This document shows, piece after piece, positions 1-64,000 of a stretch of 64,000 bases of DNA. Under the pieces are notes generated by a model. It was not told the origin of the DNA. It did no database searches and worked only from the letters and a program-made list of their open reading frames with translations. Every line of letters begins with the position of its first letter. Position 1 is the stretch's first letter. The DNA is from Promicromonospora sp. MEB111. Lineage in GTDB: Bacteria > Actinomycetota > Actinomycetes > Actinomycetales > Cellulomonadaceae. A program made the translations under genes and the position numbers. The DNA is taken from contig NZ_JARVSD010000007.1 in assembly GCF_030209445.1 (NCBI RefSeq), forward strand, positions 372,001 through 436,000, in the 5' to 3' direction.

Positions 1-119
1 TCGGTGCGGTGGATGAGCAGCAGGCGGCCACCGCCGTCGCGCACCGCCACCGTGACCGAGGGGACCACGGAGTTCACCGCCGGCGCGGTCGGATCGTCGA
101 AGTAGTCGAGCCGGGTCAT
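1..119 (-). CDS. NUDIX hydrolase, N-terminal part (cut by window edge)
   Basis: Only the first 39 codons lie in the window; the rest is off the left edge. The visible N-terminus (MTRLDYFDDPTAPAVNSVVP, then SVTVAVRDGGGRLLLIHRT) has the leading beta strands of actinobacterial NUDIX hydrolases, in which a short variable lead is followed by a hydrophobic strand and an L-L-I-x-R segment. The Nudix box itself is not visible. Its ATG shares one base with the TGA of the upstream XRE regulator gene (TGATG), so the two are probably translationally coupled. Pairing of an XRE regulator with a NUDIX hydrolase is common in actinobacteria. Substrate cannot be inferred. Confidence 0.7.
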   Translation of the reverse strand, partial: MTRLDYFDDPTAPAVNSVVPSVTVAVRDGGGRLLLIHRT

Positions 120-880
120 CACGACACCTCGCCCAGGTCCTCCGTCCGCGGCCAGACCGTCAGCGGCGTCGCGGCGTTCCAGACCCGCTCGAAGCCCGCC
201 TGGTAGGCCGGCGCCATCGACGCCTCGGGGCCGTCCTTGAGGTGCAGCAGCGGGTTCGCTCCGGCGGGCGAGCCCCAGACGTGGGTGTTGACCAGCAGGT
301 CGTCGTCGAACCGGAAGGTCGTGGCGTACAGCGTGCGGTCGTGCAGCCGCACCTCGACGCCCGGCGTGCCGAGCGCGGGGGCCAGGTAGGCCAGCACCAG
401 CGCGATGCGCCCGGCGAGGCCCGTGCCGCCCTCCTCCTCGGTGCGCACGGTGACCGCGCTGCCGTCCGGGTCGCCCAGCAGCAGCCGTACCTGGACGCCC
501 CGCTCCGCCATGGTGACGATCTCGGTGGTCAGGTCCAGGGTCTGGTCCGGCAGGAACGTCGCCGCGAACGCGTGCAGCTCGAACCGCTGCTCCACGCCGG
601 CGAGGAAGGCCCGCCAGGTCCCGGACGGCACGGCGCGCCGCGCCGGGTAGACGCCGACGATCTCCTGGGCGGCGGCCTCCGCCCGGTCGACGTCGCCCCA
701 CAGCGCCGCGACGTCACAGCCCAGCGCCTCGGAGACCGCGACGCGATGGCGCGGGTGCGGCGTGCGCCCCTGGGCCACCCACCGCTCCACGGTCTTCGGG
801 TCGACGCCGACGGCGGCCGCGAGCCGGACCTGGCTCAGGCCGGCCTGGTTCATCGCCGCGACCAGTCGTTGGTTTCTCAC
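119..880 (-). CDS. XRE-family regulator with C-terminal PLD-like (DUF5919-type) domain
   Basis: 253 aa. Residues 1-60 form a helix-turn-helix of the Cro/C1 type (SQVRLAAAVGVDPKTVERWV), so DNA binding is expected. The remainder (about 80-250) resembles the phospholipase-D-like domain fused to XRE regulators in actinobacteria (DUF5919-like). It contains a strand-turn segment around VQVRLLLGDPDG, but I see no complete HKD catalytic motif, so it is more likely a sensor than an enzyme. The gene sits directly upstream of a NUDIX hydrolase with a one-base stop/start overlap, and probably controls that two-gene unit. The ligand is unknown. Confidence 0.75.
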   Translation of the reverse strand: MRNQRLVAAMNQAGLSQVRLAAAVGVDPKTVERWVAQGRTPHPRHRVAVSEALGCDVAALWGDVDRAEAAAQEIVGVYPARRAVPSGTWRAFLAGVEQRFELHAFAATFLPDQTLDLTTEIVTMAERGVQVRLLLGDPDGSAVTVRTEEEGGTGLAGRIALVLAYLAPALGTPGVEVRLHDRTLYATTFRFDDDLLVNTHVWGSPAGANPLLHLKDGPEASMAPAYQAGFERVWNAATPLTVWPRTEDLGEVS

Positions 881-1012
881 GTGTCATCTCACCCCCTCAG
901 GGACGTATCTATCACCGAAACGTCCCGTGCGCTGCCGATGGCACGTCCCATGTGCCCGGCGCACAGTGGTATCAGCCAGTCCACCTGTCCGACCCGTGTC
1001 CCGGAGAGCCTC

Positions 1013-1300
1013 GTGAACCCCATTGCCTCGCAGTCGGTCACAGAACGTCTCGGCGATGTCATCGACCTGCTGCGGCATGTCCGCGCGGACTGGATCGAGG
1101 TCCTGACGGTCACGCCCGAGCGCGTGTGCCTGCAGCCCTGGCACCTGGACGACGGCGAGAGCATCGCGCGGGCGCTGGGCCTGGACCACGCCATCGACCA
1201 GCGCATGCTGAACCCCGGGTACACGCTGTGGTCGGGCGAGTGGCGCGGTGTCGAGGTGCAGGTGCGCGGCGCGCTGCGTGCCGGCGTGCCGGTCTTCTGA
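1013..1300 (+). CDS. small conserved-looking hypothetical protein
   Basis: 95 aa from a GTG start chosen because GGAGAG lies 4-5 nt upstream; longer in-frame versions run antisense through the XRE gene and are unlikely. The product is a compact soluble protein with no signal peptide or membrane segment, an N-terminal amphipathic helix (ERLGDVIDLLRHVRADWIEV) and a Trp-rich C-terminus. I do not recognise a family. It lies between the divergent XRE gene and the PAC2 gene and appears to be monocistronic. Confidence 0.5.
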   Translation: MNPIASQSVTERLGDVIDLLRHVRADWIEVLTVTPERVCLQPWHLDDGESIARALGLDHAIDQRMLNPGYTLWSGEWRGVEVQVRGALRAGVPVF

Positions 1301-1393
1301 GCCGGCGGCCCGGCTCCGACACGCCGTCACGGCATGGATTCGCCCGTCCGCGAACGCGGCCGTGCCCCTGGTCACGCCGAGCGCCGCACACCC

Positions 1394-1399
1394 TAGGGT
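1394..1399 (+). promoter_or_regulatory. -10 box, leaderless promoter of PAC2 gene
   Basis: TAGGGT with a 6-nt spacer to the ATG at 1406, so the transcript should begin at the start codon. The spacer GGGGGG is too close to the ATG to act as a normal ribosome binding site. Confidence 0.55.
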
Positions 1400-1405
1400 G
1401 GGGGG

Positions 1406-2284
1406 ATGACCGACGCGCATCACGAGCAGCCGGAGCAGGCCTCGCCTCGCCAGACCGTGCTCCTCGCTGCCTTCGAAGGTTGGAACGACGCGGGTAGCGC
1501 CGCCACGACGGCGCTCACGCACCTGGCCGAGGTGTGGGGCGCCGAGAAGGTGACCGAGCTCGACCCCGAGGAGTTCCACGACTTCCAGGTCAACCGCCCG
1601 TACATCTCGCTGGACGACGACGGGAAACGCTCCATCACCTGGCCCACGACCACGATCTCGGTGGCGCAGGTGGGCGAGCGCAAGGTCGTGCTGGTGCACG
1701 GCGTCGAGCCGTCGATGCGCTGGCGCAAGTACTGCGAGGAGCTGCTGCGCGTGGCGGACGAGCTGGGGGTCCGCACCGTGATCACGCTCGGCGCGCTCCT
1801 GGCGGACGTCCCGCACACGCGGCCCATCCCCATGACCGCCACCTCGGACAGCGTGGGCCTGCAGTCCGTGCTGGACATCGAGGCCAACACCTACCAGGGC
1901 CCCACGGGCATCGTCGGGGTGCTGCAGCACGAGGCCGCGGAGCGCGGCCTGCAGTCCGTCAGCCTGTGGGCGGCCGTGCCGCACTACGTGGCCAATCCTC
2001 CGTCGCCCAAGGCGACGCTGGCGATCCTCACGCGCGTGGAGGAGATCCTGGGCGAGACGGTCCCGATGGGTGAGCTGCCCGACGACGCCGCGGCCTGGCA
2101 GCACGGCGTGGACGAGCTGGCGTCCGAGGACTCGGAGATCTCCGAGTACGTGGCCCAGCTCGAGGAGGCCAAGGACACCGCCGAGCTGCCCGAGGCGTCC
2201 GGCGACGCCATCGCGCGCGAGTTCGAGCGCTACCTGCGCCGGCGCGACGGCGGCGGCAAGGACAGCGGGCCCGAACGGCTCTGA
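1406..2284 (+). CDS. PAC2-family protein (proteasome assembly chaperone-like)
   Basis: 292 aa, the usual length of actinobacterial PAC2-family proteins (compare Rv2125 of M. tuberculosis). Family hallmarks are the N-terminal AAFEGWNDAG (21-30), the central ITLGALLADVPHTRP (about 127-140) and the alternating alpha/beta core to about residue 215. The last 60 residues form an acidic, helical tail. The domain relates to archaeal/eukaryotic proteasome assembly chaperones, but the bacterial function is not settled and no proteasome genes are in the window. A leaderless -10 box precedes it and a strong hairpin follows, so it is probably monocistronic. Confidence 0.85.
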   Translation: MTDAHHEQPEQASPRQTVLLAAFEGWNDAGSAATTALTHLAEVWGAEKVTELDPEEFHDFQVNRPYISLDDDGKRSITWPTTTISVAQVGERKVVLVHGVEPSMRWRKYCEELLRVADELGVRTVITLGALLADVPHTRPIPMTATSDSVGLQSVLDIEANTYQGPTGIVGVLQHEAAERGLQSVSLWAAVPHYVANPPSPKATLAILTRVEEILGETVPMGELPDDAAAWQHGVDELASEDSEISEYVAQLEEAKDTAELPEASGDAIAREFERYLRRRDGGGKDSGPERL

Positions 2285-2326
2285 GCCCGCATCCGGCCAC
2301 CCGGTCCGGAACAGGGCGACGAAGCA

Positions 2327-2362
2327 CAGAGGCCTGAGTCCCCCGTGGGGCTCAGGCCTCTG
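2327..2362. terminator. strong hairpin after PAC2 gene
   Basis: Perfect 12-bp stem (2327-2338 with 2351-2362) with further C/G pairing inside the loop. No U-tract follows. It lies 43 nt past the PAC2 stop and just before the convergent small gene at 2384, so it may stop transcription from both sides. Confidence 0.65.
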
Positions 2363-2383
2363 ACGTGTTGTCCGGCGTGACGG

Positions 2384-2599
2384 TCACGCGCTGCTGGAGA
2401 TGGGCTCGATCCGCACACCTGCGTCCGGCCCGTGGAAGCCCACCCATGTCTCAAGACACCGTGCGGCGTCCTCGACGCGGTCGTAGACCGGTGCGTATCC
2501 CGGTCCGTTACGTACCACTCGGTATCGCGTGCTGCACCTGGGCGCCGTCGTGACGGTGACCCGGGTCTCACCCGTGAAGTCTTCCTCGTACTCCGTCAT
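2384..2599 (-). CDS. small hypothetical protein
   Basis: 71 aa. The ATG at 2599 was preferred over earlier in-frame starts because AGGA lies about 8 nt upstream. The protein is soluble, begins with an acidic stretch (MTEYEEDFTGET) and has a basic, Tyr/Arg-rich middle followed by a short helix (VEDAARCLETWVGF). No family recognised. It is convergent with the PAC2 gene and separated from mshC by about 120 nt in which I see no gene. Confidence 0.5.
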   Translation of the reverse strand: MTEYEEDFTGETRVTVTTAPRCSTRYRVVRNGPGYAPVYDRVEDAARCLETWVGFHGPDAGVRIEPISSSA

Positions 2600-2721
2600 G
2601 CTCCCCATCCTGCCCCGGGTTAAATGCAAACGGAAGCAGGGGCCAAAACTAACCTGTCGGGCGCCCGGCGCGGTTCTGGCCTACCTCGCCGAAACCGGGT
2701 CGGAATGCGGCGCGCGAGGGG

Positions 2722-4032
2722 TCAAAGACGCACCCCGAGCAGGGCGTTTACCGTTCGCGCGATGATCCCGGGGGCGCCCTCCTCGTCGGCGGAGGTGTCC
2801 CGGGACGGGTCCAGGGAGCTCTCGGCCCACGCGTCGACGGCGGCCAGCGCGGCCGGTGCGTCGAGGTCGTCCGCGAGTGCCGCGCGGACCGCCGCCAGGG
2901 TCGAGTCGGCCGACGGACCGCCGTTCCCTGAGACCGCGTCGCGCCACCGGACGAGCCGCGCCTCGCCCTCCGGCAGCGAGCTCTCGTCCCACTCCCACTC
3001 GGTGCGGTAGTGGTGGGCCAGGAGCGCCAGGCGGATCGCCATCGGGTCGTGCCCCTCGTCCCGCAGCCGCGAGACCAGCACGAGGTTGCCGAGCGACTTG
3101 CTCATCTTCTCGCCCTGGTAGGCGACCAGGCCGGCGTGGACGTGCGTGCGGGCGCCGGCCGGCTCGCCGTCGCCGGCGGCCGGACACAGCACACGCAGGT
3201 GCGACGTCGACATCTCGTGGTGCGGGAACAGCAGGTCCGAGCCACCGCCCTGCACGTCGAACCGCTCCCCCGCCGCCACGTCCAGCCCGTCGCGCGCGAT
3301 CACCGCGCACTCGATGTGCCAGCCCGGGCGGCCGGTGCCGAGCGGCCCGCCGTCCCACGCGGGCTCGCCCGCGCGCTCACGGCGCCACAGCAGCGGGTCC
3401 AGCGGGTCCTTCTTGCCCTCACGGTCCGGGTCGCCGCCGCGCTCCGCGAAGGTGGCCAGGGCCTGCTCGCGGTCGAGGTGCGCGACCGCGCCGAAGCGCG
3501 GGTCGGCGGTGAGGTCCGCGTAGACGTCGCCCAGCTCCGGCGCGGAACCGCCGGCGCCCGGCTCCAGCGACACGCGGTAGGCCGCGCCGGACTCCAGCAT
3601 GGCCGCCACGGCCCGCGCGACGTCCGGGGCCGACTCCACGGCTCCGGTCCACGTCGCGGGCGGGATGACGCCCAGCGCCGTCATGTCCTCGCGGAAGAGC
3701 GCGATCTGCGAGGCCGCGAGCTCGCGCCAGTCCATGCCGGTCGCCTCGGCGCGCTCCAGCAGCGGGTCGTCGACGTCGGTCACGTTCGAGGCGTAGGTGA
3801 CGTCCTTGCCGGCGTCGCGCCAGGCGCGCACCAGCAGGTCGAACGTCACGTACGTGTTCGCGTGCCCGATGTGGGTGGCGTCGTACGGCGTGATGCCGCA
3901 CGCGTACAACCGCGCCTGCGGGCCCGGCGCCGCCTCCACGAGCTCACCCGTCGACGAGTCGTGGACCCGCACCGGGGCGGGCGCGGGAGAGCCGGGGAGC
4001 AGCGGGACTTGGGGTGTGGGCCAGGCGTGCAC
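2722..4032 (-). CDS. mshC: cysteine:glucosaminyl-inositol ligase (mycothiol biosynthesis)
   Basis: 436 aa. MshC is a cytosolic class I aminoacyl-tRNA-synthetase-like enzyme that joins cysteine to GlcN-myo-inositol with ATP, the third enzymatic step toward mycothiol. Visible motifs are the zinc/cysteine-site Cys45 in ACGITPYDATHIGH, the HIGH signature (54-57), GWHIECAVIA near the middle, FPHHEMSTSHL and KMSKS (309-313). The start codon was set to GTG 4032 for two reasons: family members begin near the WP-x-P motif (here VHAWPTPQVP), and a TATCGT box lies 7 nt upstream. A longer GTG start at 4062 is possible. MshC was preferred over CysS because of the length and the N-terminal WPxP pattern. 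uppP lies just upstream on the same strand. Confidence 0.9.
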   Translation of the reverse strand: MHAWPTPQVPLLPGSPAPAPVRVHDSSTGELVEAAPGPQARLYACGITPYDATHIGHANTYVTFDLLVRAWRDAGKDVTYASNVTDVDDPLLERAEATGMDWRELAASQIALFREDMTALGVIPPATWTGAVESAPDVARAVAAMLESGAAYRVSLEPGAGGSAPELGDVYADLTADPRFGAVAHLDREQALATFAERGGDPDREGKKDPLDPLLWRRERAGEPAWDGGPLGTGRPGWHIECAVIARDGLDVAAGERFDVQGGGSDLLFPHHEMSTSHLRVLCPAAGDGEPAGARTHVHAGLVAYQGEKMSKSLGNLVLVSRLRDEGHDPMAIRLALLAHHYRTEWEWDESSLPEGEARLVRWRDAVSGNGGPSADSTLAAVRAALADDLDAPAALAAVDAWAESSLDPSRDTSADEEGAPGIIARTVNALLGVRL

Positions 4033-4039
4033 GCGACCA

Positions 4040-4045
4040 ACGATA
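4040..4045 (-). promoter_or_regulatory. -10 box, leaderless promoter of mshC
   Basis: TATCGT, 7 nt before GTG 4032. It decides the start in favour of the shorter protein. Confidence 0.5.
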
Positions 4046-4096
4046 ACCGCCGCCTGTGACACTCCCTGACCATGTCAGGGGCCCGGGGCGTGTGTT

Positions 4097-5017
4097 CTAC
4101 GCGACGCCGCCGGTCGCGTCGATCGTGCCCGACATCAGCAGCCACACGACCACGCCGGCGAGCACGAACCGGTAGTACACGAACGGCTTGTAGGAGTAGT
4201 TGCCGATGATCTTGAGGAACCCGATGATCACCGCGTAGCCCACGCCGAACGCAATGATGGTGGCGATGATCGTGGCGCCCCATCCGGGCGCCCCCTCGGG
4301 GATCGGCTCCCCCACGGTCTTGACGAGCTGGTAGAAGCCCGAGCCGAGCACGGCGGGAAGGGCGAGCAGGAACGAGTAGTCTGCCGCCGCCTTCCGCGTG
4401 AAGCCCATGGTCATGCCGGCGGTGATCGTGCCGCCGGAGCGGGACACACCCGGCACCAGCGCGAGCGCCTGGGCCAGGCCGAAGCCGATGGCCGTGGACC
4501 CCGTGAGCGACGTCAGCTCGCGCTCCTGGCGACCGAACACGTCGGCCAGGAGCAGCAGGATCCCGAAGAACGTGAGCGTGAAGACCGTGAGCCAGAGGTT
4601 TCGGAACGTGGACTCGATCTGCTCTTCGAACAGCAGGCCCAGCACCACGATCGGGATCGAGCCGAGGATGATGTACCAGCCCATCGCGGCGTCGTGGTTC
4701 GCGGTGACACCGGGGCGGCCGTGCCGCACGTCGACGGAACCAGGGCGCGGCCCCAGGCCCGTGCGGGCACGCCAGCCCTTGCCGTAGGCGCCCGTCAGGG
4801 CCTTGGACCAGGCGACGAGGATGACGCCGATCTTCTTGCGGTAGTAGATGATCACCGCGAGCTCGGTACCGATCTGCGTGATGGCGGTGAACGCCGCGCC
4901 GGGGTCACCCGACCCGATCAGCTCACCGACGATCCGCAGGTGCGCCGACGAGGAGATCGGGAGGAACTCGGTCAGGCCCTGGACCAGGCCCAGAAGGATG
5001 GCTTCCCACGCAGTCAC
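4097..5017 (-). CDS. uppP: undecaprenyl-diphosphate phosphatase
   Basis: 306 aa polytopic membrane protein of the BacA/UppP family, which dephosphorylates undecaprenyl pyrophosphate at the membrane to recycle the cell-wall lipid carrier and whose overproduction gives bacitracin tolerance. Both catalytic loops are visible: EFLPISSSAH (17-26) and the later PGVSRSG, together with several hydrophobic helices. Start GTG 5017 (VTAWEAILLG) matches the usual N-terminus and has TAGTGT 8 nt upstream; GTG 5029 is an alternative. The order uppP-mshC on one strand recalls the M. tuberculosis order. Confidence 0.9.
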   Translation of the reverse strand: MTAWEAILLGLVQGLTEFLPISSSAHLRIVGELIGSGDPGAAFTAITQIGTELAVIIYYRKKIGVILVAWSKALTGAYGKGWRARTGLGPRPGSVDVRHGRPGVTANHDAAMGWYIILGSIPIVVLGLLFEEQIESTFRNLWLTVFTLTFFGILLLLADVFGRQERELTSLTGSTAIGFGLAQALALVPGVSRSGGTITAGMTMGFTRKAAADYSFLLALPAVLGSGFYQLVKTVGEPIPEGAPGWGATIIATIIAFGVGYAVIIGFLKIIGNYSYKPFVYYRFVLAGVVVWLLMSGTIDATGGVA

Positions 5018-5025
5018 GGGCCGTG

Positions 5026-5031
5026 ACACTA
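5026..5031 (-). promoter_or_regulatory. -10 box for uppP
   Basis: TAGTGT, 8 nt before GTG 5017. It overlaps the alternative GTG at 5029, which argues against that start. Confidence 0.4.
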
Positions 5032-5072
5032 CCCCACGGCGCGCCTCCTGACGCACCCGCGGCGGCCGCGGG

Positions 5073-5078
5073 TAGCCT
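5073..5078 (+). promoter_or_regulatory. -10 box for aldo/keto reductase
   Basis: TAGCCT, 7 nt before ATG 5086. It is back-to-back with the uppP promoter in a 68-bp divergent region. Confidence 0.5.
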
Positions 5079-5085
5079 GCCGCAC

Positions 5086-6060
5086 ATGGAACGACGCCGG
5101 GTGGGCAGGTCGGGCCTGCGGGTCTCCGAACTCGGGCTCGGCACCATGACATGGGGCCGCGACACCGACGAGATCGACGCGGCCGAGCAGGTACGGGACT
5201 TCCTCGACGCCGGCGGCACCCTCGTGGACACCGCGGCCAGCTACGCCGACGGCGACTCCGAGCGCGTGATCGGCACGCTCCTGTCCGGCAAGGTGGGCCG
5301 GCACGAGCTGGTGCTCGCCACCAAGGCCGGCATCCGGTCGGAGACGCGGCCCGACGGCGGCCCGGGCCGCGTCGTGGGCGCCTCCCGCGGCGCGCTGCTC
5401 GACAGCCTCGACGAGTCGCTGGTGCGGATGGGCACCGACCACGTGGACCTGTTCCTCGTGGCCTGCCCCGACCCCAATACGTCGCTCGAGGAGACGTGCA
5501 ACGCGCTGCGGATCGCCGTGACCAGCGGGCGCGCCCGGTACGTGGGCCTGAGCAACCACCCCGGCTGGGCGACGGCGCGCGTGGCGACGCTCCTGGAGCC
5601 CGACGTCGGCCTGGCCGCCGTGGAGCTCGAGTACTCGCTGCTGCAGCGCGGCGTGGAGCGCGACGTCGTCCCGGCCGCCGACGCCCTCGGTGCCGGGCTG
5701 CTGGCCTGGTCCCCGCTCGGGCGCGGCGTGCTCACCGGCAAGTACCGGCGTGCCATCCCCGCCGACTCACGGGCCGCCGGGGCGCTGGCGGGCTTCGTCC
5801 AGCCGTACCTGGAGGGGCCGGCGTCCGCTGTCGTCGAGGCCGTGGCGACCGCCGCCGAGGGGCTGGGCCGCGCCGCCGGGGAGGTGGCGCTCGCCTGGCT
5901 CCTGGAGCGCGAGGGCATCGCGTCGGCGATCGTGGGCGCGCGGACGCCCACCCAGCTCCGTTCGTCGCTGGCGGCCGTGACCCTCGAGCTGCCGTACGAG
6001 GTGCACGCCGCCCTCGACGACGTCTCCGCCCCGGAGATCGGCTATCCGGAACGCTGGTGA
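5086..6060 (+). CDS. aldo/keto reductase
   Basis: 324 aa TIM-barrel NADPH-dependent oxidoreductase. The N-terminus has the family pattern VGRSGLRVSELGLGTMTWG. Catalytic Asp48 (LVDTAASY), Tyr53 and Lys80 (LATKAG) are present. The usual catalytic His region (L-H-R-P-D in relatives) reads VACPDPN here, so the tetrad His is replaced by Ala. The cofactor-binding tail (IVGARTPTQLRSSL) is intact. The start was placed at the ATG preceded by TAGCCT. Divergent from uppP. The carbonyl substrate cannot be told, and the missing His could mean altered chemistry. Confidence 0.85.
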   Translation: MERRRVGRSGLRVSELGLGTMTWGRDTDEIDAAEQVRDFLDAGGTLVDTAASYADGDSERVIGTLLSGKVGRHELVLATKAGIRSETRPDGGPGRVVGASRGALLDSLDESLVRMGTDHVDLFLVACPDPNTSLEETCNALRIAVTSGRARYVGLSNHPGWATARVATLLEPDVGLAAVELEYSLLQRGVERDVVPAADALGAGLLAWSPLGRGVLTGKYRRAIPADSRAAGALAGFVQPYLEGPASAVVEAVATAAEGLGRAAGEVALAWLLEREGIASAIVGARTPTQLRSSLAAVTLELPYEVHAALDDVSAPEIGYPERW

Positions 6061-6094
6061 CCGTTCGCCCGCCCGGGCCTGAGCCCGCGCCGGG

Positions 6095-6430
6095 TCAGCG
6101 CTGCTGCGCAGGCTGCGGCTGGTCCTCCGACTCCTCGACCTCGCCCAGGTCGTCGTCGAAGTCGAGGTCCTCGAGGTCCTCCAGGTCCTCGTCCGACTCG
6201 TCGTCCTCGTCGTCGTCGTCCTCGTCCACCTCGTCGGCCAGGTAGAACGGCGTCACCTCGCCGAACACCGTGGCCAGGGAGTCCTCGTACACCTCGTAGG
6301 CGTCGGCCAGGACGTCGTAGGCGTCGTCGACGGCGGGGTCGTCGTCACTCCGGCGAGTGGCGACCGCGTGGTGGTGGGCCTCGAGTGCGGCTACGAGGCG
6401 GTCGAGCGCGGCACGCGGTTCAACGGTCAT
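6095..6430 (-). CDS. acidic-tailed hypothetical protein
   Basis: 111 aa. An N-terminal helical half (about 1-75) is followed by a run of Asp/Glu (about 75-105) and a Gln/Pro-rich end. Small proteins with such an acidic tail occur near uppP in other actinobacteria, but no function is known to me. ATG 6430 has TACCTT 6 nt upstream. It is convergent with the aldo/keto reductase and divergent from the DUF5703 gene. Confidence 0.65.
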   Translation of the reverse strand: MTVEPRAALDRLVAALEAHHHAVATRRSDDDPAVDDAYDVLADAYEVYEDSLATVFGEVTPFYLADEVDEDDDDEDDESDEDLEDLEDLDFDDDLGEVEESEDQPQPAQQR

Positions 6431-6436
6431 GCCTTG

Positions 6437-6442
6437 AAGGTA
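6437..6442 (-). promoter_or_regulatory. -10 box, leaderless promoter of acidic protein
   Basis: TACCTT, exactly 6 nt before ATG 6430. Confidence 0.5.
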
Positions 6443-6547
6443 GCGCCCCATGGGCCACAATGGGCAGACGAAATTCATTGCTGTCACCGGTCTGCAATCA
6501 AACCGGCATAAACTGACCTCACCCGCGACCCGAGGACGGTGCATCAG

Positions 6548-6763
6548 ATGGCGAGAGACGGCTCCGTGTTCCGCAAGAACAGTCAGTACGAGTACCGCGT
6601 CGTGACCTTCGAGCCGGACACCACGGTGCCGGACGCCCGCAAGGTGCTCACCGACGAAGCCGAGTACGGCCGTTGGGAACTGGCAAGGACCCTTCTCTAC
6701 ATCGGCGGCAGACGCAAGGTCTGGCTCCGCCGCAAGATCATCAAGGTCTCCTCGACCCTCTGA
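6548..6763 (+). CDS. DUF5703 family protein
   Basis: 71 aa. The pattern YEYRVVTFEPDTTVPDARKV, then EAEYGRWELARTLLYIGGRR and a terminal LRRKIIK, matches the small actinobacterial DUF5703 family. Function is unknown. GAGGA lies 11 nt before ATG 6548; a GTG at 6539 adds three residues and is possible. It ends in a hairpin shared with the convergent M20 peptidase gene, next to which DUF5703 genes are often found. Confidence 0.8.
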   Translation: MARDGSVFRKNSQYEYRVVTFEPDTTVPDARKVLTDEAEYGRWELARTLLYIGGRRKVWLRRKIIKVSSTL

Positions 6764-6769
6764 CCCCGT

Positions 6770-6809
6770 GCCGGATGCTCAGGTCACCCGGGTGACCTGA
6801 GCGTCCGGC
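6770..6809. terminator. bidirectional hairpin between DUF5703 and M20 genes
   Basis: 18-bp stem (6770-6787 with 6792-6809), one T/C mismatch that would pair as G-U in RNA, 4-nt loop. It contains the core CAGGTCACCCGGGTGACCTG, almost identical to the hairpin core at 46804-46845. Confidence 0.7.
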
Positions 6810-6848
6810 ACGTGCGCGCGTGCGCCGGGCGTCAGTGCTCCGGACGGG

Positions 6849-8186
6849 TCAGCAGGTGGCGAGCAGGCGGTCCAGCACGCGCGTGCCGAACTTCAGCGCC
6901 TCGGTCGGCACCCGCTCGTCCACGCCGTGGAACATGCCGGCGAAGTCCAGGTCGTTCGTGAGCTGCAGCGGCGCGAAGCCGTAGCCGGTGATGCCCAGCC
7001 GGTGCAGCGACTTGTTGTCCGTGCCGCCGGACAGCGTGTACGGCAGCACCTTCGCGCCCGGGTCCTCGGCGTCGATCGCGGCGACCATCGCGTCGACCAG
7101 CGACCCGCTGAACGGCACCTCCAGCGCCGTGTCCAGGTGGATCGGCTCGATCCGCACCCGGGGTCCGGCCAGCTCGCGCAGCGTGGCCATCCCGGCCTCC
7201 TCGTGCCCCGGCAGGAGCCGTACGTCCACGGTCGCCTCGGCGCGGCCCGGGATCACGTTCGCCTTGTACCCGGAGGCGAGCTGGGTCGGGTTGGACGTGT
7301 TGCGCACCGTGGCGCCCACGAACTTCGCCACCGGGCCGAGCGCGGCGACCAGGGCGTCGATCGTGGCCGGGTCCTCGTGGTCCACGGGCAGCCCCGTCAG
7401 GTCGCCGACGCCGCGCAGCAGCGCGTCCACGGTCGGGGTGATCGTGGTCGGCCAGGCGTGCTGCCCGATCCGCGCGACGGCGGCGGCGAGCTCGGTGACC
7501 GCGTTCTCCTCGTTGACCTGCGAGCCGTGCCCGGCCCGCCCGTCGGCGATCAGCCGCAGCCAGGCGATGCCCTTCTCCGCCGTCTGCAGCAGGTAGGCCC
7601 GCTTGCCGCCCACCTCGACCGAGTAGCCGCCCACCTCGGAGATCGCCTCCGTGGCTCCCTCGAACAGGTCGGGGCGGTGGTCCACGGCCCAGCGGGCGCC
7701 GTACACGCCGCCCGCCTCCTCGTCGGCGAAGAACGCGACCACCACGTCGCGCGCGGGCTTGCGGCCCTCGCGCACCATCTGCCGCACGACCGCCAGGATC
7801 ATGGCGTCCATGTCCTTCATGTCGACGGCGCCGCGGCCCCACAGGAGCCCCTCTGTGAGCTCGGCGCCGAACGGGTCCACGCTCCAGTCGTCCTTCGCGG
7901 CGGGCACCACGTCGAGGTGCCCGTGCAGCACCAGCGCGGGCCGGCCACGGTCCTGCCCCTCCAGCCGGACGACGACGGAGGCCCGTCCCGGGCTGGACTC
8001 GAACAGCTCGGGCTGAAGCCCCACCTCGTGCAGCAGCTCCATGACGTACTCGGCCGCGGCACGCTCCCCTGGGCCCTCGTTGTCGCCGTAGTTCGACGTG
8101 TCGAACCGGATCAGCTCCTGACAGATCCGGATGACCTCGTCGGCGGCGGTGGGCACGGGCGCGGCGGTGGGAACAGTCTCAGTCAC
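6849..8186 (-). CDS. M20-family metallopeptidase (dipeptidase/deacetylase type)
   Basis: 445 aa cytosolic two-zinc hydrolase of the M20/ArgE-DapE group. Zinc and catalytic segments are ALVLHGHLDVVPA (His and Asp), GRGAVDMKDMDAM, FFADEEAGG (general-base Glu pair) and the C-terminal FHGVDERVP (His ligand). A dimerisation insert lies between about 190 and 310. The start GTG 8186 (VTETVPTAAP) is supported by a TACCGT box 6 nt upstream; a longer GC-rich extension is less likely. The exact substrate (dipeptide, N-acyl amino acid) is not determined. Confidence 0.88.
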   Translation of the reverse strand: MTETVPTAAPVPTAADEVIRICQELIRFDTSNYGDNEGPGERAAAEYVMELLHEVGLQPELFESSPGRASVVVRLEGQDRGRPALVLHGHLDVVPAAKDDWSVDPFGAELTEGLLWGRGAVDMKDMDAMILAVVRQMVREGRKPARDVVVAFFADEEAGGVYGARWAVDHRPDLFEGATEAISEVGGYSVEVGGKRAYLLQTAEKGIAWLRLIADGRAGHGSQVNEENAVTELAAAVARIGQHAWPTTITPTVDALLRGVGDLTGLPVDHEDPATIDALVAALGPVAKFVGATVRNTSNPTQLASGYKANVIPGRAEATVDVRLLPGHEEAGMATLRELAGPRVRIEPIHLDTALEVPFSGSLVDAMVAAIDAEDPGAKVLPYTLSGGTDNKSLHRLGITGYGFAPLQLTNDLDFAGMFHGVDERVPTEALKFGTRVLDRLLATC

Positions 8187-8192
8187 AGGGCC

Positions 8193-8198
8193 ACGGTA
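8193..8198 (-). promoter_or_regulatory. -10 box, leaderless promoter of M20 gene
   Basis: TACCGT, 6 nt before GTG 8186. It decides the start. Confidence 0.5.
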
Positions 8199-8322
8199 AC
8201 CGGCCGCACGAGGCGGCCGGTCCACCGTGGCCGGGCGTCTCACCCCTCAGACGAGGCCGCGCCCCTCGGACGGCGCCTCATCCCTCAGACCAGGCCGCGC
8301 CCCTCGGACGGCGCCTCACCCC

Positions 8323-10434
8323 TCAGACCAGGCCGCGGCGCTCGAGCAGCGGCGTGATCTCGGCGGCGCGCCCCCGCAGGTCCTCGAACGAGGCCAGCGG
8401 GTCCTGCGAGCCGCCGCGGGCGAGCAGCTTGCGGCGGAACGCCTCGCCGTTCTCCCGGGTCAGCCCGCCGTTCTCGGCGTACCACTGCACGGTGTCCGCG
8501 TCGAGCACCTCGGACCAGATGTACGAGTAGTACCCGGCCGAGTACCCGCCGCCGAAGATGTGGTTGAAGTAGGTGCTCCGGTACCGCGGCGGCACGGACG
8601 CGAAGTCGACCCCGGCCGCGGCGAGCGCCGCCGCCTCGAAGGGCAGCACGTCCTCGACCGACGTCGGCACCTGCTCCGGCGTGAGCTGGTGCCACGCCTG
8701 GTCGAGCAGCGCGGCGGCGAGGTACTCGGTGGTCGAGAAGCCCTCGCCCCAGACGCGGGAGGCGAGCATGGTGTCGACCCACTCGGCCGGCATCGGCTCG
8801 CCGGTGGTGTGGTGCACGGCGAACGACCTCAGGATCTGCGGCTCCCACGACCACATCTCGTTGACCTGCGAGGGGTACTCGACGAAGTCGCGCGGCACGG
8901 AGGTGCCCGACTGCGACGGGTAGCGGACGTCGCTGAGCAGGCCGTGCAGCGCGTGCCCGAACTCGTGGAACAGGGTGGTCACCTCGTCCCACACGAGCAG
9001 CGTGGGCTCGCCCGCCGGGGGCTTGACGATGTTGAGGTTGTTGACGACCACGGGCTTCTCGCCCAGCAGGTCGCTCTGCACGACGAGGCTGTCCATCCAG
9101 GCGCCGCCCCGCTTCGACTCGCGGGTGTAGAAGTCGGCGAGGAACAGCCCGAGGCCGGTGCCCGGCTCCCCCGGCTCGACCGAGTCGAACACCTCGTAGA
9201 CCCGCACGTCCGGGTGGTAGCCCGGCAGGTCGACGCGCTCGGTGAAGGAGAGCCCGAACAGCAGTCCGGCCGCCTTGAACACGCCGTCGTGCACCACGCG
9301 CTCGAGCTCGAGGTAGGGCCGCAGGGCGGCGTCGTCCAGGTTGAAGCGCTGCTTGCGCACGGCCTCGTTGAGGTAGGACCAGTCGGCGGCGGCCACGCCG
9401 TCCGCGCCGCCGCTGCCCGGCGCCCCGCTCACCTTCGCGAGCTCGCTCGCCTCGCGCCGCGCGTTGGCGACGGCGGCGGGCGCGAGGCGCCCCAGCATCT
9501 CGTTGACCGCCGCCGTGGTGCCCGCCGTCGCGTCCGCGGCGATGTAGGCCGCGTGGTGCTCGTAGCCGAGGAGCTGCGCGTGCTCGGCCCGCAGCCGGGC
9601 GAGCTCCAGGAGCACCTCGCGGGTGTCGTTCTCGCCGCCCGTCGCGCCGCGCGCCATGGAGGCGCTCTGCACACGCTCGCGCGTGCTCGGGTTCTCCAGC
9701 GAGGCCAGCACGTTCTGGTGCGTGAAGAGCTGCATCTCCAGGAGCCAGCCGTCCTGGCCGCGTGCCTCGGCGGCGGCCCGGGCGCCCGCCCGGGCGTCGG
9801 CGGAGAGGCCGGCGAGCTCCGCCTCGTCGGTCACGAGCACGCTCGCCTCGTTGGCGCCGGCCAGGAGCTTGCGCCCGAAGCTCGCCTCCAGCGACGTGAT
9901 GCGCGCGTTGAGGTCGCGCAGCGTGTCCTGGTCCTGGGGCGACAGCTCGATGCCGGAGCGCTGGAACTGCTTCATGAGCTTCTCGACCAGGTACGCGGTG
10001 TCGGGCTCCAGGTCGAGGTCGCCCGCGGCGGCGGCGTCGGCCAGGGAACGCACGCGCGCGTGGAGGCGCGCGTCCATGTTGATCGCGTCCTGGTGGGCCG
10101 CGAACCGCGGCGCGAGCCGCTCCTGGACGTCCTCCAGGCCGGGGGTCGAGTCCGAGGGGAGCTGGTTGAAGTACGCCCGGGCGGCCCGGCCCAGGAGCTG
10201 CCCGGCCCGTTCCAGCGCCTCCAGCGTGTTCTGGACGGTGGCGGGCTCCGGGTTCGTGGCGATCGCGTCGACCTCGGCGCGGTGGGCGGCCATGCCGGCC
10301 AGGATCGCCGGCTCGTAGTGCTCCTCGCGGATCGCGGCGAAGTCGGGCAGGCCGTACGGGAGGGTGGACGGGGCGGCGAACGGGTTGGCCGGGTCCAGGT
10401 CCGCGGGCGCGGTGGTCTCATGGGTCGAGGTCAT
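8323..10434 (-). CDS. M3-family peptidyl-dipeptidase (Dcp/oligopeptidase A type)
   Basis: 703 aa zinc metallopeptidase expected to degrade short peptides in the cytosol. The zinc-binding motif HEFGH is at 490-494 (TTLFHEFGHALHG), with the downstream Glu ligand region EYPSQVNEMW. The C-terminal FNHIFGGGYSAGYYSYIWSE block is diagnostic of M3. Length fits Dcp. The start was placed at ATG 10434 because GAGG lies 9-10 nt upstream; an ATG four codons earlier sits too close to that site. Just downstream (8187-8322) is a short stretch with repeated CCTCAGAC-type text but no gene. Confidence 0.9.
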   Translation of the reverse strand: MTSTHETTAPADLDPANPFAAPSTLPYGLPDFAAIREEHYEPAILAGMAAHRAEVDAIATNPEPATVQNTLEALERAGQLLGRAARAYFNQLPSDSTPGLEDVQERLAPRFAAHQDAINMDARLHARVRSLADAAAAGDLDLEPDTAYLVEKLMKQFQRSGIELSPQDQDTLRDLNARITSLEASFGRKLLAGANEASVLVTDEAELAGLSADARAGARAAAEARGQDGWLLEMQLFTHQNVLASLENPSTRERVQSASMARGATGGENDTREVLLELARLRAEHAQLLGYEHHAAYIAADATAGTTAAVNEMLGRLAPAAVANARREASELAKVSGAPGSGGADGVAAADWSYLNEAVRKQRFNLDDAALRPYLELERVVHDGVFKAAGLLFGLSFTERVDLPGYHPDVRVYEVFDSVEPGEPGTGLGLFLADFYTRESKRGGAWMDSLVVQSDLLGEKPVVVNNLNIVKPPAGEPTLLVWDEVTTLFHEFGHALHGLLSDVRYPSQSGTSVPRDFVEYPSQVNEMWSWEPQILRSFAVHHTTGEPMPAEWVDTMLASRVWGEGFSTTEYLAAALLDQAWHQLTPEQVPTSVEDVLPFEAAALAAAGVDFASVPPRYRSTYFNHIFGGGYSAGYYSYIWSEVLDADTVQWYAENGGLTRENGEAFRRKLLARGGSQDPLASFEDLRGRAAEITPLLERRGLV

Positions 10435-10496
10435 GGGGAACATCCTCGCCCATCGGTTGCCTCGTGGACGCGCCCTTTCCGTGAGGTCGGCACGAC

Positions 10497-10534
10497 GCAC
10501 CGAGATCGGTCCAGGCCTGTGCCGATCTCGGTGC
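10497..10534. repeat. imperfect palindrome, copy 1
   Basis: 38-bp inverted repeat with two mismatched pairs and the core GAGATCGG...CCTGTGCCGATCTC. It lies between the M3 peptidase and DUF6314 genes and is related to the palindrome at 11112-11159 on the other side of the DUF6314 gene. Confidence 0.7.
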
Positions 10535-10578
10535 GAACTGCCGATCTCTCGGCGCGGACTGCCGACCGGCGGAGCCGT

Positions 10579-10584
10579 TAGGGT
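10579..10584 (+). promoter_or_regulatory. -10 box, leaderless promoter of DUF6314 gene
   Basis: TAGGGT, 6 nt before GTG 10591. Confidence 0.5.
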
Positions 10585-10590
10585 CAGGGC

Positions 10591-11046
10591 GTGGATCCTC
10601 TGCGGCTCGTCGGTACCTGGGACTTCCGGCGGGAGATCCGGCACGCCGACGGCACGCAGTACGCCGCCGACGGCGGGGCCGAGCTCACCCCGCAGGAGGA
10701 CGGGCGCATCCGCTGGGCCGAGCGCGGCACCCTGCGCTGGGCCACGGGGAGCACCCCGGTGACGCGCACCCTGTTCCTGGTCCGCGAACCGCCGCCCGAC
10801 GACGGGGCCGCGCCGGGGTGGCGCGTGACCTTCGAGGACGGCCGGGACTTCCACCCCTGGACGGCCGGCGCCGTCGAGCACCTGTGCGGCCGGGACCTCT
10901 ACCGGGGCGGCATCGACCTCCCTGCCCAGGTCCCGGCAAGAGTGCCCGCCGTCCGGGTGCCGGCGGACTCGTGGGACCTGCGCTGGCACGTGACGGGCCC
11001 CGAGAAGGACTACCTGATGCACACCTGGTACGCCCGCCGCCCCTGA
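10591..11046 (+). CDS. DUF6314 family protein
   Basis: 151 aa small beta-rich protein. It follows the DUF6314 pattern: LVGTWDFRREI at the N-terminus, a G-R-I-x-W-x-E-R-G-T-L-R-W strand, then FEDGRDFHPW, H-L-C-G-R-D-L-Y and the closing WDLRWHVTGPEKDYLM. The fold is probably lipocalin/FABP-like. No function is established. The start is a GTG with a leaderless -10 box. The gene is flanked on both sides by copies of one palindromic repeat. Confidence 0.75.
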   Translation: MDPLRLVGTWDFRREIRHADGTQYAADGGAELTPQEDGRIRWAERGTLRWATGSTPVTRTLFLVREPPPDDGAAPGWRVTFEDGRDFHPWTAGAVEHLCGRDLYRGGIDLPAQVPARVPAVRVPADSWDLRWHVTGPEKDYLMHTWYARRP

Positions 11047-11063
11047 GCCTCCCTTCCGCACGC

Positions 11064-11114
11064 CGAGGTCGGCAGTGCGGTCGAGGTCGGCAGTGCGACG
11101 TCGAGGTCGGCAGT
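11064..11114. repeat. three direct repeats CGAGGTCGGCAGT
   Basis: 13-bp unit at 11064-11076, 11082-11094 and 11102-11114, spaced 18-20 bp, leading into the palindrome at 11112. The unit resembles the palindrome arm (CGAGATCGGCA). Noncoding. Confidence 0.7.
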
Positions 11115-11159
11115 CGGCTCCGAGATCGGCACAGGCCTGTGCCGATCTCGAAGCCGACT
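11112..11159. repeat. near-perfect 48-bp palindrome, copy 2
   Basis: Two 24-bp arms with a single mismatched pair (11120/11151); the central 30 bp (11121-11150) is perfect. It lies between the convergent DUF6314 and lyase genes, so it may also terminate transcription. Confidence 0.75.
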
Positions 11160-11207
11160 ACCGAACTGGTGGGGCTGACTGCCTGACTGCCGGCCGGAAG
11201 ACCGGCG

Positions 11208-12515
11208 TCAGGGCAGCACGTTCGGGTTGTTCGCGTGGGTCAGGGTCTCCCAGGCCACGAACAGGTTGTTGGTGCCGGCCGGGCGGGTGGACTCCGTCAG
11301 GGCCTGCGTGTTCGACATGGCGTGACCCTGCCGGTTGTGCAGGGCGTTGAACCCGACCTCGGTGACCGGGCCGAGGCCCAGGTGCACCGACCCGCCGCAG
11401 AGCCAGGACGGCACCGCGGTGCCCCGCTGGTAGGTCGAGTGGAACCCGAGCGCGTGCCGCAGCCGCTCCCCCACCTGCGGGTACAGGTCGTCGCCCTGGA
11501 TCGCGGCGGTCTCGGCGACGTGCGAGATCGCCGAGATGCCGTAGCCGGTGTGCGTGAAGTCCCGGCAGGTCTCCTGGGACAGGCCGTTGACCAGGGTGCG
11601 CTGGTTGTGCCAGTAGGCGAAGATCTGGTCCGGGGTGTCCCGGCCGGAGCCGGGCACGGTGCGCGGCACCGACCCGTCGGAGGTCAGGTAGATGAACGCG
11701 GGCACCCGCACCAGGAACCGCTGCCGGGCGGACGCGTAGGCGGTGCGGTCGTCGAGGAAGATGGCGATGCCGACGGCGGCCTCCATCATCGACAGCTCCC
11801 AGTTGCCGTTGCTGTTGGACCCGTTGATAACCTCAGGCAGGTAGACGTTCCGCAGCATCGTCTCGAACCGGTCGACGTCGGCCGCGGCCCAGCCTGCGCC
11901 CGTGTACCGGATGATCTCCGCGGCCCGCGGCCACACCGACCCGGCCCACGCCGTCTGCAGCGGCGCGTTGGAGTTGGTGTGGTCCCGGATCACCGGCGAC
12001 CACGCGTTCATGATCGAGATCGCCTTGTTTGCGTACCGCGTGTCCCGGGTGACCGACCAGGCCAGAGCGTGGGTGTACGCCGCGATCGCGTCCTCCCGCT
12101 CGTCGGTGCACCCGTAGTTCGGGTTGGAGTACGACCCGCACTCGACCACGGCCCGCGGGTGCGGCGTGTAGGACAGCGACGCGTACCGGCTGCCCATCAT
12201 CGAGTCGTAGGCGCTGCGCCACGGCTGGGCGCCGGCCTGCACCTGCTGCCGGATGTAGTCGAGCTGCGGCGCGCTGACGTGCACGCCCGGGTGCGTGAAC
12301 GTCGCGGGCACGTCGGCGGGAGCGGCCACCGGCGCGGCACCAGGAGCGGCGTCCGGCACCGCGTCGGGTACGGCGGGCGCCTGCTGCCCGACGGCGGCGC
12401 GCGCCCCGGGCGCGGCGCTCGCCGTGCCCGCGGCGGCCGCGGGCAGGACGAGCCCCACGGCGACGGCGAGCACGACCAGGGTGCGGGCGGATGCCTTGCT
12501 GCTGCGGATCCCCAT
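11208..12515 (-). CDS. secreted alginate-lyase-family protein
   Basis: 435 aa. An N-terminal signal peptide (basic start, hydrophobic 12-34, AlaSerAla region) and a Pro/Ala linker to about 75 precede an alpha-helical toroid of the alginate lyase superfamily (PF05426-like). Recognisable segments are HPGVHVSAPQLDYIRQQVQ, an N-x-N-G-N-W-E core (SNSNGNWELSMMEAAVG), and the His/Tyr-containing HTGYGISAISHVAETAA. It would cleave uronate-containing polysaccharide outside the cell by beta-elimination; whether alginate or glucuronan cannot be told. Its ATG shares one base with the TGA of the chitinase gene upstream (TGATG), so the two are probably co-translated. Confidence 0.8.
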   Translation of the reverse strand: MGIRSSKASARTLVVLAVAVGLVLPAAAAGTASAAPGARAAVGQQAPAVPDAVPDAAPGAAPVAAPADVPATFTHPGVHVSAPQLDYIRQQVQAGAQPWRSAYDSMMGSRYASLSYTPHPRAVVECGSYSNPNYGCTDEREDAIAAYTHALAWSVTRDTRYANKAISIMNAWSPVIRDHTNSNAPLQTAWAGSVWPRAAEIIRYTGAGWAAADVDRFETMLRNVYLPEVINGSNSNGNWELSMMEAAVGIAIFLDDRTAYASARQRFLVRVPAFIYLTSDGSVPRTVPGSGRDTPDQIFAYWHNQRTLVNGLSQETCRDFTHTGYGISAISHVAETAAIQGDDLYPQVGERLRHALGFHSTYQRGTAVPSWLCGGSVHLGLGPVTEVGFNALHNRQGHAMSNTQALTESTRPAGTNNLFVAWETLTHANNPNVLP

Positions 12516-13846
12516 CAGAAGCCTCCCGTGATGCGCGTGAACTCGAACCCCGGCTGGTCCCGGTTGACGGACCAGAACGCCAGCCGGGTCAGCCCGTTGT
12601 TCCGCGCGTAGTCACGGATCTGCGTCCAGGCGGCGGTGGTCGTGATCTCGCCCTGGTCGGAGCTGCCGTTCATGCCGGAGATGCCCATGTGGGCGTACGC
12701 CTGGGCGTCCGTCCAGCCGCGGGCCGACTTGAGCTGGTTCTTCAGCCCCTCGGACGCGTTGATCGTGTCCTGCGCGATGTTCGAGGAGCCGAAGTTGAAC
12801 GGCATGATCGTGTAGTTGTCGATCGGGACGCCCAGCTGCGCGGCCCGGTTGATCAACCGGGTGCCCGCACCCTCCGGGCCGCCGCGGCCCGTGCCGATCG
12901 TGACGGCGATCTTCACGTTCGGGTTGTTCTGCTTGACGATGGTCAGGCCCTGCAGGATGCGGTCCTGGACGGTGTAGTTCTCGAACTCGTCGGAGTTCTC
13001 GATGTCGAAGTCCACGACGTTGGGCTGGTGCGCGTTGATGACCTGCTGCACGGCCCCGGCGTACGCGGCGGGCGACGAGCAGTTGGGGCCCAGCTTGTTG
13101 CCGGACCAGCCGCCGAACGAGATCTGCACCTGGCCGCCGGCGGCCTTGATCGCGTTGATGGTCTGCTGGTCGACGCCGCCGGTCAGCGGGCGGCTGCCGT
13201 CCCACGCGGGGTTGCAGCCCCCGGACGAGAGGATGAACGCCATGGTGAACGCCCGCACGCCCGTCTGGCTCATCACCGACGTGGCGCTGGGCGGGTTGCC
13301 CCAGCCCAGGTACAGGTAGGGCGCGCCCGGCATTTTCGCCGGGTTGGGCTCGGGGTTGCCGCCGCCGGACGGGAGCGTCCAGCGCTGGTTGGCGCCCGCG
13401 AAGCAGTCCCAGAGCTGCAGCGGCGTGCCGTCCGCGGAGCTCGGGCCGGTCGCGTCGAGACACTTGCCGAGCGCGCGCAGCGTGCCGTCCGCGCCCGCGG
13501 TCCAGGTCTGCGCGGCGCTGCCGTTGCAGTCCCAGAGCTGGATGCGGGTCCCGTTGGCGGTGCTCGCGTCCGCGACGTCGAGGCACTTGCCGAGCGCGCG
13601 GACCGTGCCGTCGGTGCGCACGTCCCAGCTCTGCGCGTTCGTGCCGTTGCAGCCGTAGAGCTGGATCTGCGTCCCGTTCGCGGAGCTCGCCGCCGCGACG
13701 TCGACGCACTTGCCGCCGTACCCGGTGATCGCCCCGGTCGCGGCCTGCGCGGGCAGGGCGCCCCCGCCGAGCGCGAGCGCGGTGGCGAGGGCCAGTGACA
13801 GTGTCGCGAGGCCGCCGAGGACACGGCGCCGTAGACGTGCTTGCAT
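12515..13846 (-). CDS. secreted GH18 chitinase with CBM13 (ricin-B) domain
   Basis: 443 aa. Signal peptide 1-35 has a twin-arginine-like basic start (RLRRR) and cleavage near AQA. Residues about 37-160 form a beta-trefoil with three QxW repeats (72-74, 113-115, 154-156), typical of sugar-binding CBM13. A Gly/Pro/Asn linker leads to the GH18 barrel from about 181. SxGG is at 243-246 and the catalytic DxDxE is DFDIE 279-283, with Glu283 as acid. ATG 13846 has GAGGAGGA 5 nt upstream. The product should bind and hydrolyse chitin extracellularly. The GH18 domain is a close paralogue of the next gene, and the upstream region carries a motif shared with it. Confidence 0.9.
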   Translation of the reverse strand: MQARLRRRVLGGLATLSLALATALALGGGALPAQAATGAITGYGGKCVDVAAASSANGTQIQLYGCNGTNAQSWDVRTDGTVRALGKCLDVADASTANGTRIQLWDCNGSAAQTWTAGADGTLRALGKCLDATGPSSADGTPLQLWDCFAGANQRWTLPSGGGNPEPNPAKMPGAPYLYLGWGNPPSATSVMSQTGVRAFTMAFILSSGGCNPAWDGSRPLTGGVDQQTINAIKAAGGQVQISFGGWSGNKLGPNCSSPAAYAGAVQQVINAHQPNVVDFDIENSDEFENYTVQDRILQGLTIVKQNNPNVKIAVTIGTGRGGPEGAGTRLINRAAQLGVPIDNYTIMPFNFGSSNIAQDTINASEGLKNQLKSARGWTDAQAYAHMGISGMNGSSDQGEITTTAAWTQIRDYARNNGLTRLAFWSVNRDQPGFEFTRITGGF

Positions 13847-13887
13847 GGTCGTCCTCCTCATGAACTTTCAAGCCTGTAAGTGAGGAG

Positions 13888-13893
13888 AACGTA
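13888..13893 (-). promoter_or_regulatory. -10 box of CBM13-chitinase gene
   Basis: TACGTT, separated by exactly 26 nt from the GGGTTAGCCC element, the same spacing as at the second chitinase gene. Confidence 0.5.
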
Positions 13894-13919
13894 CGACTTC
13901 CTTGCCACCCGCAACATTG

Positions 13920-13934
13920 GGGCTAACCCGTACA
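13920..13934 (-). promoter_or_regulatory. conserved element TGTACGGGTTAGCCC upstream of chitinase
   Basis: 15-bp element containing the near-palindrome GGGTTAGCCC, 74 nt before the start codon. It matches 14 of 15 bases in the second chitinase promoter. Candidate activator or repressor site. Confidence 0.6.
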
Positions 13935-14040
13935 GGTACCACACAGGTTCGGCCGGCCGACGGCAGCGGGCACCGGCGGGACGACGTCGGGCACCGGCTC
14001 GCGGACCGCGAACCGGTGCCCGACCACTGCGCGGCGGGGG

Positions 14041-15054
14041 TCAGAACCCCGCGGTGATCCGCGTGAACTCGAGGTCCTGCTGCGCGATGCCGCTGCAGTT
14101 GGACGTCACGCCGCCGCCCTCGCAGCCCCGGTCCCGGTTGACCGCCCAGTACGCGAACCGGGACAGCCCCTGGGCGTTCGCCCAGTCGCGGATCTCGGTC
14201 CACTGCGCCGGCGTGGTGGTCTCGCCGACGTCGGACAGCCCGTTCATGCCGGAGATCCCGGAGTACGAGTACGCCTCGGCGTCGGACCAGCCGTGCGCCG
14301 CCTTGAGCTGGTCCTTCAGGCCCTCGGCGGCGCTGATCGTGTCGGCCACCATGTCGGAGCCGCCGAAGTCGAACGTCATGATCGTGTAGTTGTCGATCGG
14401 CGTGCCCAGCTCGGCGGCCCGCGTGATCAGGCGCGAGCCGGCCCCGCCCGGGCCGGTCGTGGTGGTCGGGATCGTCACCACGGCCTTGACGCCGGGGTTG
14501 TTCTGCTTGACGATCGCGATCCCCTGCAGGATCAAGTCCTGGACGGCGTAGTCCTCGTACTCGTCGGTGTTCTCGATGTCGAAGTCCACGACGTCGGGCC
14601 CGTGCGCGTCGATCACCTGCTGCACGGCCCCGGCGAACGCCTCCGGGCTGGAGCAGTTCGGGCCCAGCTTGTTGCCCGAGTAGCCGCCGAAGGAGATCTG
14701 CACCTGGCCGCCGGCGGCCTGGATCGCGTCGATCGTCTGCTCGTCGACGCCGCCGGTCAGCGGACGCTGCCCGTCCCACGCCGGCGTGCAGCCGCCGGAC
14801 GACAGCATGAACGCCATGGTGAACGCCGAGACCCCGGTCTCGCTCATCACCGAGGTGGCGCTCTGCGGGTCGCCCCAGCCCAGGTAGAGGTAGGGCGCGC
14901 CGGGCAGCTTCTCCGCGGCGGCCTGCGGCTCGGACTGCCCGGCGGCCCGGGCCCCGGCGACCTCCGTCGCGGCGGCGCCGACCATGCCGCCGGCCGCCAG
15001 GACCATCGCGGTCACGGAGCTGAGCAGGGCGAGGCGCCTCGGGTTGGTCTTCAT
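14041..15054 (-). CDS. secreted GH18 chitinase without binding domain
   Basis: 337 aa. Signal peptide about 1-30 (MKTNPRRLALLSSVTAMVLA, then Ala/Gly-rich). The mature protein is almost only the GH18 barrel: SFGG at 121-124 and catalytic DFDIE 157-161 with Glu161 as proton donor. Long blocks are nearly identical to the neighbouring CBM13-chitinase (LPGAPYLYLGWG-type start, SGNKLGPNCSSP, ISGMNG, VNRD). A C-terminal insertion with two extra Cys (CEGGGVTSNC) is specific to this copy and may form a disulfide. The pair looks like a tandem duplication in which one copy gained or lost the lectin module. Confidence 0.88.
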   Translation of the reverse strand: MKTNPRRLALLSSVTAMVLAAGGMVGAAATEVAGARAAGQSEPQAAAEKLPGAPYLYLGWGDPQSATSVMSETGVSAFTMAFMLSSGGCTPAWDGQRPLTGGVDEQTIDAIQAAGGQVQISFGGYSGNKLGPNCSSPEAFAGAVQQVIDAHGPDVVDFDIENTDEYEDYAVQDLILQGIAIVKQNNPGVKAVVTIPTTTTGPGGAGSRLITRAAELGTPIDNYTIMTFDFGGSDMVADTISAAEGLKDQLKAAHGWSDAEAYSYSGISGMNGLSDVGETTTPAQWTEIRDWANAQGLSRFAYWAVNRDRGCEGGGVTSNCSGIAQQDLEFTRITAGF

Positions 15055-15092
15055 CGTCGTCTCCCGAAGATGTCGGTCGGATGCGTACCGAG

Positions 15093-15098
15093 ACCGTA
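15093..15098 (-). promoter_or_regulatory. -10 box of second chitinase gene
   Basis: TACGGT, 26 nt from the GGGTTAACCC palindrome. Confidence 0.5.
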
Positions 15099-15124
15099 CA
15101 CAGCGGGTGAAAAATGGCGCATCA

Positions 15125-15139
15125 GGGTTAACCCGTACA
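15125..15139 (-). promoter_or_regulatory. conserved element TGTACGGGTTAACCC upstream of chitinase
   Basis: Contains the perfect palindrome GGGTTAACCC (15125-15134), 71 nt before the ATG. Position and sequence match the element at 13920-13934. Confidence 0.6.
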
Positions 15140-15141
15140 CG

Positions 15142-16833
15142 TCACCGGCGCACCTGCGTCAGATTTCCCTCCGGATCCAGCCGGATCTCCGCGTCCAGGC
15201 CCAGCCGCTCCAGGAACGCGCCGTCGTGGCTCACCACGAGCAGCGCACCCCGGTAGGCCGACAGCGCGTCCACGAGCTGGTCCGTGCTCGCGATGTCGAG
15301 GTTGTTCGTCGGCTCGTCCAGCACCAGGAGCTGCGCCGGCGGGTCCGCCAGCAGCAGGCGCGCCAGCGCCACCCGGAACCGCTCGCCGCCCGACAGCGTC
15401 GCCACCGGCCGGTCCACGGCGGCGCCCCGCACCAGGAACCGCGCCAGCCGGTTGCGCAGCTCCCCCGGTGGCACGTGCGGCGCGCCCTCCCGCACGGCGT
15501 CCAGCACGGAGGACGCGTCCGGCAGCACGTCGACCCGCTGCGGCAGGTACGCCGCGCGCTCGGTCAGCAGCTCCCCGTCCGCGAACCCCTGCCCGTCCCG
15601 CCCATCTCCTTGAGTGCTGGGTGTCTGCGGCCCCGAGGGGGCCTGGCCCGACACATACCCAGCACCCGACGGGGCAGGGGCGGGTATCGAGAGCAGGCGC
15701 TCCAGGAGGGTCGTCTTGCCGACGCCGTTCGGACCCGTCAGCGCGATCCGCTCCGGACCCTGGATCACGACCTCCCGGCCGTCCGCGCCCCGCAGCACCG
15801 CCAGCCGCCGCCCGGCCGGCACCCCCGGGTCGGGCAGGTCCACGGAGATCCGGTCGTCGTCGCGCACCGCGCGCTCCGCCAGGTCGACGGCGGCCCGTGC
15901 GGCGTCCACCTTGTCGTCCAGCATCCCGCGCCGCGCACCGGCGGACTTCTCCGCGCTGTTGCGCCGGTCGTTGATCACGGCCTTGACGTACTTGCTGTTC
16001 GCGGCGTCCTTGCGGCCCTTGCGCTCGCTGTGCGCGATCCGCTCCTCGGCCTCGATCCGCTGCCGCTTCTCGCGGCGCAGCGTCTGCTCGGCCGCACGCA
16101 GCGTCTGCGCCGCCGCCTCCTGCTGCACCTGGAGCCACGCCCGGTACTCCGAGTACGGGCCGCCGAACGTCGTCAGCGACCCGGCACGCAGCTCGGCCGT
16201 GTCGTCCATCAGCTCCAGCAGGGCCAGGTCGTGCGAGACGACCACCAGCGCGCCCCGCCAGCCGCGGACCAGCTCGTACAGGCGCTCGCGGGCGGCGCCG
16301 TCGAGGTTGTTCGTCGGCTCGTCGAGCAGCGCGACGGCGGCGCTCCCGGTCGACTGGCGCAGCCGCACACCGGTGATCGCCGTCAGCATCGTCTCGCCGC
16401 CGGACAGGGTGGCGACCGACCGGTCGAGGCCGGTGGGCAGGCCCGTCGCCGCCAGCAGCGCGACGGCCCGCTCCTCGACGTCCCAGTCGTCGCCGACGAC
16501 GTCGAAGTGCGCCTCGTCGACGTCGCCGGACTCGATGGCCCGCAGCGCGCGCACGACGGGCGTGATGCCCAGCAGGTCGGCGACCGTCGCGTGGACGTCG
16601 AGCGTGATGCGCTGCGGCAGGTAGTCGGCGGTGCCGCTCAGGGCGACCCGGCCGGAGGTGGGCGTGAGCAGGCCGGCGATGACGCGCAGCAGGGTGGACT
16701 TGCCGGCCCCGTTGAGACCGGTCAGGCCGGTGCGGCCGCGGCCGAAGGCGCCGGAGACGTGATCGAGCGCGACGGCGCCGTCGGGCCAGGCAAAAGTGAC
16801 GTCGTGCAGCACGACAGAAGGGTTGGACAACAC
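15142..16833 (-). CDS. ABC-F family ATPase (ribosome-associated, possible antibiotic resistance)
   Basis: 563 aa with two ABC cassettes and no membrane segments. Cassette 1 has Walker A GLNGAGKS (39-46), an LSGGE signature and LLDEPTNNLD. Cassette 2 has GPNGVGKTT, LSGGERFRVALARLL and VLDEPTNNLDI. They are joined by a long basic/acidic helical linker (about 230-330). ABC-F proteins bind the ribosome E site and some displace antibiotics. An extra 25-30 residues (GAGYVSGQAPSGPQTPSTQG and following) sit in cassette 2 just after Walker A and coincide with a DNA palindrome. The start is GTG 16833 with GGGAG upstream. A 12-codon leader peptide and hairpin precede it, typical of drug-inducible ABC-F genes. 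Confidence 0.85.
   Translation of the reverse strand: MLSNPSVVLHDVTFAWPDGAVALDHVSGAFGRGRTGLTGLNGAGKSTLLRVIAGLLTPTSGRVALSGTADYLPQRITLDVHATVADLLGITPVVRALRAIESGDVDEAHFDVVGDDWDVEERAVALLAATGLPTGLDRSVATLSGGETMLTAITGVRLRQSTGSAAVALLDEPTNNLDGAARERLYELVRGWRGALVVVSHDLALLELMDDTAELRAGSLTTFGGPYSEYRAWLQVQQEAAAQTLRAAEQTLRREKRQRIEAEERIAHSERKGRKDAANSKYVKAVINDRRNSAEKSAGARRGMLDDKVDAARAAVDLAERAVRDDDRISVDLPDPGVPAGRRLAVLRGADGREVVIQGPERIALTGPNGVGKTTLLERLLSIPAPAPSGAGYVSGQAPSGPQTPSTQGDGRDGQGFADGELLTERAAYLPQRVDVLPDASSVLDAVREGAPHVPPGELRNRLARFLVRGAAVDRPVATLSGGERFRVALARLLLADPPAQLLVLDEPTNNLDIASTDQLVDALSAYRGALLVVSHDGAFLERLGLDAEIRLDPEGNLTQVRR
15614..15665. repeat. palindromic element inside the ABC-F coding sequence
   Basis: Outer arms GTGCTGGGT (15614-15622) and ACCCAGCAC (15657-15665), inner stem GGCCCC/GGGGCC (15629-15634, 15638-15643). 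In frame with the ABC-F gene and encoding a Gly/Ser/Pro-rich insert. It may be a mobile palindromic repeat. Confidence 0.55.
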
Positions 16834-16864
16834 AGCAGGGACTCCCGGGAGGTGGCGTGGTGCC

Positions 16865-16896
16865 GACGCCCGGAGCCCTCGTGGAGGGCAGGCGTC
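16865..16896 (-). promoter_or_regulatory. attenuator hairpin in ABC-F leader
   Basis: Stems GACGCC/GGCGTC (16865-16870, 16891-16896) and GCCCTC/GAGGGC (16875-16880, 16884-16889), 3-nt loop. The 5' arm overlaps the stop codon of the 12-codon leader peptide, so ribosome position on the leader could decide whether it forms. Confidence 0.6.
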
Positions 16897-16933
16897 AGCG
16901 CGAGGTGTTCTCGTACCGGGAGATGCCCGTCAT
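16895..16933 (-). CDS. 12-aa leader peptide of the ABC-F gene
   Basis: Reads MTGISRYENTSR then TGA. AAGGA lies 5 nt before the ATG, an ideal ribosome binding site, which is striking for so short a frame. It ends 61 nt before the ABC-F GTG and its stop codon is built into the hairpin at 16865-16896. In known inducible ABC-F, erm and cat genes, drug-stalled ribosomes on such leaders change the folding of the downstream RNA. That mechanism is inferred here from layout only. Confidence 0.6.
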   Translation of the reverse strand: MTGISRYENTSR

Positions 16934-17046
16934 CACAGTCCTTGTCCGTAGCTCCCTCACACGCGCGGCACACCCGCAGGAGCGCACACAGCCTGACATG
17001 GGACGACGCCGGGGCGCAACGTGAATCACGGCACCCCCGCCGCCCG

Positions 17047-17619
17047 TCACGGCCGCGGTGCCGTGAGGTACCGCTGCACGGTGGGCCCCAGCCAGGCGAC
17101 GACGTCCGCCCTGGTCAGGTCCGCGGCGGGGCCGAACCGCAGCACGTACCGCACCAGCGCCATGCCGAGCACCTGCGAGGCGACCAGGGCGGCCCGCCGC
17201 GCCGCGTCCTCGCCGGCCCCGACGAACCGCTGCGCGAGCGGCAGGATCTGGCCGGAGAACACGTCGCGCATCCGCGCGGCCCCGGCCTCGTTCGTCACCC
17301 CCACGCGCAGCAGCGTCTGCAGCACGCTGTCGTGCTCCCAGAGGTCGAGGAAGTGCCCCACCAGTACCGCCCCGACGTCGTCCACCGGGATCGCGGCCAG
17401 GTCCGGGAGCACCAGCTCCACGTCGATGACCGCAGCGAACAGGCCCTCCTTGGAGCCGTAGTAGCGCATCACCATCGACGGGTCGATCCCCGCGTCCTGC
17501 GCGATGGCGCGCACCGTGGCGCGCTCGTAGCCGTCGGCCGCGAACCGTGCCCGGGCCGCGTCCAGGATCGACGCGCGGGTCACGTCGGAGCGGCGCCGCG
17601 GAGCATCGGTGTCTGTCAT
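17047..17619 (-). CDS. TetR-family transcriptional repressor
   Basis: 190 aa. The N-terminal DNA-binding domain (about 13-60) is clear: TRASILDAARARFAADGYER, then TVRAIAQDAGIDPSMVMRYY and the GSKEGLF recognition segment. The C-terminal ligand domain resembles the TetR_C_17-type domain of actinobacterial regulators. ATG 17619 was chosen since TACAGT lies 7 nt upstream. It is divergent from a flavin monooxygenase gene, and the 104-bp space between holds three copies of a CAACA-NN-CGTTG operator-like sequence, so it probably represses both itself and that gene. Confidence 0.88.
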   Translation of the reverse strand: MTDTDAPRRRSDVTRASILDAARARFAADGYERATVRAIAQDAGIDPSMVMRYYGSKEGLFAAVIDVELVLPDLAAIPVDDVGAVLVGHFLDLWEHDSVLQTLLRVGVTNEAGAARMRDVFSGQILPLAQRFVGAGEDAARRAALVASQVLGMALVRYVLRFGPAADLTRADVVAWLGPTVQRYLTAPRP

Positions 17620-17626
17620 GCCAACA

Positions 17627-17632
17627 ACTGTA
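17627..17632 (-). promoter_or_regulatory. -10 box of tetR gene
   Basis: TACAGT, 7 nt before ATG 17619, next to operator copy 1. Confidence 0.5.
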
Positions 17633-17634
17633 TG

Positions 17635-17704
17635 CCAACACACGTTGACCTTCGCCCAGCCGGTCCGCTACGTTGGTCAACAAGCGTTGGCAAACACTCG
17701 TTGG
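17635..17704. promoter_or_regulatory. operator-like repeats between tetR and monooxygenase
   Basis: Three 14-mers: CCAACACACGTTGA (17635-17648), TCAACAAGCGTTGG (17677-17690) and CAAACACTCGTTGG (17691-17704); the last two abut. Each is a partial palindrome CAAC/GTTG. Candidate binding sites for the TetR protein. Confidence 0.55.
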
Positions 17705-17723
17705 CCCACCCCAGGAGGACACC

Positions 17724-19130
17724 ATGGACACGGACGTCGTCGTCGTCGGGGCCGGCCCGACCGGCCTGCTGCTCGCCGGGGACCTCGCCACGGCCGGGGC
17801 GCACGTCACCGTGCTGGAGAAGCGGCCGGCCGGGCTGAGCAACCTGACCCGGGCGTTCGCCGTGCACGCGCGCAGCCTCGAGGTGCTCGACGCACGCGGC
17901 CTGGCGGACGAGCTGCTCACCCGCGGGCAGCAGGTCACCAGCCTCCGGCTCTTCCAGCGGCTCACCATCGACCTGGCGGACCTGCCGTCCCGGTTCCGGT
18001 ACGTGCTCGTCGCGCCCCAGTACGAGGTGGAGCGGCTGCTGCGGCGCCGCGCCGAGGAGGCGGGCGCCGTCTTCCGGCACGACACCCGGGTCACCGCCCT
18101 GGCCCAGGACGACGACGGCGTCACGGTCACCACCGCCGACGGCCCGGACCTGCGCGCCCGGTACGTCGTCGGCACCGACGGCGCGCGGTCCACGGTGCGT
18201 GACGCCGTCGGCATCCCGTTCCCCGGCCGGGCAGTGATCCGCTCGATGGTCCTGGCCGACGTCCGGCTGGCGCGGCAGCCCGCCGACCTGCTCACGGTCG
18301 CCGCCGCGAACGACTCCCTCGGGTTCCTCGCCCCGTTCGGCGACGGCTGGTACCGGTTCATCGGCTGGCACGGCGACCGCGACGTGAGCGAGGACGAGCC
18401 GGTCGACCTCGACGAGGTGCGCACCATCGCCCGCGCCACGCTGCACGACGACTTCGGCATGACCGAGGCGCGCTTCCTGTCCCGCTTCCACGCCGACGAG
18501 CGGCAGGCGCCCGCCTACCGCGCGGGCCGCGTCCTCCTGGCCGGCGACGCCGCGCACGTGCACAGCCCCGCGGGCGGGCTCGGCATGAACACCGGCATGC
18601 AGGACGCCGCGAACCTCGGCTGGCGGCTCGCCGCCGCGCTGCGCCTGCCCGACGACGCGGCGGACGCCGTGCTCGACGGCTACGAGGCCGAACGGCACCC
18701 GGTGGGGCGGCAGGTGCTGCGCACCAGCGGCGGGATCCTGCGGGTCGCCACCCTGCCGGGGCCGCTGGTCGCGGCTGTACGGCGCAGCGTCGTCGGCCTG
18801 GTCTCCCGGGTGGCCCCGGTCCGCCGGCGGGCGGCGCTCACGGTGTCCGCGCTGGGCGTCGCCTACCCGCACCCCCGCGGAGCGCACCCGCTGGTCGGCA
18901 GCCGGGCGCGGGACCTCCCGCTGGAGGGCGGGTCGCGTCTCGCCGAGGCCCTCCGCGCCGGGCGGTTCGTGCTGGTCGCCCCGGCGGACGCGCCGGCTCC
19001 CGGCCTGCCGGCCGCGCCCGGCGAGGTCGACCCGGCCGAGCGCGTCGTCGTCCGCCGGTCCGACGGCGGCGCGACCGCCCTGCTGGTGCGCCCCGACGGC
19101 TACGTGGCCGGCGCGGTCGCGGGTGCGTGA
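17724..19130 (+). CDS. FAD-dependent monooxygenase (class A, aromatic-hydroxylase type)
   Basis: 468 aa. The Rossmann FAD site GAGPTG is at 9-14, the DG motif is GTDGARSTVRDAVG, and the GD motif with the FAD-pyrophosphate site is LLAGDAAHVHSPAGGLGMNT. A thioredoxin-like C-terminal part starts after about residue 370. The family hydroxylates phenols, polyketides or rifamycins with NAD(P)H and O2. GGAGG lies 6-7 nt before the ATG. Divergent regulation by the adjacent TetR gene suggests induction by a xenobiotic or antibiotic, but no substrate can be named. It ends in a hairpin overlapping the stop codon. Confidence 0.88.
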   Translation: MDTDVVVVGAGPTGLLLAGDLATAGAHVTVLEKRPAGLSNLTRAFAVHARSLEVLDARGLADELLTRGQQVTSLRLFQRLTIDLADLPSRFRYVLVAPQYEVERLLRRRAEEAGAVFRHDTRVTALAQDDDGVTVTTADGPDLRARYVVGTDGARSTVRDAVGIPFPGRAVIRSMVLADVRLARQPADLLTVAAANDSLGFLAPFGDGWYRFIGWHGDRDVSEDEPVDLDEVRTIARATLHDDFGMTEARFLSRFHADERQAPAYRAGRVLLAGDAAHVHSPAGGLGMNTGMQDAANLGWRLAAALRLPDDAADAVLDGYEAERHPVGRQVLRTSGGILRVATLPGPLVAAVRRSVVGLVSRVAPVRRRAALTVSALGVAYPHPRGAHPLVGSRARDLPLEGGSRLAEALRAGRFVLVAPADAPAPGLPAAPGEVDPAERVVVRRSDGGATALLVRPDGYVAGAVAGA

Positions 19131-19141
19131 CCCGCGACCGC
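19113..19141. terminator. hairpin overlapping the monooxygenase stop codon
   Basis: 12-bp perfect stem GCGGTCGCGGGT/ACCCGCGACCGC with a 5-nt loop, between convergent genes. Confidence 0.5.
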
Positions 19142-19169
19142 CGGCGACGTCGGCCTGGTGCCCGGCGGC

Positions 19170-19742
19170 TCAGTACTCGTAGCTGTAGCCGGACGTGCTC
19201 TCGTCGAAGAAACCCTCCCGGAACTCCGGGATGCTGAACAGGATGACGATCCCGACGACCAGGAGCAGGGTCAGCCCGATCGTCACCCAGCCCGTGATGA
19301 TGCCGACCAGGCCCATGCCGCCGTTGTCGGCCTGGCCCTCCTTCTGCGCCCTGCGGCTCAGGTGCCCCGTGATGATCGCCGGGATCCCGGCCAGGAAGCC
19401 GCCGACACCGCAGGCGAACAGCAGGATGACGCTGAGGATGCCCAGCACGAGGGACCAGACCCCGAGCGAGTTCTTCTCCAGCGGTGCGGCGTAGCCGTAG
19501 TAGGGCGCGCCGTACGGGTAGGGCTGCTGCCCCGGGTACGGCTGGGGCGGGTAGGGCTGGGCCGGGTAGGGCTGTCCCTGCTGGTCCCACTGCTGCTGCT
19601 GATACGGCTGCTGGTAGGGGCTCGGCGGTCCGGCCTGGCCGGGCGCGGACCCTGGTCCGGGACCATAGGCCGGGCCGGGCTGCGGGGCGTCCGGCTGCTT
19701 CGGCGGGTCGTAGGGCGACTTCCACTCGTCGGGCTGGCTCAT
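19170..19742 (-). CDS. DUF4190 membrane protein, type A copy 1
   Basis: 190 aa. A long Pro/Gln/Tyr/Gly-rich cytoplasmic N-terminus (about 1-90) is followed by two membrane helices: NSLGVWSLVLGILSVILLFA, then the DUF4190 loop IPAIITGHLSRRAQKEG and ADNGGMGLVGIITGWVTIGL. The short C-terminal tail is acidic and aromatic. ATG 19742 has AAGGGGGA just upstream. Closest neighbour-paralogue is the gene at 20552 (shared ADNGGMGL). Function unknown; such proteins are common in actinobacterial membranes. Confidence 0.85.
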   Translation of the reverse strand: MSQPDEWKSPYDPPKQPDAPQPGPAYGPGPGSAPGQAGPPSPYQQPYQQQQWDQQGQPYPAQPYPPQPYPGQQPYPYGAPYYGYAAPLEKNSLGVWSLVLGILSVILLFACGVGGFLAGIPAIITGHLSRRAQKEGQADNGGMGLVGIITGWVTIGLTLLLVVGIVILFSIPEFREGFFDESTSGYSYEY

Positions 19743-19803
19743 GCCTCCCCCTTCCACGGGGTGCGCGGGATGCTGCGTGCTGCCGCAGGCCGCCGGACCG
19801 CGG

Positions 19804-20427
19804 TCATACCTGGGTCACCGAGAATGCCGCCCCGAGGAGCCCGACCACCAGGAAGACGATCCAGACCAGCACCGCGGCGCCGGTCAGCGCCACGTTGATC
19901 CAGCCCAGGACCAGGCCCGCCGTCGCCGAACCGGGGTTGTTCGCCAGGCCCTCGCGGACCGCCTTGTGGCTGGCGTTCCCGGTGACGATGGCGACGATGC
20001 CCAGGACGAGCGGGCAGAGGATCCAGCTCAGGATGCCCGTCACCAGCGACCAGACGCCCAGGTCGTTCTTCGGGGGCGCGACCGGGTAGGCGTACTGCGG
20101 CGGAGCGCCGTACTGGTACGCGGCGGGGCCCTGCGGCGGGTACGGCTGCACCTGGCCGGAGGAGTACTGGCCGGACGGGTACTGGCCGGACGGGTACTGA
20201 CCCGAGGGATAAGGGCCGGGCTGACCCGGGTACGGGACCTGCTGGCCCGACGGGTGCTGCACGGGATACCCGTACGCGGGGCCCGGGGGCGGCGCCGGGG
20301 GCGTGGGCGCGACCGCCGTCTGCTCCCCGGTCGGCTGGTCCGGCGCCGTCTGCTCGACCGGCGGCTGCGGGCCGGCCGGCTGGTCGTTCGGGTCCCGCGG
20401 GCCGTGCCCGTCGTCGGGCTGGGTCAT
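19804..20427 (-). CDS. DUF4190 membrane protein, type B copy 1
   Basis: 207 aa. The Pro-rich N-terminus contains four near-identical pentapeptides (YPSGQ). The DUF4190 core is NDLGVWSLVTGILSWILCPL, AIVTGNASHKAVREGLANNP and GLVLGWINVALTGAAVLVWI, giving two to three helices. ATG 20427 has GGAAGG 7 nt upstream. Features shared with the 21238 gene but not with the other two are CPL-x-LGI and GLANN...LGWINV. Part of a four-gene tandem array. Confidence 0.85.
   Translation of the reverse strand: MTQPDDGHGPRDPNDQPAGPQPPVEQTAPDQPTGEQTAVAPTPPAPPPGPAYGYPVQHPSGQQVPYPGQPGPYPSGQYPSGQYPSGQYSSGQVQPYPPQGPAAYQYGAPPQYAYPVAPPKNDLGVWSLVTGILSWILCPLVLGIVAIVTGNASHKAVREGLANNPGSATAGLVLGWINVALTGAAVLVWIVFLVVGLLGAAFSVTQV
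20153..20212 (-). repeat. 15-bp tandem repeat coding YPSGQ
   Basis: About four copies of a unit like GGACGGGTACTGGCC within the Pro-rich N-terminus of the DUF4190 gene. A coding repeat in low-complexity sequence. Confidence 0.7.
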
Positions 20428-20481
20428 CGTGCTGCCTTCCATGCTCGGGCGCGCCAGGGGGCGCTGACGGGAGACGACGAG

Positions 20482-20531
20482 TCAGCCCGCCGCACGACCG
20501 AGGGAGTCTCACCTCGGGTGCGGCGGGCTGA
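20482..20531 (-). terminator. hairpin after DUF4190 type A copy 2
   Basis: 14-bp perfect stem (20482-20495 with 20518-20531) plus inner CCGAGG/CCTCGG pairing, 21 nt past the stop. It separates the two A-B halves of the array. Confidence 0.7.
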
Positions 20532-20551
20532 CCGGCTGCTGCGGAGCGGGC

Positions 20552-21106
20552 TCAGCTGTTCTCGAGCTCGTCCATGAGCTCCTGGAGCTCAGGGTCCATG
20601 GTCGCGCCGGAGTCGCCGAGCTCCTGCTCGTAGCTGTTCTCGAAGCTGTCCTGGAACTCCGGGGTCGAGACCAGGAAGGCCGCGAACGCGATGTAGGCGA
20701 TCACGCCGAGCGTGACCAGCACCGTCCCGATCCAGCCCAGGACGAGACCGGCGAGGCCCATGCCACCGTTGTCCGCGAGACCCTCGCGCTGCGCCTGCCG
20801 GCTCTTGGTACCGGTGATGATTGCGGCGATACCCGTGAGCAGACCGCAGCCGAGCACGGACAGGATGCCGAGCACGAGCGACCAGACGGCGAGGCTGTTC
20901 TTCGGCAGCGGCGCGCCGTAGGCGGGCTGACCGCCCTGCGCGTAGACCGGCTGCTGCTGGTCGTACGGCTGCTGCCCGTACGGCGCCTGCTGGTACGGGG
21001 CGGGCTGGCCGGGGACCGGGCCCGGAGCCGGTGTCGCCGGCTGTCCCTGCTCGGGCGGCTGCTGCGGCGGGTCGTAGGGCGACTGGCCGCCGTCAGGCTG
21101 GGTCAT
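20552..21106 (-). CDS. DUF4190 membrane protein, type A copy 2
   Basis: 184 aa. Pro/Gln/Tyr-rich N-terminus to about 75, then NSLAVWSLVLGILSVLGCGL, AAIITGTKSRQAQREG and ADNGGMGLAGLVLGWIGTVL, with a long acidic C-terminal tail rich in Glu. ATG 21106 has AGAGAGG about 7 nt upstream. Most like the 19170 gene. Confidence 0.85.
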   Translation of the reverse strand: MTQPDGGQSPYDPPQQPPEQGQPATPAPGPVPGQPAPYQQAPYGQQPYDQQQPVYAQGGQPAYGAPLPKNSLAVWSLVLGILSVLGCGLLTGIAAIITGTKSRQAQREGLADNGGMGLAGLVLGWIGTVLVTLGVIAYIAFAAFLVSTPEFQDSFENSYEQELGDSGATMDPELQELMDELENS

Positions 21107-21171
21107 CGTGCTACCTCTCTGCTTGCGGTGAGCCGGGGGACTGGACCGGCCCGGAGGTGCCAAACCTACAG

Positions 21172-21215
21172 GTAGGACGCCCCGCGCGGCAGGAAAACCG
21201 CGCGGGGAGTCCTAC
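21172..21215 (-). terminator. hairpin after DUF4190 type B copy 2
   Basis: 18-bp stem (21172-21189 with 21198-21215) with one mismatch, 8-nt loop, 23 nt past the stop. Very GC-rich. Confidence 0.75.
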
Positions 21216-21237
21216 CCGTGTTCGCACGTGCGCGGGG

Positions 21238-21891
21238 TCAGTAGTTCCAGTCGTTGGGGTCCATGTCTTCCCATCCGTTCAGGCCGCCGGCGAACAGCCC
21301 GACCGCCAGCGCGATGACGAAGAACACGATGGCGAGCACGACCAGCACCACGTTGATCCAGCCCAGGATCAGACCCGCGGTGCCCATGCCGCGGTTGTTC
21401 GCCAGGCCCGCGTCGGCGGCCCGGCGGCTCATCGTGCCTGTGATGATCGCCGCGATCCCGAGCAGGAGCGGGCAGAACACATAGCTGAGGATGCCCGTGA
21501 TCAGCGCCCACACACCCAGGTCGTTCTTGGGCGGCGTCTGCCCGTACCCGTACTGCGGTGCGGCCGGGGCGCCGGGCTGGCCGTAGGGCGTCGGGACGCC
21601 CTGCTGCCCGTAGGGTGCGCCCGCGTCGGGACCGGCCGCCGAGCCCGGGTACGGCTCCTGCGGGCCGGGCTGCTGCGGGCCGGGTTGCTGCGGGCCGGGC
21701 TGCTGCGGGCCGGGCTGCTGCGGTGTGGGCTGCTGTCCGGCGGGCTGCTGCTCCGCGCGGTACGGCTCGCCCGGAAGAGGCTGCGTGGGTGTCGGGTCCG
21801 AACCCTGCGAAGGGGTCGACCCGGGCAACGGCTGCGTAGGCGGCGTCTCCCGCTGGGGATCGCGCGGCGTACCGCCCTCGTTCTCGGTCAT
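21238..21891 (-). CDS. DUF4190 membrane protein, type B copy 2
   Basis: 217 aa. The N-terminal 120 residues are Pro/Gln/Gly-rich and include a run of QPGPQ pentapeptides encoded by a perfect 15-bp tandem repeat. The membrane part is NDLGVWALITGILSYVFCPL, AAIITGTMSRRAADAGLANN and GLILGWINVVLVVLAIVFFV. The short tail ends in aromatic/acidic residues. It is the first gene of the array on this strand; no clear -10 box was seen. Confidence 0.85.
   Translation of the reverse strand: MTENEGGTPRDPQRETPPTQPLPGSTPSQGSDPTPTQPLPGEPYRAEQQPAGQQPTPQQPGPQQPGPQQPGPQQPGPQEPYPGSAAGPDAGAPYGQQGVPTPYGQPGAPAAPQYGYGQTPPKNDLGVWALITGILSYVFCPLLLGIAAIITGTMSRRAADAGLANNRGMGTAGLILGWINVVLVVLAIVFFVIALAVGLFAGGLNGWEDMDPNDWNY
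21661..21720 (-). repeat. 15-bp tandem repeat, four units, coding QPGPQ
   Basis: Units of CGGGCCGGGCTGCTG at 21661, 21676 (one T/C change), 21691 and 21706. Coding low complexity, prone to slippage. Confidence 0.8.
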
Positions 21892-21994
21892 GAGGCTGCC
21901 TTCCCTTCCAGTTCAGGGAGCTGGGAGCACCGGGACCGATGCCCCTCCTCCACCTAACCAGGGATGACGCAGACCTGCGCGCGCGGCAGTGCCC

Positions 21995-22774
21995 TCACTC
22001 GCGCCGCCAGGTCTCCACCTGGTGCGCCAGCACGAAGCCCAGGCGCTCGTAGACGCGGCGCGCGGGCGCGTTGTCGTCGTAGAGGCCGAGCGTCACCAGC
22101 CCGTGCTCCGCGACGCCGTCCGCCGTCATGCGGGCCGTCAGGGCGCTGCCCAGCCCCCGCCCGCGGCGCGTCGGGTCGGTCCCGATCGACCCGAGGTGGA
22201 CGGACCCGGTCGGGGTCGGGGTCGCCGATCCCACGGCGACCAGCGCGCCGGCGCGCTCCCCGGGGGACGCAGACGGGGCACGCACCCCGTACCAGCGGGT
22301 CAGTCGTGCCCGGGGTCCCGACGCGCCGGAACGCGTGCGGGGGTTCGCCCGGGCGAGCAGGCCGACGATCTCGTCGGTGTGCCGGTCCAGGTCGAGCACC
22401 TCGACGGCCGGCGACCCGTCGCGCACGGGCGGCGCCACCTCCGTGACCATGCGGTCCCAGGTGGAATCCGGCGCGAGGCCCCAGCCCGCGAGGGTCTCGC
22501 CGGCCAGGGCCCCGGTGCCGCGGGTCACCGTGGCGGCCACGACGTCGCCGTCGGGCACCACCGTGGTCATCAGGCGCGCCAGCCGGTCGGCCCGGCCGAC
22601 GGCGTTGAGCCACCGGCCGGGCCGCTCCCCCGTCGGGTCGACGAGCTCGACGACGGCGGCCGCACCGGCGTCGTCCGGACTCGTCCGGTCCGTCCAGGTC
22701 CGCGTGACCTCGAAGAAGTCGGAGCGCGCCCGGTGGAAGACGTGGTCGAGCCCGTGGCCGCCCAGCCGCGTCAC
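21995..22774 (-). CDS. GNAT-family N-acetyltransferase
   Basis: 259 aa. The C-terminal half has the acetyl-CoA-binding pattern [20 protein letters not shown] (R-x-x-G-x-G type) and the closing [14 protein letters not shown]. The N-terminal half looks like a degenerate second GNAT lobe. The GTG start overlaps the aspS stop by four bases (GTGA), so it is translated from the aspS transcript. Substrate unknown. Confidence 0.8.
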
Positions 22775-24570
22775 GCCGTGGGGGCCGCCACGGGTGCGGC
22801 CTCGGGCGTGAAGTCGACGCCGGCCTCCTTGCGCTGCTCCGGCGTGATGGGCGCCGGCGCCGCCGTCAGCGGGTCGAACCCGCCGCCCGACTTCGGGAAC
22901 GCGATGACGTCGCGGATCGAGGCCGACTTCGTCAGCAGGGACACGATGCGGTCCCAGCCGAACGCGATGCCGCCGTGCGGCGGGGCGCCGAACGCGAAGG
23001 CGTCGAGCAGGAAGCCGAACTTCTCCTGCGCCTCCTCGTGCCCGATGCCCATCACCTCGAAGACGCGCTCCTGCACGTCACGGCGGTGGATACGGATCGA
23101 GCCGCCGCCGATCTCGTTGCCGTTGCAGACGATGTCGTACGCGTAGGCCAGGGCCTCGCCCGGCTCCTTCTCGAACGAGTCGATCCATTCGGGCGTGGGC
23201 GACGTGAACGCGTGGTGCACGGCGGTCCAGGCGGACGAGCCGAGGTCGACGTCGTCGTCCTCGCCGGCCGGCTTGAACAGGGGCGCGTCCACGACCCACA
23301 CGAAGGACCAGGCGTCATCCGTCTCAGGCGTGCCGATCTGTCCGAGCTTCCGCGCGATCTCCAGGCGGGCGGCGCCGAGCAGGGCCCGCGCCTCCGACGT
23401 CTTGCCCGCGGCGAAGAAGACGGCGTCGCCGGGCCGGGCGCCGGTCGCGGCCGCCAGGCCGGCGCGCTCGTCGTCGGACAGGTTCTTGGCGACGGGGCCG
23501 CCGAGCTCTCCCTCCTCCGTGAAGGTCACGTAGGCGAGTCCGCGGGCGCCGCGCTGCTTGGCCCACTCCTGCCAGGCGTCGAACTGGCGGCGCGGCTGGG
23601 CCGCCCCGCCGGTCATGACCACGGCGCCCACGTACTCGGCCTGGAACACCCGGAACGGCGTGGCCTTGAAGTAGTCGGTGAGCTCCACGATCGGGTTCTC
23701 GAACCGCAGGTCCGGCTTGTCGGTGCCGTACAAGCGCATCGCCTCGTGGAACGTGATGCGCTGGATGGGCGTGGGGATCTCGACGTCGACCAACGCCCAG
23801 AGCGCCTGGAGGATCTTCTCGCCGAGGGCGATCACGTCCTCCTGGTCCACGAAGCTCATCTCGACGTCGAGCTGCGTGAACTCCGGCTGGCGGTCGGCGC
23901 GGAAGTCCTCGTCGCGGTAGCAGCGCGCGATCTGGTAGTAGCGCTCCATGCCGCCCACCATGAGGAGCTGCTTGAAGAGCTGCGGCGACTGCGGCAGCGC
24001 GTACCAGGAGCCGGGCGCGAGGCGCGCCGGGACCAGGAAGTCGCGGGCACCCTCCGGGGTGGACCGGGTCAGGGTCGGCGTCTCGATCTCGACGAAGTCC
24101 TGCTCGTCGAGCACGCGGCGCGCGGCCTGGTTGGCCTTGGCACGGAGGCGCAGGGCGTGCGCGGGGGCCGGACGGCGCAGGTCGAGGTAGCGGTGCTTGA
24201 GACGCGCCTCCTCGCCGATCACCTCGGTGTCCGCGAGCGCCGTGGACACCTGGAACGGCAGCGGCGCGGACTCGTTGAGGGTGACGACCTCGGTGGCGAC
24301 GACCTCGATCTCGCCGGTGGCGAGGTTGGCGTTGGCGTTGCCCTCGGGGCGGCGGCCGACCTCGCCGGTGACCTGCAGCACGAACTCGGCGCGCAGCGGG
24401 TGGGCGATCTCCTCGTCGCGGATGACGACCTGGGCGATGCCGGACGCGTCACGCAGGTCGATGAACGCCACTCCCCCGTGATCACGGCGGCGGTCGACCC
24501 AGCCCGTGAGGGTGACGGTCTGGCCGATGTGCTCGGCCCGCAGTGAGCCGGCCGTGTGGGTGCGGAGCAC
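22771..24570 (-). CDS. aspS: aspartate-tRNA ligase
   Basis: 599 aa class IIb synthetase of the bacterial type. An N-terminal OB-fold anticodon domain ([20 protein letters not shown]) precedes motif 2 [20 protein letters not shown], the large GAD insertion (about 285-420), SVWT-like [12 protein letters not shown], and motif 3 [13 protein letters not shown]. Actinobacterial enzymes of this type are often non-discriminating, charging tRNA-Asn too; that cannot be decided here. The GTG start has GAAGGA upstream. A TAGAAT box about 40 nt upstream (24609-24614) may be the promoter. Confidence 0.95.
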
Positions 24571-24608
24571 GAAGAAGTCCTTCCAGCGTGAGGTGAGGGT
24601 CGACGAGA

Positions 24609-24614
24609 ATTCTA
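24609..24614 (-). promoter_or_regulatory. possible -10 box of aspS
   Basis: TAGAAT 38 nt before the GTG start; no convincing -35 box found. Confidence 0.35.
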
Positions 24615-24666
24615 GTCACCGCCGGGGCTCCTTCGCGCCGCCGGCCGTGGTGGGCGCCGCTGCGCG

Positions 24667-24672
24667 TAGCCT
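24667..24672 (+). promoter_or_regulatory. -10 box, leaderless promoter of PPOX gene
   Basis: TAGCCT, 7 nt before ATG 24680. Confidence 0.5.
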
Positions 24673-24679
24673 GACGCCC

Positions 24680-25150
24680 ATGGCCAGGACTATCGCGACC
24701 AACACGACCGTGTCCCGGGACGAGCTGCTGGAGTTCCTGCGCTCGCGCCGCAACGGGATCCTCGTGACGAGCAGGGCCGACGGCGCCCCGCAGCTCAGCC
24801 CCGTGACGTACGGCGTGGACCCGCAGGGCCGTGTCGTCGTCTCGACGTACCCGGAGCGGGCCAAGGTGCGGAACCTGAAGGCGCGGTCCGCGGCGTCGTT
24901 CCTGGCGCTCGGCGAGGACTTCGGGGGCGCCTGGGTGCAGGTGGACGGCACGGCCGAGGTGCTGGACGTCCCCGAGTCGGTGGAGCCTCTGGTCGACTAC
25001 TTCCGCGCGGCGGCCGGCAAGGAGCACCCGGACTGGGACGAGTACCGCGCGGCGATGGTCGAGCAGGGCAAGTCGCTCGTGCGCATCACGATCGAGCGCT
25101 GGGGTCCGGTGGCGACGGGCGGGTTCCCGGCGCGTCTCGCCGAGGGCTGA
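24680..25150 (+). CDS. PPOX-class F420-dependent oxidoreductase
   Basis: 156 aa split-beta-barrel flavin-binding protein of the pyridoxamine-phosphate-oxidase superfamily. Key segments are RRNGILVTSRADGAPQLSPV near the N-terminus, YPERAKVRNLKARSAASFLA (phosphate-binding Arg/Lys), and GAWVQVDGTAEVLD. The pattern fits the F420-using group common in actinobacteria (TIGR03618-like), but FMN use cannot be excluded. Divergent from aspS and probably leaderless. Confidence 0.8.
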   Translation: MARTIATNTTVSRDELLEFLRSRRNGILVTSRADGAPQLSPVTYGVDPQGRVVVSTYPERAKVRNLKARSAASFLALGEDFGGAWVQVDGTAEVLDVPESVEPLVDYFRAAAGKEHPDWDEYRAAMVEQGKSLVRITIERWGPVATGGFPARLAEG

Positions 25151-25172
25151 CCCGCCTCGCCGCCACCGGGCG

Positions 25173-26960
25173 TCAGCCGGCGTCGTCCGCCTTGCCCTTG
25201 TCCTCGCCGCCCAGCCGGATGACCGCCTTGTAGGTGAGCCAGGTGATGCCGGCGCAGGCCAGACCCGCGGGCACGACGACGGCGAGCGTCAGCCAGTCCC
25301 GCTCGCCGTCGAGCAGGCTGCCGATCCAGACCATGAGCAGCACGCCGGAGAAGAGCGTGCCGCCGACGGCGGCGAGGAGAACGAGGACCAGGGCGAGGAT
25401 GCCGGCCAGCTTGCCGAGCTCGAGCACGGCTTTGCCGGTGCCTGCCACCGCGGCTCCGGCGGTGCGCAGGATCCCGTCCTCCTCGACCTCCCGGTCGGCG
25501 CGGGCCCGGCCCGCCTGCTTGATCCGTTCCTTGTCGGGACGCTCCGGTGCCGTCGCGCGGGGAACGGGCACGACCAGTTCCTCAGGCACGTGCCGGTCCA
25601 CCAGCTCGGCGACGGTCGACGCGTCGAGGTCGTCGTGCAGAGTGGGCTCGAACGGGATCCGCGCCCCGTCAAGCGCGACCAGGAGGCGCCCGCCGTCGGG
25701 GTGAGCCAGCAGCGCGGCCGTCTCGGCGAACCGGACGGTCGTCCGGGTCCGCCCGTCCCGGAGCGTGGCGCCGTGGTCCCCGACGACGATCGTCGCGTCC
25801 ACGTCGATGCGCTCGAAGGCGCGGCCGGTGACGGCCTCACCCGCACCCCGCCGCGCGACGGCGGTCCCGGCCCAACCGGACCCGACCGGCGCGACCAGCA
25901 GCCCGGTGTCCCAGGCGGCGCGCGCCAGGGAGACGACGTCGGCGGCGGTGACCTCGGCGATCGCCGCTCTCCGTTCGGCCGGCGACGGGACGGGCTGTCC
26001 CAGCAGCGTCAGCAGGGCCTCGTCGGGCAGCCACATCGCCTCCTGGTGGGGCTCGTCGAACGCCAGGAGCAGGTGCGCACGCGCTGCCGCGACATCGTCC
26101 TCGGCGACGAAGTACCGCAGCCGACCAAGGGTGTCCAGGAACTCGCCTGTGGCCTCGGCGGCCGTCTCCGGTCGCAGCCCCGCGGCGATCCGCAGCGTGG
26201 CTTCCCGCCCGTCGAGCACGCCGATCGCGGCGGAGACGTCGTACGTCCAGCCCTGGTCCTGGCGCATGCGCCGGAACAGCGTCCGACGGGCCACCTCGGC
26301 GAGCACCTGGAGCGCGGGCACGTCCGGGGCCACGACCTCCCACACGACGTTCGGGCCGCCGGCCGGAGCCTCGGCGGGGAGTGACAGCACCGGCTCCGGG
26401 ACAGCCGGCGGCGGATAGGGTGCTGCGGCGAGCCCTCCGGCCGGCAACGCCAGGCCGAGGTCCGGCTCCTCGTCACCCGCGTACCACGCGACCGCGTTGG
26501 AGCTCGCGAACCGCTCGGCGGACCACGACCGGAGATCGGCGGCGGTCGCGCCATGGAGTCCCACGTGCTGCCCCGGGCCCAGGCCGTACGACTGGAACCC
26601 GTACCGCCAGGCCATGACCCCGACTGCATCTGTCTGCCGCTCGTCGAGCGCACGTGTCTCGGTCTCGCGGTGCTGCACCGGCAGGTTCGCCAGGGCATGT
26701 GTCAGGTCCCGGAGCGTCGTTCGCACGCGCTCGGCGGAGCCGCTCACCCGCACGTGGGTCACGACAGGGCCGACCGAGGCAGTGATGTCCAGACCCGGCC
26801 GCTCGACCGAGCGCAGGGCGAGCGCCACCACCAGCGCGGTGATGCCGCTGGTGGCGAGCGTCTCGTCGGCAAGGCCCACGCGGAACACGAGACCTCCGGC
26901 GACGCGGCCGGGGTGCCGAGCGAAGAGGGTCCGGGGAAGCTCGCGCATAACGCCGGTCAT
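25173..26960 (-). CDS. M16-like peptidase homologue, catalytically degenerate, tail-anchored
   Basis: 595 aa. N-terminal M16 (insulinase-type) domain about 15-170 and second M16 domain to about 390. In the position of the zinc motif HxxEH it reads ALVVA (42-46), so all three ligands are lost. A C-terminal beta-rich domain (about 400-490, ending DRHVPEELVV) is shared with the next gene, followed by two hydrophobic segments (about 518-550 and 557-580) and a charged tail. No signal peptide is seen. The ATG overlaps the stop of the intact paralogue by four bases (ATGA), so the two are co-translated. Probably the structural partner of an M16 heterodimer. Confidence 0.75.
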   Translation of the reverse strand: MTGVMRELPRTLFARHPGRVAGGLVFRVGLADETLATSGITALVVALALRSVERPGLDITASVGPVVTHVRVSGSAERVRTTLRDLTHALANLPVQHRETETRALDERQTDAVGVMAWRYGFQSYGLGPGQHVGLHGATAADLRSWSAERFASSNAVAWYAGDEEPDLGLALPAGGLAAAPYPPPAVPEPVLSLPAEAPAGGPNVVWEVVAPDVPALQVLAEVARRTLFRRMRQDQGWTYDVSAAIGVLDGREATLRIAAGLRPETAAEATGEFLDTLGRLRYFVAEDDVAAARAHLLLAFDEPHQEAMWLPDEALLTLLGQPVPSPAERRAAIAEVTAADVVSLARAAWDTGLLVAPVGSGWAGTAVARRGAGEAVTGRAFERIDVDATIVVGDHGATLRDGRTRTTVRFAETAALLAHPDGGRLLVALDGARIPFEPTLHDDLDASTVAELVDRHVPEELVVPVPRATAPERPDKERIKQAGRARADREVEEDGILRTAGAAVAGTGKAVLELGKLAGILALVLVLLAAVGGTLFSGVLLMVWIGSLLDGERDWLTLAVVVPAGLACAGITWLTYKAVIRLGGEDKGKADDAG

Positions 26961-28666
26961 CGCTCCCCCTTCCCGTGCCGCTTGCGCAGGAGCTGGACAG
27001 TGGTCGCCACCAGGACGAGCAGGGGAAGGAAGCCGAGGCGCAGCTCGGCTCCGAAAAGCTCCCGCGCGATCAGCTCCGCGACGACGAACAGGACGAACAC
27101 GCCGAACCAGAGCGCGATCAGACGCTCGATGGTCCCCCACACCGAGCGCGCGACCTTGCCCGCCTTCTTCGGCGGCACAGCAACCGGGATGTCCTGCGGG
27201 GCGCGTGCGGGATGGTGCACCACGACGTCCTCGGGCACGTGCCGGTCGACGGACGCGGCGATGTCAGCCACCGTGAGGGAGCGATAGAGCGTCGGCTCGA
27301 TCACGACCCGGAACCCGTCGGCCCCGGTGAGCACTCGCGCGCCGTCGGGCACCGTCTCCATCAGCACGCAGTCGGCGAACAGGACCGTCACGACGCCGTC
27401 GGGCGAGGCACTCCCGACACCGTCAGGACCGATCACGAGCGAGACGTCCGGCACGTCGATGCGCGGGTAGGACCGCCCCTTCGCAAGTGCAGGTGACTGC
27501 TCCGGGGCGGGTGCCATCCCGGCCCAGTCCAGGGGTGCCGGCCCGTACCAGAGCGCGCTGCCCCATACCTCGCGCATCGTGCCGAGGACGTCGTTCGCCG
27601 ACACCTGTTCCACGGCGGCGCGAGCCTGGTCCGAACCGTCGAGGTCTCGACCGGTCACCATGCGGTAGGCGAGCGACGGCAGCAGGTCGGCGGCAGGCGC
27701 TGCCGCAGCCTCCGCCATCTCCTCGAGCATCCCCTCGCGGGCCGCGGCCAGGTCGTCCTCGGTCACGTGGAACCGGAGGCCGCCCAGCGCGTCGGCCAGG
27801 CCACCGGCCGCAGCGTCCTGGCGCCCCTCGGCCGCCCGCACGACAACGGAGACCCGCGCGAGCTCATCGTCCAGGTGGTCGTAGGACACGCTCAAGGACT
27901 GTGCGATGTCGGCGCTACGGCGCAGGTCGCGGTGCAGCACCTCCCGGATCACCCCGGTCGCCAGGAGCGCCGGATATCCTCGCGGCACCAACGCGTCGAG
28001 GGACACGCCGTCCCGTAGCCCGGACAGATACGCGGGTGTGCCCTTGAGCACGTCGGTCACGGCGGGCGGGTACATGCGCTCACCCGACGGCAGGCTCAGG
28101 TCCAGGCCCGCGGGAAGCGCGTCGGCAGTGACCCAGGCGACCGCGTTCTCACGTGTGAACATCCGTGCCGCCCACTGCCGTACCTCGGCCGGCGTGATCC
28201 GGTCGAGGCCCCGCTCGCCGTACCCCGCCAGTCCGTAGCCGCGCGCCCCGTGCCGGTTGACACGCAGCGCGCCTCCGAAGCCCGGATTCCTGCCCTCCGC
28301 CTCGGACCGCAGGATGTCCTTCTCGGTCTCGATCTGGTCGAGCGGCAGGTCCTGCAACGACGCGCAGACATCGTTCAGGTAGGACACGACGTCGTGGACC
28401 GATCCGGCCACATGGAACACCGTGACATCAGCGTGCGTCTGTCCGTTCAGGTGCGCCTCGCTGAGGACCTGCCCCCGCAGTGCGAGGTGCTCGACCAGGT
28501 GGGTGATGCCGGACGTCGCGAGGGTCTCGTGCGCGGTGCCGACACGGAAGACGATCCCCGCGCCCAGGTTCCCCTCACGCGGAGCAAGGAGCACAGGGAC
28601 CCCGTCGGACTCGGAAAGCACGACACCAGGGAAGTCCGCCAGGTCCGGAAGCGCGGAGATCGTCAT
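26957..28666 (-). CDS. M16-family metallopeptidase (intact HxxEH), tail-anchored
   Basis: 569 aa. The M16 inverted zinc motif HLVEH is at 56-60 and the likely third ligand Glu122 lies in ETEKDILRSEAEG. A second M16-like domain follows to about 385. Residues about 390-490 form a beta-rich domain (DVSLVIGPDGVGSASPDGVV to DRHVPEDVVV), then two membrane segments (516-535, about 543-560) and a basic tail. With no signal peptide, the peptidase domains should face the cytosol. The start overlaps the preceding gene's stop (ATGA). Paralogous along its whole length to the next gene, which lacks the zinc ligands. Substrate unknown. Confidence 0.8.
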   Translation of the reverse strand: MTISALPDLADFPGVVLSESDGVPVLLAPREGNLGAGIVFRVGTAHETLATSGITHLVEHLALRGQVLSEAHLNGQTHADVTVFHVAGSVHDVVSYLNDVCASLQDLPLDQIETEKDILRSEAEGRNPGFGGALRVNRHGARGYGLAGYGERGLDRITPAEVRQWAARMFTRENAVAWVTADALPAGLDLSLPSGERMYPPAVTDVLKGTPAYLSGLRDGVSLDALVPRGYPALLATGVIREVLHRDLRRSADIAQSLSVSYDHLDDELARVSVVVRAAEGRQDAAAGGLADALGGLRFHVTEDDLAAAREGMLEEMAEAAAAPAADLLPSLAYRMVTGRDLDGSDQARAAVEQVSANDVLGTMREVWGSALWYGPAPLDWAGMAPAPEQSPALAKGRSYPRIDVPDVSLVIGPDGVGSASPDGVVTVLFADCVLMETVPDGARVLTGADGFRVVIEPTLYRSLTVADIAASVDRHVPEDVVVHHPARAPQDIPVAVPPKKAGKVARSVWGTIERLIALWFGVFVLFVVAELIARELFGAELRLGFLPLLVLVATTVQLLRKRHGKGER

Positions 28667-29649
28667 GCCGGCACGCCCGAACGAGCGGAGACCTTGGCTG
28701 CGGCCTTGGCGGCGTTGTCCCGCTGCACCTTGTAGGGCACCTCGGCCCGGACGTCGTAGTAGCCCCACATCCCCTCGACGGGCGAGTTCCCGAGGGCCTC
28801 GAAGTGCGGCCAGGCCTCGGCAGGCACCTTGGCGATCGTGAAGAACAACGCGAAGTTCGCGTGAGCCGTCGCCGTCGCCGCGGTACGGGAGTGGTCGGGA
28901 TGCAGCACCGTGGCGGCGGCCGCCTCACGAACCCGGTCCACCATCGCGGACGGGACCTTCTTCTCGCCGTCGAGCCACCGTTCGATCGCGTGGTCGACCA
29001 CGAGAGCCGGACCGAGGGCTCCAGGTGCGGCGTCGGCCGCGCACTCCTCGACGAACCGGGACGCCTCCTCCCACGACCCGCTCCACTTGGGCAGGATCTG
29101 CTGGTGGTACACCCGCTGCGCGGCGAAGAACTGCGGGTCGAGCGCCGCGAGCCGGTCGTACCGGCGTCGCGCCTCACCATGCCCGAGCTGCAGGCCACGA
29201 GCCGTCGTGATCCGGGGCTCCCAGGCCGGTGCGTAGCCGGGGTGCTCCGAGCACACGTCGAACAGGACGCGCTCGGCCTGCCGGAGCCAGTCGTGGAACT
29301 GCTCGAACTGACTCGCCGAGACGTGCTCCGCGCGCGCGTGCGACCGGATGGCCCAGCCCACCGTGACGTACCGGACCGCGCGCAGGGTACGCGCGAGCGG
29401 CGTGCCGTCGTCGGCGGCCTCGATCGCCGCCGTGAGGCGCTGCGCCTCGTCCGTGACACCGGCTGTCGTGTCCGCGATCTCCCACAGCGCGGCCGCGATG
29501 TCGTCGGGCACGGTGAGGCCGCGGACGACCGCGAGCGCCGCCGCCGGGTCCCCCGCGTCACGGGCCGCCCGCAGGGCGGCGCCGTCGGGCACGTGTGCCA
29601 GCGGGTCGAAGAAGGTCGCGGTCGGCGCCGCGTCGCGCGTGGTGGCCAT
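28663..29649 (-). CDS. helical-repeat (TPR/DUF4034-like) protein of the M16 operon
   Basis: 328 aa soluble protein made almost wholly of helices. A central stretch (GYAPAWEPRITTARGLQLGH, RYDRLAALDPQFFAAQRVYH, then LPKWSGSWEEASRFVEECA) resembles tetratricopeptide-like repeats of the DUF4034 type. No signal peptide or membrane helix. It is the first gene of a three-gene operon whose second and third genes encode tail-anchored M16 proteins, joined by 4-bp overlaps. It may act as adaptor or substrate-binding scaffold; this is inferred from context only. Confidence 0.6.
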   Translation of the reverse strand: MATTRDAAPTATFFDPLAHVPDGAALRAARDAGDPAAALAVVRGLTVPDDIAAALWEIADTTAGVTDEAQRLTAAIEAADDGTPLARTLRAVRYVTVGWAIRSHARAEHVSASQFEQFHDWLRQAERVLFDVCSEHPGYAPAWEPRITTARGLQLGHGEARRRYDRLAALDPQFFAAQRVYHQQILPKWSGSWEEASRFVEECAADAAPGALGPALVVDHAIERWLDGEKKVPSAMVDRVREAAAATVLHPDHSRTAATATAHANFALFFTIAKVPAEAWPHFEALGNSPVEGMWGYYDVRAEVPYKVQRDNAAKAAAKVSARSGVPA

Positions 29650-29841
29650 CGGTTACCTGTCCGGGGGTGGTCGGGATCCTGGGGGGCGTCGGTGCCCGAC
29701 CGGAGATTACTGGCGCCGCCGGACCTGCCCGGGCGAAATCGGACCGCAGCCCGGGTGAACTTCCCAAAAGCACTCGGAACGGTCATCTCGACCCGGGGCG
29801 AGGGTGCACGGGCAGGGCACCGGACCTGCGACCATGAGCGG

Positions 29842-31056
29842 GTGCGAGAGATCAGGCAGAGCCGCAAGCTGAAGTCCGTCCGGTACGACGTCCGGGGTCC
29901 GATCCTGGAGGAGGCGTACCGCCTGGAGGCCGAGGGTCACAAGATCCTCAAGCTGAACATCGGCAACCCCGCGCCGTTCGGGTTCGAGGCGCCCGAGGCG
30001 ATCCTGGCGGACATGATCCACCACCTGCCGCAGGCGCAGGGGTACAGCGACAGCCGCGGCATCTACTCGGCACGCACCGCCGTGGCGCACTACTACCAGT
30101 CGCACGGCATCGACACGCACGTGGACGACGTCTACATCGGCAACGGCGTCTCCGAGATGATCAGCATGGTGCTGCAGGCCCTGATCGACGACGGCGACGA
30201 GGTGCTCGTCCCGGCGCCGGACTACCCGCTGTGGACCGGGGCCGTGAGCCTGCAGGGCGGCACGCCCGTGCACTACCGCTGCGACGAGTCCAACGGGTGG
30301 AACCCGGACCTGGAGGACATCGAGTCCCGCATCACTCCCGCCACGAAGGCACTGGTGATCATCAACCCGAACAACCCGACGGGCGCGGTGTACAGCGAGT
30401 CGACCGTCAAGGGGCTGGCCGAGCTGGCACGCAAGCACGACCTGGTGCTCCTGAGCGACGAGATCTACGAGAAGATCCTGTTCGACGGCGCCACCCACCA
30501 CCACACCGCCACGTTCGCCGCCGACGACGTCCTGTGCATCACGTTCAGCGGCCTGTCCAAGGCGTACCGGATCTGCGGCTACCGGTCCGGCTGGGCCATG
30601 ATCTCGGGCCCCAAGCACCGCGCCGGCGACTTCATCGAAGGGCTCACCCTCGTCTCGAACATGCGCATGTGCGCCAACGTGCCGGCGCAGCACGCCATCC
30701 AGACGGCGCTGGGCGGCTACCAGTCGATCGACCACCTGGTGCAGCCCGGCGGCCGGTTCTACGAGCAGGCCATCCTGGCGGACAAGCTGCTCAACGAGAT
30801 CCCGGGCGTCACCTCGGTGCGCCCGCGCGGTGCTCTGTACTGCTTCCCGCGCCTGGACCCGGAGATGTACCCGATCGAGGACGACGAGGCCTTCGTGATC
30901 GGCCTGCTGCGCGCCAAGAAGATCCTGGTGACGCACGGAACGGGCTTCAACTGGCCCGAGCCCGACCACTTCCGCCTGGTGACGCTGCCCGACGTCGACG
31001 TGCTCACCGAGGCGATCGGCCGCATCGCGGAGTACCTGGAGGAAGTGCGGGCCTGA
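29842..31056 (+). CDS. PLP-dependent aminotransferase (AlaT/AspC type)
   Basis: 404 aa fold-type I aminotransferase. Visible are the substrate Gly-rich loop LNIGNPAPFGF, the PLP-binding Asn in NPNNPTGAVYS, the Asp/Tyr of LLSDEIYEKIL, the Schiff-base Lys in FSGLSKAYRICGYRSGW, and the carboxylate-binding Arg in FRLVTLPD. The pattern closely fits actinobacterial alanine aminotransferases (glutamate-pyruvate type), although aspartate use is possible. The start GTG 29842 begins VREIRQSRKLKSVRYDVRGP; the upstream signal is weak. No operon partner. Confidence 0.88.
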   Translation: MREIRQSRKLKSVRYDVRGPILEEAYRLEAEGHKILKLNIGNPAPFGFEAPEAILADMIHHLPQAQGYSDSRGIYSARTAVAHYYQSHGIDTHVDDVYIGNGVSEMISMVLQALIDDGDEVLVPAPDYPLWTGAVSLQGGTPVHYRCDESNGWNPDLEDIESRITPATKALVIINPNNPTGAVYSESTVKGLAELARKHDLVLLSDEIYEKILFDGATHHHTATFAADDVLCITFSGLSKAYRICGYRSGWAMISGPKHRAGDFIEGLTLVSNMRMCANVPAQHAIQTALGGYQSIDHLVQPGGRFYEQAILADKLLNEIPGVTSVRPRGALYCFPRLDPEMYPIEDDEAFVIGLLRAKKILVTHGTGFNWPEPDHFRLVTLPDVDVLTEAIGRIAEYLEEVRA

Positions 31057-31082
31057 CGCCTGTCCCCACCTTCTCAACCTTC

Positions 31083-31655
31083 TCAGCCGGCGAGCCGGAC
31101 GTGGACGTGCATGTCGTGGTGGCCGTCCGCGTGCCGGGCGGCCCCACGGCGGGTCCCCTCCAGGGCGAACCCGGCTTTCTCGGCGACCCGGCACGACGCC
31201 GGGTTGAGCGTCGAGTGCTCCAGCTCCAGCCGCCGGAACCCGACGTCGAACGCCCAGGCGCTCGCCGCCGTGACCGCCTGCGGCGCCACGCCCTGGCCGC
31301 GGGCGGCCGGGACGGTCCAGTAGGCGATCTCGGCGACGCCGTCGAACAGGACGAGGTCCTTGAGCGCGAGCCGCCCGAGCAGCGTGCCGTCGGCGGCCGC
31401 GACCGCCCACTCGAGGCGGCGTTCCTGCGCCCAAGCGCGCTGCCAGCCCTCGATCATCCCGCGCGCCTCGTCAGGGGAGTCGATCCGGCGTACGTGCCAG
31501 CGCTGGATGTCGGGGTCCGCGTAGGCGGCCTGGAGGGCGACGGCGTCCGTGCCGCTCCAGGGCCGCATCCGTGCACCGCTCGGGAGTGGCAGCGTGGGTT
31601 GCGCCAGCTCCGCCAGGGTGCCCGGTGTGATCGTGTACGGGGCGAGCTCAGCCAT
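31083..31655 (-). CDS. GNAT-family N-acetyltransferase (RimJ/RimL type)
   Basis: 190 aa. It has the RimJ-like layout: an N-terminal RMRPW-x-x-x-D-A lead, GRLALKDLVLFDGVAEIAYW, acetyl-CoA loop VPAARGQGVAPQAV and the terminal NPASCRVAEKAGFALEGTRR. Likely acetylates a protein N-terminus or small amine. TATCGT lies exactly 6 nt before the ATG. Convergent with the aminotransferase gene. Confidence 0.85.
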   Translation of the reverse strand: MAELAPYTITPGTLAELAQPTLPLPSGARMRPWSGTDAVALQAAYADPDIQRWHVRRIDSPDEARGMIEGWQRAWAQERRLEWAVAAADGTLLGRLALKDLVLFDGVAEIAYWTVPAARGQGVAPQAVTAASAWAFDVGFRRLELEHSTLNPASCRVAEKAGFALEGTRRGAARHADGHHDMHVHVRLAG

Positions 31656-31661
31656 GCCGAC

Positions 31662-31667
31662 ACGATA
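31662..31667 (-). promoter_or_regulatory. -10 box, leaderless promoter of GNAT gene
   Basis: TATCGT, 6 nt before ATG 31655. Confidence 0.5.
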
Positions 31668-31712
31668 GGTGCCAGGCGCAGCGGCCGACGTAGCCGCGTC
31701 GAGGCCCTGCGG

Positions 31713-32690
31713 TCACGGCACGGCATGGACGTCGCCGGTGCGGGCGATGGCGCGCAGGTGCGCCCGCGCCTGGCGCACCACCGGGTTCGTCTCGGCGCGG
31801 GCGGCGAGCTCGATCAGCGCGACAAGGTCGGCGGACCGGGCGAGATGGAGGGCACGACGCCGGTCGGAGCCGTCGGCGCCGACACCCGCGGACCAGCCGT
31901 CCAGGACGCCCTCGACGTAGGGCGGCTCCCGGTCGAACCGCAGCAGGTTGCCCAGGTCCGTGGCCGGGTGCCCCGCGTGCGCGAACTCCCAGTCGAGAAC
32001 GCCGGTGACCTGGAGCGTGGCCGGGTCGACCAGCACGTTCTTGGGGTTCAGGTCGCTGTGCACCAGGCAGGGCGTAGCGCCCTCCCGGTCGACGCCGGCC
32101 CGCTCGGCTACCTTCCGCAGACCGGCGACCTCGCCGTCGGACCAGCCTCCCGCGGTCAGGCCCGGCGCATGGGCGTCGACCCAGTCGGGCAGCCAGAGGT
32201 CGAACGGCTCGATCCGCAGGTCCGCGCCGGCGAACAGCCCGGTCCGAGGCATCGGCGTCGTGGCGAGCGTTCCGGCGACCCGGCCGAGCGCTCGGCCCAG
32301 CGCCCCGAGGGCGCCCTCGGTCGAGCGTCCGCCCTCCCGCCGTCCGCCCTCCCTGTGCTCCGCGACGAGGCGCGCGAGCACCAGGTCGCCGCGCTCCCCC
32401 GGCAGCAGCTCGGTGACGAGCGCCCCGGGCAGCGCGCCATCGCCGTCGTGCACCTCGCGGACCGCAGGGACCGGAAGGGCGCTGCGGACCCGGTCGAGCA
32501 GCGCCGCCTGGATCCGCGCGGCGTCCGGGGTGTGCCGCGCGTCGGCGAAGAACCGGACCACGAGCCGGTCCCCTCCCCTCGCCGCGCGCGACGGGGTCGC
32601 GAGGAACGTCTCCCCGGACCACCCGCCCGTCAGCGGCTCCAGGAGGTACCCGGGCAGGCGCGGGTCGACGCGCGGGGTCGGGGGCTGCAT
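31713..32690 (-). CDS. aminoglycoside phosphotransferase (APH)-family kinase
   Basis: 325 aa protein-kinase-like fold. Key motifs are the catalytic loop CLVHSDLNPKNVLVD (H-x-D-x-x-x-x-N) and the metal-binding GVLDWEFAHAGHPATDL. An N-terminal lobe with GGWSGETFLA acts as nucleotide loop. Members phosphorylate antibiotics, choline, sugars or other metabolites, so resistance should not be assumed. The ATG shares a base with the TGA of the radical SAM gene (TGATG), so it belongs to the same SOS-box-preceded transcript. Confidence 0.8.
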   Translation of the reverse strand: MQPPTPRVDPRLPGYLLEPLTGGWSGETFLATPSRAARGGDRLVVRFFADARHTPDAARIQAALLDRVRSALPVPAVREVHDGDGALPGALVTELLPGERGDLVLARLVAEHREGGRREGGRSTEGALGALGRALGRVAGTLATTPMPRTGLFAGADLRIEPFDLWLPDWVDAHAPGLTAGGWSDGEVAGLRKVAERAGVDREGATPCLVHSDLNPKNVLVDPATLQVTGVLDWEFAHAGHPATDLGNLLRFDREPPYVEGVLDGWSAGVGADGSDRRRALHLARSADLVALIELAARAETNPVVRQARAHLRAIARTGDVHAVP

Positions 32691-33814
32691 CAGAAGAGGG
32701 TCTCGTTCCCGACGTCCGCGCCGATGGACGCCGCGCCGACGCCGTCGGACCGCACCCCGGTGAACGCACCGCGCGGGTAGTCCCCCTCGGCGTGCTGGTC
32801 GTCGGTCAGGTCCCCGGACGCGGCACGCGTCCGGTGCATCGCGGCCCCGCCCAGCCCGCGCTCGCGGATCAGGGGACGCACCCGCTCCCAGAGCCAGTCG
32901 CGGTAGCCCCGGTGCGCGTAGGCGCCCCGCGCGTAGACGCGGCCGTAGCCCTCCACGAGGTGCGGGTGGTCTCGCCCGAGCCAGCCGAGGTACCACTCGC
33001 GGGCACCGGGTCGCAGGTGCAGCGGCAGCACGGTGACGCCGGTCGCGCCGGCCTCGACCAGGTTGTCGAGCAGCCGTTCGAGGTGCGCGAGCGAGTCGGT
33101 CAGCCAGGGCAGCACCGGCGCCACCATCACGCCGCACGGCAGGCCCGCCGCCCGGATCGCGCGGATCAGGTCGAGGCGGGCCTTCGGCGTGGGGGTGCCG
33201 GGCTCGACGGCCTGCTGCAGCTCCCGGCCCGACGGCGTGTCGGCGAACGCGAGCGAGACGCCGAGACCGATGTCGACCTTCTGCGCGGCCTCGACGAGCA
33301 GCGGCAGGTCGCGCCGCAGCAGCGTGCCCTTGGTCAGGATCGAGAACGGCGTGCCCGAGTCCGCGAGCGCCGAGATGATGCCCGGCATGAGCCGGTAGCG
33401 GCCCTCGGCCCGCTGGTACGGGTCGGTGTTGGTGCCGAGCGCGACGGCCTCGTGGCTCCAGGTGCGCTTGGCCAGCTCGGCCCGCAGCACCTGGTCGGCG
33501 TTGACCTTGACGACCACCTGGGAGTCGAAGTCGTGTCCGGCGTCGAGGTCGAGATATTCGTGGGTATTTCGGGCAAAGCAGTAATAACAGGCATGACTGC
33601 ATCCGCGGTACGGGTTCACCGTCCAGCGGAACGGCATCTGGGACGCCGCCGGCACCTTCGACAGCGCGCTCTTGGCGAGCACCTCGTGGAAGGTCACGCC
33701 CGCGAACTCGGGTGACCGGACGGTGCGCAGGAGCCCGGCGCCGCGCAGCCCGGGCAGTTCCAGCCCGGGCAGCGCGCCGTCGTCGTTCGAGATTGCCTGA
33801 CCGTTCCAACGCAT
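32690..33814 (-). CDS. Rv2578c-family radical SAM protein (SplB-like)
   Basis: 374 aa. The [4Fe-4S] motif C-x3-C-x2-C is C72, C76, C79 in NPYRGCSHACYYCFAR, followed by the family-specific THEYLDLDAGHDFDSQVVVK. The family is related to spore photoproduct lyase and, in M. tuberculosis, is to my memory called splB and listed in the LexA regulon. A perfect LexA box lies 9-24 bp upstream of the start here, in agreement. It probably acts on damaged DNA or nucleotides, but the reaction is not established. Co-translated with the downstream APH-type kinase. Confidence 0.88.
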   Translation of the reverse strand: MRWNGQAISNDDGALPGLELPGLRGAGLLRTVRSPEFAGVTFHEVLAKSALSKVPAASQMPFRWTVNPYRGCSHACYYCFARNTHEYLDLDAGHDFDSQVVVKVNADQVLRAELAKRTWSHEAVALGTNTDPYQRAEGRYRLMPGIISALADSGTPFSILTKGTLLRRDLPLLVEAAQKVDIGLGVSLAFADTPSGRELQQAVEPGTPTPKARLDLIRAIRAAGLPCGVMVAPVLPWLTDSLAHLERLLDNLVEAGATGVTVLPLHLRPGAREWYLGWLGRDHPHLVEGYGRVYARGAYAHRGYRDWLWERVRPLIRERGLGGAAMHRTRAASGDLTDDQHAEGDYPRGAFTGVRSDGVGAASIGADVGNETLF

Positions 33815-33822
33815 GACCCGAT

Positions 33823-33838
33823 TCGAACACTTGTTCGA
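33823..33838. promoter_or_regulatory. LexA (SOS) box
   Basis: TCGAACACTTGTTCGA, a perfect match to the actinobacterial consensus TCGAAC-N4-GTTCGA, immediately upstream of the radical SAM gene. Confidence 0.9.
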
Positions 33839-33879
33839 GGAGACGTCAAGCTGTCCACAGACTCACCCGGAACAGCCCG

Positions 33880-34509
33880 TCAGGGCAGCGGCGCCTCGCA
33901 CGTCGCCGTCGGGACCCCGTCGGCCGACACGACGGCCGCGACGCGCCACTGCGCGCGTTCGGCCGCGGACAGGGCGCGCGGCGGCTCCACGGTCAGGATG
34001 CCGTCGCCGGGGACGGCGTCGCGGACGGTCGGGTAGGCGGTACCAGTGGCGTCGGTGAAGGTCACCGCCACGGCCGAGCCAGCCGGCGCCGTGACCGCGA
34101 GGTGGTCCCGCGGGTCCGGCAGGCGCAGGCCGAGGACGTCGCGGTACTGGTCCACCCAGCCGGCGGACACGCCGGCCGGGCAGACGAGCACGACGTGCTC
34201 GGCCTCGACCGGGCTGAGCGCGAGCACCGCGGTGGACCCCGCCAGGCTCGCGCCGAGCACGATGGCAGGCGCGGAGAACCGGCGGCGTGCCCGGCGCAGC
34301 GCGTGCAGCCGGTTGTCGTCCGGGGCGCCCGCGTGCTCGCGCACCGTGCGGTGCGGGTTCCGCGCCCACCGCGTCCGGACCAACCCCCCGGCAGCCCGGA
34401 TGCGACGTCGTCTCATCGGCGCCGCGCCGGGCACGCCCGTCACCCCGACGAGCGACTGCTCCCAGTGCTCGCCGAGCACCCCGTCGTCGACGCGTCCCGA
34501 ACCTGTCAT
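33880..34509 (-). CDS. single-pass membrane protein of unknown function
   Basis: 209 aa. A basic cytoplasmic N-terminus (MRRRRIRAAGG-type) is followed by one membrane segment (about 82-102, APAIVLGASLAGSTAVLALS) and an extracytoplasmic domain of about 105 residues containing VSAGWVDQYRDVLG and a C-terminal CEAPLP. The start ATG 34509 was preferred to a GTG 54 nt upstream because GAGGGGA lies 6 nt before it. No family recognised. It is divergent from the SUKH-domain gene. Confidence 0.6.
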   Translation of the reverse strand: MTGSGRVDDGVLGEHWEQSLVGVTGVPGAAPMRRRRIRAAGGLVRTRWARNPHRTVREHAGAPDDNRLHALRRARRRFSAPAIVLGASLAGSTAVLALSPVEAEHVVLVCPAGVSAGWVDQYRDVLGLRLPDPRDHLAVTAPAGSAVAVTFTDATGTAYPTVRDAVPGDGILTVEPPRALSAAERAQWRVAAVVSADGVPTATCEAPLP

Positions 34510-34722
34510 CGGCTGTCCCCTCGGCCCGCCGTGGGCCGAGAGGCGGCCGGCGGCGTCGTTCACATACCGGGTCTCATCGACCCGACCGCGAGGCTATCCG
34601 AAGGCACGTTCAGAACTCCGGGCAAACCGGACAACATGCTCCAGTTCACCCACCGGGTCACCCGCGCGCCCCCGGGCTGACGTCGAGCCGGGCTGCCCGC
34701 GATCGGAGCGAACCCGTTCGGG

Positions 34723-34728
34723 TAGGTT
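34723..34728 (+). promoter_or_regulatory. -10 box upstream of SUKH-domain gene
   Basis: TAGGTT, 6 nt before an in-frame GTG (34735). If that GTG is used, the product gains 67 residues including a membrane segment. Confidence 0.45.
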
Positions 34729-34935
34729 GCCCCGGTGATCACGCGTCGGGAGGGCTGGCCAGAACGAAAGGCCGGACTCAAAGGTTCTGCCGTCACGGCC
34801 TGCCTCGTGGCCGCTGCAGGAGCCGCGATCGTGATCATCCACCTGCTCGGCCCGTCGGCGGGCCGAGCGAGCCACAGCAGCACCGAGGACTGCACCCAGG
34901 CACCGGCGGCAACCGCCCGACAGGAAGGGTCATCC

Positions 34936-36324
34936 ATGCCGGCACCGGCTCACACCACGCCCGGGGACGCGGCGCTGTACGCCTTCGAGACGTGGGCACC
35001 CATGCTCGAGCTCGTCAGGGCCGAACACCCCGAACTGTGCGCGTGGTCCGGCGACTATGCGCTGGGGGCCTTCAGCCTCCCCCTGGCCAAGACCTCCGAC
35101 GAGTCCGAGTACACCGTGGCACTCATGGACGCGACCGAGCCGCTGAGCTCAGCGCTCAAGGATGCCGGCAGGAGCTCCATCAGCTTCTCGGTCCGGATCG
35201 CGCCGGACGGACACACTGTCGTGACGCCGGCAGCCGAGTCGCCGACCACGAAGGTCCACCGGGCCTTCGGGGCGAACGGTGCCGGGCATGTCGTCCTGGT
35301 CGACGGCGCGGTGCCCGAGCCCGTCCGGCGCGAGCCCCGGACATACCCAGGACGCGGGCCGGCCCCGTCGGCCGACCCCGAGCTGCTGGAACGGGTGCTG
35401 CGCGAACGGATGCCCGACGCGGTCGGGGCCACCGAGCAGGAGCTCACCGCCCTGGAGAAGCGGCTCGGCATGCCGCTGCCGCCCGAGCTGCGCGCGGTGC
35501 TGACCGCGACCCGGGCGAAGTACGGCGACTACGGCCCGTACGGCGAGGACGACCGCTACGAGCGGGACACCACCGCGCTCGGTGGGATCGAGCAGTTCGA
35601 GGCGGACGGCATCGAACGCGCCTCAGTGGCTGACATCCGCAAGGGCCTGCCCTTCGACTTCCTCGCCCGCGAGGCCGTGGTCACCCGGCCCGACTCGCCG
35701 GTCCAGGGCCTGGTGGCCCCGCCGGAGTGGATCGTGATCGGCGACCTCGGGGGGACCGGCGACTGGGTGGCCATCGACCTGGCGCCCGGCCCCGCCGGCC
35801 ACGTCGGCCAGCTCGTCGTCCTCAGCCACGAGTCCGACGTCGGCGCCTGGCTGCTGGCCGACTCGATCACCGACCTCGTGCTCCACGGCGAGAACGCCTC
35901 GCCTCAGGGCGAGACCATCACGGAACCGCCCGCAGCGGTGATGGTCAACAGTGCCGAGGGCATGACCGTCGAGGCCGCCGCGACCGAAGAGCTCGAGGTA
36001 CTGGGGATCGGGCACTGGGACACCGCACCGTCGGACCTCTCGCCACTCGTCGGGCTCCCAGCGCTGCGCACGGTGATCGCCGAGCCCGGCACGATCGCCG
36101 ACCCCCTGGTCATCGGGCGGCTCGACCACCTCGAGTATCTCGAGATCGGCCTGGACGAATGGCAGGCACTGATCGCCGCAGATGCCGTCCCCAAGTCCCT
36201 GCTCGCCGCCGGGATCTCCGGGTCCGACCTCGACCGGGCGGAGGTCGACGCGGTCTACGACACGCTCATCCGGCTGTGGGGCGGCGAGGGCCTGCGCACG
36301 GTGACGATCGAGGGCGACCTCTGA
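34936..36324 (+). CDS. SMI1/KNR4 (SUKH)-domain protein
   Basis: 462 aa from ATG 34936, chosen since AGGAAGG lies 7 nt upstream. An in-frame GTG at 34735 with a leaderless -10 box would add a 67-residue N-terminus containing a hydrophobic segment (AACLVAAAG-type), giving a membrane-anchored form of 529 aa. Residues about 155-320 match the SUKH pattern: ELTALEKRLGMPLPPELRAV at its start and WIVIGDLGGTGDWVAIDL with VVLSHESD at its end. The C-terminal 110 residues contain short leucine-rich-like turns. SUKH proteins are often immunity proteins against nuclease toxins, and the next gene encodes a secreted nuclease. Confidence 0.7.
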   Translation: MPAPAHTTPGDAALYAFETWAPMLELVRAEHPELCAWSGDYALGAFSLPLAKTSDESEYTVALMDATEPLSSALKDAGRSSISFSVRIAPDGHTVVTPAAESPTTKVHRAFGANGAGHVVLVDGAVPEPVRREPRTYPGRGPAPSADPELLERVLRERMPDAVGATEQELTALEKRLGMPLPPELRAVLTATRAKYGDYGPYGEDDRYERDTTALGGIEQFEADGIERASVADIRKGLPFDFLAREAVVTRPDSPVQGLVAPPEWIVIGDLGGTGDWVAIDLAPGPAGHVGQLVVLSHESDVGAWLLADSITDLVLHGENASPQGETITEPPAAVMVNSAEGMTVEAAATEELEVLGIGHWDTAPSDLSPLVGLPALRTVIAEPGTIADPLVIGRLDHLEYLEIGLDEWQALIAADAVPKSLLAAGISGSDLDRAEVDAVYDTLIRLWGGEGLRTVTIEGDL

Positions 36325-36386
36325 CGCCCGAGTCGTTTTTTGCGCAGATTTTACCTATAAGCCATGACTGCCATCATTTACCCCGC

Positions 36387-36392
36387 TACGGT
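36387..36392 (+). promoter_or_regulatory. -10 box, leaderless promoter of endonuclease gene
   Basis: TACGGT, 6 nt before ATG 36399, at the end of a short AT-rich island (about 36330-36385) that also includes a run of six T and CCTATAAG. Confidence 0.5.
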
Positions 36393-36398
36393 CGAGCA

Positions 36399-37550
36399 AT
36401 GCAGAAAGTGACCGCGCGTTCGACGGCGCTCGCCCTGGTGTGCTTCGCCCTGACCCTGGTGCTGGTCACGGCAGCCCAGGTCCGCCTGGCCGCGTCCGGC
36501 CAGGCGGCCACCCCGATCACGGTCGCGTCGGCGATCGCCACCCAGAACGGCTCGTCCGCAACGGTGCGCGGGTATGTCGTCGGGCAGCCGACTGCCACCA
36601 GCACAGTCGTCACCAGCGGGTTCCCGAACGATTACGCGCTTGCCCTGGCCGACGCCCCTGGCGAGAGCAGCACCTCGCGCATGGTCTACGTCCAGATCCC
36701 CGCCGCATTCCGTAGCAGCTTCGGTCTCGCGTCGAACCCAGCCCTGATGGGCAGGCAGCTCGACGTCACGGGTGCCCTGACGTCGTACTTCGCCCACCCG
36801 GGGCTCAAGGACGGCACCACGTTCGCCGTCGTCGGCAACGGCGGGGGTGGCGGTGGCGGCGCGATCCCCACCGGCTACTACGACGCGGCGGCGGGCAGGA
36901 CCGGCACAGCGCTGCGCTCGGCCCTGCACGGCATCATCGACGATCACACCGGCGTGAGCTACGCGACCGTCTGGACCGCGCTCCAGGAGACCGACGAGGA
37001 CTCGAGCAACCCGGACAACGTCATCGAGTTCTACTCCGGCGAGTCGATCTCGAAGACGCTCAACGGCGGCGACCCCGACGACTGGAACCGAGAGCACACC
37101 TGGGCCCAGAGCCACGGCGACTTCGGCACGGCCACCGGCCCGGGCACCGACCTGCACCACCTGCGGCCCACTGACGTCACCGTGAACTCGACCCGGGGCA
37201 ACAAGGACTTCGACAACGGCGGCTCGGCCGTCTCCGAGTGCCCGGACTGCTTCACCGACTCCAACTCGTTCGAACCCGCCGACCAGTTCAAGGGCGACGT
37301 CGCACGCGCGCTCTTCTACATGGCGATCAGGTACGAGGGCGATGACGGCTGGCCGAACCTGGAGCTGAACGAGTCGACCTCGAACGGCTCGGTGCCGTTG
37401 CACGGGAAGATCTCCGTACTGCTCGCCTGGCACGCCGCCGATCCCGTATCAGCGGCGGAGATCCGTCGCAACGACATCATCTACGGCGACTGGCAGCACA
37501 ACCGGAACCCGTTCATCGACCACCCGGAGTGGGCCGAGTCGATCTGGTGA
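36399..37550 (+). CDS. secreted endonuclease I-family nuclease with DUF6359 domain
   Basis: 383 aa. Signal peptide about 1-37 (hydrophobic ALALVCFALTLVLVTAA). Residues about 40-145 match the OB-like DUF6359 (ITVASAIATQNGSSATVRGY through VTGALTSYFAHPGLKDG). A seven-Gly linker leads to the endonuclease I domain (about 160-383) with REHTWAQSHGDFG, TDLHHLRPTDVTVNSTRGNK and a late YGDWQHNRNPFIDHPEW. Two Cys in SECPDC could form a disulfide. The enzyme should degrade extracellular DNA or RNA, for nutrition or competition. Followed by a strong terminator. Confidence 0.88.
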   Translation: MQKVTARSTALALVCFALTLVLVTAAQVRLAASGQAATPITVASAIATQNGSSATVRGYVVGQPTATSTVVTSGFPNDYALALADAPGESSTSRMVYVQIPAAFRSSFGLASNPALMGRQLDVTGALTSYFAHPGLKDGTTFAVVGNGGGGGGGAIPTGYYDAAAGRTGTALRSALHGIIDDHTGVSYATVWTALQETDEDSSNPDNVIEFYSGESISKTLNGGDPDDWNREHTWAQSHGDFGTATGPGTDLHHLRPTDVTVNSTRGNKDFDNGGSAVSECPDCFTDSNSFEPADQFKGDVARALFYMAIRYEGDDGWPNLELNESTSNGSVPLHGKISVLLAWHAADPVSAAEIRRNDIIYGDWQHNRNPFIDHPEWAESIW

Positions 37551-37559
37551 CCGGCGGGT

Positions 37560-37592
37560 GCGCACCCGCCTCGTCATCCGAGGCGGGTGCGC
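37560..37592. terminator. hairpin between endonuclease and hisS
   Basis: Perfect 14-bp stem (37560-37573 with 37579-37592), 5-nt loop TCATC, 9 nt past the endonuclease stop and 40 nt before the convergent hisS stop. Confidence 0.8.
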
Positions 37593-37632
37593 AAGGTTCA
37601 GGTCGGCCGGCGGGGCACCGGCCTGCCGGCGG

Positions 37633-39012
37633 TCAGCCCTGCGGGACCACCCGCGGCCAGCGGTCCTCGGCCGGCGGGGCCCACGTCGCGGCGTCGGCGT
37701 CGACCTGGTCGCCGGAGCGGATGTCCTTGACCTGGTCGGCGCCCACGACGCCGTCCTCCCCCGCGGAGCCCGGGAACCAGACGAACGGGATGCCGCGCCG
37801 GTCGGCGTACTTGATCTGCTTGCCGAACTTCGCGGCGCTCGGCGCCACCTCCACCGGGATGTCCCGGGCGCGCAGAGCCGCGGCCACCGCGTCGGACGTC
37901 GCGCGCTCCTCCTCGGACGACACCGCGACCAGCACGGCGGACGGCACCGAGCGCGTCGCCTGCACCAGGTCGGCGGACAGCAGCCGGGAGACCAGCCGCG
38001 AGACGCCGATCGACAGGCCGACGCCCGGGTAGGTGTTCTTGCCGTCGGACGCGAGCGTGTCGTAGCGGCCGCCCGAGCAGACCGAGCCGAGCTGCTCGTG
38101 CCCCACCAGCACCGTCTCGTACACCGAGCCGGTGTAGTAGTCGAGGCCGCGCGCGATCTTCAGGTCCGCCACGACCACACCCGGCGCACGCTGCGCCGCC
38201 GCGGCGATCAGCGCGCCCAGTTCGGCCAGGCCGGTCTCCAGGAGTTCCGTGACCGCGCCGTAGGACTCGGCCAGGGCCCGCACCTCGTCGATCACGCCGA
38301 CGTCGGACCCCGAGATCGACGCGAGCGCCAGGCAGGCCTTCGCCTGGTTGTCGGTGGCACCGCACTCGGTCACGAGCAGCTCGGAGACCTTGTCCGGCCC
38401 GATCTTGTCGAGCTTGTCGATCTGGCGCAGCACGCCCTCGACGTCGTCCAGCCCGACGCCGCGGTAGAAGCCCTCCGCCACCCGGCGGTTGTTCACCAGG
38501 ATGCGGACCGGCGGCAGGCCGATCTCGCCCAGTGCGCCGAGTGCCTCGGCCATGACCAGCGGTGCCTCGACCTCGAAGTGGTAGGGCAGCTCGCCCGCGC
38601 CCACGATGTCGATGTCGGCCTGGACGAACTCGCGGAAGCGGCCATCCTGCGGGCGCTCGCCGCGCCACACCTTCTGGATCTGGTAGCGACGGAACGGGAA
38701 CGCGATGCGGCCGGCGTTCTCCAGCACGTAGCGGGCGAACGGGACGGTCAGGTCGAAGTGGAGACCGAGCTGCTTCTCGGAGCCGGAGCGGGCGGCGCCG
38801 TCCTCCTCCTGGAGGCGGGACAGGACGTAGACCTCCTTGGAGGTCTCACCCTTGCGCAGGAGCTGGTCCAGCGGCTCCACGGCCCGCGTCTCGATCCCGG
38901 CGAACCCGTGCAGCTCGAAGGTGTGCCGCAGCGTGTCGAGGACGTGCTGCTCGACGATGCGACCGTCAGGGAGCCATTCGGGGAAACCGGAGAGAGGAGT
39001 GGGCTTTGCCAT
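37633..39012 (-). CDS. hisS: histidine-tRNA ligase
   Basis: 459 aa class II synthetase. An N-terminal LSGFPEWLPDGRIVEQHVLD lead precedes motif 2 (FRRYQIQKVWRGERPQDGRFREF), the histidine-specific loop GLDYYTGSVYE, motif 3 VCSGGRYDTLASDG, and a C-terminal Rossmann-like anticodon domain (VLVAVSSEEE onward). Essential for translation. Downstream of a metallo-beta-lactamase-fold gene and a 48-aa frame, in the order seen in M. tuberculosis (hisS next to a glyoxalase II-like gene). Confidence 0.95.
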   Translation of the reverse strand: MAKPTPLSGFPEWLPDGRIVEQHVLDTLRHTFELHGFAGIETRAVEPLDQLLRKGETSKEVYVLSRLQEEDGAARSGSEKQLGLHFDLTVPFARYVLENAGRIAFPFRRYQIQKVWRGERPQDGRFREFVQADIDIVGAGELPYHFEVEAPLVMAEALGALGEIGLPPVRILVNNRRVAEGFYRGVGLDDVEGVLRQIDKLDKIGPDKVSELLVTECGATDNQAKACLALASISGSDVGVIDEVRALAESYGAVTELLETGLAELGALIAAAAQRAPGVVVADLKIARGLDYYTGSVYETVLVGHEQLGSVCSGGRYDTLASDGKNTYPGVGLSIGVSRLVSRLLSADLVQATRSVPSAVLVAVSSEEERATSDAVAAALRARDIPVEVAPSAAKFGKQIKYADRRGIPFVWFPGSAGEDGVVGADQVKDIRSGDQVDADAATWAPPAEDRWPRVVPQG

Positions 39013-39042
39013 GCCTCAGATCTTCCCATGAGCGGCGACCCG

Positions 39043-39189
39043 TCAGCCCGGGTTTTCCACAGCCTGGTCGACCAGCCCGGCGAGCACGTCCAGCTCGCCG
39101 CGCTCGTGCCACGCCAGCCGGCGCAGCACCTTCACGCTGGTCCAGCTCCCGTGCTCGGGCCAGACCCGGGACAGGTCCGGCGCCCTCAT
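39043..39189 (-). CDS. 48-aa protein coupled to the MBL hydrolase gene
   Basis: Starts MRAPDLSRVWPEHGSWTSVK, continues with a helix (RRLAWHERGELDVLAGLVDQ) and ends AVENPG. Its ATG overlaps the MBL stop (ATGA), and it fills the gap between that gene and hisS. No family recognised. The exact overlap and soluble amphipathic helix support a real small gene, but it could be chance. Confidence 0.45.
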   Translation of the reverse strand: MRAPDLSRVWPEHGSWTSVKVLRRLAWHERGELDVLAGLVDQAVENPG

Positions 39190-39848
39190 GTGCCGTCCGC
39201 GGCGAGGAACGGGTTGGTCGCCAGCTCGCGGGCCACCGTGGTGGCGGGCCCGTGCCCCGGGACGACGGCGAGCGCCGTGTCGAGCCCGCGCACGACGTCG
39301 CGCAGCGTCGCGCCCATCACCCGGTCCGAGCCGCCGTGCAGGTCGGTGCGGCCGACGGAGCCCGCGAACAGGACGTCGCCGGTCAGGACCACCTCGCCGT
39401 CGAGGCGGTAGAGCGTGGACCCCTCGGTGTGGCCCGGCGCGTGCACGGCGTGCAGCGTGACGTCGCCGAACGTGAGCTCGGCGGACCCGCCGGGCGTGGC
39501 GAACGGCTCGACCAGGTCGGGCGCCCGGTAGTCGTCGCGGTGCAGCCCGAGCGCGGTCTCCAGCGCGGGGCTGAGCGTGCCGAACGGGTCGGCGAGGCGG
39601 TAGGCGTCGGCCTCGTGCAGGCGCATCGGGATCCCGTACCGCGCGCACAGTGCCCCGGCGTCCCAGGTGTGGTCGGCGTGGCCGTGCGTCGCGAGGACGG
39701 CGCGCGGCCTCAGTCCGGTGTCGTCGAGCAGGCGCCCGACGGCGTCGGCGACCCCCGCACCGGCGTCCACCACCACGCAGTCGGCGCCCGCGGACACGAC
39801 ACAGCAGTTGGTCCCGAAGACGGGCGCGACCACGACGCGAAGCTCCAC
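39186..39848 (-). CDS. metallo-beta-lactamase-fold hydrolase (glyoxalase II-like)
   Basis: 220 aa. The two-metal site is complete: THGHADHTWD (His55, His57, Asp59, His60), HAPGHTEGS (His), TGDVLFAGSVGRTD (Asp) and VVPGHGP (His). Glyoxalase II-like members hydrolyse thioesters; in mycothiol-using bacteria they may act on S-conjugates. GTG 39848 is supported by TAGCGT 7 nt upstream. Syntenic with Rv2581c beside hisS. Confidence 0.88.
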   Translation of the reverse strand: MELRVVVAPVFGTNCCVVSAGADCVVVDAGAGVADAVGRLLDDTGLRPRAVLATHGHADHTWDAGALCARYGIPMRLHEADAYRLADPFGTLSPALETALGLHRDDYRAPDLVEPFATPGGSAELTFGDVTLHAVHAPGHTEGSTLYRLDGEVVLTGDVLFAGSVGRTDLHGGSDRVMGATLRDVVRGLDTALAVVPGHGPATTVARELATNPFLAADGT

Positions 39849-39855
39849 GCGACCT

Positions 39856-39861
39856 ACGCTA
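39856..39861 (-). promoter_or_regulatory. -10 box, leaderless promoter of MBL gene
   Basis: TAGCGT, 7 nt before GTG 39848. Decides the start. Confidence 0.5.
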
Positions 39862-40052
39862 GCGGCTCGCATCGGCCCTGGCAGGGGCTTCTTCACCCGT
39901 CGCCGGAGGCGCTCAGACAGTATGACCTGGCATCCGATGCCTACACTGTCCCCGCACGGGGTGATTCGCCCCGGATCCATCAGGTGAATCGGTCCAGCGT
40001 GACCGCGCCCCGGGTCGGGGCGAGCACGAGAGAGCACGGGGAAGGGAACGCG

Positions 40053-40829
40053 GTGGCTTCCACCAAGCAGCGGCAGCGCGCGCAGCAGGCCAGGCAGGCC
40101 GACAAGCGGGCGCAGCGGCAGGCGGCCAAGCGCGCGCAGAAGCAGCGCCTGTGGACCCTGGTCGCACTGTTCACGGTGCTGGCGCTCGTCGGCGCCTTCG
40201 TGATCGCCGCGCTGATCAACTCGGGTGCGCCCGAGGCGGGCGGGGGCACCGCCGACTGCCCGGCCGGCGTCGAGGAGGCACGGGACACCTACGAGCTCGC
40301 CGACCCGTCGGTGGCCGAGGACCGCACCTGGACCGTCACGCTGCAGGCCTGCTCGGGCGACACGACCGCCGACATCGTGCTCGAGCTCGACGGCGCGGCC
40401 GCGCCGCAGGCCGTCGCCAGCTTCGTCACGCTCGCCCAGGGCGGCTACTTCGACGGGACCGGCTGCCACCGCCTCACGACGCAGGGCATCTTCGTGCTCC
40501 AGTGCGGCGACCCGACCTTCACGGGCTCCGGCAGCCCGGGCTACTCCTTCGGCCCCGTCGAGAACGCCCCGGAGGACGACGTCTACCCCGCGGGCACCGT
40601 CGCGATGGCGCGGCGCGGCGACGACGCAGAGTCCATGGGCTCCCAGTTCTTCCTCGTCTACGAGGATTCGACCATCCCCTCCGACACAGCCGGCGGGTAC
40701 ACGGTCTTCGGCACGATCACATCCGGCCTGGACTTTGTCCAAGCAGTCGCTGACACGGGCGCGGTAGACGGTGCACCAGACGGTGAGCCTGCCACCCCGG
40801 TCACCATCGAAGGAGTTGAGACCCAGTGA
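40053..40829 (+). CDS. membrane-anchored cyclophilin-type peptidyl-prolyl isomerase
   Basis: 258 aa. A strongly basic Gln/Arg/Lys-rich N-terminus (1-32) is followed by one membrane helix (about 33-53, LWTLVALFTVLALVGAFVIA) and an extracytoplasmic cyclophilin domain (about 85-258) with GYFDGTGCHRLTTQGIFVLQ, GYSFGPVENAP and SMGSQFFLVYED. It should assist folding of exported proteins. GTG 40053 has GGGGAAGGG 6-7 nt upstream. The stop overlaps the DUF349 gene start (GTGA). Matches the Rv2582 position near relA. The 204-nt space upstream holds no gene. Confidence 0.88.
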   Translation: MASTKQRQRAQQARQADKRAQRQAAKRAQKQRLWTLVALFTVLALVGAFVIAALINSGAPEAGGGTADCPAGVEEARDTYELADPSVAEDRTWTVTLQACSGDTTADIVLELDGAAAPQAVASFVTLAQGGYFDGTGCHRLTTQGIFVLQCGDPTFTGSGSPGYSFGPVENAPEDDVYPAGTVAMARRGDDAESMGSQFFLVYEDSTIPSDTAGGYTVFGTITSGLDFVQAVADTGAVDGAPDGEPATPVTIEGVETQ

Positions 40830-42853
40830 GCGAACCCACTTCTCGCTCGACCGAGCCCGTCCAGCAGGACGCGCCCGTCGAGCCCGTGGCCGAGACTCCG
40901 ACCGCAGCCGAGGCACCCGCCGAGGCGGTCAGCGAGGCGCCCGAGGAGGACGCCGCCGAGGCGACCCCCGAGGCCCCCGCGACGGAGCCGGCCGCCGAGG
41001 AAGCTCCCGAGGCCGAGGCCGAGGCTCCCGCGGAGGACGCTCCCGCCGAGGAGGCGCCCGCCGCGGTCACCGAGGCTCCCGCCGAGGACGCCGCTGCGAC
41101 CGAGGCTGCCGTCGAGGAGGCCGCCAAGGCAGAGGCCCCCGCCGACGAGGAGGCCGTCGAGGAGGCCGCCGAGGCCGAGACTCCCGCGACCGAGGCCGCT
41201 GCGACCGAAGCCGCTGTGACCGAGGCGCCCGCCGAGGAGGTACCTGCCGAGGAGGCACCGGCGGCGGAGGCACCGGCCGCCGAGGCCGAGACTCCTGCCG
41301 AGGAGGCTCCGGCAGCGGAGCCGGCGGCCGAGGAGCCTGCGGCCGAGGAGACCCCGGCCCCCGAGGCCGAGGCGCCCGCCGAGGAGACCCCCGCCGAGGA
41401 GGCTCCGGCAGCGGAGGCACCCGCCGCCGCCCCCGCTCCGAAGCCCGCCACCCCGAAGCCGTCGGCGATCCCCTCGCCGGCCGCCCTCGCGCGGCCGCGC
41501 GCGCCCAAGCCGGGCACACCGTCGGCCCCCGTGGCGCAGGCCGCCCCGGCGACGGCGCCCGCACCCGTGGTGCCCGCGGCCGCGGACGCCGTCGCGCACG
41601 CCGAGGCGGAGAAGTTCGGCCGTGTCGACGACGAGGGCAACGTCTACGTCAACGACGGCGACGGCGAGCGCGTCGTGGGCCAGTTCCCCGGTGTCACGAC
41701 CGAGGAGGCGCTCGCCCTGTACGTGCGGCGTTACCTCGACCTGAGCGCGAAGGTCGGCCTGTTCGAGGCCCGGCTGGAGAGCGCGGACCTGTCGGTGCGC
41801 GAGATCGACCAGACGCTGCAGAAGCTCGGCGAGGAGACCGCCGAGCCCGCCGCCGTTGGCGACCTGGCGGGCCTGCGGACCCGGGTCGAGGCCCTGCGGG
41901 GCCGCGCCGCGGAGCGCCGCGCCGCCCTGGAGCAGGCACGCTCCGCCGCCAAGGCGGAGGCCGTCGCGTCGCGCACCTCGATCGTGGAGGCCGCCGAGAA
42001 GATCGCGGCGACCGACCCGGGCAAGATGCAGTGGCGCCCGGCGGGCGAGGAGCTGCGCGCGCTGCTGGACCGCTGGAAGGACGCCCAGCGCTCCGGGCCG
42101 CGTATCGACCGCCCCACGGAGGAGTCGCTCTGGAAGCGGTTCAGCCACGCCCGCACGGCGTTCGACCGTGAGCGCCGGCACTTCTTCGCCGACCTGGAGC
42201 AGCGCAACAGCGCCGCGAAGACGGAGAAGGAGAAGCTGGTCTCCGAGGCGGAGGCGCTGTCGAACAGCACCGACTGGGGCTACACCGCGGGTGCGTACCG
42301 CGACCTGATGACGCGCTGGAAGGCGGCGGGCCGGGCGTCCCGCAAGGACGACGACGCGCTGTGGGCCCGGTTCCGGGCCGCGCAGGACCGGTTCTTCCAG
42401 GCCCGGGACGCCGAGAACGCTGTCATCGACGCGGAGTACGGCGAGAACCTGAAGGTCAAGGAGGTCCTGCTGGAGGAGGCGGAGGCGCTGCTCCCAGTCA
42501 AGGACCTGAACAAGGCCAAGGCCGCCCTGCGCAGCCTCCAGGAGCGCTGGGAGGAGGCCGGCAAGGTCCCCCGCGGCGACATCCAGCGCATCGAGGCCCG
42601 CCTGCGCGCGGTCGAGACCGCGGTCCGCGACGCCGACCAGGCGCAGTGGAAGCGCACCAACCCGGAGACGCGTGCGCGCGCCGAGGGTGCGGCGGCGCAG
42701 CTCGAGTCCGCGATCGCGGCCCTCGAGGCGGACCTCGCGGAGGCGCAGGCCAAGGGCGACAAGCGCAAGGTCTCCGAGCTGGAGGCCGCGGTGGCGGCCC
42801 GCCGCTCGTGGCTGGAGCAGGTCGTCAAGGCCGCGGAGGACTCCCGGGGCTGA
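40826..42853 (+). CDS. DUF349 protein with long Ala/Glu/Pro-rich N-terminus
   Basis: 675 aa. Residues about 10-225 are an extreme low-complexity region of Ala, Glu, Pro and Thr, presumably disordered and highly acidic. After a Pro/Ala/Lys stretch, a globular lead (about 250-300) and several DUF349 coiled-helical units follow to the end (LWKRFSHARTAFDRERRHFF, LWARFRAAQDRFFQARDAEN, and similar W-x-R-F repeats). DUF349 proteins are cytoplasmic; no function is established. Co-translated with the cyclophilin gene through a GTGA overlap and followed by a strong terminator. Confidence 0.85.
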   Translation: MSEPTSRSTEPVQQDAPVEPVAETPTAAEAPAEAVSEAPEEDAAEATPEAPATEPAAEEAPEAEAEAPAEDAPAEEAPAAVTEAPAEDAAATEAAVEEAAKAEAPADEEAVEEAAEAETPATEAAATEAAVTEAPAEEVPAEEAPAAEAPAAEAETPAEEAPAAEPAAEEPAAEETPAPEAEAPAEETPAEEAPAAEAPAAAPAPKPATPKPSAIPSPAALARPRAPKPGTPSAPVAQAAPATAPAPVVPAAADAVAHAEAEKFGRVDDEGNVYVNDGDGERVVGQFPGVTTEEALALYVRRYLDLSAKVGLFEARLESADLSVREIDQTLQKLGEETAEPAAVGDLAGLRTRVEALRGRAAERRAALEQARSAAKAEAVASRTSIVEAAEKIAATDPGKMQWRPAGEELRALLDRWKDAQRSGPRIDRPTEESLWKRFSHARTAFDRERRHFFADLEQRNSAAKTEKEKLVSEAEALSNSTDWGYTAGAYRDLMTRWKAAGRASRKDDDALWARFRAAQDRFFQARDAENAVIDAEYGENLKVKEVLLEEAEALLPVKDLNKAKAALRSLQERWEEAGKVPRGDIQRIEARLRAVETAVRDADQAQWKRTNPETRARAEGAAAQLESAIAALEADLAEAQAKGDKRKVSELEAAVAARRSWLEQVVKAAEDSRG

Positions 42854-42864
42854 TGCTTGTCCAC

Positions 42865-42901
42865 AGCGGGCCCGTTCGCGCTCTGCGCGACCGGGCCCGC
42901 T
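42865..42901 (+). terminator. hairpin after DUF349 gene
   Basis: Arms AGCGGGCCCG (42865-42874) and CGGGCCCGCT (42892-42901) with inner TCGCGC/GCGCGA stem and a 3-nt loop; one mismatch. It ends just before the -10 box of the next gene. Confidence 0.8.
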
Positions 42902-42906
42902 GCGCG

Positions 42907-42912
42907 TAGGTT
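42907..42912 (+). promoter_or_regulatory. -10 box of the 204-aa protein gene
   Basis: TAGGTT, 6 nt before ATG 42919. Confidence 0.5.
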
Positions 42913-42918
42913 CTGCGC

Positions 42919-43533
42919 ATGCCGTTCCCATCCCTCGCCGCGCTGCTCGACCCCGAGCAGACGGCGCCGCCGCTCATCGTGACCCCGGCGCACGTCGGCG
43001 GACCGGTGGCGTGGACCGAGCTGCGGCGGGCGGGCGCGCTGGTCGAGCTGCACGACGGCGCGGCGGTCGCCGCAGGTTCCGTGGTGGGCCCGGCGCACCG
43101 CGCACTGGCGCTCGCACCCGAGGTGCCCGCTCGCTGCGTCCTGGGCGCCGCCACCGCGGCGTGGGTCCACACGGGCCTGTACGACGGCGTCGCGGCGCCC
43201 GCCTGGCCGGCCGGAGCCCCGGTCGAGCTGGCCTACTCCCCCGACACCCACCGTCCCGTCCCGCGCCCGGGGCAGGTCGCGCGCCGCGCGCCGGGTCTCG
43301 GGCGGGACACCGAGCACCTCGCGGGAGTACCGGTGACCCGGCGGGTGCGGACCGCCGTCGACGTCGCCTGCACCGCCCCGCAGGAGGCCGCCGTGCCCGT
43401 CCTGGTGGCCCTCGCGCGGGCCGGGGCGGACCTCCGGGAGGCCACCGCCCTGCTGGACCGGCGGGCCCGCGTGGTCGGTCGCCCGGCGGCGCACCGGGCG
43501 CTTTCTGCGGCGCGGGAGCTGCTGGCGGGCTAG
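42919..43533 (+). CDS. hypothetical protein, possibly AbiEi-like
   Basis: 204 aa soluble protein, rich in Ala, Val and Arg. A central part (ARCVLGAATAAWVHTGLYDG through VTRRVRTAVDVACTAPQEAA) resembles the C-terminal domain of actinobacterial proteins annotated as AbiEi-type antitoxins, in which a W-x-H-G element and a late R-T-x-x-D-x-A motif recur. The N-terminal winged helix expected for AbiEi is not evident, and no AbiEii partner lies nearby. It is therefore left as hypothetical. Leaderless start; PrimPol gene follows 9 nt later with its own -10 box. Confidence 0.55.
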   Translation: MPFPSLAALLDPEQTAPPLIVTPAHVGGPVAWTELRRAGALVELHDGAAVAAGSVVGPAHRALALAPEVPARCVLGAATAAWVHTGLYDGVAAPAWPAGAPVELAYSPDTHRPVPRPGQVARRAPGLGRDTEHLAGVPVTRRVRTAVDVACTAPQEAAVPVLVALARAGADLREATALLDRRARVVGRPAAHRALSAARELLAG

Positions 43534-43536
43534 GTT
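43531..43536 (+). promoter_or_regulatory. -10 box, leaderless promoter of PrimPol gene
   Basis: TAGGTT, 6 nt before ATG 43543; its first bases form the stop codon TAG of the preceding gene. Confidence 0.5.
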
Positions 43537-43542
43537 CGGTCC

Positions 43543-44646
43543 ATGGCCGGATCCAAGACACCCGCAGTGGAGCTCGACGTCGCGGGCCGCACCGTGCGCG
43601 TGACGAGCCCGGACCGCGTCGTCTTCCCCCGAGGCATCACCAAGCTCCAGGTCGTCGAGTACTTCGTCGCCGTCGCCGACGGCATCACCGGCGCCCTGCT
43701 CCACCGCCCCACCACGCTGGAGCGGTGGCCCAAGGGGTGGCACGAGGGCGCGCACCTCGCCACGCGCATGCCCAAGCCGGACGACCCGAAGGGGGACGGC
43801 TTCTACCAGAAGCGCATCCCGAAGGGCGCCCCGGGCTACGTGGAGACCGCGACCATCGCGTTCCCGTCGGGCCGCACGGCGGACGAGGTCTGCCCCACGG
43901 AGCCCGCCGTGGTCGCCTGGGCGGCCAACATGGGCACGCTCACGTTCCACCCCTGGCCGGTGCGGCGCGACGACGTCGAGGCGGTGGACCAGCTCCGCAT
44001 CGACCTGGACCCGCAGCCGGGCACGGACTTCTCCGACGCCGCCGCCGTGGCGCCGCACCTGCGGGAGCTGCTCGGCGAGCTGGACCTGCGGGGCTACCCC
44101 AAGACGTCGGGCGGCCGCGGGCTGCACGTGTTCGTGCCGCTGGAGCCGCGGTGGACGTTCATCGAGGCGCGGCGGGCGACCATCGCGATCGGGCGCGAGC
44201 TGGAGCGCCGGCTGCCCGGCAAGGTCACCACGCGCTGGTGGAAGGAGGAGCGCGGCGAGGCGATCTTCGTGGACTACAACCAGATGGCCCGCGACCGCAC
44301 CATCGCCTCCGCGTGGTCGATCCGGGCCAACGGCCGGGCGACGGTGTCGATGCCGCTGGACTGGGACGAGGTGCCCCACGTGCACCCCGACGACTTCGAC
44401 GTGCTCACCGCGCCGGGCCGGTTCGCCGAGCGGGGCGACCTGTTCGCCGCCCTGCGCGCCGACCGGGACCCGGACCTGGACTGCTCGCTCGACGCCGCGC
44501 TCGACCTGGCGACGCGCGACGAGGCCGACGGCCTGGAGGACCTGCCCTACCCGCCGGAGTACCCGAAGATGCCGGGCGAGCCCAAGCGGGTCCAGCCCAG
44601 CCGCGACAAGGACCGCGACCGGAGCAAGGACGCCGCGGCGGAGTGA
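43543..44646 (+). CDS. LigD-type polymerase/primase (NHEJ PrimPol)
   Basis: 367 aa stand-alone version of the LigD polymerase domain (archaeo-eukaryotic primase superfamily), which fills gaps during end joining or base-excision repair. Visible motifs are SPDRVVFPRGITKLQVVEYF at the N-terminus, the catalytic pair in QLRIDLDPQPGTDF (D-x-D), SGGRGLHVFVPL (His of the active site) and VDYNQMARDRTIASAWS near the C-terminal third. The last 40 residues are Lys/Asp/Arg-rich. An ATP-dependent ligase gene lies 1 kb downstream, giving the two activities of LigD as separate proteins. No Ku gene is in the window. Confidence 0.88.
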   Translation: MAGSKTPAVELDVAGRTVRVTSPDRVVFPRGITKLQVVEYFVAVADGITGALLHRPTTLERWPKGWHEGAHLATRMPKPDDPKGDGFYQKRIPKGAPGYVETATIAFPSGRTADEVCPTEPAVVAWAANMGTLTFHPWPVRRDDVEAVDQLRIDLDPQPGTDFSDAAAVAPHLRELLGELDLRGYPKTSGGRGLHVFVPLEPRWTFIEARRATIAIGRELERRLPGKVTTRWWKEERGEAIFVDYNQMARDRTIASAWSIRANGRATVSMPLDWDEVPHVHPDDFDVLTAPGRFAERGDLFAALRADRDPDLDCSLDAALDLATRDEADGLEDLPYPPEYPKMPGEPKRVQPSRDKDRDRSKDAAAE

Positions 44647-44680
44647 CCCGCCCGCGGCAGCGCCACGGCCGGTGAGGCCG

Positions 44681-44950
44681 TCAGTGCGACCGGAGCGCCT
44701 TGATCAGGTCGCCCTTGCGCATCGAGGAACGTCCCTCGATGCCGATCTCGGCGGCCCGCTTGCGCAGCTTCTCGACCGTCCAGTCGTCGTAGTCGCCCGC
44801 CTTGCCGCCCGTGCGGCCGACGCTCTTGCGCGACGTGTTCGCCGCCGCGTTCGCGATGCGGGCGGACTTCTCCTTGGAGCTGCCCTCGTCACGGAGCTTC
44901 TCGTACAGCTCCTTGTCCTTGACGCTCGGCCCGGGGTCACGCTTCGGCAT
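44681..44950 (-). CDS. small Rho-N-like domain protein
   Basis: 89 aa basic protein. Start MPKRDPGPSVKDKELYEKLR; a KSARIANAAANTSR segment; C-terminal half WTVEKLRKRAAEIGIEGRSS followed by MRKGDLIKALRSH, the helix-extended-loop-helix fold of Rho N-terminal/SAP-like domains that bind nucleic acid. ATG 44950 has GGAGGAG 6 nt upstream. Similar small proteins occur near LigD-type genes in actinobacteria. Placed antisense between PrimPol and ligase genes; a role in repair is only a guess. Confidence 0.75.
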   Translation of the reverse strand: MPKRDPGPSVKDKELYEKLRDEGSSKEKSARIANAAANTSRKSVGRTGGKAGDYDDWTVEKLRKRAAEIGIEGRSSMRKGDLIKALRSH

Positions 44951-45061
44951 GGTCACTCCTCCCGACGGTGCTGGACGCTCACCGTCCACCATCACCCGAT
45001 CTCACCCCGCTCGCACGCCCGCCAACCGATGAGTCCGGCGCCCGCCCGGCGTCGGACGGGC

Positions 45062-45625
45062 ATGGGAACGCTGCGCTACACCGCGAACATGTCCGCCGAC
45101 GGGTACACCGTCGACGCGGAGGGAAGCTTCGACTTCACGCGGCCGACCGACGAGGTGCTCGCGTTCATCAACGAGAACGAGTCGGACGTCGCCGTCTACG
45201 TCCTCGGTCGGCGCATGTACGAGACGATGGTCTACTGGGAGACCCACGACTCCCGGTCCGACCCGAACCCGCACACGGACCGCTACGCGGCGATCTGGCA
45301 CGGCGTCGACAAGGTCGTCGCGTCGTCGTCCCTGCCGCAGGACGCCGTGGCGTCGGCCCGGACCCGGCTCGTGCGTGACCTGCAGCCGGGCGAGCTGCGG
45401 CGCATCGTGAACTGCGCGCCCGGCGTCGTCTCCATCGGCGGGCCCACCGTGGCCGAGGAGTTCATCCGGCAGGGCCTCGTGGACGACTTCCGCTTCCTGG
45501 TCTACCCCGAGGTGGTGGGCGGCGGGCTGCCGGCCCTCCCCCGGGACGCCCGGCTGCGGCTGCGGCTGGTGGACTCCCGGACCTTCGACAGCGGGTGCGT
45601 CTACCTGCGCTACGCGCCGCGCTGA
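45062..45625 (+). CDS. dihydrofolate reductase-family protein (RibD C-terminal type)
   Basis: 187 aa. An N-terminal MSADGYTVDAEGSFDF loop, VLGRRMYETMVYWE (NADPH pyrophosphate-type region), IVNCAPGVVSIGGPTVAEEF (Gly-Gly loop) and a C-terminal FRFLVYPEVVGGGLPAL strand are typical of DHFR/RibD_C proteins of actinobacteria. It is not the housekeeping FolA. The substrate is unknown. The start is ATG 45062 with no clear ribosome site. It ends 15 nt before the ligase gene, so it may be co-transcribed. Confidence 0.85.
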   Translation: MGTLRYTANMSADGYTVDAEGSFDFTRPTDEVLAFINENESDVAVYVLGRRMYETMVYWETHDSRSDPNPHTDRYAAIWHGVDKVVASSSLPQDAVASARTRLVRDLQPGELRRIVNCAPGVVSIGGPTVAEEFIRQGLVDDFRFLVYPEVVGGGLPALPRDARLRLRLVDSRTFDSGCVYLRYAPR

Positions 45626-45640
45626 GGCAGGCTCGTATCC

Positions 45641-46801
45641 GTGACCACACTCAACCTGCCCGTGCAGCCCCCGGTCCGGCCGATGCTCGCCAAGAGCGTG
45701 CCCTCGGTGCCCGCCCAGCCCGCCGGCGACGACGCCGGCCCCGCGTACGTCTACGAGCCCAAGTGGGACGGGTTCCGCGCCATCGTCTACCGCGACGGCG
45801 ACGAGGTACGCATCGACTCCCGCAACGCCAAGCCGATGGAGCGCTACTTCCCGGACGTCGTCGCCGCCGTCCGCGACGCCCTGCCGGAGCGGTGCGTGGT
45901 CGACGGCGAGATCGTCATCGCCCAGCGGCCCGGCCACGGCGCCGCGCACCTGAACTTCGAGCTGCTGTCCCAGCGCATCCATCCCGCGGAGTCCCGCGTG
46001 AACATGCTCGCCGAGACCACCCCGGCCGCGCTCGTGGTGTTCGACGTGCTCGCCCTGGGCGACGACTCGTTCATCGACCGGCCGCTGACCGAGCGGATCG
46101 CGGCCCTGGACGGCCTCGGTCTCACGGGTCCCCTCGTGTTCGCGACGCCCCGCACCCTCGATGCCGCCGAGGCGAAGGAGTGGTTCGGCTCGTTCGAGGG
46201 CGCGGGCCTGGACGGCGTCGTCGCCAAGCCCGCGGACGGGCCGTACGCGCCCAACAAGCGCACCATGCTCAAGATCAAGCACACCCGCACCGCTGACGTC
46301 GTGCTGGCGGGCTACCGGCTGCACAAGACCTCGACGCCCGAGCAGCCGCTGCTCGGCTCGCTGCTGCTGGGCCTGTGGGACGAGACCGACGACGGGCCGC
46401 GCCTGCAGTTCGTGGGCGTCGCTGCGTCGTTCTCGGCCACCCGGCGCGCCGAGCTGATCGCGGAGCTCACCCCGCTGGTCGTGGAGCCCGGGACGCCCGC
46501 GGCAGAGGAGCACCCGTGGCAGGGGTGGACCGACCCCACGAAGGCCGAGGCGGGCGACCGGCTGCCCGGCGCGCAGTCGCGCTGGAGCTCCGGCAAGGAC
46601 CTGTCGTTCACCCCCCTGCGGCCCGAGCGCGTGCTCGAGGTGGGCTACGACCACATGGAGGGCTCCAGGTTCCGGCACACGTCCCAGTTCAAGCGCTGGC
46701 GCCCGGACCGCGAGCCGGCGTCCTGCACGTACGAGCAGCTCGAGGAGCCGGTCAGCTTCGACCTGGGCGAGCTGCTCCCGGGGGCTCCGGGGACGTCCTG
46801 A
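45641..46801 (+). CDS. ATP-dependent DNA ligase (LigC-like)
   Basis: 386 aa. The adenylated lysine is Lys41 in YEPKWDGFRAIV (motif I), followed by DSRNAKPMERYFPD (motif Ia/III region), VDGEIVIAQR, GLDGVVAKPADGPYAPNKR (motif IV) and MLKIKHTRTADVVLAGYR (motif V). An OB domain follows. Size and motifs fit mycobacterial LigC rather than LigB or multidomain LigD. Together with the separate PrimPol it could perform end joining or gap repair. GTG start with a weak CAGGCT box upstream. A long bidirectional hairpin follows. Confidence 0.9.
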   Translation: MTTLNLPVQPPVRPMLAKSVPSVPAQPAGDDAGPAYVYEPKWDGFRAIVYRDGDEVRIDSRNAKPMERYFPDVVAAVRDALPERCVVDGEIVIAQRPGHGAAHLNFELLSQRIHPAESRVNMLAETTPAALVVFDVLALGDDSFIDRPLTERIAALDGLGLTGPLVFATPRTLDAAEAKEWFGSFEGAGLDGVVAKPADGPYAPNKRTMLKIKHTRTADVVLAGYRLHKTSTPEQPLLGSLLLGLWDETDDGPRLQFVGVAASFSATRRAELIAELTPLVVEPGTPAAEEHPWQGWTDPTKAEAGDRLPGAQSRWSSGKDLSFTPLRPERVLEVGYDHMEGSRFRHTSQFKRWRPDREPASCTYEQLEEPVSFDLGELLPGAPGTS

Positions 46802-46803
46802 CG

Positions 46804-46845
46804 TGTCAGACGTGCAGGTCACCCGAGTGACCTGTACGTCTGACA
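46804..46845. terminator. bidirectional hairpin between ligase and relA
   Basis: 19-bp stem (46804-46822 with 46827-46845), one G/A mismatch that becomes G-U in RNA, 4-nt loop CCGA. It shares the CAGGTCACCCGRGTGACCTG core with the hairpin at 6770-6809. Confidence 0.75.
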
Positions 46846-46852
46846 GGACGGT

Positions 46853-49189
46853 TCAGACCGGCAGCTGCGGCCGCTCGACCGGCTTGGTGCCGGTGATGCG
46901 GTGCACGTCGAACACACCCTCGACCTTGCGCACCGCCGACAGGACGGTCGCGAGGTGTGCGGGCTCGGCCATCTCGAAGATGAACCGGGAGACCGCCAGC
47001 CGGTCGTCCGACGTCGAGACGAACGCCGACAGGATGTTCACGTGGTTCTCGGACAGCACGCGGGTCACGTCCGACAGGAGCCGCGAGCGGTCGAGCGCCT
47101 CGACCTGGATCTGCACGAGGAACATCGTGTTCGCGCCCTGCGTCCACTCCACCTCGACCAGGCGCTCGGGCTGCTTGCGCAGCCCGTCCAGGTTCACGCA
47201 GTCCGTGCGGTGCACGCTCACGCCCTGGCCGCGGGTCACGAAGCCCACGATGTCGTCGCCCGGCACCGGGGTGCAGCACTTGGCCAGCTTGACCCAGACG
47301 TCGGCCGACTCGGAGCCCTTGAGCATGACGCCCGGGTCGCCCGACCGTACGCGCCGGGCGGTGAGCCCGCCGGGCCGAGCCGCCTCGGCGACGTCCTCCT
47401 CCGCGCCGTCCGCGCCACCCAGGGCCTTGACGAGCTTCTCGACCACGTGGGCCGAGGAGATCTGACCCTCGCCGACGGCCGCGTACAGCGCGGACACGTC
47501 CTGGTAGTTCATCTCGTCCGCGACCCCGACCAGGGTCTCGTGCGACATGAGGCGCTGGATCGGCAGGCCCTGCTTGCGCATCGCCTTCGCGATCGAGTCC
47601 TTGCCGGTCTCGACGGCCTCCTCGCGGCGCTCCTTGGTGAACCACTGCCGGATCTTGTTGCGCGCGCGCGGCGACTTCACGAACCCGAGCCAGTCGCGGC
47701 TCGGGCCGGCCGTCTCCGACTTCGAGGTGAGGATGTCGACGACGTCGCCGTTCTCCAGCGGCGAGTCCAGCGGCACCAGGCGGCCGTTCACGCGGGCGCC
47801 CATGGTGCGGTGGCCCACCTCGGTGTGCACGGCGTACGCGAAGTCGACGGGCGTGGCGCCGCCAGGCAGCGCCATGGCCGAACCCTTCGGCGTGAAGACG
47901 TAGACCTCGTCGCCGCCGATCTCGAACCGCAGCGAGTCGAGGAACTCGGCCGGGTCGGCGGTCTCCCGCTGCCAGTCCACGAGCTGGCGCAGCCAGGCCA
48001 TGTCCTGGTTCTTCGGGTCGTTGCCGCCCGCCGCCGGCGTCTTCTCCTTGTACTTCCAGTGCGCCGCGACGCCGTACTCGGCGCGCCGGTGCATGTCGTG
48101 CGTCCGGATCTGGATCTCCACGGGCTTGCCGCCCGGGCCGATCACCGTCGTGTGCAGCGACTGGTACATGTTGAACTTCGGCATCGCGATGTAGTCCTTG
48201 AACCGGCCGGGGACCGGGTTCCACCGCGCGTGCATGGCACCGAGCGCCGCATAGCAGTCGCGCACGGTGTCCACCAGGACACGCGTGCCGACCAGGTCGT
48301 AGATCTCCGCGAAGTCGTGACCGCGCACGATCATCTTCTGGTAGATCGAGTAGTAGTGCTTGGGCCGGCCGGTCACGGTGGCCTTGATCTTGGCGCTGCG
48401 CAGGTCCGACTCGATCTGCCCGCGCACCACGCCGAGGTACTCCTCGCGGGCGGGGGCGCGCTCGGCCACCAGGTGGACGATCTCGTCGTACACCTTGGGG
48501 TACAGGGTCTGGAAGGAGAGGTCCTCCAGCTCCCACTTGATCGTGTTCATGCCCAGGCGGTGGGCCAGCGGCGCGTAGATCTCGACGGTCTCGCGCGCCT
48601 TGCGCTCCGCCGACTTGGACGGCACGTACTTCCACGTGCGGGCGTTGTGCAGGCGGTCGGCCAGCTTGATGACCAGCACGCGGATGTCCTTGGCCATGGC
48701 CACGACCATCTTGCGCACGGTCTCGGCCTGCGCCGCGTCGCCGTACTTCACCTTGTCGAGCTTGGTCACGCCGTCCACGAGCAGCGCGACGTCGTCGCCG
48801 AACTCGCCGCGCAGCGTGTCCAGCGAGTAGTCGGTGTCCTCCACCGTGTCATGCAGCAGCGCGGCCGCGATCGTGGTGCCCTCGAAGCCGAGCTCCGCGA
48901 GGATCGTGGAGACGGCGACGGGGTGCGTGATGTACGGGTCGCCGCTCTTGCGCATCTGCCCGCGGTGGGCCTTCTCGGCCACCACGTAGGCGCGCTCGAT
49001 GAGGGCGACGTCGGCCTTGGGGTGGTTGCTGCGGATCGCCTGCAGCAGCGGCTCGATCGCCGCGGGGGTGCCGCCACCGATGCTGCGCACGCCCAGGCGC
49101 ACCAGCCGGTTGCGCATCCGGTTGCCACCCGGAGGGGTGGGCGGGTTCTTCTCGGGCACCGGAGCGCGTGACACCGTGTTCTCCGCCAT
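46853..49189 (-). CDS. relA: bifunctional (p)ppGpp synthetase/hydrolase
   Basis: 778 aa Rel protein of the actinobacterial type, controlling the stringent response at the ribosome. Domains in order: HD hydrolase ([13 protein letters not shown], His113/Asp114), synthetase ([12 protein letters not shown], then [10 protein letters not shown]), TGS ([20 protein letters not shown]), a zinc-finger/helical region with [14 protein letters not shown], and a C-terminal ACT domain ([20 protein letters not shown]). Both active sites look intact. ATG 49189 has GGAAGGAGG 7-8 nt upstream, and a TAGACT box lies at 49229-49234. Downstream of apt as in other actinobacteria. Confidence 0.95.
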
Positions 49190-49228
49190 GTACGCGCCTC
49201 CTTCCCCGGGATGAAACCCGGAGTCGCC

Positions 49229-49234
49229 AGTCTA
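49229..49234 (-). promoter_or_regulatory. possible -10 box of relA
   Basis: TAGACT, 39 nt before the ATG; no convincing -35 box. Confidence 0.35.
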
Positions 49235-49265
49235 GCCCTGGACCTCTATTCGCCGTCCGACCGGA

Positions 49266-49850
49266 TCATTCACCGGACGGGGTGTCCACCCGCAGGAGAG
49301 TATCGACGTTGTGGCCCTGGAGCCTGTCGCGCCCGTGAAGCGCCTCCAGCTCGATCAGGAAGGCGAGCCCGGAGACGACTCCACCGCACTGCTCCACCAG
49401 CTCTGCTGCGGCCGCCGCGGTACCGCCCGTGGCGAGAACGTCGTCGATGATGAGAACGCGCGCACCGGGGGTGAGTGTTCCCGAGCGCAGCTCGATGGAC
49501 GCGGAGCCGTACTCCAGGTCGTACGAGACGCTGTGCGTGGGCGGCGGGAGCTTGCCCGCCTTGCGCAGGGGCAGGAAGCCCAGGCCGAGCGCGTGGGCCA
49601 CGGGCGCGCCGAGCAGGAAGCCGCGCGCCTCCATGCCGGCCACGACGTCCACACCGTCGGCCAGCGCGAGGCGGGTGAACGCCTCCACCACGTCGGCCAG
49701 GCCCTCGGCGTCGGCCAGCAGGGGCGTGATGTCCTTGAAGAGGACACCGGGAGAGGGAAAGTTCGGGACGTCCGCGATCAGGTCGCGAACGCGCGTCGCC
49801 CTCTCCGGCGCCAGGCCGGAGAGGGCGACGTCGGTCATGTCGTCTGCCAC
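49266..49850 (-). CDS. apt: adenine phosphoribosyltransferase
   Basis: 194 aa purine-salvage enzyme converting adenine and PRPP to AMP in the cytosol. NFPSPGVLFKDITPLLAD near the N-terminus, EARGFLLGAPVAHALGLGF, the LRKAGKLPPPT flexible loop and the PRPP motif VLIIDDVLATGGTAAA are all present. Start GTG 49850 (VADDMTDVALSG) is supported by TAGGCT 7 nt upstream, lying over the last codons of secF; a later ATG (MTDVALSG) is possible. Confidence 0.93.
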   Translation of the reverse strand: MADDMTDVALSGLAPERATRVRDLIADVPNFPSPGVLFKDITPLLADAEGLADVVEAFTRLALADGVDVVAGMEARGFLLGAPVAHALGLGFLPLRKAGKLPPPTHSVSYDLEYGSASIELRSGTLTPGARVLIIDDVLATGGTAAAAAELVEQCGGVVSGLAFLIELEALHGRDRLQGHNVDTLLRVDTPSGE

Positions 49851-49857
49851 GAGGCGG

Positions 49858-49863
49858 AGCCTA
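49858..49863 (-). promoter_or_regulatory. -10 box, leaderless promoter of apt
   Basis: TAGGCT, 7 nt before GTG 49850; overlaps the end of secF, so apt can be transcribed apart from the sec operon. Confidence 0.5.
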
Positions 49864-50952
49864 CCGGCGACGCCTGGGCTGAGCCGCCTGTCCCTGGTGG
49901 TGACCGGGGACGAGCTGGGCCGAACCGGACGCGGCAGCGGCCAGCATGCCCTCGTCCGCGCCCTCGGCCACGAGACCCGCGCGCAGGTCCATGACCTTCT
50001 TGGTGTGGGCCGCGATCTTGGGCTCGCGCTCACGCAGCGTCACGTCCAGCGGCGTCGCGAAGAAGAGCGACGACAGCGCACCCGCCGCGATACCGACGAA
50101 CAGCGACAGGGAGATGTCCTTCAGCGTGCCGGCGCCCAGCAGGAAGCCACCCACGAAGAGGATGCCCGCGACGGGCAGCAGCGCCACCACGGAGGTGTTG
50201 ATGGACCGGACCAGGGTCTGGTTCACCGCGAGGTTGGCCCGCTCGGCGTAGGTGCTGCGGGTCTGCTCGGTCACCGAGGCGGTGTTCTCGCGCACCTTGT
50301 CGAAGACGACCATCTTGTCGTACAGCGAGAAGCCCAGGATGGTCAGGAAGCCGATGATCGTGGACGGCGTGACCTCCCAGCCGATCACCGCGTACACGCC
50401 GGCCGAGACCAGCACGTCGGTGAGCATGGCCACGATGGCCGCGACCGACATGCGCCAGGCGCGGAAGTAGACCGCCATGAAGACCGCCGCCGCGAGCACG
50501 AACGCCACGGTGCCCCACAGCGCCCGCAGGCTCACGGACTGGCCCCAGGTCGGGCCGATGAAGTTCGACGTGACCTCGTCGACGCTCACGCCGTAGGCGC
50601 TGGCCAGCGCCTCGCCGACCTGGTCGGTCTGCTCGCTGTCGAGCTCCGAGACCTGCACGCGGACGGCGTTCGCGCCGACCTGGCTGACGTGCGGCTCCTC
50701 GCCGGGAGCGACGGTCGCGACCGCGTCGATCGCGACGTCCTCGTCCGTGGTGGAGACACCCGAGACGGTGAACTCGGAGCCGCCGCGGAAGTCGATACCG
50801 AGGTTCAGGCCCTGGAAGACGAGCACGAGGATCGACGCCGCCGAGAAGAGCGCGACGATCGAGTACCAGAGCCGCCGCCGCTGGACGATCGGGTACGACC
50901 TACGACCGGTGTAGAGGTCGTTACCCCACTGAGCAAAGCCACCCCGCGCCAT
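49861..50952 (-). CDS. secF: protein translocase subunit SecF
   Basis: 363 aa membrane protein of the SecDF complex, which uses the proton gradient to pull exported proteins through SecYEG. First helix (YSIVALFSAASILVLVFQGL), then GIDFRGGSEF (the conserved Gly-Ile-Asp-Phe-x-Gly-Gly), an external domain, and five further helices including VLVSAGVYAVIGWEVTP and IIGFLTILGFSLYDKMVVFD (Asp/Arg relay region). The basic C-terminal tail is Ala/Gln-rich. The start shares a base with the secD stop (TGATG). Confidence 0.95.
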   Translation of the reverse strand: MARGGFAQWGNDLYTGRRSYPIVQRRRLWYSIVALFSAASILVLVFQGLNLGIDFRGGSEFTVSGVSTTDEDVAIDAVATVAPGEEPHVSQVGANAVRVQVSELDSEQTDQVGEALASAYGVSVDEVTSNFIGPTWGQSVSLRALWGTVAFVLAAAVFMAVYFRAWRMSVAAIVAMLTDVLVSAGVYAVIGWEVTPSTIIGFLTILGFSLYDKMVVFDKVRENTASVTEQTRSTYAERANLAVNQTLVRSINTSVVALLPVAGILFVGGFLLGAGTLKDISLSLFVGIAAGALSSLFFATPLDVTLREREPKIAAHTKKVMDLRAGLVAEGADEGMLAAAASGSAQLVPGHHQGQAAQPRRRR

Positions 50953-52844
50953 CAGCTGTTCTCCTCGTTCTGAGCCGGCTGGGTCGTCTCTGCGGACCCT
51001 GCGGCAGCCTTGCGCTCGGCGGCACGCCGCTCCGCGATCGTCATCCTGCGGCCGTCCTCGGCGGTGCGCGGCGCCGGGGTCACGGACTGCGCCGTGACCA
51101 GCTCCCGGTCGGGCTCGGCGGTGCCGAGGTCGGGTGCGTCGGTCGTCGCGTCCGGCCGCGCGCCGGAGAGCTGGCCGGCGCCCCGGTACCGCGGCGTCAC
51201 CTCGATCCGGTCGGCCGAGAGCCCCGACCACTTGTGGCCGTCGCGGAAGAACGGCACCTTGGCGAGCAGCTCCATCATCGGGTGCGTGAACCAGATGACC
51301 ACCATGACGTCGATGATCGTGGTCAGACCCAGGGTGAACGCGAAGCCGCGCACGCCGCCGACGGTCATGAAGTACAGGATGACCGCGGACAGCAGGTTCA
51401 CGGCCTTCGCGGCGTAGATCGTGCGGCGCGCACGGACCCAGCCGCGCTGGACCGCGAGTCGCAGCGACCTGCCGTCGCGCAGCTCGTCACGGATACGTTC
51501 GAAGTACACGATGAACGAGTCCGCGGTGAAGCCGATGGCCACGATCAGACCTGCGACACCCGGCAGGGACAGGCGGTAGCCGATGCCCCAGCTCAGGAGC
51601 GCGATCACCACGTAGGTCATGGCGGCCGCGACCACCAGCGAGGCGACCGTCAGCAGGCCCAGCGCGCGGTACTGGAACAGCGAGTACACGACGACGAGCG
51701 CGAGGCCGATCAGACCGGCGATCAGGCCGCGCTGGAGCTGCTCGGAACCGAGCGTGGCGGAGATCGTGTTCTGCCCGTCGACCTGGAAGGTCAGCGGCAG
51801 CGAGCCGAAGCTGAGCTGGTTGGCCAGCGTGGCGGCCGACTCCTGCGTGAAGGAGCCCGAGATCTGCGCCTGACCGTTGGTGATCGCGACGTTCGTGCTC
51901 GGCGCCGACACGACCAGGCCGTCCAGCACGATGGCGAACTGGTTGCGCGGCTGCTCCAGGTTCACCAGGCGCTCCGTGGTCTCACGGAACTCCTTGGTGC
52001 CCTCGGTGTTGAAGTCGAGGTTGACGCCCCACTCGTTGGTGACCGTCCCGTTCGCGCCCGGCATGAGGCCCGACGACGCGCTGGTCAGGTTGGTGCCGTC
52101 CACCTCGACGGGGCCCAGGATGTACTTGGCCGCGCCGGTCTGGTCGCACGTGACGAGCAGGCGGTCCGGGTTGTCCCCGCCGCCGCCCTCGAGGTTCTTG
52201 GGGTCGGTGCAGTCCAGCGCGTCGTACGCGGCCTGGACCGACGGCGTGATCTGCGCCAGGTCCGAGGGGTCGGTCGCCGCCTTGATCGCCTTGTCCTGCT
52301 CGGCGAGGTCCTCCTTGGTCGGCTCGGCCGCCGCGGCCGCGTCGCCGCCGTCGGCCTGGGCGTCGTCGCCCGTGCCGTCCGCGGACGCCGACGGGCTCGC
52401 CGAGGGCTGCGTCGTCGGGACCGGGTTGCCGATGGCCAGGACCGGGCGGAACTTCATCTGCGCGGCCTTCGAGATCAGCGCGACGGTCTCGTCGTCCACC
52501 TCTCCCGGGATCTCGACCACGATCTGGTTCGACCCCTGGGCAGCGATCTCCGCCTCGGTCACGCCGTTGGCGTCCACCCGCTGCCGGATCACGCCGATGG
52601 CCTCTTCCATCGCCTCGGGGGTGATCTCGGAGCCGTCGGAGGTCACCGCCTTCAGGATGACCTGGGTGCCGCCCTGGAGGTCGAGGGCCAGACCGGGTGC
52701 CAGGCTCGCGCCGTCCGGATTGTCGCTCGACTTTCCGTCGAGCTGCCAACCTGCCAAGAGGGCGCCGAAGGGCAGCAGGATCGTCAGGATCGTCAGGAGC
52801 ACGATCGTGCGAACCGGCCGCGAGCGCCGGGTGTCAGTCGCCAA
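50952..52844 (-). CDS. secD: protein translocase subunit SecD
   Basis: 630 aa partner of SecF. The first helix (TIVLLTILTILLPFGALLAG) is followed by LALDLQGGTQVIL (conserved D-L-x-G-G), a large P1 head domain with an inserted Ala/Asp/Ser-rich loop (about 150-190), and a C-terminal five-helix RND part with GVAGLIVAIGFTADSFIVYF and FERIRDE. The start is taken as TTG 52844 (LATDTRRSRPVRTI), since homologues begin there and a GAAGAG-like site lies upstream; a GTG at 52910 would add 22 residues. The C-terminus is extended and charged. Confidence 0.93.
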   Translation of the reverse strand: MATDTRRSRPVRTIVLLTILTILLPFGALLAGWQLDGKSSDNPDGASLAPGLALDLQGGTQVILKAVTSDGSEITPEAMEEAIGVIRQRVDANGVTEAEIAAQGSNQIVVEIPGEVDDETVALISKAAQMKFRPVLAIGNPVPTTQPSASPSASADGTGDDAQADGGDAAAAAEPTKEDLAEQDKAIKAATDPSDLAQITPSVQAAYDALDCTDPKNLEGGGGDNPDRLLVTCDQTGAAKYILGPVEVDGTNLTSASSGLMPGANGTVTNEWGVNLDFNTEGTKEFRETTERLVNLEQPRNQFAIVLDGLVVSAPSTNVAITNGQAQISGSFTQESAATLANQLSFGSLPLTFQVDGQNTISATLGSEQLQRGLIAGLIGLALVVVYSLFQYRALGLLTVASLVVAAAMTYVVIALLSWGIGYRLSLPGVAGLIVAIGFTADSFIVYFERIRDELRDGRSLRLAVQRGWVRARRTIYAAKAVNLLSAVILYFMTVGGVRGFAFTLGLTTIIDVMVVIWFTHPMMELLAKVPFFRDGHKWSGLSADRIEVTPRYRGAGQLSGARPDATTDAPDLGTAEPDRELVTAQSVTPAPRTAEDGRRMTIAERRAAERKAAAGSAETTQPAQNEENS

Positions 52845-52925
52845 CGTCTGTCTCTTCTCGTGTGCGCGCCGGGGTACGTCCGGCGCGGGTTCGGCGCCGT
52901 CCGGGGTCACCGGACGGCGCGGCCG

Positions 52926-53363
52926 TCACTTGCCGTCTGCGTCGGCGTCCCGTCGCTGCTGCTCCCGGTACTCGCGCTGGGCGGTGTCGAGGCCAGACAG
53001 ATCGTCGGGGACGTCGGTCGCGTCGGGGCTGATCGTACTTCCCGTTTCGCTCTTTGCTGTGACGTCGACCTCATCTGCCGTGTTGTCGGTGTCCGCGTCG
53101 TCGGCGACGGGCTCCTCGACCTGCTTGGAGATGGCGGCGCGGAGCCAGGTGGTCTGGCTGCCGGGGACGGACTCGATGGTCACCTGGTCGTTCGCGTCGT
53201 CCACCTCGACGACGGTCCCGATCATCCCGGAGGCGGTCATGACCTTGGCCCCGACCGTGAGGTTGTTCCGGAACTCCGCCGCCGCGCGCTGCTGCTTGCG
53301 GGTGCGGGAGGACATGAAGAACATCGCCACGAGGAGGATCGCGACGAGAATGAGCATTTCCAC
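52926..53363 (-). CDS. yajC: preprotein translocase subunit YajC
   Basis: 145 aa. One N-terminal membrane helix (MLILVAILLVAMFFM), then RTRKQQRAAAEFRNNLTVGA and KVMTASGMIGTVVEVDD, the typical YajC core. The C-terminal 60 residues are a long acidic extension absent from E. coli YajC. Associates with SecDF. The start GTG 53363 has GGGA 6-7 nt upstream; ATG two codons later is an alternative. Operon order yajC-secD-secF. Confidence 0.92.
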   Translation of the reverse strand: MEMLILVAILLVAMFFMSSRTRKQQRAAAEFRNNLTVGAKVMTASGMIGTVVEVDDANDQVTIESVPGSQTTWLRAAISKQVEEPVADDADTDNTADEVDVTAKSETGSTISPDATDVPDDLSGLDTAQREYREQQRRDADADGK

Positions 53364-53496
53364 GGTGAGGTCCCTGTTCGATTGCTGTGTCGGATGTGCT
53401 GCGCACGTTCGTGGCGCACGACGAGGATCCCAACCAGTGTAGTGCTCGGGCGTGGATCCCCGGGCTGCCCGCGGTGGGGGCGCCACAACGACAACG

Positions 53497-54576
53497 TCAG
53501 GGGTCGAGCAAAGTTCCCGGGCCGGTGGTGCCGGTCGTGGCGCCGGCCGCCTGCGCGGGCGGCGTGAGGCCCAGGTGCTCCCAGGCCGCGAGGGTCGCGA
53601 CACGGCCGCGCGGGGTGCGCCCGACCAGCCCCTCGCGGACGAGGTAGGGCTCGGCGACGGTCTCGACGGTCTCGGCCTCCTCCCCCACGGTCATGGCGAG
53701 CGTGGACAGGCCGACGGGCCCGCCGCCGAACCGGGTGCACAGGGCGGTGAGCACCGCGCGGTCGAGGCGGTCGAGGCCGATGAGGTCGACCTCGTAGACC
53801 TCCAGGGCCGCCCGCGCGGCGTTCAGGTCGAGGCGGCCGTCGCCGCGCACCTGCGCCCAGTCGCGGACGCGGCGCAGCAGCCGGTTCGCGATGCGGGGGG
53901 TGCCGCGGGAGCGGCCGGCGATCTCGTGCGCGGCGGCGTGGTCGAGGTGCACGCCGAGCAGTCCGGCGGAGCGCAGGATGACCCGCTCCAGCTCCTGCGG
54001 CGTGTAGTAGTCCATGTGCCCGGTGAACCCGAAGCGGTCGCGCAGCGGGGCGGGCAGCAGGCCGGAGCGGGTGGTGGCGCCGACCACGGTGAACCGGGGC
54101 AGCGCGAGCGGGATCGCGGACGCACCGGCACCCTTGCCGACCACGACGTCGACCCGGAAGTCTTCCATGGCGACGTAGAGCAGCTCCTCGGCGGGGCGGG
54201 CCAGGCGGTGGATCTCGTCGATGAACAGCACGTCGCCCTCCTCCAGGGAGGACAGGACGGCGGCGAGGTCGCCCGCGTGCTGGATGGCGGGTCCGCTGGT
54301 CAGGCGCAGGTGCGACTCGAGCTCGCCGGCGATGATCATGGCCAGCGTGGTCTTGCCGAGCCCGGGCGGGCCGGACAGGAGCACGTGGTCGGGCGGGTTG
54401 CCGCGCGCGATCGCGGCCTGCAGCACCAGGGAGAGCTGGTCGCGCACGACGCGCTGGCCCACGAAGTCGTCGAGCCGCTTGGGGCGCAGCGCGGCCTCGG
54501 CGGCGCGCTCGATCTCGTCGGCGCTCGGGGCGACGATCCGGCCGCCGCCCTCCGTCTCGGTCGAGACCTCAGCCAC
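53497..54576 (-). CDS. ruvB: Holliday junction branch-migration ATPase RuvB
   Basis: 359 aa AAA+ motor that drives branch migration with RuvA. Walker [10 protein letters not shown], Walker [11 protein letters not shown], sensor 1 [20 protein letters not shown] and the C-terminal winged helix ([18 protein letters not shown]) are complete. The Pro/Gly/Thr-rich last 25 residues are variable. The start overlaps the ruvA stop by 8 nt. Confidence 0.96.
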
Positions 54577-55195
54577 GGTGGCCTCCCAGCACGCGCAGGG
54601 CCGCGCGCAGCGTCGAGGCGACCTCGTCGGCCGCCACGGAGTCGGCGCCCGCCTCGGCGAGCACCTTCGCCACGGCGTCGTCGGCCTGCTTGGCGGGCCA
54701 GCCCAGGCCCGCGAGGGCCTCCACGACCCGCTCGGAGTGGTCGGTGGCGCCCGCGGCGGCGCTGGGCGCGGCCTCGGCCGGCGCGAGGCCGGACGGCGGC
54801 CCCAGCCGGTCGCCGAGCTCCAGGACGATGCGCTGGGCGCCCTTGCGTCCGATGCCCGGCACGCGGGTCAGCGCGGCGAGGTCCTCGCCGGCGACGGCGC
54901 GGCGCAGGGCGTCCGGGGTGTGCACCGCGAGCATCGCGAGCGCCAGGCGCGGCCCGACGCCGGAGACGGTCTGCACCACCTCGAACACGTCCCGCTCGTC
55001 CGGGTCGCCGAACCCGTAGAGCGTCATCGAGTCCTCGCGGACCACCATGGTCGTGGCGACACCGGCGGTCTCGCCGACGCGCAGCCCGGCCAGGGTGGCG
55101 GGGGTGGCGTGCACCAGGTAGCCGACGCCGCCGACGTCGACCACCGCGCGGTCCAGACCCACGTGGGCCACGGTCCCCGTCAGCGAGGCGATCAC
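54569..55195 (-). CDS. ruvA: Holliday junction-binding protein RuvA
   Basis: 208 aa. An N-terminal OB domain ([20 protein letters not shown]), two helix-hairpin-helix motifs ([36 protein letters not shown]), an Ala/Gly linker and a C-terminal domain III ([19 protein letters not shown]) that touches RuvB. AAGGAGG precedes the GTG start. A near-LexA box lies 45-60 bp upstream, so ruvAB may be DNA-damage inducible apart from ruvC. Confidence 0.95.
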
Positions 55196-55239
55196 GGGCT
55201 CCCCCTCCTTGCCTGCTGGTCCGGCTCGCCGAACCAGTA

Positions 55240-55255
55240 TCGAACGTCAGTGCGA
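55240..55255. promoter_or_regulatory. LexA-like box upstream of ruvA
   Basis: TCGAACGTCAGTGCGA, one base different from the consensus TCGAAC-N4-GTTCGA, in the 102-bp gap between ruvC and ruvA. Confidence 0.55.
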
Positions 55256-55297
55256 GGAGCCTAACAAGCGGAGGGAGGTCTCCGGGGAGGCACGCCG

Positions 55298-55864
55298 TCA
55301 GCGGCGGGGGCGCTGCTTGGCGGCCTGCTCGGCCGCGGCCCAGGCGCGCTGCGCGGGCGTGAGCTCGTGCCGGTCGCCGCCCTGCAGGGCCCCGGCGGGG
55401 CGCCACAGGTGGCAGACGGCGAGCGCGAGCGCGTCGGCGGCGTCGGCGGGCCGCGGCGCCTCGTCGAGGTCGAGGATCCGGGTGATCATCGTCGTCACCT
55501 GCGCCTTGTCGGCGCGCCCCGAACCGGTCACGGCTGCCTTGACCTCCGACGGGGTGTGCAGCGCGACGGGCACGCCGCGGCGGGCCGCGGCCACCATGGC
55601 CAGGCCCGCCGCCTGGGCGGTCCCCATCACCGTGCCGACGTTGTGCTGCGCGAAGACGCGCTCGACCGCCACCACGTCCGGGACGTGCTCGTCGAGCCAG
55701 CGCTCCAGGCCCTCCGCGATCCGCAGCAGGCGCAGGTCCGTGGACAGGTCCACGTCCGAGCGGATCACGCCGACGGCCACCATCCGGGCCCGCCGCCCGG
55801 GCAGGGAGTCGACGACGCCGACGCCGCACCTGGTCAGACCGGGATCAACACCGAGAACGCGCAC
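55298..55864 (-). CDS. ruvC: Holliday junction resolvase RuvC
   Basis: 188 aa. Catalytic acidic residues are visible as Asp7 ([12 protein letters not shown]), the Glu in [12 protein letters not shown] and the late pair in [14 protein letters not shown]. It resolves junctions processed by RuvAB. GTG 55864 has GAGAGGG about 7 nt upstream. The C-terminal tail ([20 protein letters not shown]) is basic and helical. Order yebC-ruvC-ruvA-ruvB is conserved in actinobacteria. Confidence 0.95.
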
Positions 55865-55924
55865 GGAGAAACCCTCTCACGTGCGGGTTCCTTCCCTGCG
55901 CGGACACGGCCGGGGGGGTGAGTG

Positions 55925-56686
55925 CTACTCCTCCTCGTCGAGCGCCGCCATGACCTCGTCGCTCGCGTCGAAGTTGGCGTAGACGTTCTGCACGTCGTCG
56001 CTGTCCTCGAGCGCGTCGATGAGGCGCATGATCTTGCGGGCGCCCTCGACGTCCACCTCGACCTGCATGGAGGGGTGGAAGATCACGTCGGCCGAGTCGT
56101 ACTCGATGCCAGCCTCCTGGATGGCCGTGCGCACGGGCACCAGGTCGGTCGCCTCGGTGAGGACCTCGATGACCTCGCCCTGGTCGGTGACGTCCTCGGC
56201 GCCGGCGTCGAGCGCGGCGAGCATGACCTCGTCCTCGCCCACGCCGTCGGCCTTCGGCACCACGATCAGGCCCTTGCGGGAGAACAGGTACGACACCGAT
56301 CCCGGGTCGGCGAGGTTGCCGCCGTTGCGGGAGAACGCCAGACGGACCTCGGAGGCCGCGCGGTTCTTGTTGTCGGTGAGGCACTCGACCAGGACGGCGA
56401 TGCCGTTGGTGCCGTAGCCCTCGTACATGATCGTCTGGTAGTCGACGGCGTCGGCGCCCTCGCCGGAACCGCGCTTCAGCGCACGGTCGATGTTGTCGTT
56501 CGGGACCGACGACTTCTTCGCCTTCTGGACCGCGTCGAACAGCGTCGGGTTACCGGCGAGGTCGCCGCCGCCCGTCCGCGCCGCGACCTCGATGTTCTTG
56601 ATCAGCTTCGCGAAGAGCTTGCCGCGCTTGGCGTCGATCGCGGCCTTCTTGTGCTTGGTCGTGGCCCACTTGGAGTGACCTGACAT
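55925..56686 (-). CDS. yebC: YebC/PmpR-family protein
   Basis: 253 aa, full family length. The N-terminus [20 protein letters not shown], then [40 protein letters not shown] core and [10 protein letters not shown] near the end are hallmarks. YebC proteins were named as transcription factors; recent work links them to relief of ribosome stalling. AAGGAG lies 12 nt before the ATG. First gene upstream of ruvC on the same strand. Confidence 0.95.
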
Positions 56687-56754
56687 GCCTCTACCTGACT
56701 CCTTGCATTTCGATGGCTCTTATCAATGGCTGACGAACGGCGAGGGGAACCCGC

Positions 56755-57390
56755 TCAGCCGCCCGCGACCATGCTGACGAACAGCCCGTGCACGCGCGCG
56801 TCCCCCGTGATCTCGGGGTGGAAGGCGGTGGCGAGCAGCGACCCCTGCCGTGCTGCGACAATCCTACCGGCGGCCGCCACAGGACGGCCTTGCGTATCCA
56901 CAGCCGGGATGCGGGACAGCACCTCGACCTCGGGCCCGGCCTCCTCGATCCAGGGGGCGCGGATGAACGCGGTACGCACCGGGCCGCCGTCGCCGACGTC
57001 GGAGATCCCCGCGAAGTCGAGGTCGGTCTCGAACGAGTCGACCTGCCGCCCGAACGCGTTGCGCCGGACGACGACGTCCATGCCGCCGACGGTCTGCTGG
57101 TCGGCGGTCCCGTCCAGGATCCGGTCGGCGAGCAGGATCATCCCCGCGCACGAGCCGTACACCGGCAGACCCTCCTTGATGCGGGCCTGCAGCAGGTCGC
57201 GGAGCTCGAAGATGCGCAGCAGCTTGTCGATCGTCGTCGACTCGCCGCCGGGCAGCACGAGCCCGTCGACCGCCGCCAGCTCCCCCGGCCGACGCACGGT
57301 CACGCCGTGCGCCCCCGCGGACTCGAGGGCGGCCAGGTGCTCGCGGACGTCACCCTGCAGGGCCAGGACGCCGATGGTCGGGTTGCTCAC
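56755..57390 (-). CDS. pdxT: pyridoxal 5'-phosphate synthase glutaminase subunit PdxT
   Basis: 211 aa class I glutaminase that feeds ammonia to PdxS for PLP synthesis. [15 protein letters not shown] at the N-terminus, [13 protein letters not shown], the nucleophile Cys in [15 protein letters not shown], and the His-Glu of [10 protein letters not shown] complete the triad. The GTG start has TAGAAT 8 nt upstream. The synthase partner pdxS, often nearby, is not in the window; the upstream neighbour is instead an Abi_2-family gene. Confidence 0.95.
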
Positions 57391-57398
57391 AACCGTTC

Positions 57399-57404
57399 AT
57401 TCTA
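57399..57404 (-). promoter_or_regulatory. -10 box of pdxT
   Basis: TAGAAT, 8 nt before GTG 57390. Confidence 0.45.
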
Positions 57405-57497
57405 CGGCGGCGGCCGACAGACCTGGGACGTCACCGGCTGTGCCCCCGCAGGGGAACAGCGGCAGACGAGCGGCCCATGACCTGTTGGCCCGCTGCT

Positions 57498-58472
57498 CTA
57501 CGACATCAGATCAGCCCACTCGGCCGGGAATCCCATGTCGGCGAGACTGACCACCCCGTCCGCAGGGAAGTCGGAGAGCAGGCGCACCAGCTCGGCCTTC
57601 CAGTCGCCGTCCATCGAGACCTTCTCCATCAGGAAGCACAGCACCATCAGCGCCGGGTAGAACCGGGCACGATCGCGGTGCTCAAGCCCGGCGAGATGCT
57701 TGAGCCCCTTGATCCCCTGCAGCGCCGACACACGCACGGTGTCCGTGAAGTGCCGGTTCCAGAGCCGCGCGTGGTGCGCGCACGTGTTCCGGGCGATGTT
57801 CAAGGTTCTGAGCCAGTTGGCGAGGACCGCCCCGTCGCCGGCGCCCGTCCGGTCGACGACGTCGAGCCGGCGGGCGATCTCGTCACGGTCGCGCCGCTTG
57901 AGCCCCTGGAAGAGCACCGAGAGCGCGCCGAAGTCCAGGACCTCCAGAGCTGCCCAGATCGGCAGGTCGCCTCCGTACTTCCGGCCGTAGTGCGCCACGT
58001 ACTCCTCGGACGACCGGGCCTGGTGTGCGCGAAGCTTGCCCACCCAGCTCGCGTGCCGCGACGGCCGGCCCTGACCGGACGTGGAGAAGCGCGTCTCGAG
58101 GTGCCCGGGATCGAGGTGTGCGAACGGTCCGCGACGGCCCAGGACATCGGTCACCTTCACCCGGATCGCCACCTCGATCCGCTCGATGGCGTCCATCGTC
58201 AGAAGCTTGAGCCGACGATCGAACTCGTACACCCGCAGCACCTGGTTCAGGTCCGTGCCCGGGCCTACGTCGGCAGTGCGCACAGGGCGGCCGTGGCGGG
58301 ACGAAGCGGCCTGGTCGATGACACGGTAGGGATACCAGTAGCCGCTGAGGCGGTGATAGCCGATCTGGCCCAGCGCGAACACGCACGACGCGTCGTCGAG
58401 CCGCATGCCGCGTCGTCTCAGCAGGGCTTCCTGCTGCAGGATCGACAGGTGCGGCTTCAGGTACCGGGACAT
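57498..58472 (-). CDS. Abi_2 (AbiD/AbiF-type) HEPN protein
   Basis: 324 aa. The family pattern is clear: VFALGQIGYHRLSGYWYPYR (31-50), YEFDRRLKLLTMDAIERIEV (82-101), PIWAALEVLDFGALSVLFQG (171-190) and the HEPN ribonuclease motif R-x4-H at Arg228-His233 (ARNTCAHHARLWN). Such proteins act in abortive infection or as RNA-targeting toxins, and AbiF-type members are known to be preceded by a conserved noncoding RNA. Here a sigma70-like promoter and structured leader precede the gene. ATG 58472 has AGGAAG 4-5 nt upstream. The gene interrupts the housekeeping block beside pdxT and looks less GC-rich than its neighbours, suggesting acquisition. Confidence 0.85.
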   Translation of the reverse strand: MSRYLKPHLSILQQEALLRRRGMRLDDASCVFALGQIGYHRLSGYWYPYRVIDQAASSRHGRPVRTADVGPGTDLNQVLRVYEFDRRLKLLTMDAIERIEVAIRVKVTDVLGRRGPFAHLDPGHLETRFSTSGQGRPSRHASWVGKLRAHQARSSEEYVAHYGRKYGGDLPIWAALEVLDFGALSVLFQGLKRRDRDEIARRLDVVDRTGAGDGAVLANWLRTLNIARNTCAHHARLWNRHFTDTVRVSALQGIKGLKHLAGLEHRDRARFYPALMVLCFLMEKVSMDGDWKAELVRLLSDFPADGVVSLADMGFPAEWADLMS

Positions 58473-58534
58473 GGCGCTTCCTCGAGATTGCGGCCGGTTG
58501 AGGCTTGGGCAGTCGCAGGGACGTCGAAGGTCCC

Positions 58535-58660
58535 GCTCACTGGCTTCTCGAGGATAGGAGTGCTTCCGCAAATCCTCTAGGCGAAAGCGTGATGGCCGAG
58601 GACGGAGACACATGAAGACCGGCCCGTGATCGCTAGGCGATCAGAGGGACCGGTCGTGTT
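58535..58660 (-). ncRNA. candidate structured RNA upstream of the Abi_2 gene
   Basis: Expected to start near 58660 from the promoter at 58667-58695. Hairpin 1 (58617-58655) begins about 5 nt into the RNA: GACCGG/CCGGTC, CCC/GGG and TGATCGC/GCGATCA stems (16 bp) with a 3-nt loop. Hairpin 2 pairs 58581-58588 with 58562-58569 (one G-U). A third small stem GGGAC/GTCCC lies at 58518-58534. No open frame with a ribosome site fills this leader. Position fits the antitoxin-type RNA known before AbiF-family genes; the 3' end is a guess. Confidence 0.5.
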
Positions 58661-58666
58661 ACCTCA

Positions 58667-58695
58667 ATTCTACGGGGAGCTCCGGCGTGACGCAA
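58667..58695 (-). promoter_or_regulatory. sigma70-type promoter of the Abi RNA/gene
   Basis: -35 TTGCGT (58690-58695), 17-nt spacer, -10 TAGAAT (58667-58672). The best-formed -35/-10 pair seen in the window. Confidence 0.7.
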
Positions 58696-58719
58696 CGGAC
58701 GCACCGCGGCTCGGCGGGC

Positions 58720-59367
58720 TCAGTCGTCGTGCTGCTCACCCAGGTGGCGGACCTCGCCGTCCCAGCCGGCCACCAGGTGGTCGATGACCTCCGGCAGCTC
58801 CGGCGGGAACACCTCCAGCGGCTGCGCCCGCAGCTCCGCCGCCGTCAGCCAGGCCATCTCGTCGAGCAGCTCGCGCTCGGCGTCGGTCCAGCCGTCGGCG
58901 GTGACCTCGATGGCGTCCGGGATGCGGGCGAAGTAGAAGACCTCGTACTGCCGGCACGTCTCGGCGAAGAAGTCGAAGATGCCCGTCCGCGTGAGCACGG
59001 GCCCCACCAGTGCTCCGTCAGGGAGGTCGATGCCCACCTCCTCGCGGGTCTCGCGCTGTGCAGCCTGGACCGGCGTCTCCCCCGCGTCGATGCCGCCGCC
59101 CACCGTGAACCACCAGGACCGTTCCGGCTGGTTGACATCGTGCCCGCGCATGACGAGCACCCGGCCGGTGTCGTCCATGAGCAGGACGCGCGCCGCCGAG
59201 CGCTCGCGGACGCCGTCCGGCCCAGGCACCCAGTCGTCCCCGAGGGACGTGGTGCCGGGCCCGACGGCCGACGGCGCGACGGCCGTCGGCGCGACTACTG
59301 ACGGCCCAGGCGCTGACGGCGCGGCAGGCCGGTGCTGGTCGGAGGTCTCCGGCGGGTGACCCGTCAT
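58720..59367 (-). CDS. NUDIX hydrolase
   Basis: 215 aa. The Nudix box GGIDAGETPVQAAQRETREEVG (G-x5-E-x7-R-E-x2-E-E) is complete. A 55-residue Pro/Ala/Thr-rich N-terminus precedes the fold (RSAARVLLMDDTGRVLVMRG, WWFTVGGG). The C-terminal part (WLTAAELRAQPLEVFPPELP) is typical of actinobacterial NUDIX proteins of unknown substrate. ATG 59367 has GAGGAG 8-9 nt upstream. The 188 nt beyond it toward hrpB hold no gene. Confidence 0.88.
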   Translation of the reverse strand: MTGHPPETSDQHRPAAPSAPGPSVVAPTAVAPSAVGPGTTSLGDDWVPGPDGVRERSAARVLLMDDTGRVLVMRGHDVNQPERSWWFTVGGGIDAGETPVQAAQRETREEVGIDLPDGALVGPVLTRTGIFDFFAETCRQYEVFYFARIPDAIEVTADGWTDAERELLDEMAWLTAAELRAQPLEVFPPELPEVIDHLVAGWDGEVRHLGEQHDD

Positions 59368-59555
59368 GCGGTGTGCTCCTCGTGCTGAGCGTCTGAGTGC
59401 TGGCGATTCGGGGGGCCGGACGTCCCCTGCGGACGGTCCGGTGCCCACAACGTACCGTCCGCGACCCGCCCGGCGTCCGCCCTGCCACGCTCATCGGCCC
59501 GGCGCCGACACGGCAGGCTGCCCGCGGGTGCCGCCGCGCGGCGCAGAGGAGGTAC

Positions 59556-62099
59556 TCACCGGCGCGGCTTCACCCGCCCGGTCGGCACCGCGGTCAGCGG
59601 GTCCTCCGGCCACGGATGCCGTGGGTACCGGGCCCGGAGGTCGGCCCGGACCTGGGGGTAGCCCTGCTTCCAGAAGGAGGCGAGGTCGCTCGTGATCGCA
59701 GCCGGGCGTCCCGCGGGCGACAGCAGGTGCAGGACGACCGGGACGCGGCCGTCCGCGACGGCCGGAGTGGCGGTCCAGCCGAACACCTCCTGCAGCTTCA
59801 CCGCGAGGACCGGCGGCTCGACGCCGTCGTACGCGAGCCGGACCTGCGAGCCCGACGGGACCCGGAGCCGTTCCGGTGCGAGCTCGTCGAACCGGGCCGC
59901 CGCGGGCCAGGGCAGCAGTCGCCGGAGCGCCGACGCGACGTCGATGCGGTCGAGATCGCGCGACCCGCGCACCGCGGCGAGCTCGGTGCCCAGCCATCCG
60001 TCGAGACCGGCCAGCAGCGCGTCGTCGTCGACCGCGGGCCACGGGGCGCCGAGGTGGGCGTGGCAGAACGCCAGCCGCTCGCGCAGGGCGAGCGCGGCCT
60101 CCGACCAGCGCAGCACGGACAGGCCGCTGCGCCGGATGCCGTCGCGGACGGCCGCCTGGACCAGCAGCGGGTCGGGCTTCGCCAGCGGGACGTCGCCCAG
60201 CACGATCGCGCCGAGCGTCTCGACGCGTCGCGTCACGATCCGGCCGTCGTCCCAGCGGATCTGGTCGGTGGTCGAGACGAGGTGGCCCGCGACGTCGCGC
60301 GCGGTCTGCTCGTCGATCGGCACCGCGGACCGGATCCTCGCGTCGGCGCGACCGGGCGCCCGGTCGGCGACCGCGATCGCCAGCCAGGTCGTGGACCGCA
60401 GCGGCGACTGCGGGTCCAGTGCGGCACCCGTACCACCTGACATCTGGTAGGTCGCCGAGCCGGACCCCCGGACCCGCGCGATCCGCTCCGGGTACGCCAG
60501 CCCCACCACGATCCCCATCGCGAGATCGTCCGGTACCCCGCGCGTCGCCGGGCCGGCCGCACCGTCCGACGGGTCTCCGGTCGTCGCACCGCCGCCGGTC
60601 GCCGTGCCCCGGCCGAGGCGCTTCGTCTCCTCCCGCCAGCGGGCCGTGGCTCCCCGGTCCTCGCCACGGCGCAGGGCTCGCCAACGGGCCGGCAGGTCGT
60701 CGCCGAGGCCGCGTCCGGAGTCGTCCGAGAGCAGCGCGACGACCTCGCGTGCCCGGTCGGCGCCGACCCGCGGCGTCCCGTCGAGCAACGCACGAGCCAG
60801 GCGAGGGTGCGCGCCGATCGCGGCCATCCGCCGGCCTCGATCGGTGATCCGGCCGTCGTCGTCCACGGCGTCGACACGGCGCAGCAGCTCGGTGGCCGCG
60901 GTCATCGCCGGCGCGGGCGGCGCGTCGAGCAGGGTCAGACCGGCACCGCCGGGTGCGCCCCACGCGGCGAGGTCCAGGGCGAAGGAGGCCAGGTCGGCGA
61001 TCGCGATCTCCGGCGCCGGATGGTCGTCGAGCCGCGCGTGGTCGGTGGCGGACCAGCACCGGTAGACCCGGCCGGGCGCCTCGCGCCCGGCGCGGCCCGC
61101 CCGCTGGTCGGCCGACGACCGCGAGACCCGGCAGGTGACCAGCGCACCGAGGCCACGGGACTGGTCGGTCCGCGGCTCCCGGGCCAGACCCGAGTCGACC
61201 ACGACCCTGACCCCGGGCACGGTCAGCGAGCTCTCCGCGACCGACGTCGTGACCACGATCCGGCGCGTGGCGGACGGCGCCAGCGCGCGGTCCTGCTCGG
61301 CCCGGGACTGGCGGCCGAACAACGGCAGCACGTTCTCGCCGGCCAGCCGGCGCGTCACGCCGTTGATCTCGGCCTCCCCCGGGACGAACACGAGCACGTC
61401 GCCCTCGTTCTCGGTCAGCGCGCGCCGGACGACGGCCGCGACGTGGTCCAGCAGGCGCGGGTCGACCCGTCCACCGGGCAGCAGCGGCGCGGGGACCGGC
61501 GGCGGGGTCCACTCGACCGCCACGTCGAACAGCGCGGCGGACGCGGTGACCACCGGCGCCGGGTCGTCCGTGCCCAGCGCGCGGCTCAGCCGGACCGTGT
61601 CCGCCGTGGCCGAGGTCGCGACGATCGCCAGGTCCTCCCGGAGGTTGGCCCGGACGTCGACGCAGAGCGCGAGCAGCAGGTCGGCGTCGAGGTGCCGCTC
61701 GTGGCACTCGTCGATCACGATCGCGGCGACCCCCGGCAGCTCCGGGTCCCGCTGCAGACGCCGCACGAGGAGCCCCGTCGTCACGACCTCGACCCGCAGT
61801 CCGTCGCCGCCGCTGCGCTCACCGCGCATCGCGTAGCCGATCCGCCGCCCGAGCGGTTCGCCGACGAGCGTCGCCAGCCGGGCCGCCGCCGCGCGGGTCG
61901 CCATCCTGCGCGGCTCGGCGACGACGACCGTGCCCCCGAGCGCGTCGGCCAGCGCGAGCGGCAGCAGCGAGGTCTTCCCCGATCCGGGCGGCGCGACCAG
62001 CACCGCGGTTCCGCGCGACCGCACGGCGTCGACCGTCGCGGGCAGGACCGCCCGGACGGGCAGGTCCGCCCCCGGCGTCGACAGATCAGGCAGCAGCAC
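59556..62099 (-). CDS. hrpB: ATP-dependent helicase HrpB
   Basis: 847 aa DEAH-type RNA-helicase-like protein. Walker A APPGSGKTS (36-44), motif Ia AEPRRMATRAAAARL, DExH as DECH in AIVIDECHERHLD, SAT motif VATSATADTV, motif VI QRAGRAGREAPG, and a C-terminal HrpB-specific domain ending AITSDLASFWKQGYPQVRAD with RYPRHPWPEDP. The physiological role is unclear in most bacteria. GTG 62099 (VLLPDLSTPG) is supported by TACGGT 6 nt upstream, dismissing longer upstream frames. Confidence 0.93.
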   Translation of the reverse strand: MLLPDLSTPGADLPVRAVLPATVDAVRSRGTAVLVAPPGSGKTSLLPLALADALGGTVVVAEPRRMATRAAAARLATLVGEPLGRRIGYAMRGERSGGDGLRVEVVTTGLLVRRLQRDPELPGVAAIVIDECHERHLDADLLLALCVDVRANLREDLAIVATSATADTVRLSRALGTDDPAPVVTASAALFDVAVEWTPPPVPAPLLPGGRVDPRLLDHVAAVVRRALTENEGDVLVFVPGEAEINGVTRRLAGENVLPLFGRQSRAEQDRALAPSATRRIVVTTSVAESSLTVPGVRVVVDSGLAREPRTDQSRGLGALVTCRVSRSSADQRAGRAGREAPGRVYRCWSATDHARLDDHPAPEIAIADLASFALDLAAWGAPGGAGLTLLDAPPAPAMTAATELLRRVDAVDDDGRITDRGRRMAAIGAHPRLARALLDGTPRVGADRAREVVALLSDDSGRGLGDDLPARWRALRRGEDRGATARWREETKRLGRGTATGGGATTGDPSDGAAGPATRGVPDDLAMGIVVGLAYPERIARVRGSGSATYQMSGGTGAALDPQSPLRSTTWLAIAVADRAPGRADARIRSAVPIDEQTARDVAGHLVSTTDQIRWDDGRIVTRRVETLGAIVLGDVPLAKPDPLLVQAAVRDGIRRSGLSVLRWSEAALALRERLAFCHAHLGAPWPAVDDDALLAGLDGWLGTELAAVRGSRDLDRIDVASALRRLLPWPAAARFDELAPERLRVPSGSQVRLAYDGVEPPVLAVKLQEVFGWTATPAVADGRVPVVLHLLSPAGRPAAITSDLASFWKQGYPQVRADLRARYPRHPWPEDPLTAVPTGRVKPRR

Positions 62100-62105
62100 G
62101 CCCCG

Positions 62106-62111
62106 ACCGTA
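62106..62111 (-). promoter_or_regulatory. -10 box, leaderless promoter of hrpB
   Basis: TACGGT, 6 nt before GTG 62099. Confidence 0.5.
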
Positions 62112-62142
62112 ACCGACGGACCGCCTGCAACAATGCGTTCTC

Positions 62143-63033
62143 GTGAACCATCGGCTGGACCTCGGGTCCCGGAAGTTCTGGCGGCTGGTCGGAAGGCCCG
62201 TCGACCTCGCCGGCGAACACTCCTGGTTGCGCGCCCCGGTGAGTCGTTCCTCCACCGTCGGGGACGGCTGGCTCGCCGCCGAGGCCGCGCACCACGGCGG
62301 CACGGTCGACGACGACGTGACCACCGATCCTTCGACCGGCCCGGCATCCCGTCCGGCACCCGGCCTGCTCCCGGCGATGACGGTGCTCGACGGTCCCGGG
62401 TTCGACGCCTCCCGGCTGGATCCACGGATCCGCGACTTCTACGAGCACACCGCCGCCTGGCACATGGACGTGTGGAGCGGATGGTCACCGCTCTTCTGGC
62501 CGGCCGGCGAGCTGATCGCGCGGCTGTTCGCCCGCCGGATCGAGCAGCTCTCCCTCCCGATGCGGCCGCTCGACGTCGCGCACGGGATGGACAGCCGGGT
62601 CCGCGTGATCCGCGACCGGGACGGCGCGCAGGTGGGCGCCGCGTGGCTGCGGACGCTCCGGCCGTCGGGCCGCTACGTGTTCAGCGGCTGCTACTCGGCA
62701 CGCAGGCTCCCCGGCAGCACGCAGCCGAGCGTCCACGTCGCGTTCCCGCTCGAGTCCGGCAACGTCCAGGTGTTCCTGCGCCCCGCCGTCAGCGCCGAGG
62801 GCGGGCTCGTCCTGGAGTCGCCCCCGGGACGCTTCGGGCAGGACGGCGCGTACGTCGTCGTGCACGACGGCGGACGGGACTTCGCCGCGCGCGTCCCGCT
62901 CCACGAGACCTTCCGCCTGTACACCGACCCGTACGGTGTGCTCCGCACCGACCACGAGCTGCGGATGTGGAGCACCTGGATGATGCGCCTGCACTACAAG
63001 ATGGACCGCGAGAAGACGGGGCGCGCCCGATGA
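62143..63033 (+). CDS. conserved-looking protein of unknown function
   Basis: 296 aa, soluble, start GTG 62143. The N-terminal 75 residues carry acidic and Pro-rich linkers. Beyond about 90 lies a compact domain with DPRIRDFYEHTAAWHMDVWS (a Trp/His-rich helix), VAHGMDSRVRVIRDRDGAQV, SGRYVFSGCYSARRLPG and, near the end, RLYTDPYGVLRTDHELRMWS. I do not recognise the family. It overlaps the CrtA-like gene by four bases (ATGA), so the two products probably act together. Divergent from hrpB. Confidence 0.65.
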   Translation: MNHRLDLGSRKFWRLVGRPVDLAGEHSWLRAPVSRSSTVGDGWLAAEAAHHGGTVDDDVTTDPSTGPASRPAPGLLPAMTVLDGPGFDASRLDPRIRDFYEHTAAWHMDVWSGWSPLFWPAGELIARLFARRIEQLSLPMRPLDVAHGMDSRVRVIRDRDGAQVGAAWLRTLRPSGRYVFSGCYSARRLPGSTQPSVHVAFPLESGNVQVFLRPAVSAEGGLVLESPPGRFGQDGAYVVVHDGGRDFAARVPLHETFRLYTDPYGVLRTDHELRMWSTWMMRLHYKMDREKTGRAR

Positions 63034-63725
63034 TGCACACCTTCCACCTCGCCGAGCTGCCGGCCGCCGTGACGGCACGCGCGCTGCTGCGAGCGCCGTC
63101 GGGCACCACCACGCCCGGGCTGGACCACGCCGAGTGCCTCGCCCTCATGCGCCTGGGGGCGCCCACCGTCTCCCTGGACCGGCTGCAGCTGCGGCGGATC
63201 GCGGTCTTCGCGCAGTGGCGCGACGAGGACGCCCTGGACCGCTTCCTGTCCGACGACGCGCTCGGCCGGCACCTGGCGACCGGCTGGCACGTGCGGATGG
63301 AGTACCTGCGCCGCTGGTCCCGGCTGGCGGCCCTGCCCGGCCTGCCCGCCCGGACCGGCGGCTGGGACCAGGACGAACCCGTGGTCGCGGTGACCGTCGC
63401 GCGGATGCGGCTGCCCGAGGTGCCCCGGTTCCTGCGGGTGGGCAAGCCCGTCGAACGTCAGGTGCGCGACCACCCCGGCACCACGCTCGCCCTCGCCGCC
63501 TTCCGGCCGCCGCGCACCATCTCCACGTTCTCCGTGTGGCGCACCGTGCGCGAGATGGAGTCGATGGTGCACGGCCGCTCCGACCCCGCGGACCGACGGC
63601 ACGTGGACGCCATGGTCGAACGGCGGCGCCGTGACTTCCACCACGAGTTCGCGACGTTCCGCTTCCGGCCGCTCGCGGAGCACGGCAGCTGGGAGGGTCG
63701 GACCGGGATCGTCCCGGTGGGCTGA
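63030..63725 (+). CDS. spheroidene monooxygenase (CrtA)-like protein
   Basis: 231 aa. The alpha/beta pattern AVTARALLRAPSG, LRRIAVFAQWRDEDALDRFL, a central W-x-x-R-x-E-Y-L-R-R-W segment, TTLALAAFRPPRTISTFSVW and the final FRFRPLAEHGSWEG matches proteins annotated as CrtA-like in actinobacteria. Whether it truly hydroxylates carotenoids is doubtful, since no carotenoid genes are visible here. Co-translated with the preceding unknown gene. Confidence is for the family, not the reaction. Confidence 0.6.
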   Translation: MMHTFHLAELPAAVTARALLRAPSGTTTPGLDHAECLALMRLGAPTVSLDRLQLRRIAVFAQWRDEDALDRFLSDDALGRHLATGWHVRMEYLRRWSRLAALPGLPARTGGWDQDEPVVAVTVARMRLPEVPRFLRVGKPVERQVRDHPGTTLALAAFRPPRTISTFSVWRTVREMESMVHGRSDPADRRHVDAMVERRRRDFHHEFATFRFRPLAEHGSWEGRTGIVPVG

Positions 63726-63762
63726 TCCGGCCCTGGATCGTCCTCGGGCGCCACCGATCCGA

Positions 63763-64000
63763 TCAGGCGGCGGCGACCCGCGGCAGCAACGTCTCGGTGA
63801 ACTGCCAGATCAGGGACGAGTCGTGCGTGTGGAAGGCCGCCCCCGAGTAGTAGGTGCGGTTGCGGCCCTGGAGCGTGGCGAGCCGGCGGTAGAAGCCCGC
63901 GCGGACGGCGGCGGCCGGCACCGTCAGCTCGAACGGGGTGTGGCTGGCGAAGGTGGCGAAGTCGGGGCGCGTGGTCGGTACGGTGCCGGCCTCGTGCAGG
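63763..64000 (-). CDS. FAD-dependent oxidoreductase, C-terminal 78 residues (cut by window edge)
   Basis: Partial gene ending at TGA 63763-63765; the start is off the right edge. The visible tail (LHEAGTVPTTRPDFATFASH, then GFYRRLATLQGRNRTYYSGA and AFHTHDSSLIWQFTETLLPR) matches the FAD-closing region of amine-oxidase/protoporphyrinogen-oxidase-like flavoproteins, in which a Tyr-Tyr-x-Gly-Ala and His-Asp-Ser-Ser segment bind the cofactor. The substrate cannot be told. Convergent with the CrtA-like gene. Confidence 0.65.
   Translation of the reverse strand, partial: LHEAGTVPTTRPDFATFASHTPFELTVPAAAVRAGFYRRLATLQGRNRTYYSGAAFHTHDSSLIWQFTETLLPRVAAA

Follow-up and report, generated by a model that had tools for sequence, protein, structure and literature searches.

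Does the Abi_2-type gene that lies beside pdxT in Promicromonospora sp. MEB111 form, with the DNA ahead of it, a complete unit of HEPN toxin and RNA antitoxin, as a preliminary description of the sequence had proposed? The locus is part of a 64,000-nucleotide stretch of contig NZ_JARVSD010000007.1 (hereafter the window), and all the features discussed below are on the minus strand. In Clostridioides difficile, an AbiF homologue requires R202 and H207 for toxicity and is neutralised in cis and in trans by its leader RNA, RCd22, according to PMC12373285. Here, we examined the Abi_2 gene, its leader and the surrounding junction in related genomes, and followed RNAs of the same kind into viral sequences.

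The Abi_2 gene and its HEPN motif

The gene (57498..58472) is intact and full-length, running from an ATG at 58472 to a TAG stop at 57500-57498, and encodes 324 amino acids. Its product matches Pfam Abi_2 with an E-value of 7.9e-49 (166.9 bits for a cut-off of 25.6) and PADLOC AbiD with an E-value of 1.7e-52, while a search of the protein against NCBIfam returned no family. The only relative in the PDB at an E-value of 1 or less is 8vz6, a solved AbiF protein that aligns by sequence over residues 4-320 (E = 3.4e-30). The motif R-N-T-C-A-H at residues 228-233 provides the R-x4-H signature of HEPN proteins, which bears out the earlier claim of an Abi_2-type protein with an Arg228-His233 motif. 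Across 38 aligned sequences, R228, N229 and A232 never vary and at least 90% have H233; the window protein keeps every invariant column, and the third-position GC within its gene is 0.89.

The leader hairpin and its relatives

Upstream of the gene, positions 58612..58660 are predicted to fold into a bulged hairpin. The sequence AACAC (58660-58656) precedes a 9-bp helix, P1 (58655-58647 with 58625-58617), a CUC/C bulge and a 7-bp helix, P3 (58643-58637 with 58633-58627), and a UUCAU tail follows. The initial 48 nt past the likely start have a minimum free energy of -27.7 kcal/mol (z = -6.40), equalled by 0 of 200 shuffles. The 16-bp hairpin previously noticed about 5 nt into the transcript is hence found again, as 9 + 7 bp around a bulge.

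Hairpins occur at the equivalent place before Abi_2 genes nearly throughout the same family, the order and other phyla; they are preceded by a -10-like box and a 5' end rich in A and C, and most of them stop shortly before the Shine-Dalgarno and start codon. Several leader shapes can be distinguished. The window type consists of outer helix, CUCU, variable inner hairpin, outer helix and UUUUC; others are devoid of CUCU, and L111 and L112 bear the classical abiF motif. Most relatives display a U-tract behind the hairpin; the window has just UCUUCAUGU, and a terminator scan listed no site there. Seven loci (L099, L101, L103, L205, L208, L209 and L212) carry Abi_2 in frames of 527-559 amino acids with a hairpin type of their own; the C-terminal part of the L099 protein has no Pfam name, and SAM riboswitches are present in the L099 and L103 loci.

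Covariation was counted in an alignment, A1, of 16 window-type leaders, whose rows were hand-picked for a visible hairpin and whose structure was drawn by eye before counting. In this set, 92.0% of the cells are paired, versus 26-45% in slid registers. Eight of 15 pairs changed on both sides, a figure reached by 17 of 500 shuffles, and double changes amount to 37 cells against 11.5 in shuffles, with 0 of 500 shuffles reaching the observed value. The covariation and the retention of a leader at the equivalent place in relatives both support the proposed reading as a probable unit of RNA and HEPN protein, and comparison with these relatives points to a structured RNA directly upstream of Abi_2, presumably made from its own promoter.

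The Rfam check that the preliminary description had suggested was negative: the abiF RNA model RF03085 matched nothing in positions 57000-59500 or in the window locus as extracted for the comparison (L083), and nothing rose above its cut-off over the whole genome of the strain. A single hit in the leader search lay elsewhere and was dismissed as chance. RF03085 passes only one of 19 actinobacterial loci (18 Abi_2 loci and one scar), namely L111 at 41.3 bits, with L112 failing, and, in a second set of 13 Abi_2 loci that includes 11 from other phyla, two (L013 and L014); because of this low recovery, we think that the model spans the classical form only and misses the window leader for that reason. 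At the window-equivalent place in the same family, L111 shows the Rfam form and L112 comes close to it, so that the classical abiF motif does occur at the leader position there. The window leader shares with RF03085 its position before Abi_2, the CUCU, an outer G+C helix and an A/C-rich 5' end; it differs by the fusion of outer and inner helix into one and by its long, variable P3 hairpin. We read it as a divergent abiF-type antitoxin or attenuator RNA, and since it failed the covariance-model test it should not be placed in RF03085.

Linkage of the hairpin to Abi_2 genes

A covariance model, R1, was built from the 16 rows of A1 and run over 221 genomes of the family. It yielded 18 hits of at least 40 bits, of which 16 lie directly upstream of Abi_2, one at a scar in a congener (G192, described below) and one is an orphan. 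The model itself already contained 15 of these 18 as rows, the three new ones being two Abi_2 leaders and the orphan, and one model row (L089) was not recovered by the scan, which used strict filters. The window hairpin scores 59.5 bits, as one of R1's own rows. The orphan, L178 (G133:C1:3020833-3020894), is a window-type hairpin in a genome in which no Abi_2 was found; it could belong to a prophage or be a scar.

Over 396 genomes of the order, R1 returned five rows of at least 30 bits outside the family and seven under 30 bits. Three of the former precede Abi_2 (two in G466, one in G541), a fourth, in G317, stands ahead of an Abi_2 gene that is split by a transposase gene of the Mutator type, and at the last place, in G226, there is no Abi_2, perhaps a four-residue remnant. 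At the split locus (L222, G317:C28 120905 onward) the transposase gene interrupts Abi_2 shortly behind an intact leader hairpin. Among the R1 hits below 30 bits, those in G055, G167 and G177 were inspected and judged to be chance, and that in G199 proved on inspection to be a true leader. In a set of 41 loci, one of which (L003) is nearly a model row, all 13 matches at an E-value of 0.5 or better fall at Abi_2 leaders, two of them on the opposite strand.

Promoter-like boxes

The promoter described earlier as consensus-like comprises a -35-like box, TTGCGT (58690..58695), that is weak (3 of 6 matches to the consensus), and a -10-like box, TAGAAT (58667..58672), that ends 11 nt before the hairpin. 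Both boxes and their 17-nt spacing are present; the likeness to the consensus amounts to only 8 of 12 matches, and a promoter scan of the window lists nothing at the leader because it demands nine. The -10-like element recurs in relatives: a TANNNT box stands 10-13 nt before the leader helix in 52 of 52 actinobacterial leaders, with distances of 7-15 nt accepted by the test, versus 583 of 26297 background places (2.2%). These 52 leaders derive from 30 family loci minus L102 and L110, in which the match begins inside the gene, and 26 loci of the order minus L213 and L214, which are copies of L212.

The spacer and the predicted stem at the Shine-Dalgarno

A long spacer (58473..58611) separates the hairpin from the ATG and, among the loci measured, is found at the window locus alone: the hairpin lies 139 nt from the protein match in the window versus 14-75 nt in 24 other family loci. 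The 140-nt spacer stretch folds slightly better than shuffles (z = -1.81). A fold prediction pairs a 5' arm (58546..58554) with a 3' arm (58479..58487) that holds the Shine-Dalgarno GAGGA (58483-58479, 6 nt before the ATG), in a 9-bp stem (58554-58546 with 58487-58479) with pairing probabilities of 0.9-1.0; a stem that long arises at the Shine-Dalgarno in 13 of 1000 shuffles. The second stem of 8 bp noticed earlier does exist, with 9 bp rather than 8, while its reading as part of the leader finds no echo, no counterpart having been seen in the leaders of relatives. The long spacer with its predicted covering stem is thus peculiar to the window locus, and we suggest with low confidence that the stem might act as a second lock, on translation.

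The roughly 190 nt ahead of the gene were said to hold no coding frame. In strict terms the Abi_2 frame is open upstream to an ATG at 58613; its third-position GC is 0.55 there against 0.89 in the gene, and the extension is therefore probably not coded. This value, together with the lack of a Shine-Dalgarno before ATG 58613, led us to discard an N-terminally extended protein. An origin of the spacer from a repeat was likewise set aside, as the genome of the strain holds no second copy. Compared with the 221 family genomes, the matches listed for the spacer comprise only the 118 nt of promoter and hairpin in G192, the others being of about 50 nt at most.

The pdxT-NUDIX junction

The unit is bordered upstream by a NUDIX gene (58720..59367; Pfam NUDIX, E = 3.5e-21) and downstream by pdxT of the SNO family (56755..57390; Pfam SNO, E = 1.8e-54). 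Both genes are found in all 13 genomes of the genus, that of the strain included, the NUDIX gene as a close match in each. At the junction itself, the Abi_2 gene is missing in the 12 other genomes, one of which holds a scar. Measured between protein matches, the gap lacks the unit and shrinks to 51 nt (G187) or 49 nt (G189) in two genomes; in nine further ones it is filled by other DNA, 185 to about 5400 nt long, with no Abi_2 match in these gaps. The site beside pdxT is thus a variable junction. In G195, the junction (L128) harbors the remnant of a PIN-domain (VapC-like) gene (E = 2.2e-8), and the site has therefore received toxin-antitoxin-like genes more than once.

The scar in G192 (L127/L123, G192:C1:3017029-3017246) retains the NUDIX end, the promoter and the hairpin (83% identity over 118 nt, E = 3.9e-26), while Abi_2 is reduced to roughly its twelve final codons, which contain a one-base shift. 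Compared with the window, 45 of 49 hairpin positions are identical versus 41 of 64 in the spacer before the hairpin, and from a reading of the two sequences both changes in P1 preserve pairing. Because the hairpin is better kept than the spacer and its changed helix positions still pair, G192 appears to have lost the toxin gene and retained the RNA, as would be expected of an antitoxin. The same genome encodes a second Abi_2 elsewhere, 55% identical to that of the window and with its own hairpin. The NUDIX and pdxT genes of G187, with its tight junction, resemble those of the window at least as much as those of G192 do, which is compatible both with a single gain of the unit followed by loss and with repeated gains.

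Solo RNAs in viral contigs and named phages

Two exact patterns of the window RNA type retrieved nine loci from IMG/VR, which score 40.7-46.8 bits with R1 and whose hairpins are intact by construction, since the patterns require an intact 3' arm. Abi_2 is present in the retrieved sequence of L233 and L236 alone, the other seven being devoid of it. L235 and L237 appear to be one phage, with a promoter that looks consensus-like by eye, and in L240 the RNA follows a tRNA-Asn. PHROGs comparisons identified a terminase in L240, a terminase and a portal in L241, a tail-fibre match in L237 and a family of unknown function in L239; the proteins tried from L234 and L238 gave no match, and these two are viral by the collection label. 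A further pattern, AMACACCGGCCCCTCTG, returned five more viral loci (six places, L242-L246) with no R1-like closing 3' arm, which were not counted. Of two phage hairpins of the window type compared with named phages by BLAST, one had no match and the other a single short, weak one in a Curtobacterium phage.

The classical core ACGCCTCTCAACGATGCGCA was located in 102 viral contig stretches; 80 of them, representing 71 distinct contexts, were examined. An HMM built from the 38-sequence alignment detected Abi_2 within 700 nt downstream in one of the 80 loci; another 71 have none there, and the remaining eight have under 500 nt left downstream, too short to tell. Anywhere in the retrieved viral sequences, it found Abi_2 in L233, L236 and L314 alone, even at an E-value of 10. 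The same HMM recognized Abi_2 in 89 of 89 control loci outside its building set, which had themselves been found by similarity to the window protein. As a bacterial control, a nearly identical core occurs three times in 396 Actinomycetota genomes, and in all three cases an Abi_2 frame follows immediately (E = 9.9e-94, 1.3e-74 and 5.5e-9). The outer helix reaches at least 5 bp in 70 of 78 usable phage loci, and in 57 of 64 distinct sequences; swapping the 3' flanks among loci 500 times left 16.6 such sequences on average and 25 at most. As far as these pairings tell, the helix is real in most phage loci, and the remainder may be chance or decayed.

Sixteen regions of named phages, each of 3-5 kb, were chosen among BLAST hits to the classical hairpin, so that the ten that reach the gathering score of RF03085 give no prevalence. 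The positive regions come from the Aeromonas phages PZL-Ah8, T7-Ah and PT2, Salicola phage CGphi29, Synechococcus phages S-SZBM1 and S-CREM1, mycobacteriophages Thibault, Baka and Wanda, and Rhizobium phage RHEph21, T7-like phages thus included; Pasto, Pan2, Bajun, Chymera, RW and Sisko stay below the gathering score. No region of the 16 gave a match to the Abi_2 HMM. In S-CREM1 a tRNA follows the RNA after 4 nt, and in S-SZBM1 the RNA has tRNAs on both sides. RHEph21 and the mycobacteriophages have tRNA genes some distance behind the RNA, which in Baka and Wanda overlaps the beginning of a gene annotated as hypothetical. In the Aeromonas phages that are T7-like, the RNA separates the connector gene from the capsid-assembly gene. 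Altogether, L234, L235, L237-L241, L247-L326 and the phage regions L349-L363 carry RNAs of the abiF type, many of them without Abi_2, as candidate decoy antitoxins.

Discussion

We consider it probable, at about 80%, that the gene and its leader together make up a complete unit of the AbiF type (RNA-antitoxin, type III-like). The direct evidence consists of the gene, its motif, the predicted structure, the covariation, the linkage of hairpin and Abi_2, and the variable junction. That the leader would work like an abiF RNA is well supported by its position, its structure, this linkage and the solo copy retained in G192. On the other side stand the missing RF03085 match, the weak promoter, the poor U-tract, the one R1 orphan, the second stem without counterpart, and the composition of the R1 hits, 15 of 18 being model rows with L089 unrecovered.

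We infer the following course of events. Transcription would begin at about 58660, and the bulged hairpin would be made first, resembling an abiF antitoxin RNA with outer and inner helices merged. Some transcripts would end or be processed behind the hairpin and release a free RNA, with the others continuing into the Abi_2 mRNA; given the weak U-tract (UCUUCAUGU), the stem over the Shine-Dalgarno may add translational repression. The RNA would bind an Abi_2 homodimer and hold its HEPN RNase (R228, H233) off. Upon phage takeover the RNA supply would be cut, and the toxin thus freed would cleave RNA and arrest growth as a defence.

Part of these data could also be explained if the hairpin were solely a transcription attenuator of the Abi_2 gene, acting in cis and binding no protein. 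Most relatives' hairpins do end in a U-tract just before the Shine-Dalgarno and start codon, and in a crude test terminator-like shapes preceded 50 of 54 Abi_2 genes versus 29 of 222 starts of other ORFs, and appeared in 142 of 540 shuffles, although the test missed the window itself, whose hairpin falls outside the 170 nt scanned, and its top-scoring stem in L087, L112 and L211 was a different stem. We nonetheless consider this explanation unlikely: a terminator has no use for the recurrent CUCU bulge and AACAC 5' end, the hairpin is retained at the G192 scar despite no working gene being left, such RNAs occur without Abi_2 in phages, and RCd22 works in trans (PMC12373285). Far less probable still is a terminator of the NUDIX gene that precedes Abi_2 by chance. 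The hairpin lies about 65 nt past the NUDIX stop, and in G190 a different hairpin, with an outer helix that by eye is somewhat similar, stands right behind NUDIX; yet hairpins of the window kind precede Abi_2 at unrelated loci, and R1 finds them at the NUDIX-pdxT junctions of the window and the G192 scar alone in the genus, G190 being negative. We rejected this terminator on the linkage with Abi_2.

It is also conceivable that the unit is decaying, the spacer being debris that parts leader from gene and the regulation or expression of the toxin, unlike that of relatives, being lost. The spacer is indeed peculiar to the window, folds only slightly better than shuffles (z = -1.81) and has an open frame that is not coding-like, and the sister locus in G192 lacks the gene. 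Against this, the gene is full-length, with every invariant column kept and a third-position GC of 0.89, the Shine-Dalgarno is well spaced, and a covering stem of that length is matched by just 13 of 1000 shuffles, so we give decay little credence and retain the reading as an AbiF-type unit.

The closest described counterpart is AbiF-RCd22 of the C. difficile phage phi027, in which an Abi_2 protein with an RNxCAH motif is likewise preceded by a leader RNA with its own promoter; gene expression by readthrough is established there, as we suppose for the window, and RCd22 measures 98-132 nt, with two abiF motifs and a terminator (PMC12373285). The window differs by its single hairpin, the absence of an RF03085 match, the weak U-tract and the stem covering the Shine-Dalgarno. 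The closest solved protein, 8vz6, is PbAbiF from a Prevotellaceae member with its ncRNA, AbiFr, as stated in PMC12737573, and was compared with the window system by its protein.

For the solo RNAs, we lean towards a role as decoys, by which phages carrying the antitoxin RNA without the toxin would neutralise host AbiF during infection as a counter-defence. This proposal would span the classical and the divergent actinobacterial solo RNAs, found in tRNA arrays or between virion genes, and it assumes stems that appear to be kept by compensating changes. The T7-like Aeromonas phages are, as relatives of T7, presumably strictly lytic; such a phage has no toxin of its own to restrain, and a decoy for host AbiF would therefore be the simplest use of the RNA. 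Two points count against it: related phages do not provide independent copies, and Abi_2 genes do occur in certain phages (55 records by tblastn, mostly Streptococcus phages). In the case of ToxIN and the pseudo-ToxI of phage PhiTE, toxin and RNA reportedly differ from those of AbiF and escape mutants are said to have been selected, unlike the phage abiF RNAs, which sit in many natural phage sequences. That pair is a precedent for a phage RNA mimicking a type III antitoxin (PMC3475682). For S-CREM1, the abiF RNA is presented as an Rfam match common to bacteria and three other Rfam phages, and the accessible sections mention no decoy role (PMC9964418), while a 2025 review calls the role of phage abiF RNA unconfirmed (PMC12197685). 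In a search of largely open-access literature, read in part, we found no paper proposing phage abiF RNA as a decoy or describing an actinobacterial abiF-type form.

AbiF has been described as the ancestor of Cas13, and its RNA antitoxin as groundwork for the guide RNA that came later (PMC12737573). The window is a known AbiF-type unit with a divergent leader RNA, and the solo RNAs of phages are the more surprising result. A divergent RNA class of Actinomycetota that the Rfam model misses would represent a second solution of AbiF protein-RNA recognition. If it is true that phages bear the antitoxin alone, this would be a widespread RNA-based counter-defence, testable with isolated phages, and the decoy role would give phage abiF RNA a function.
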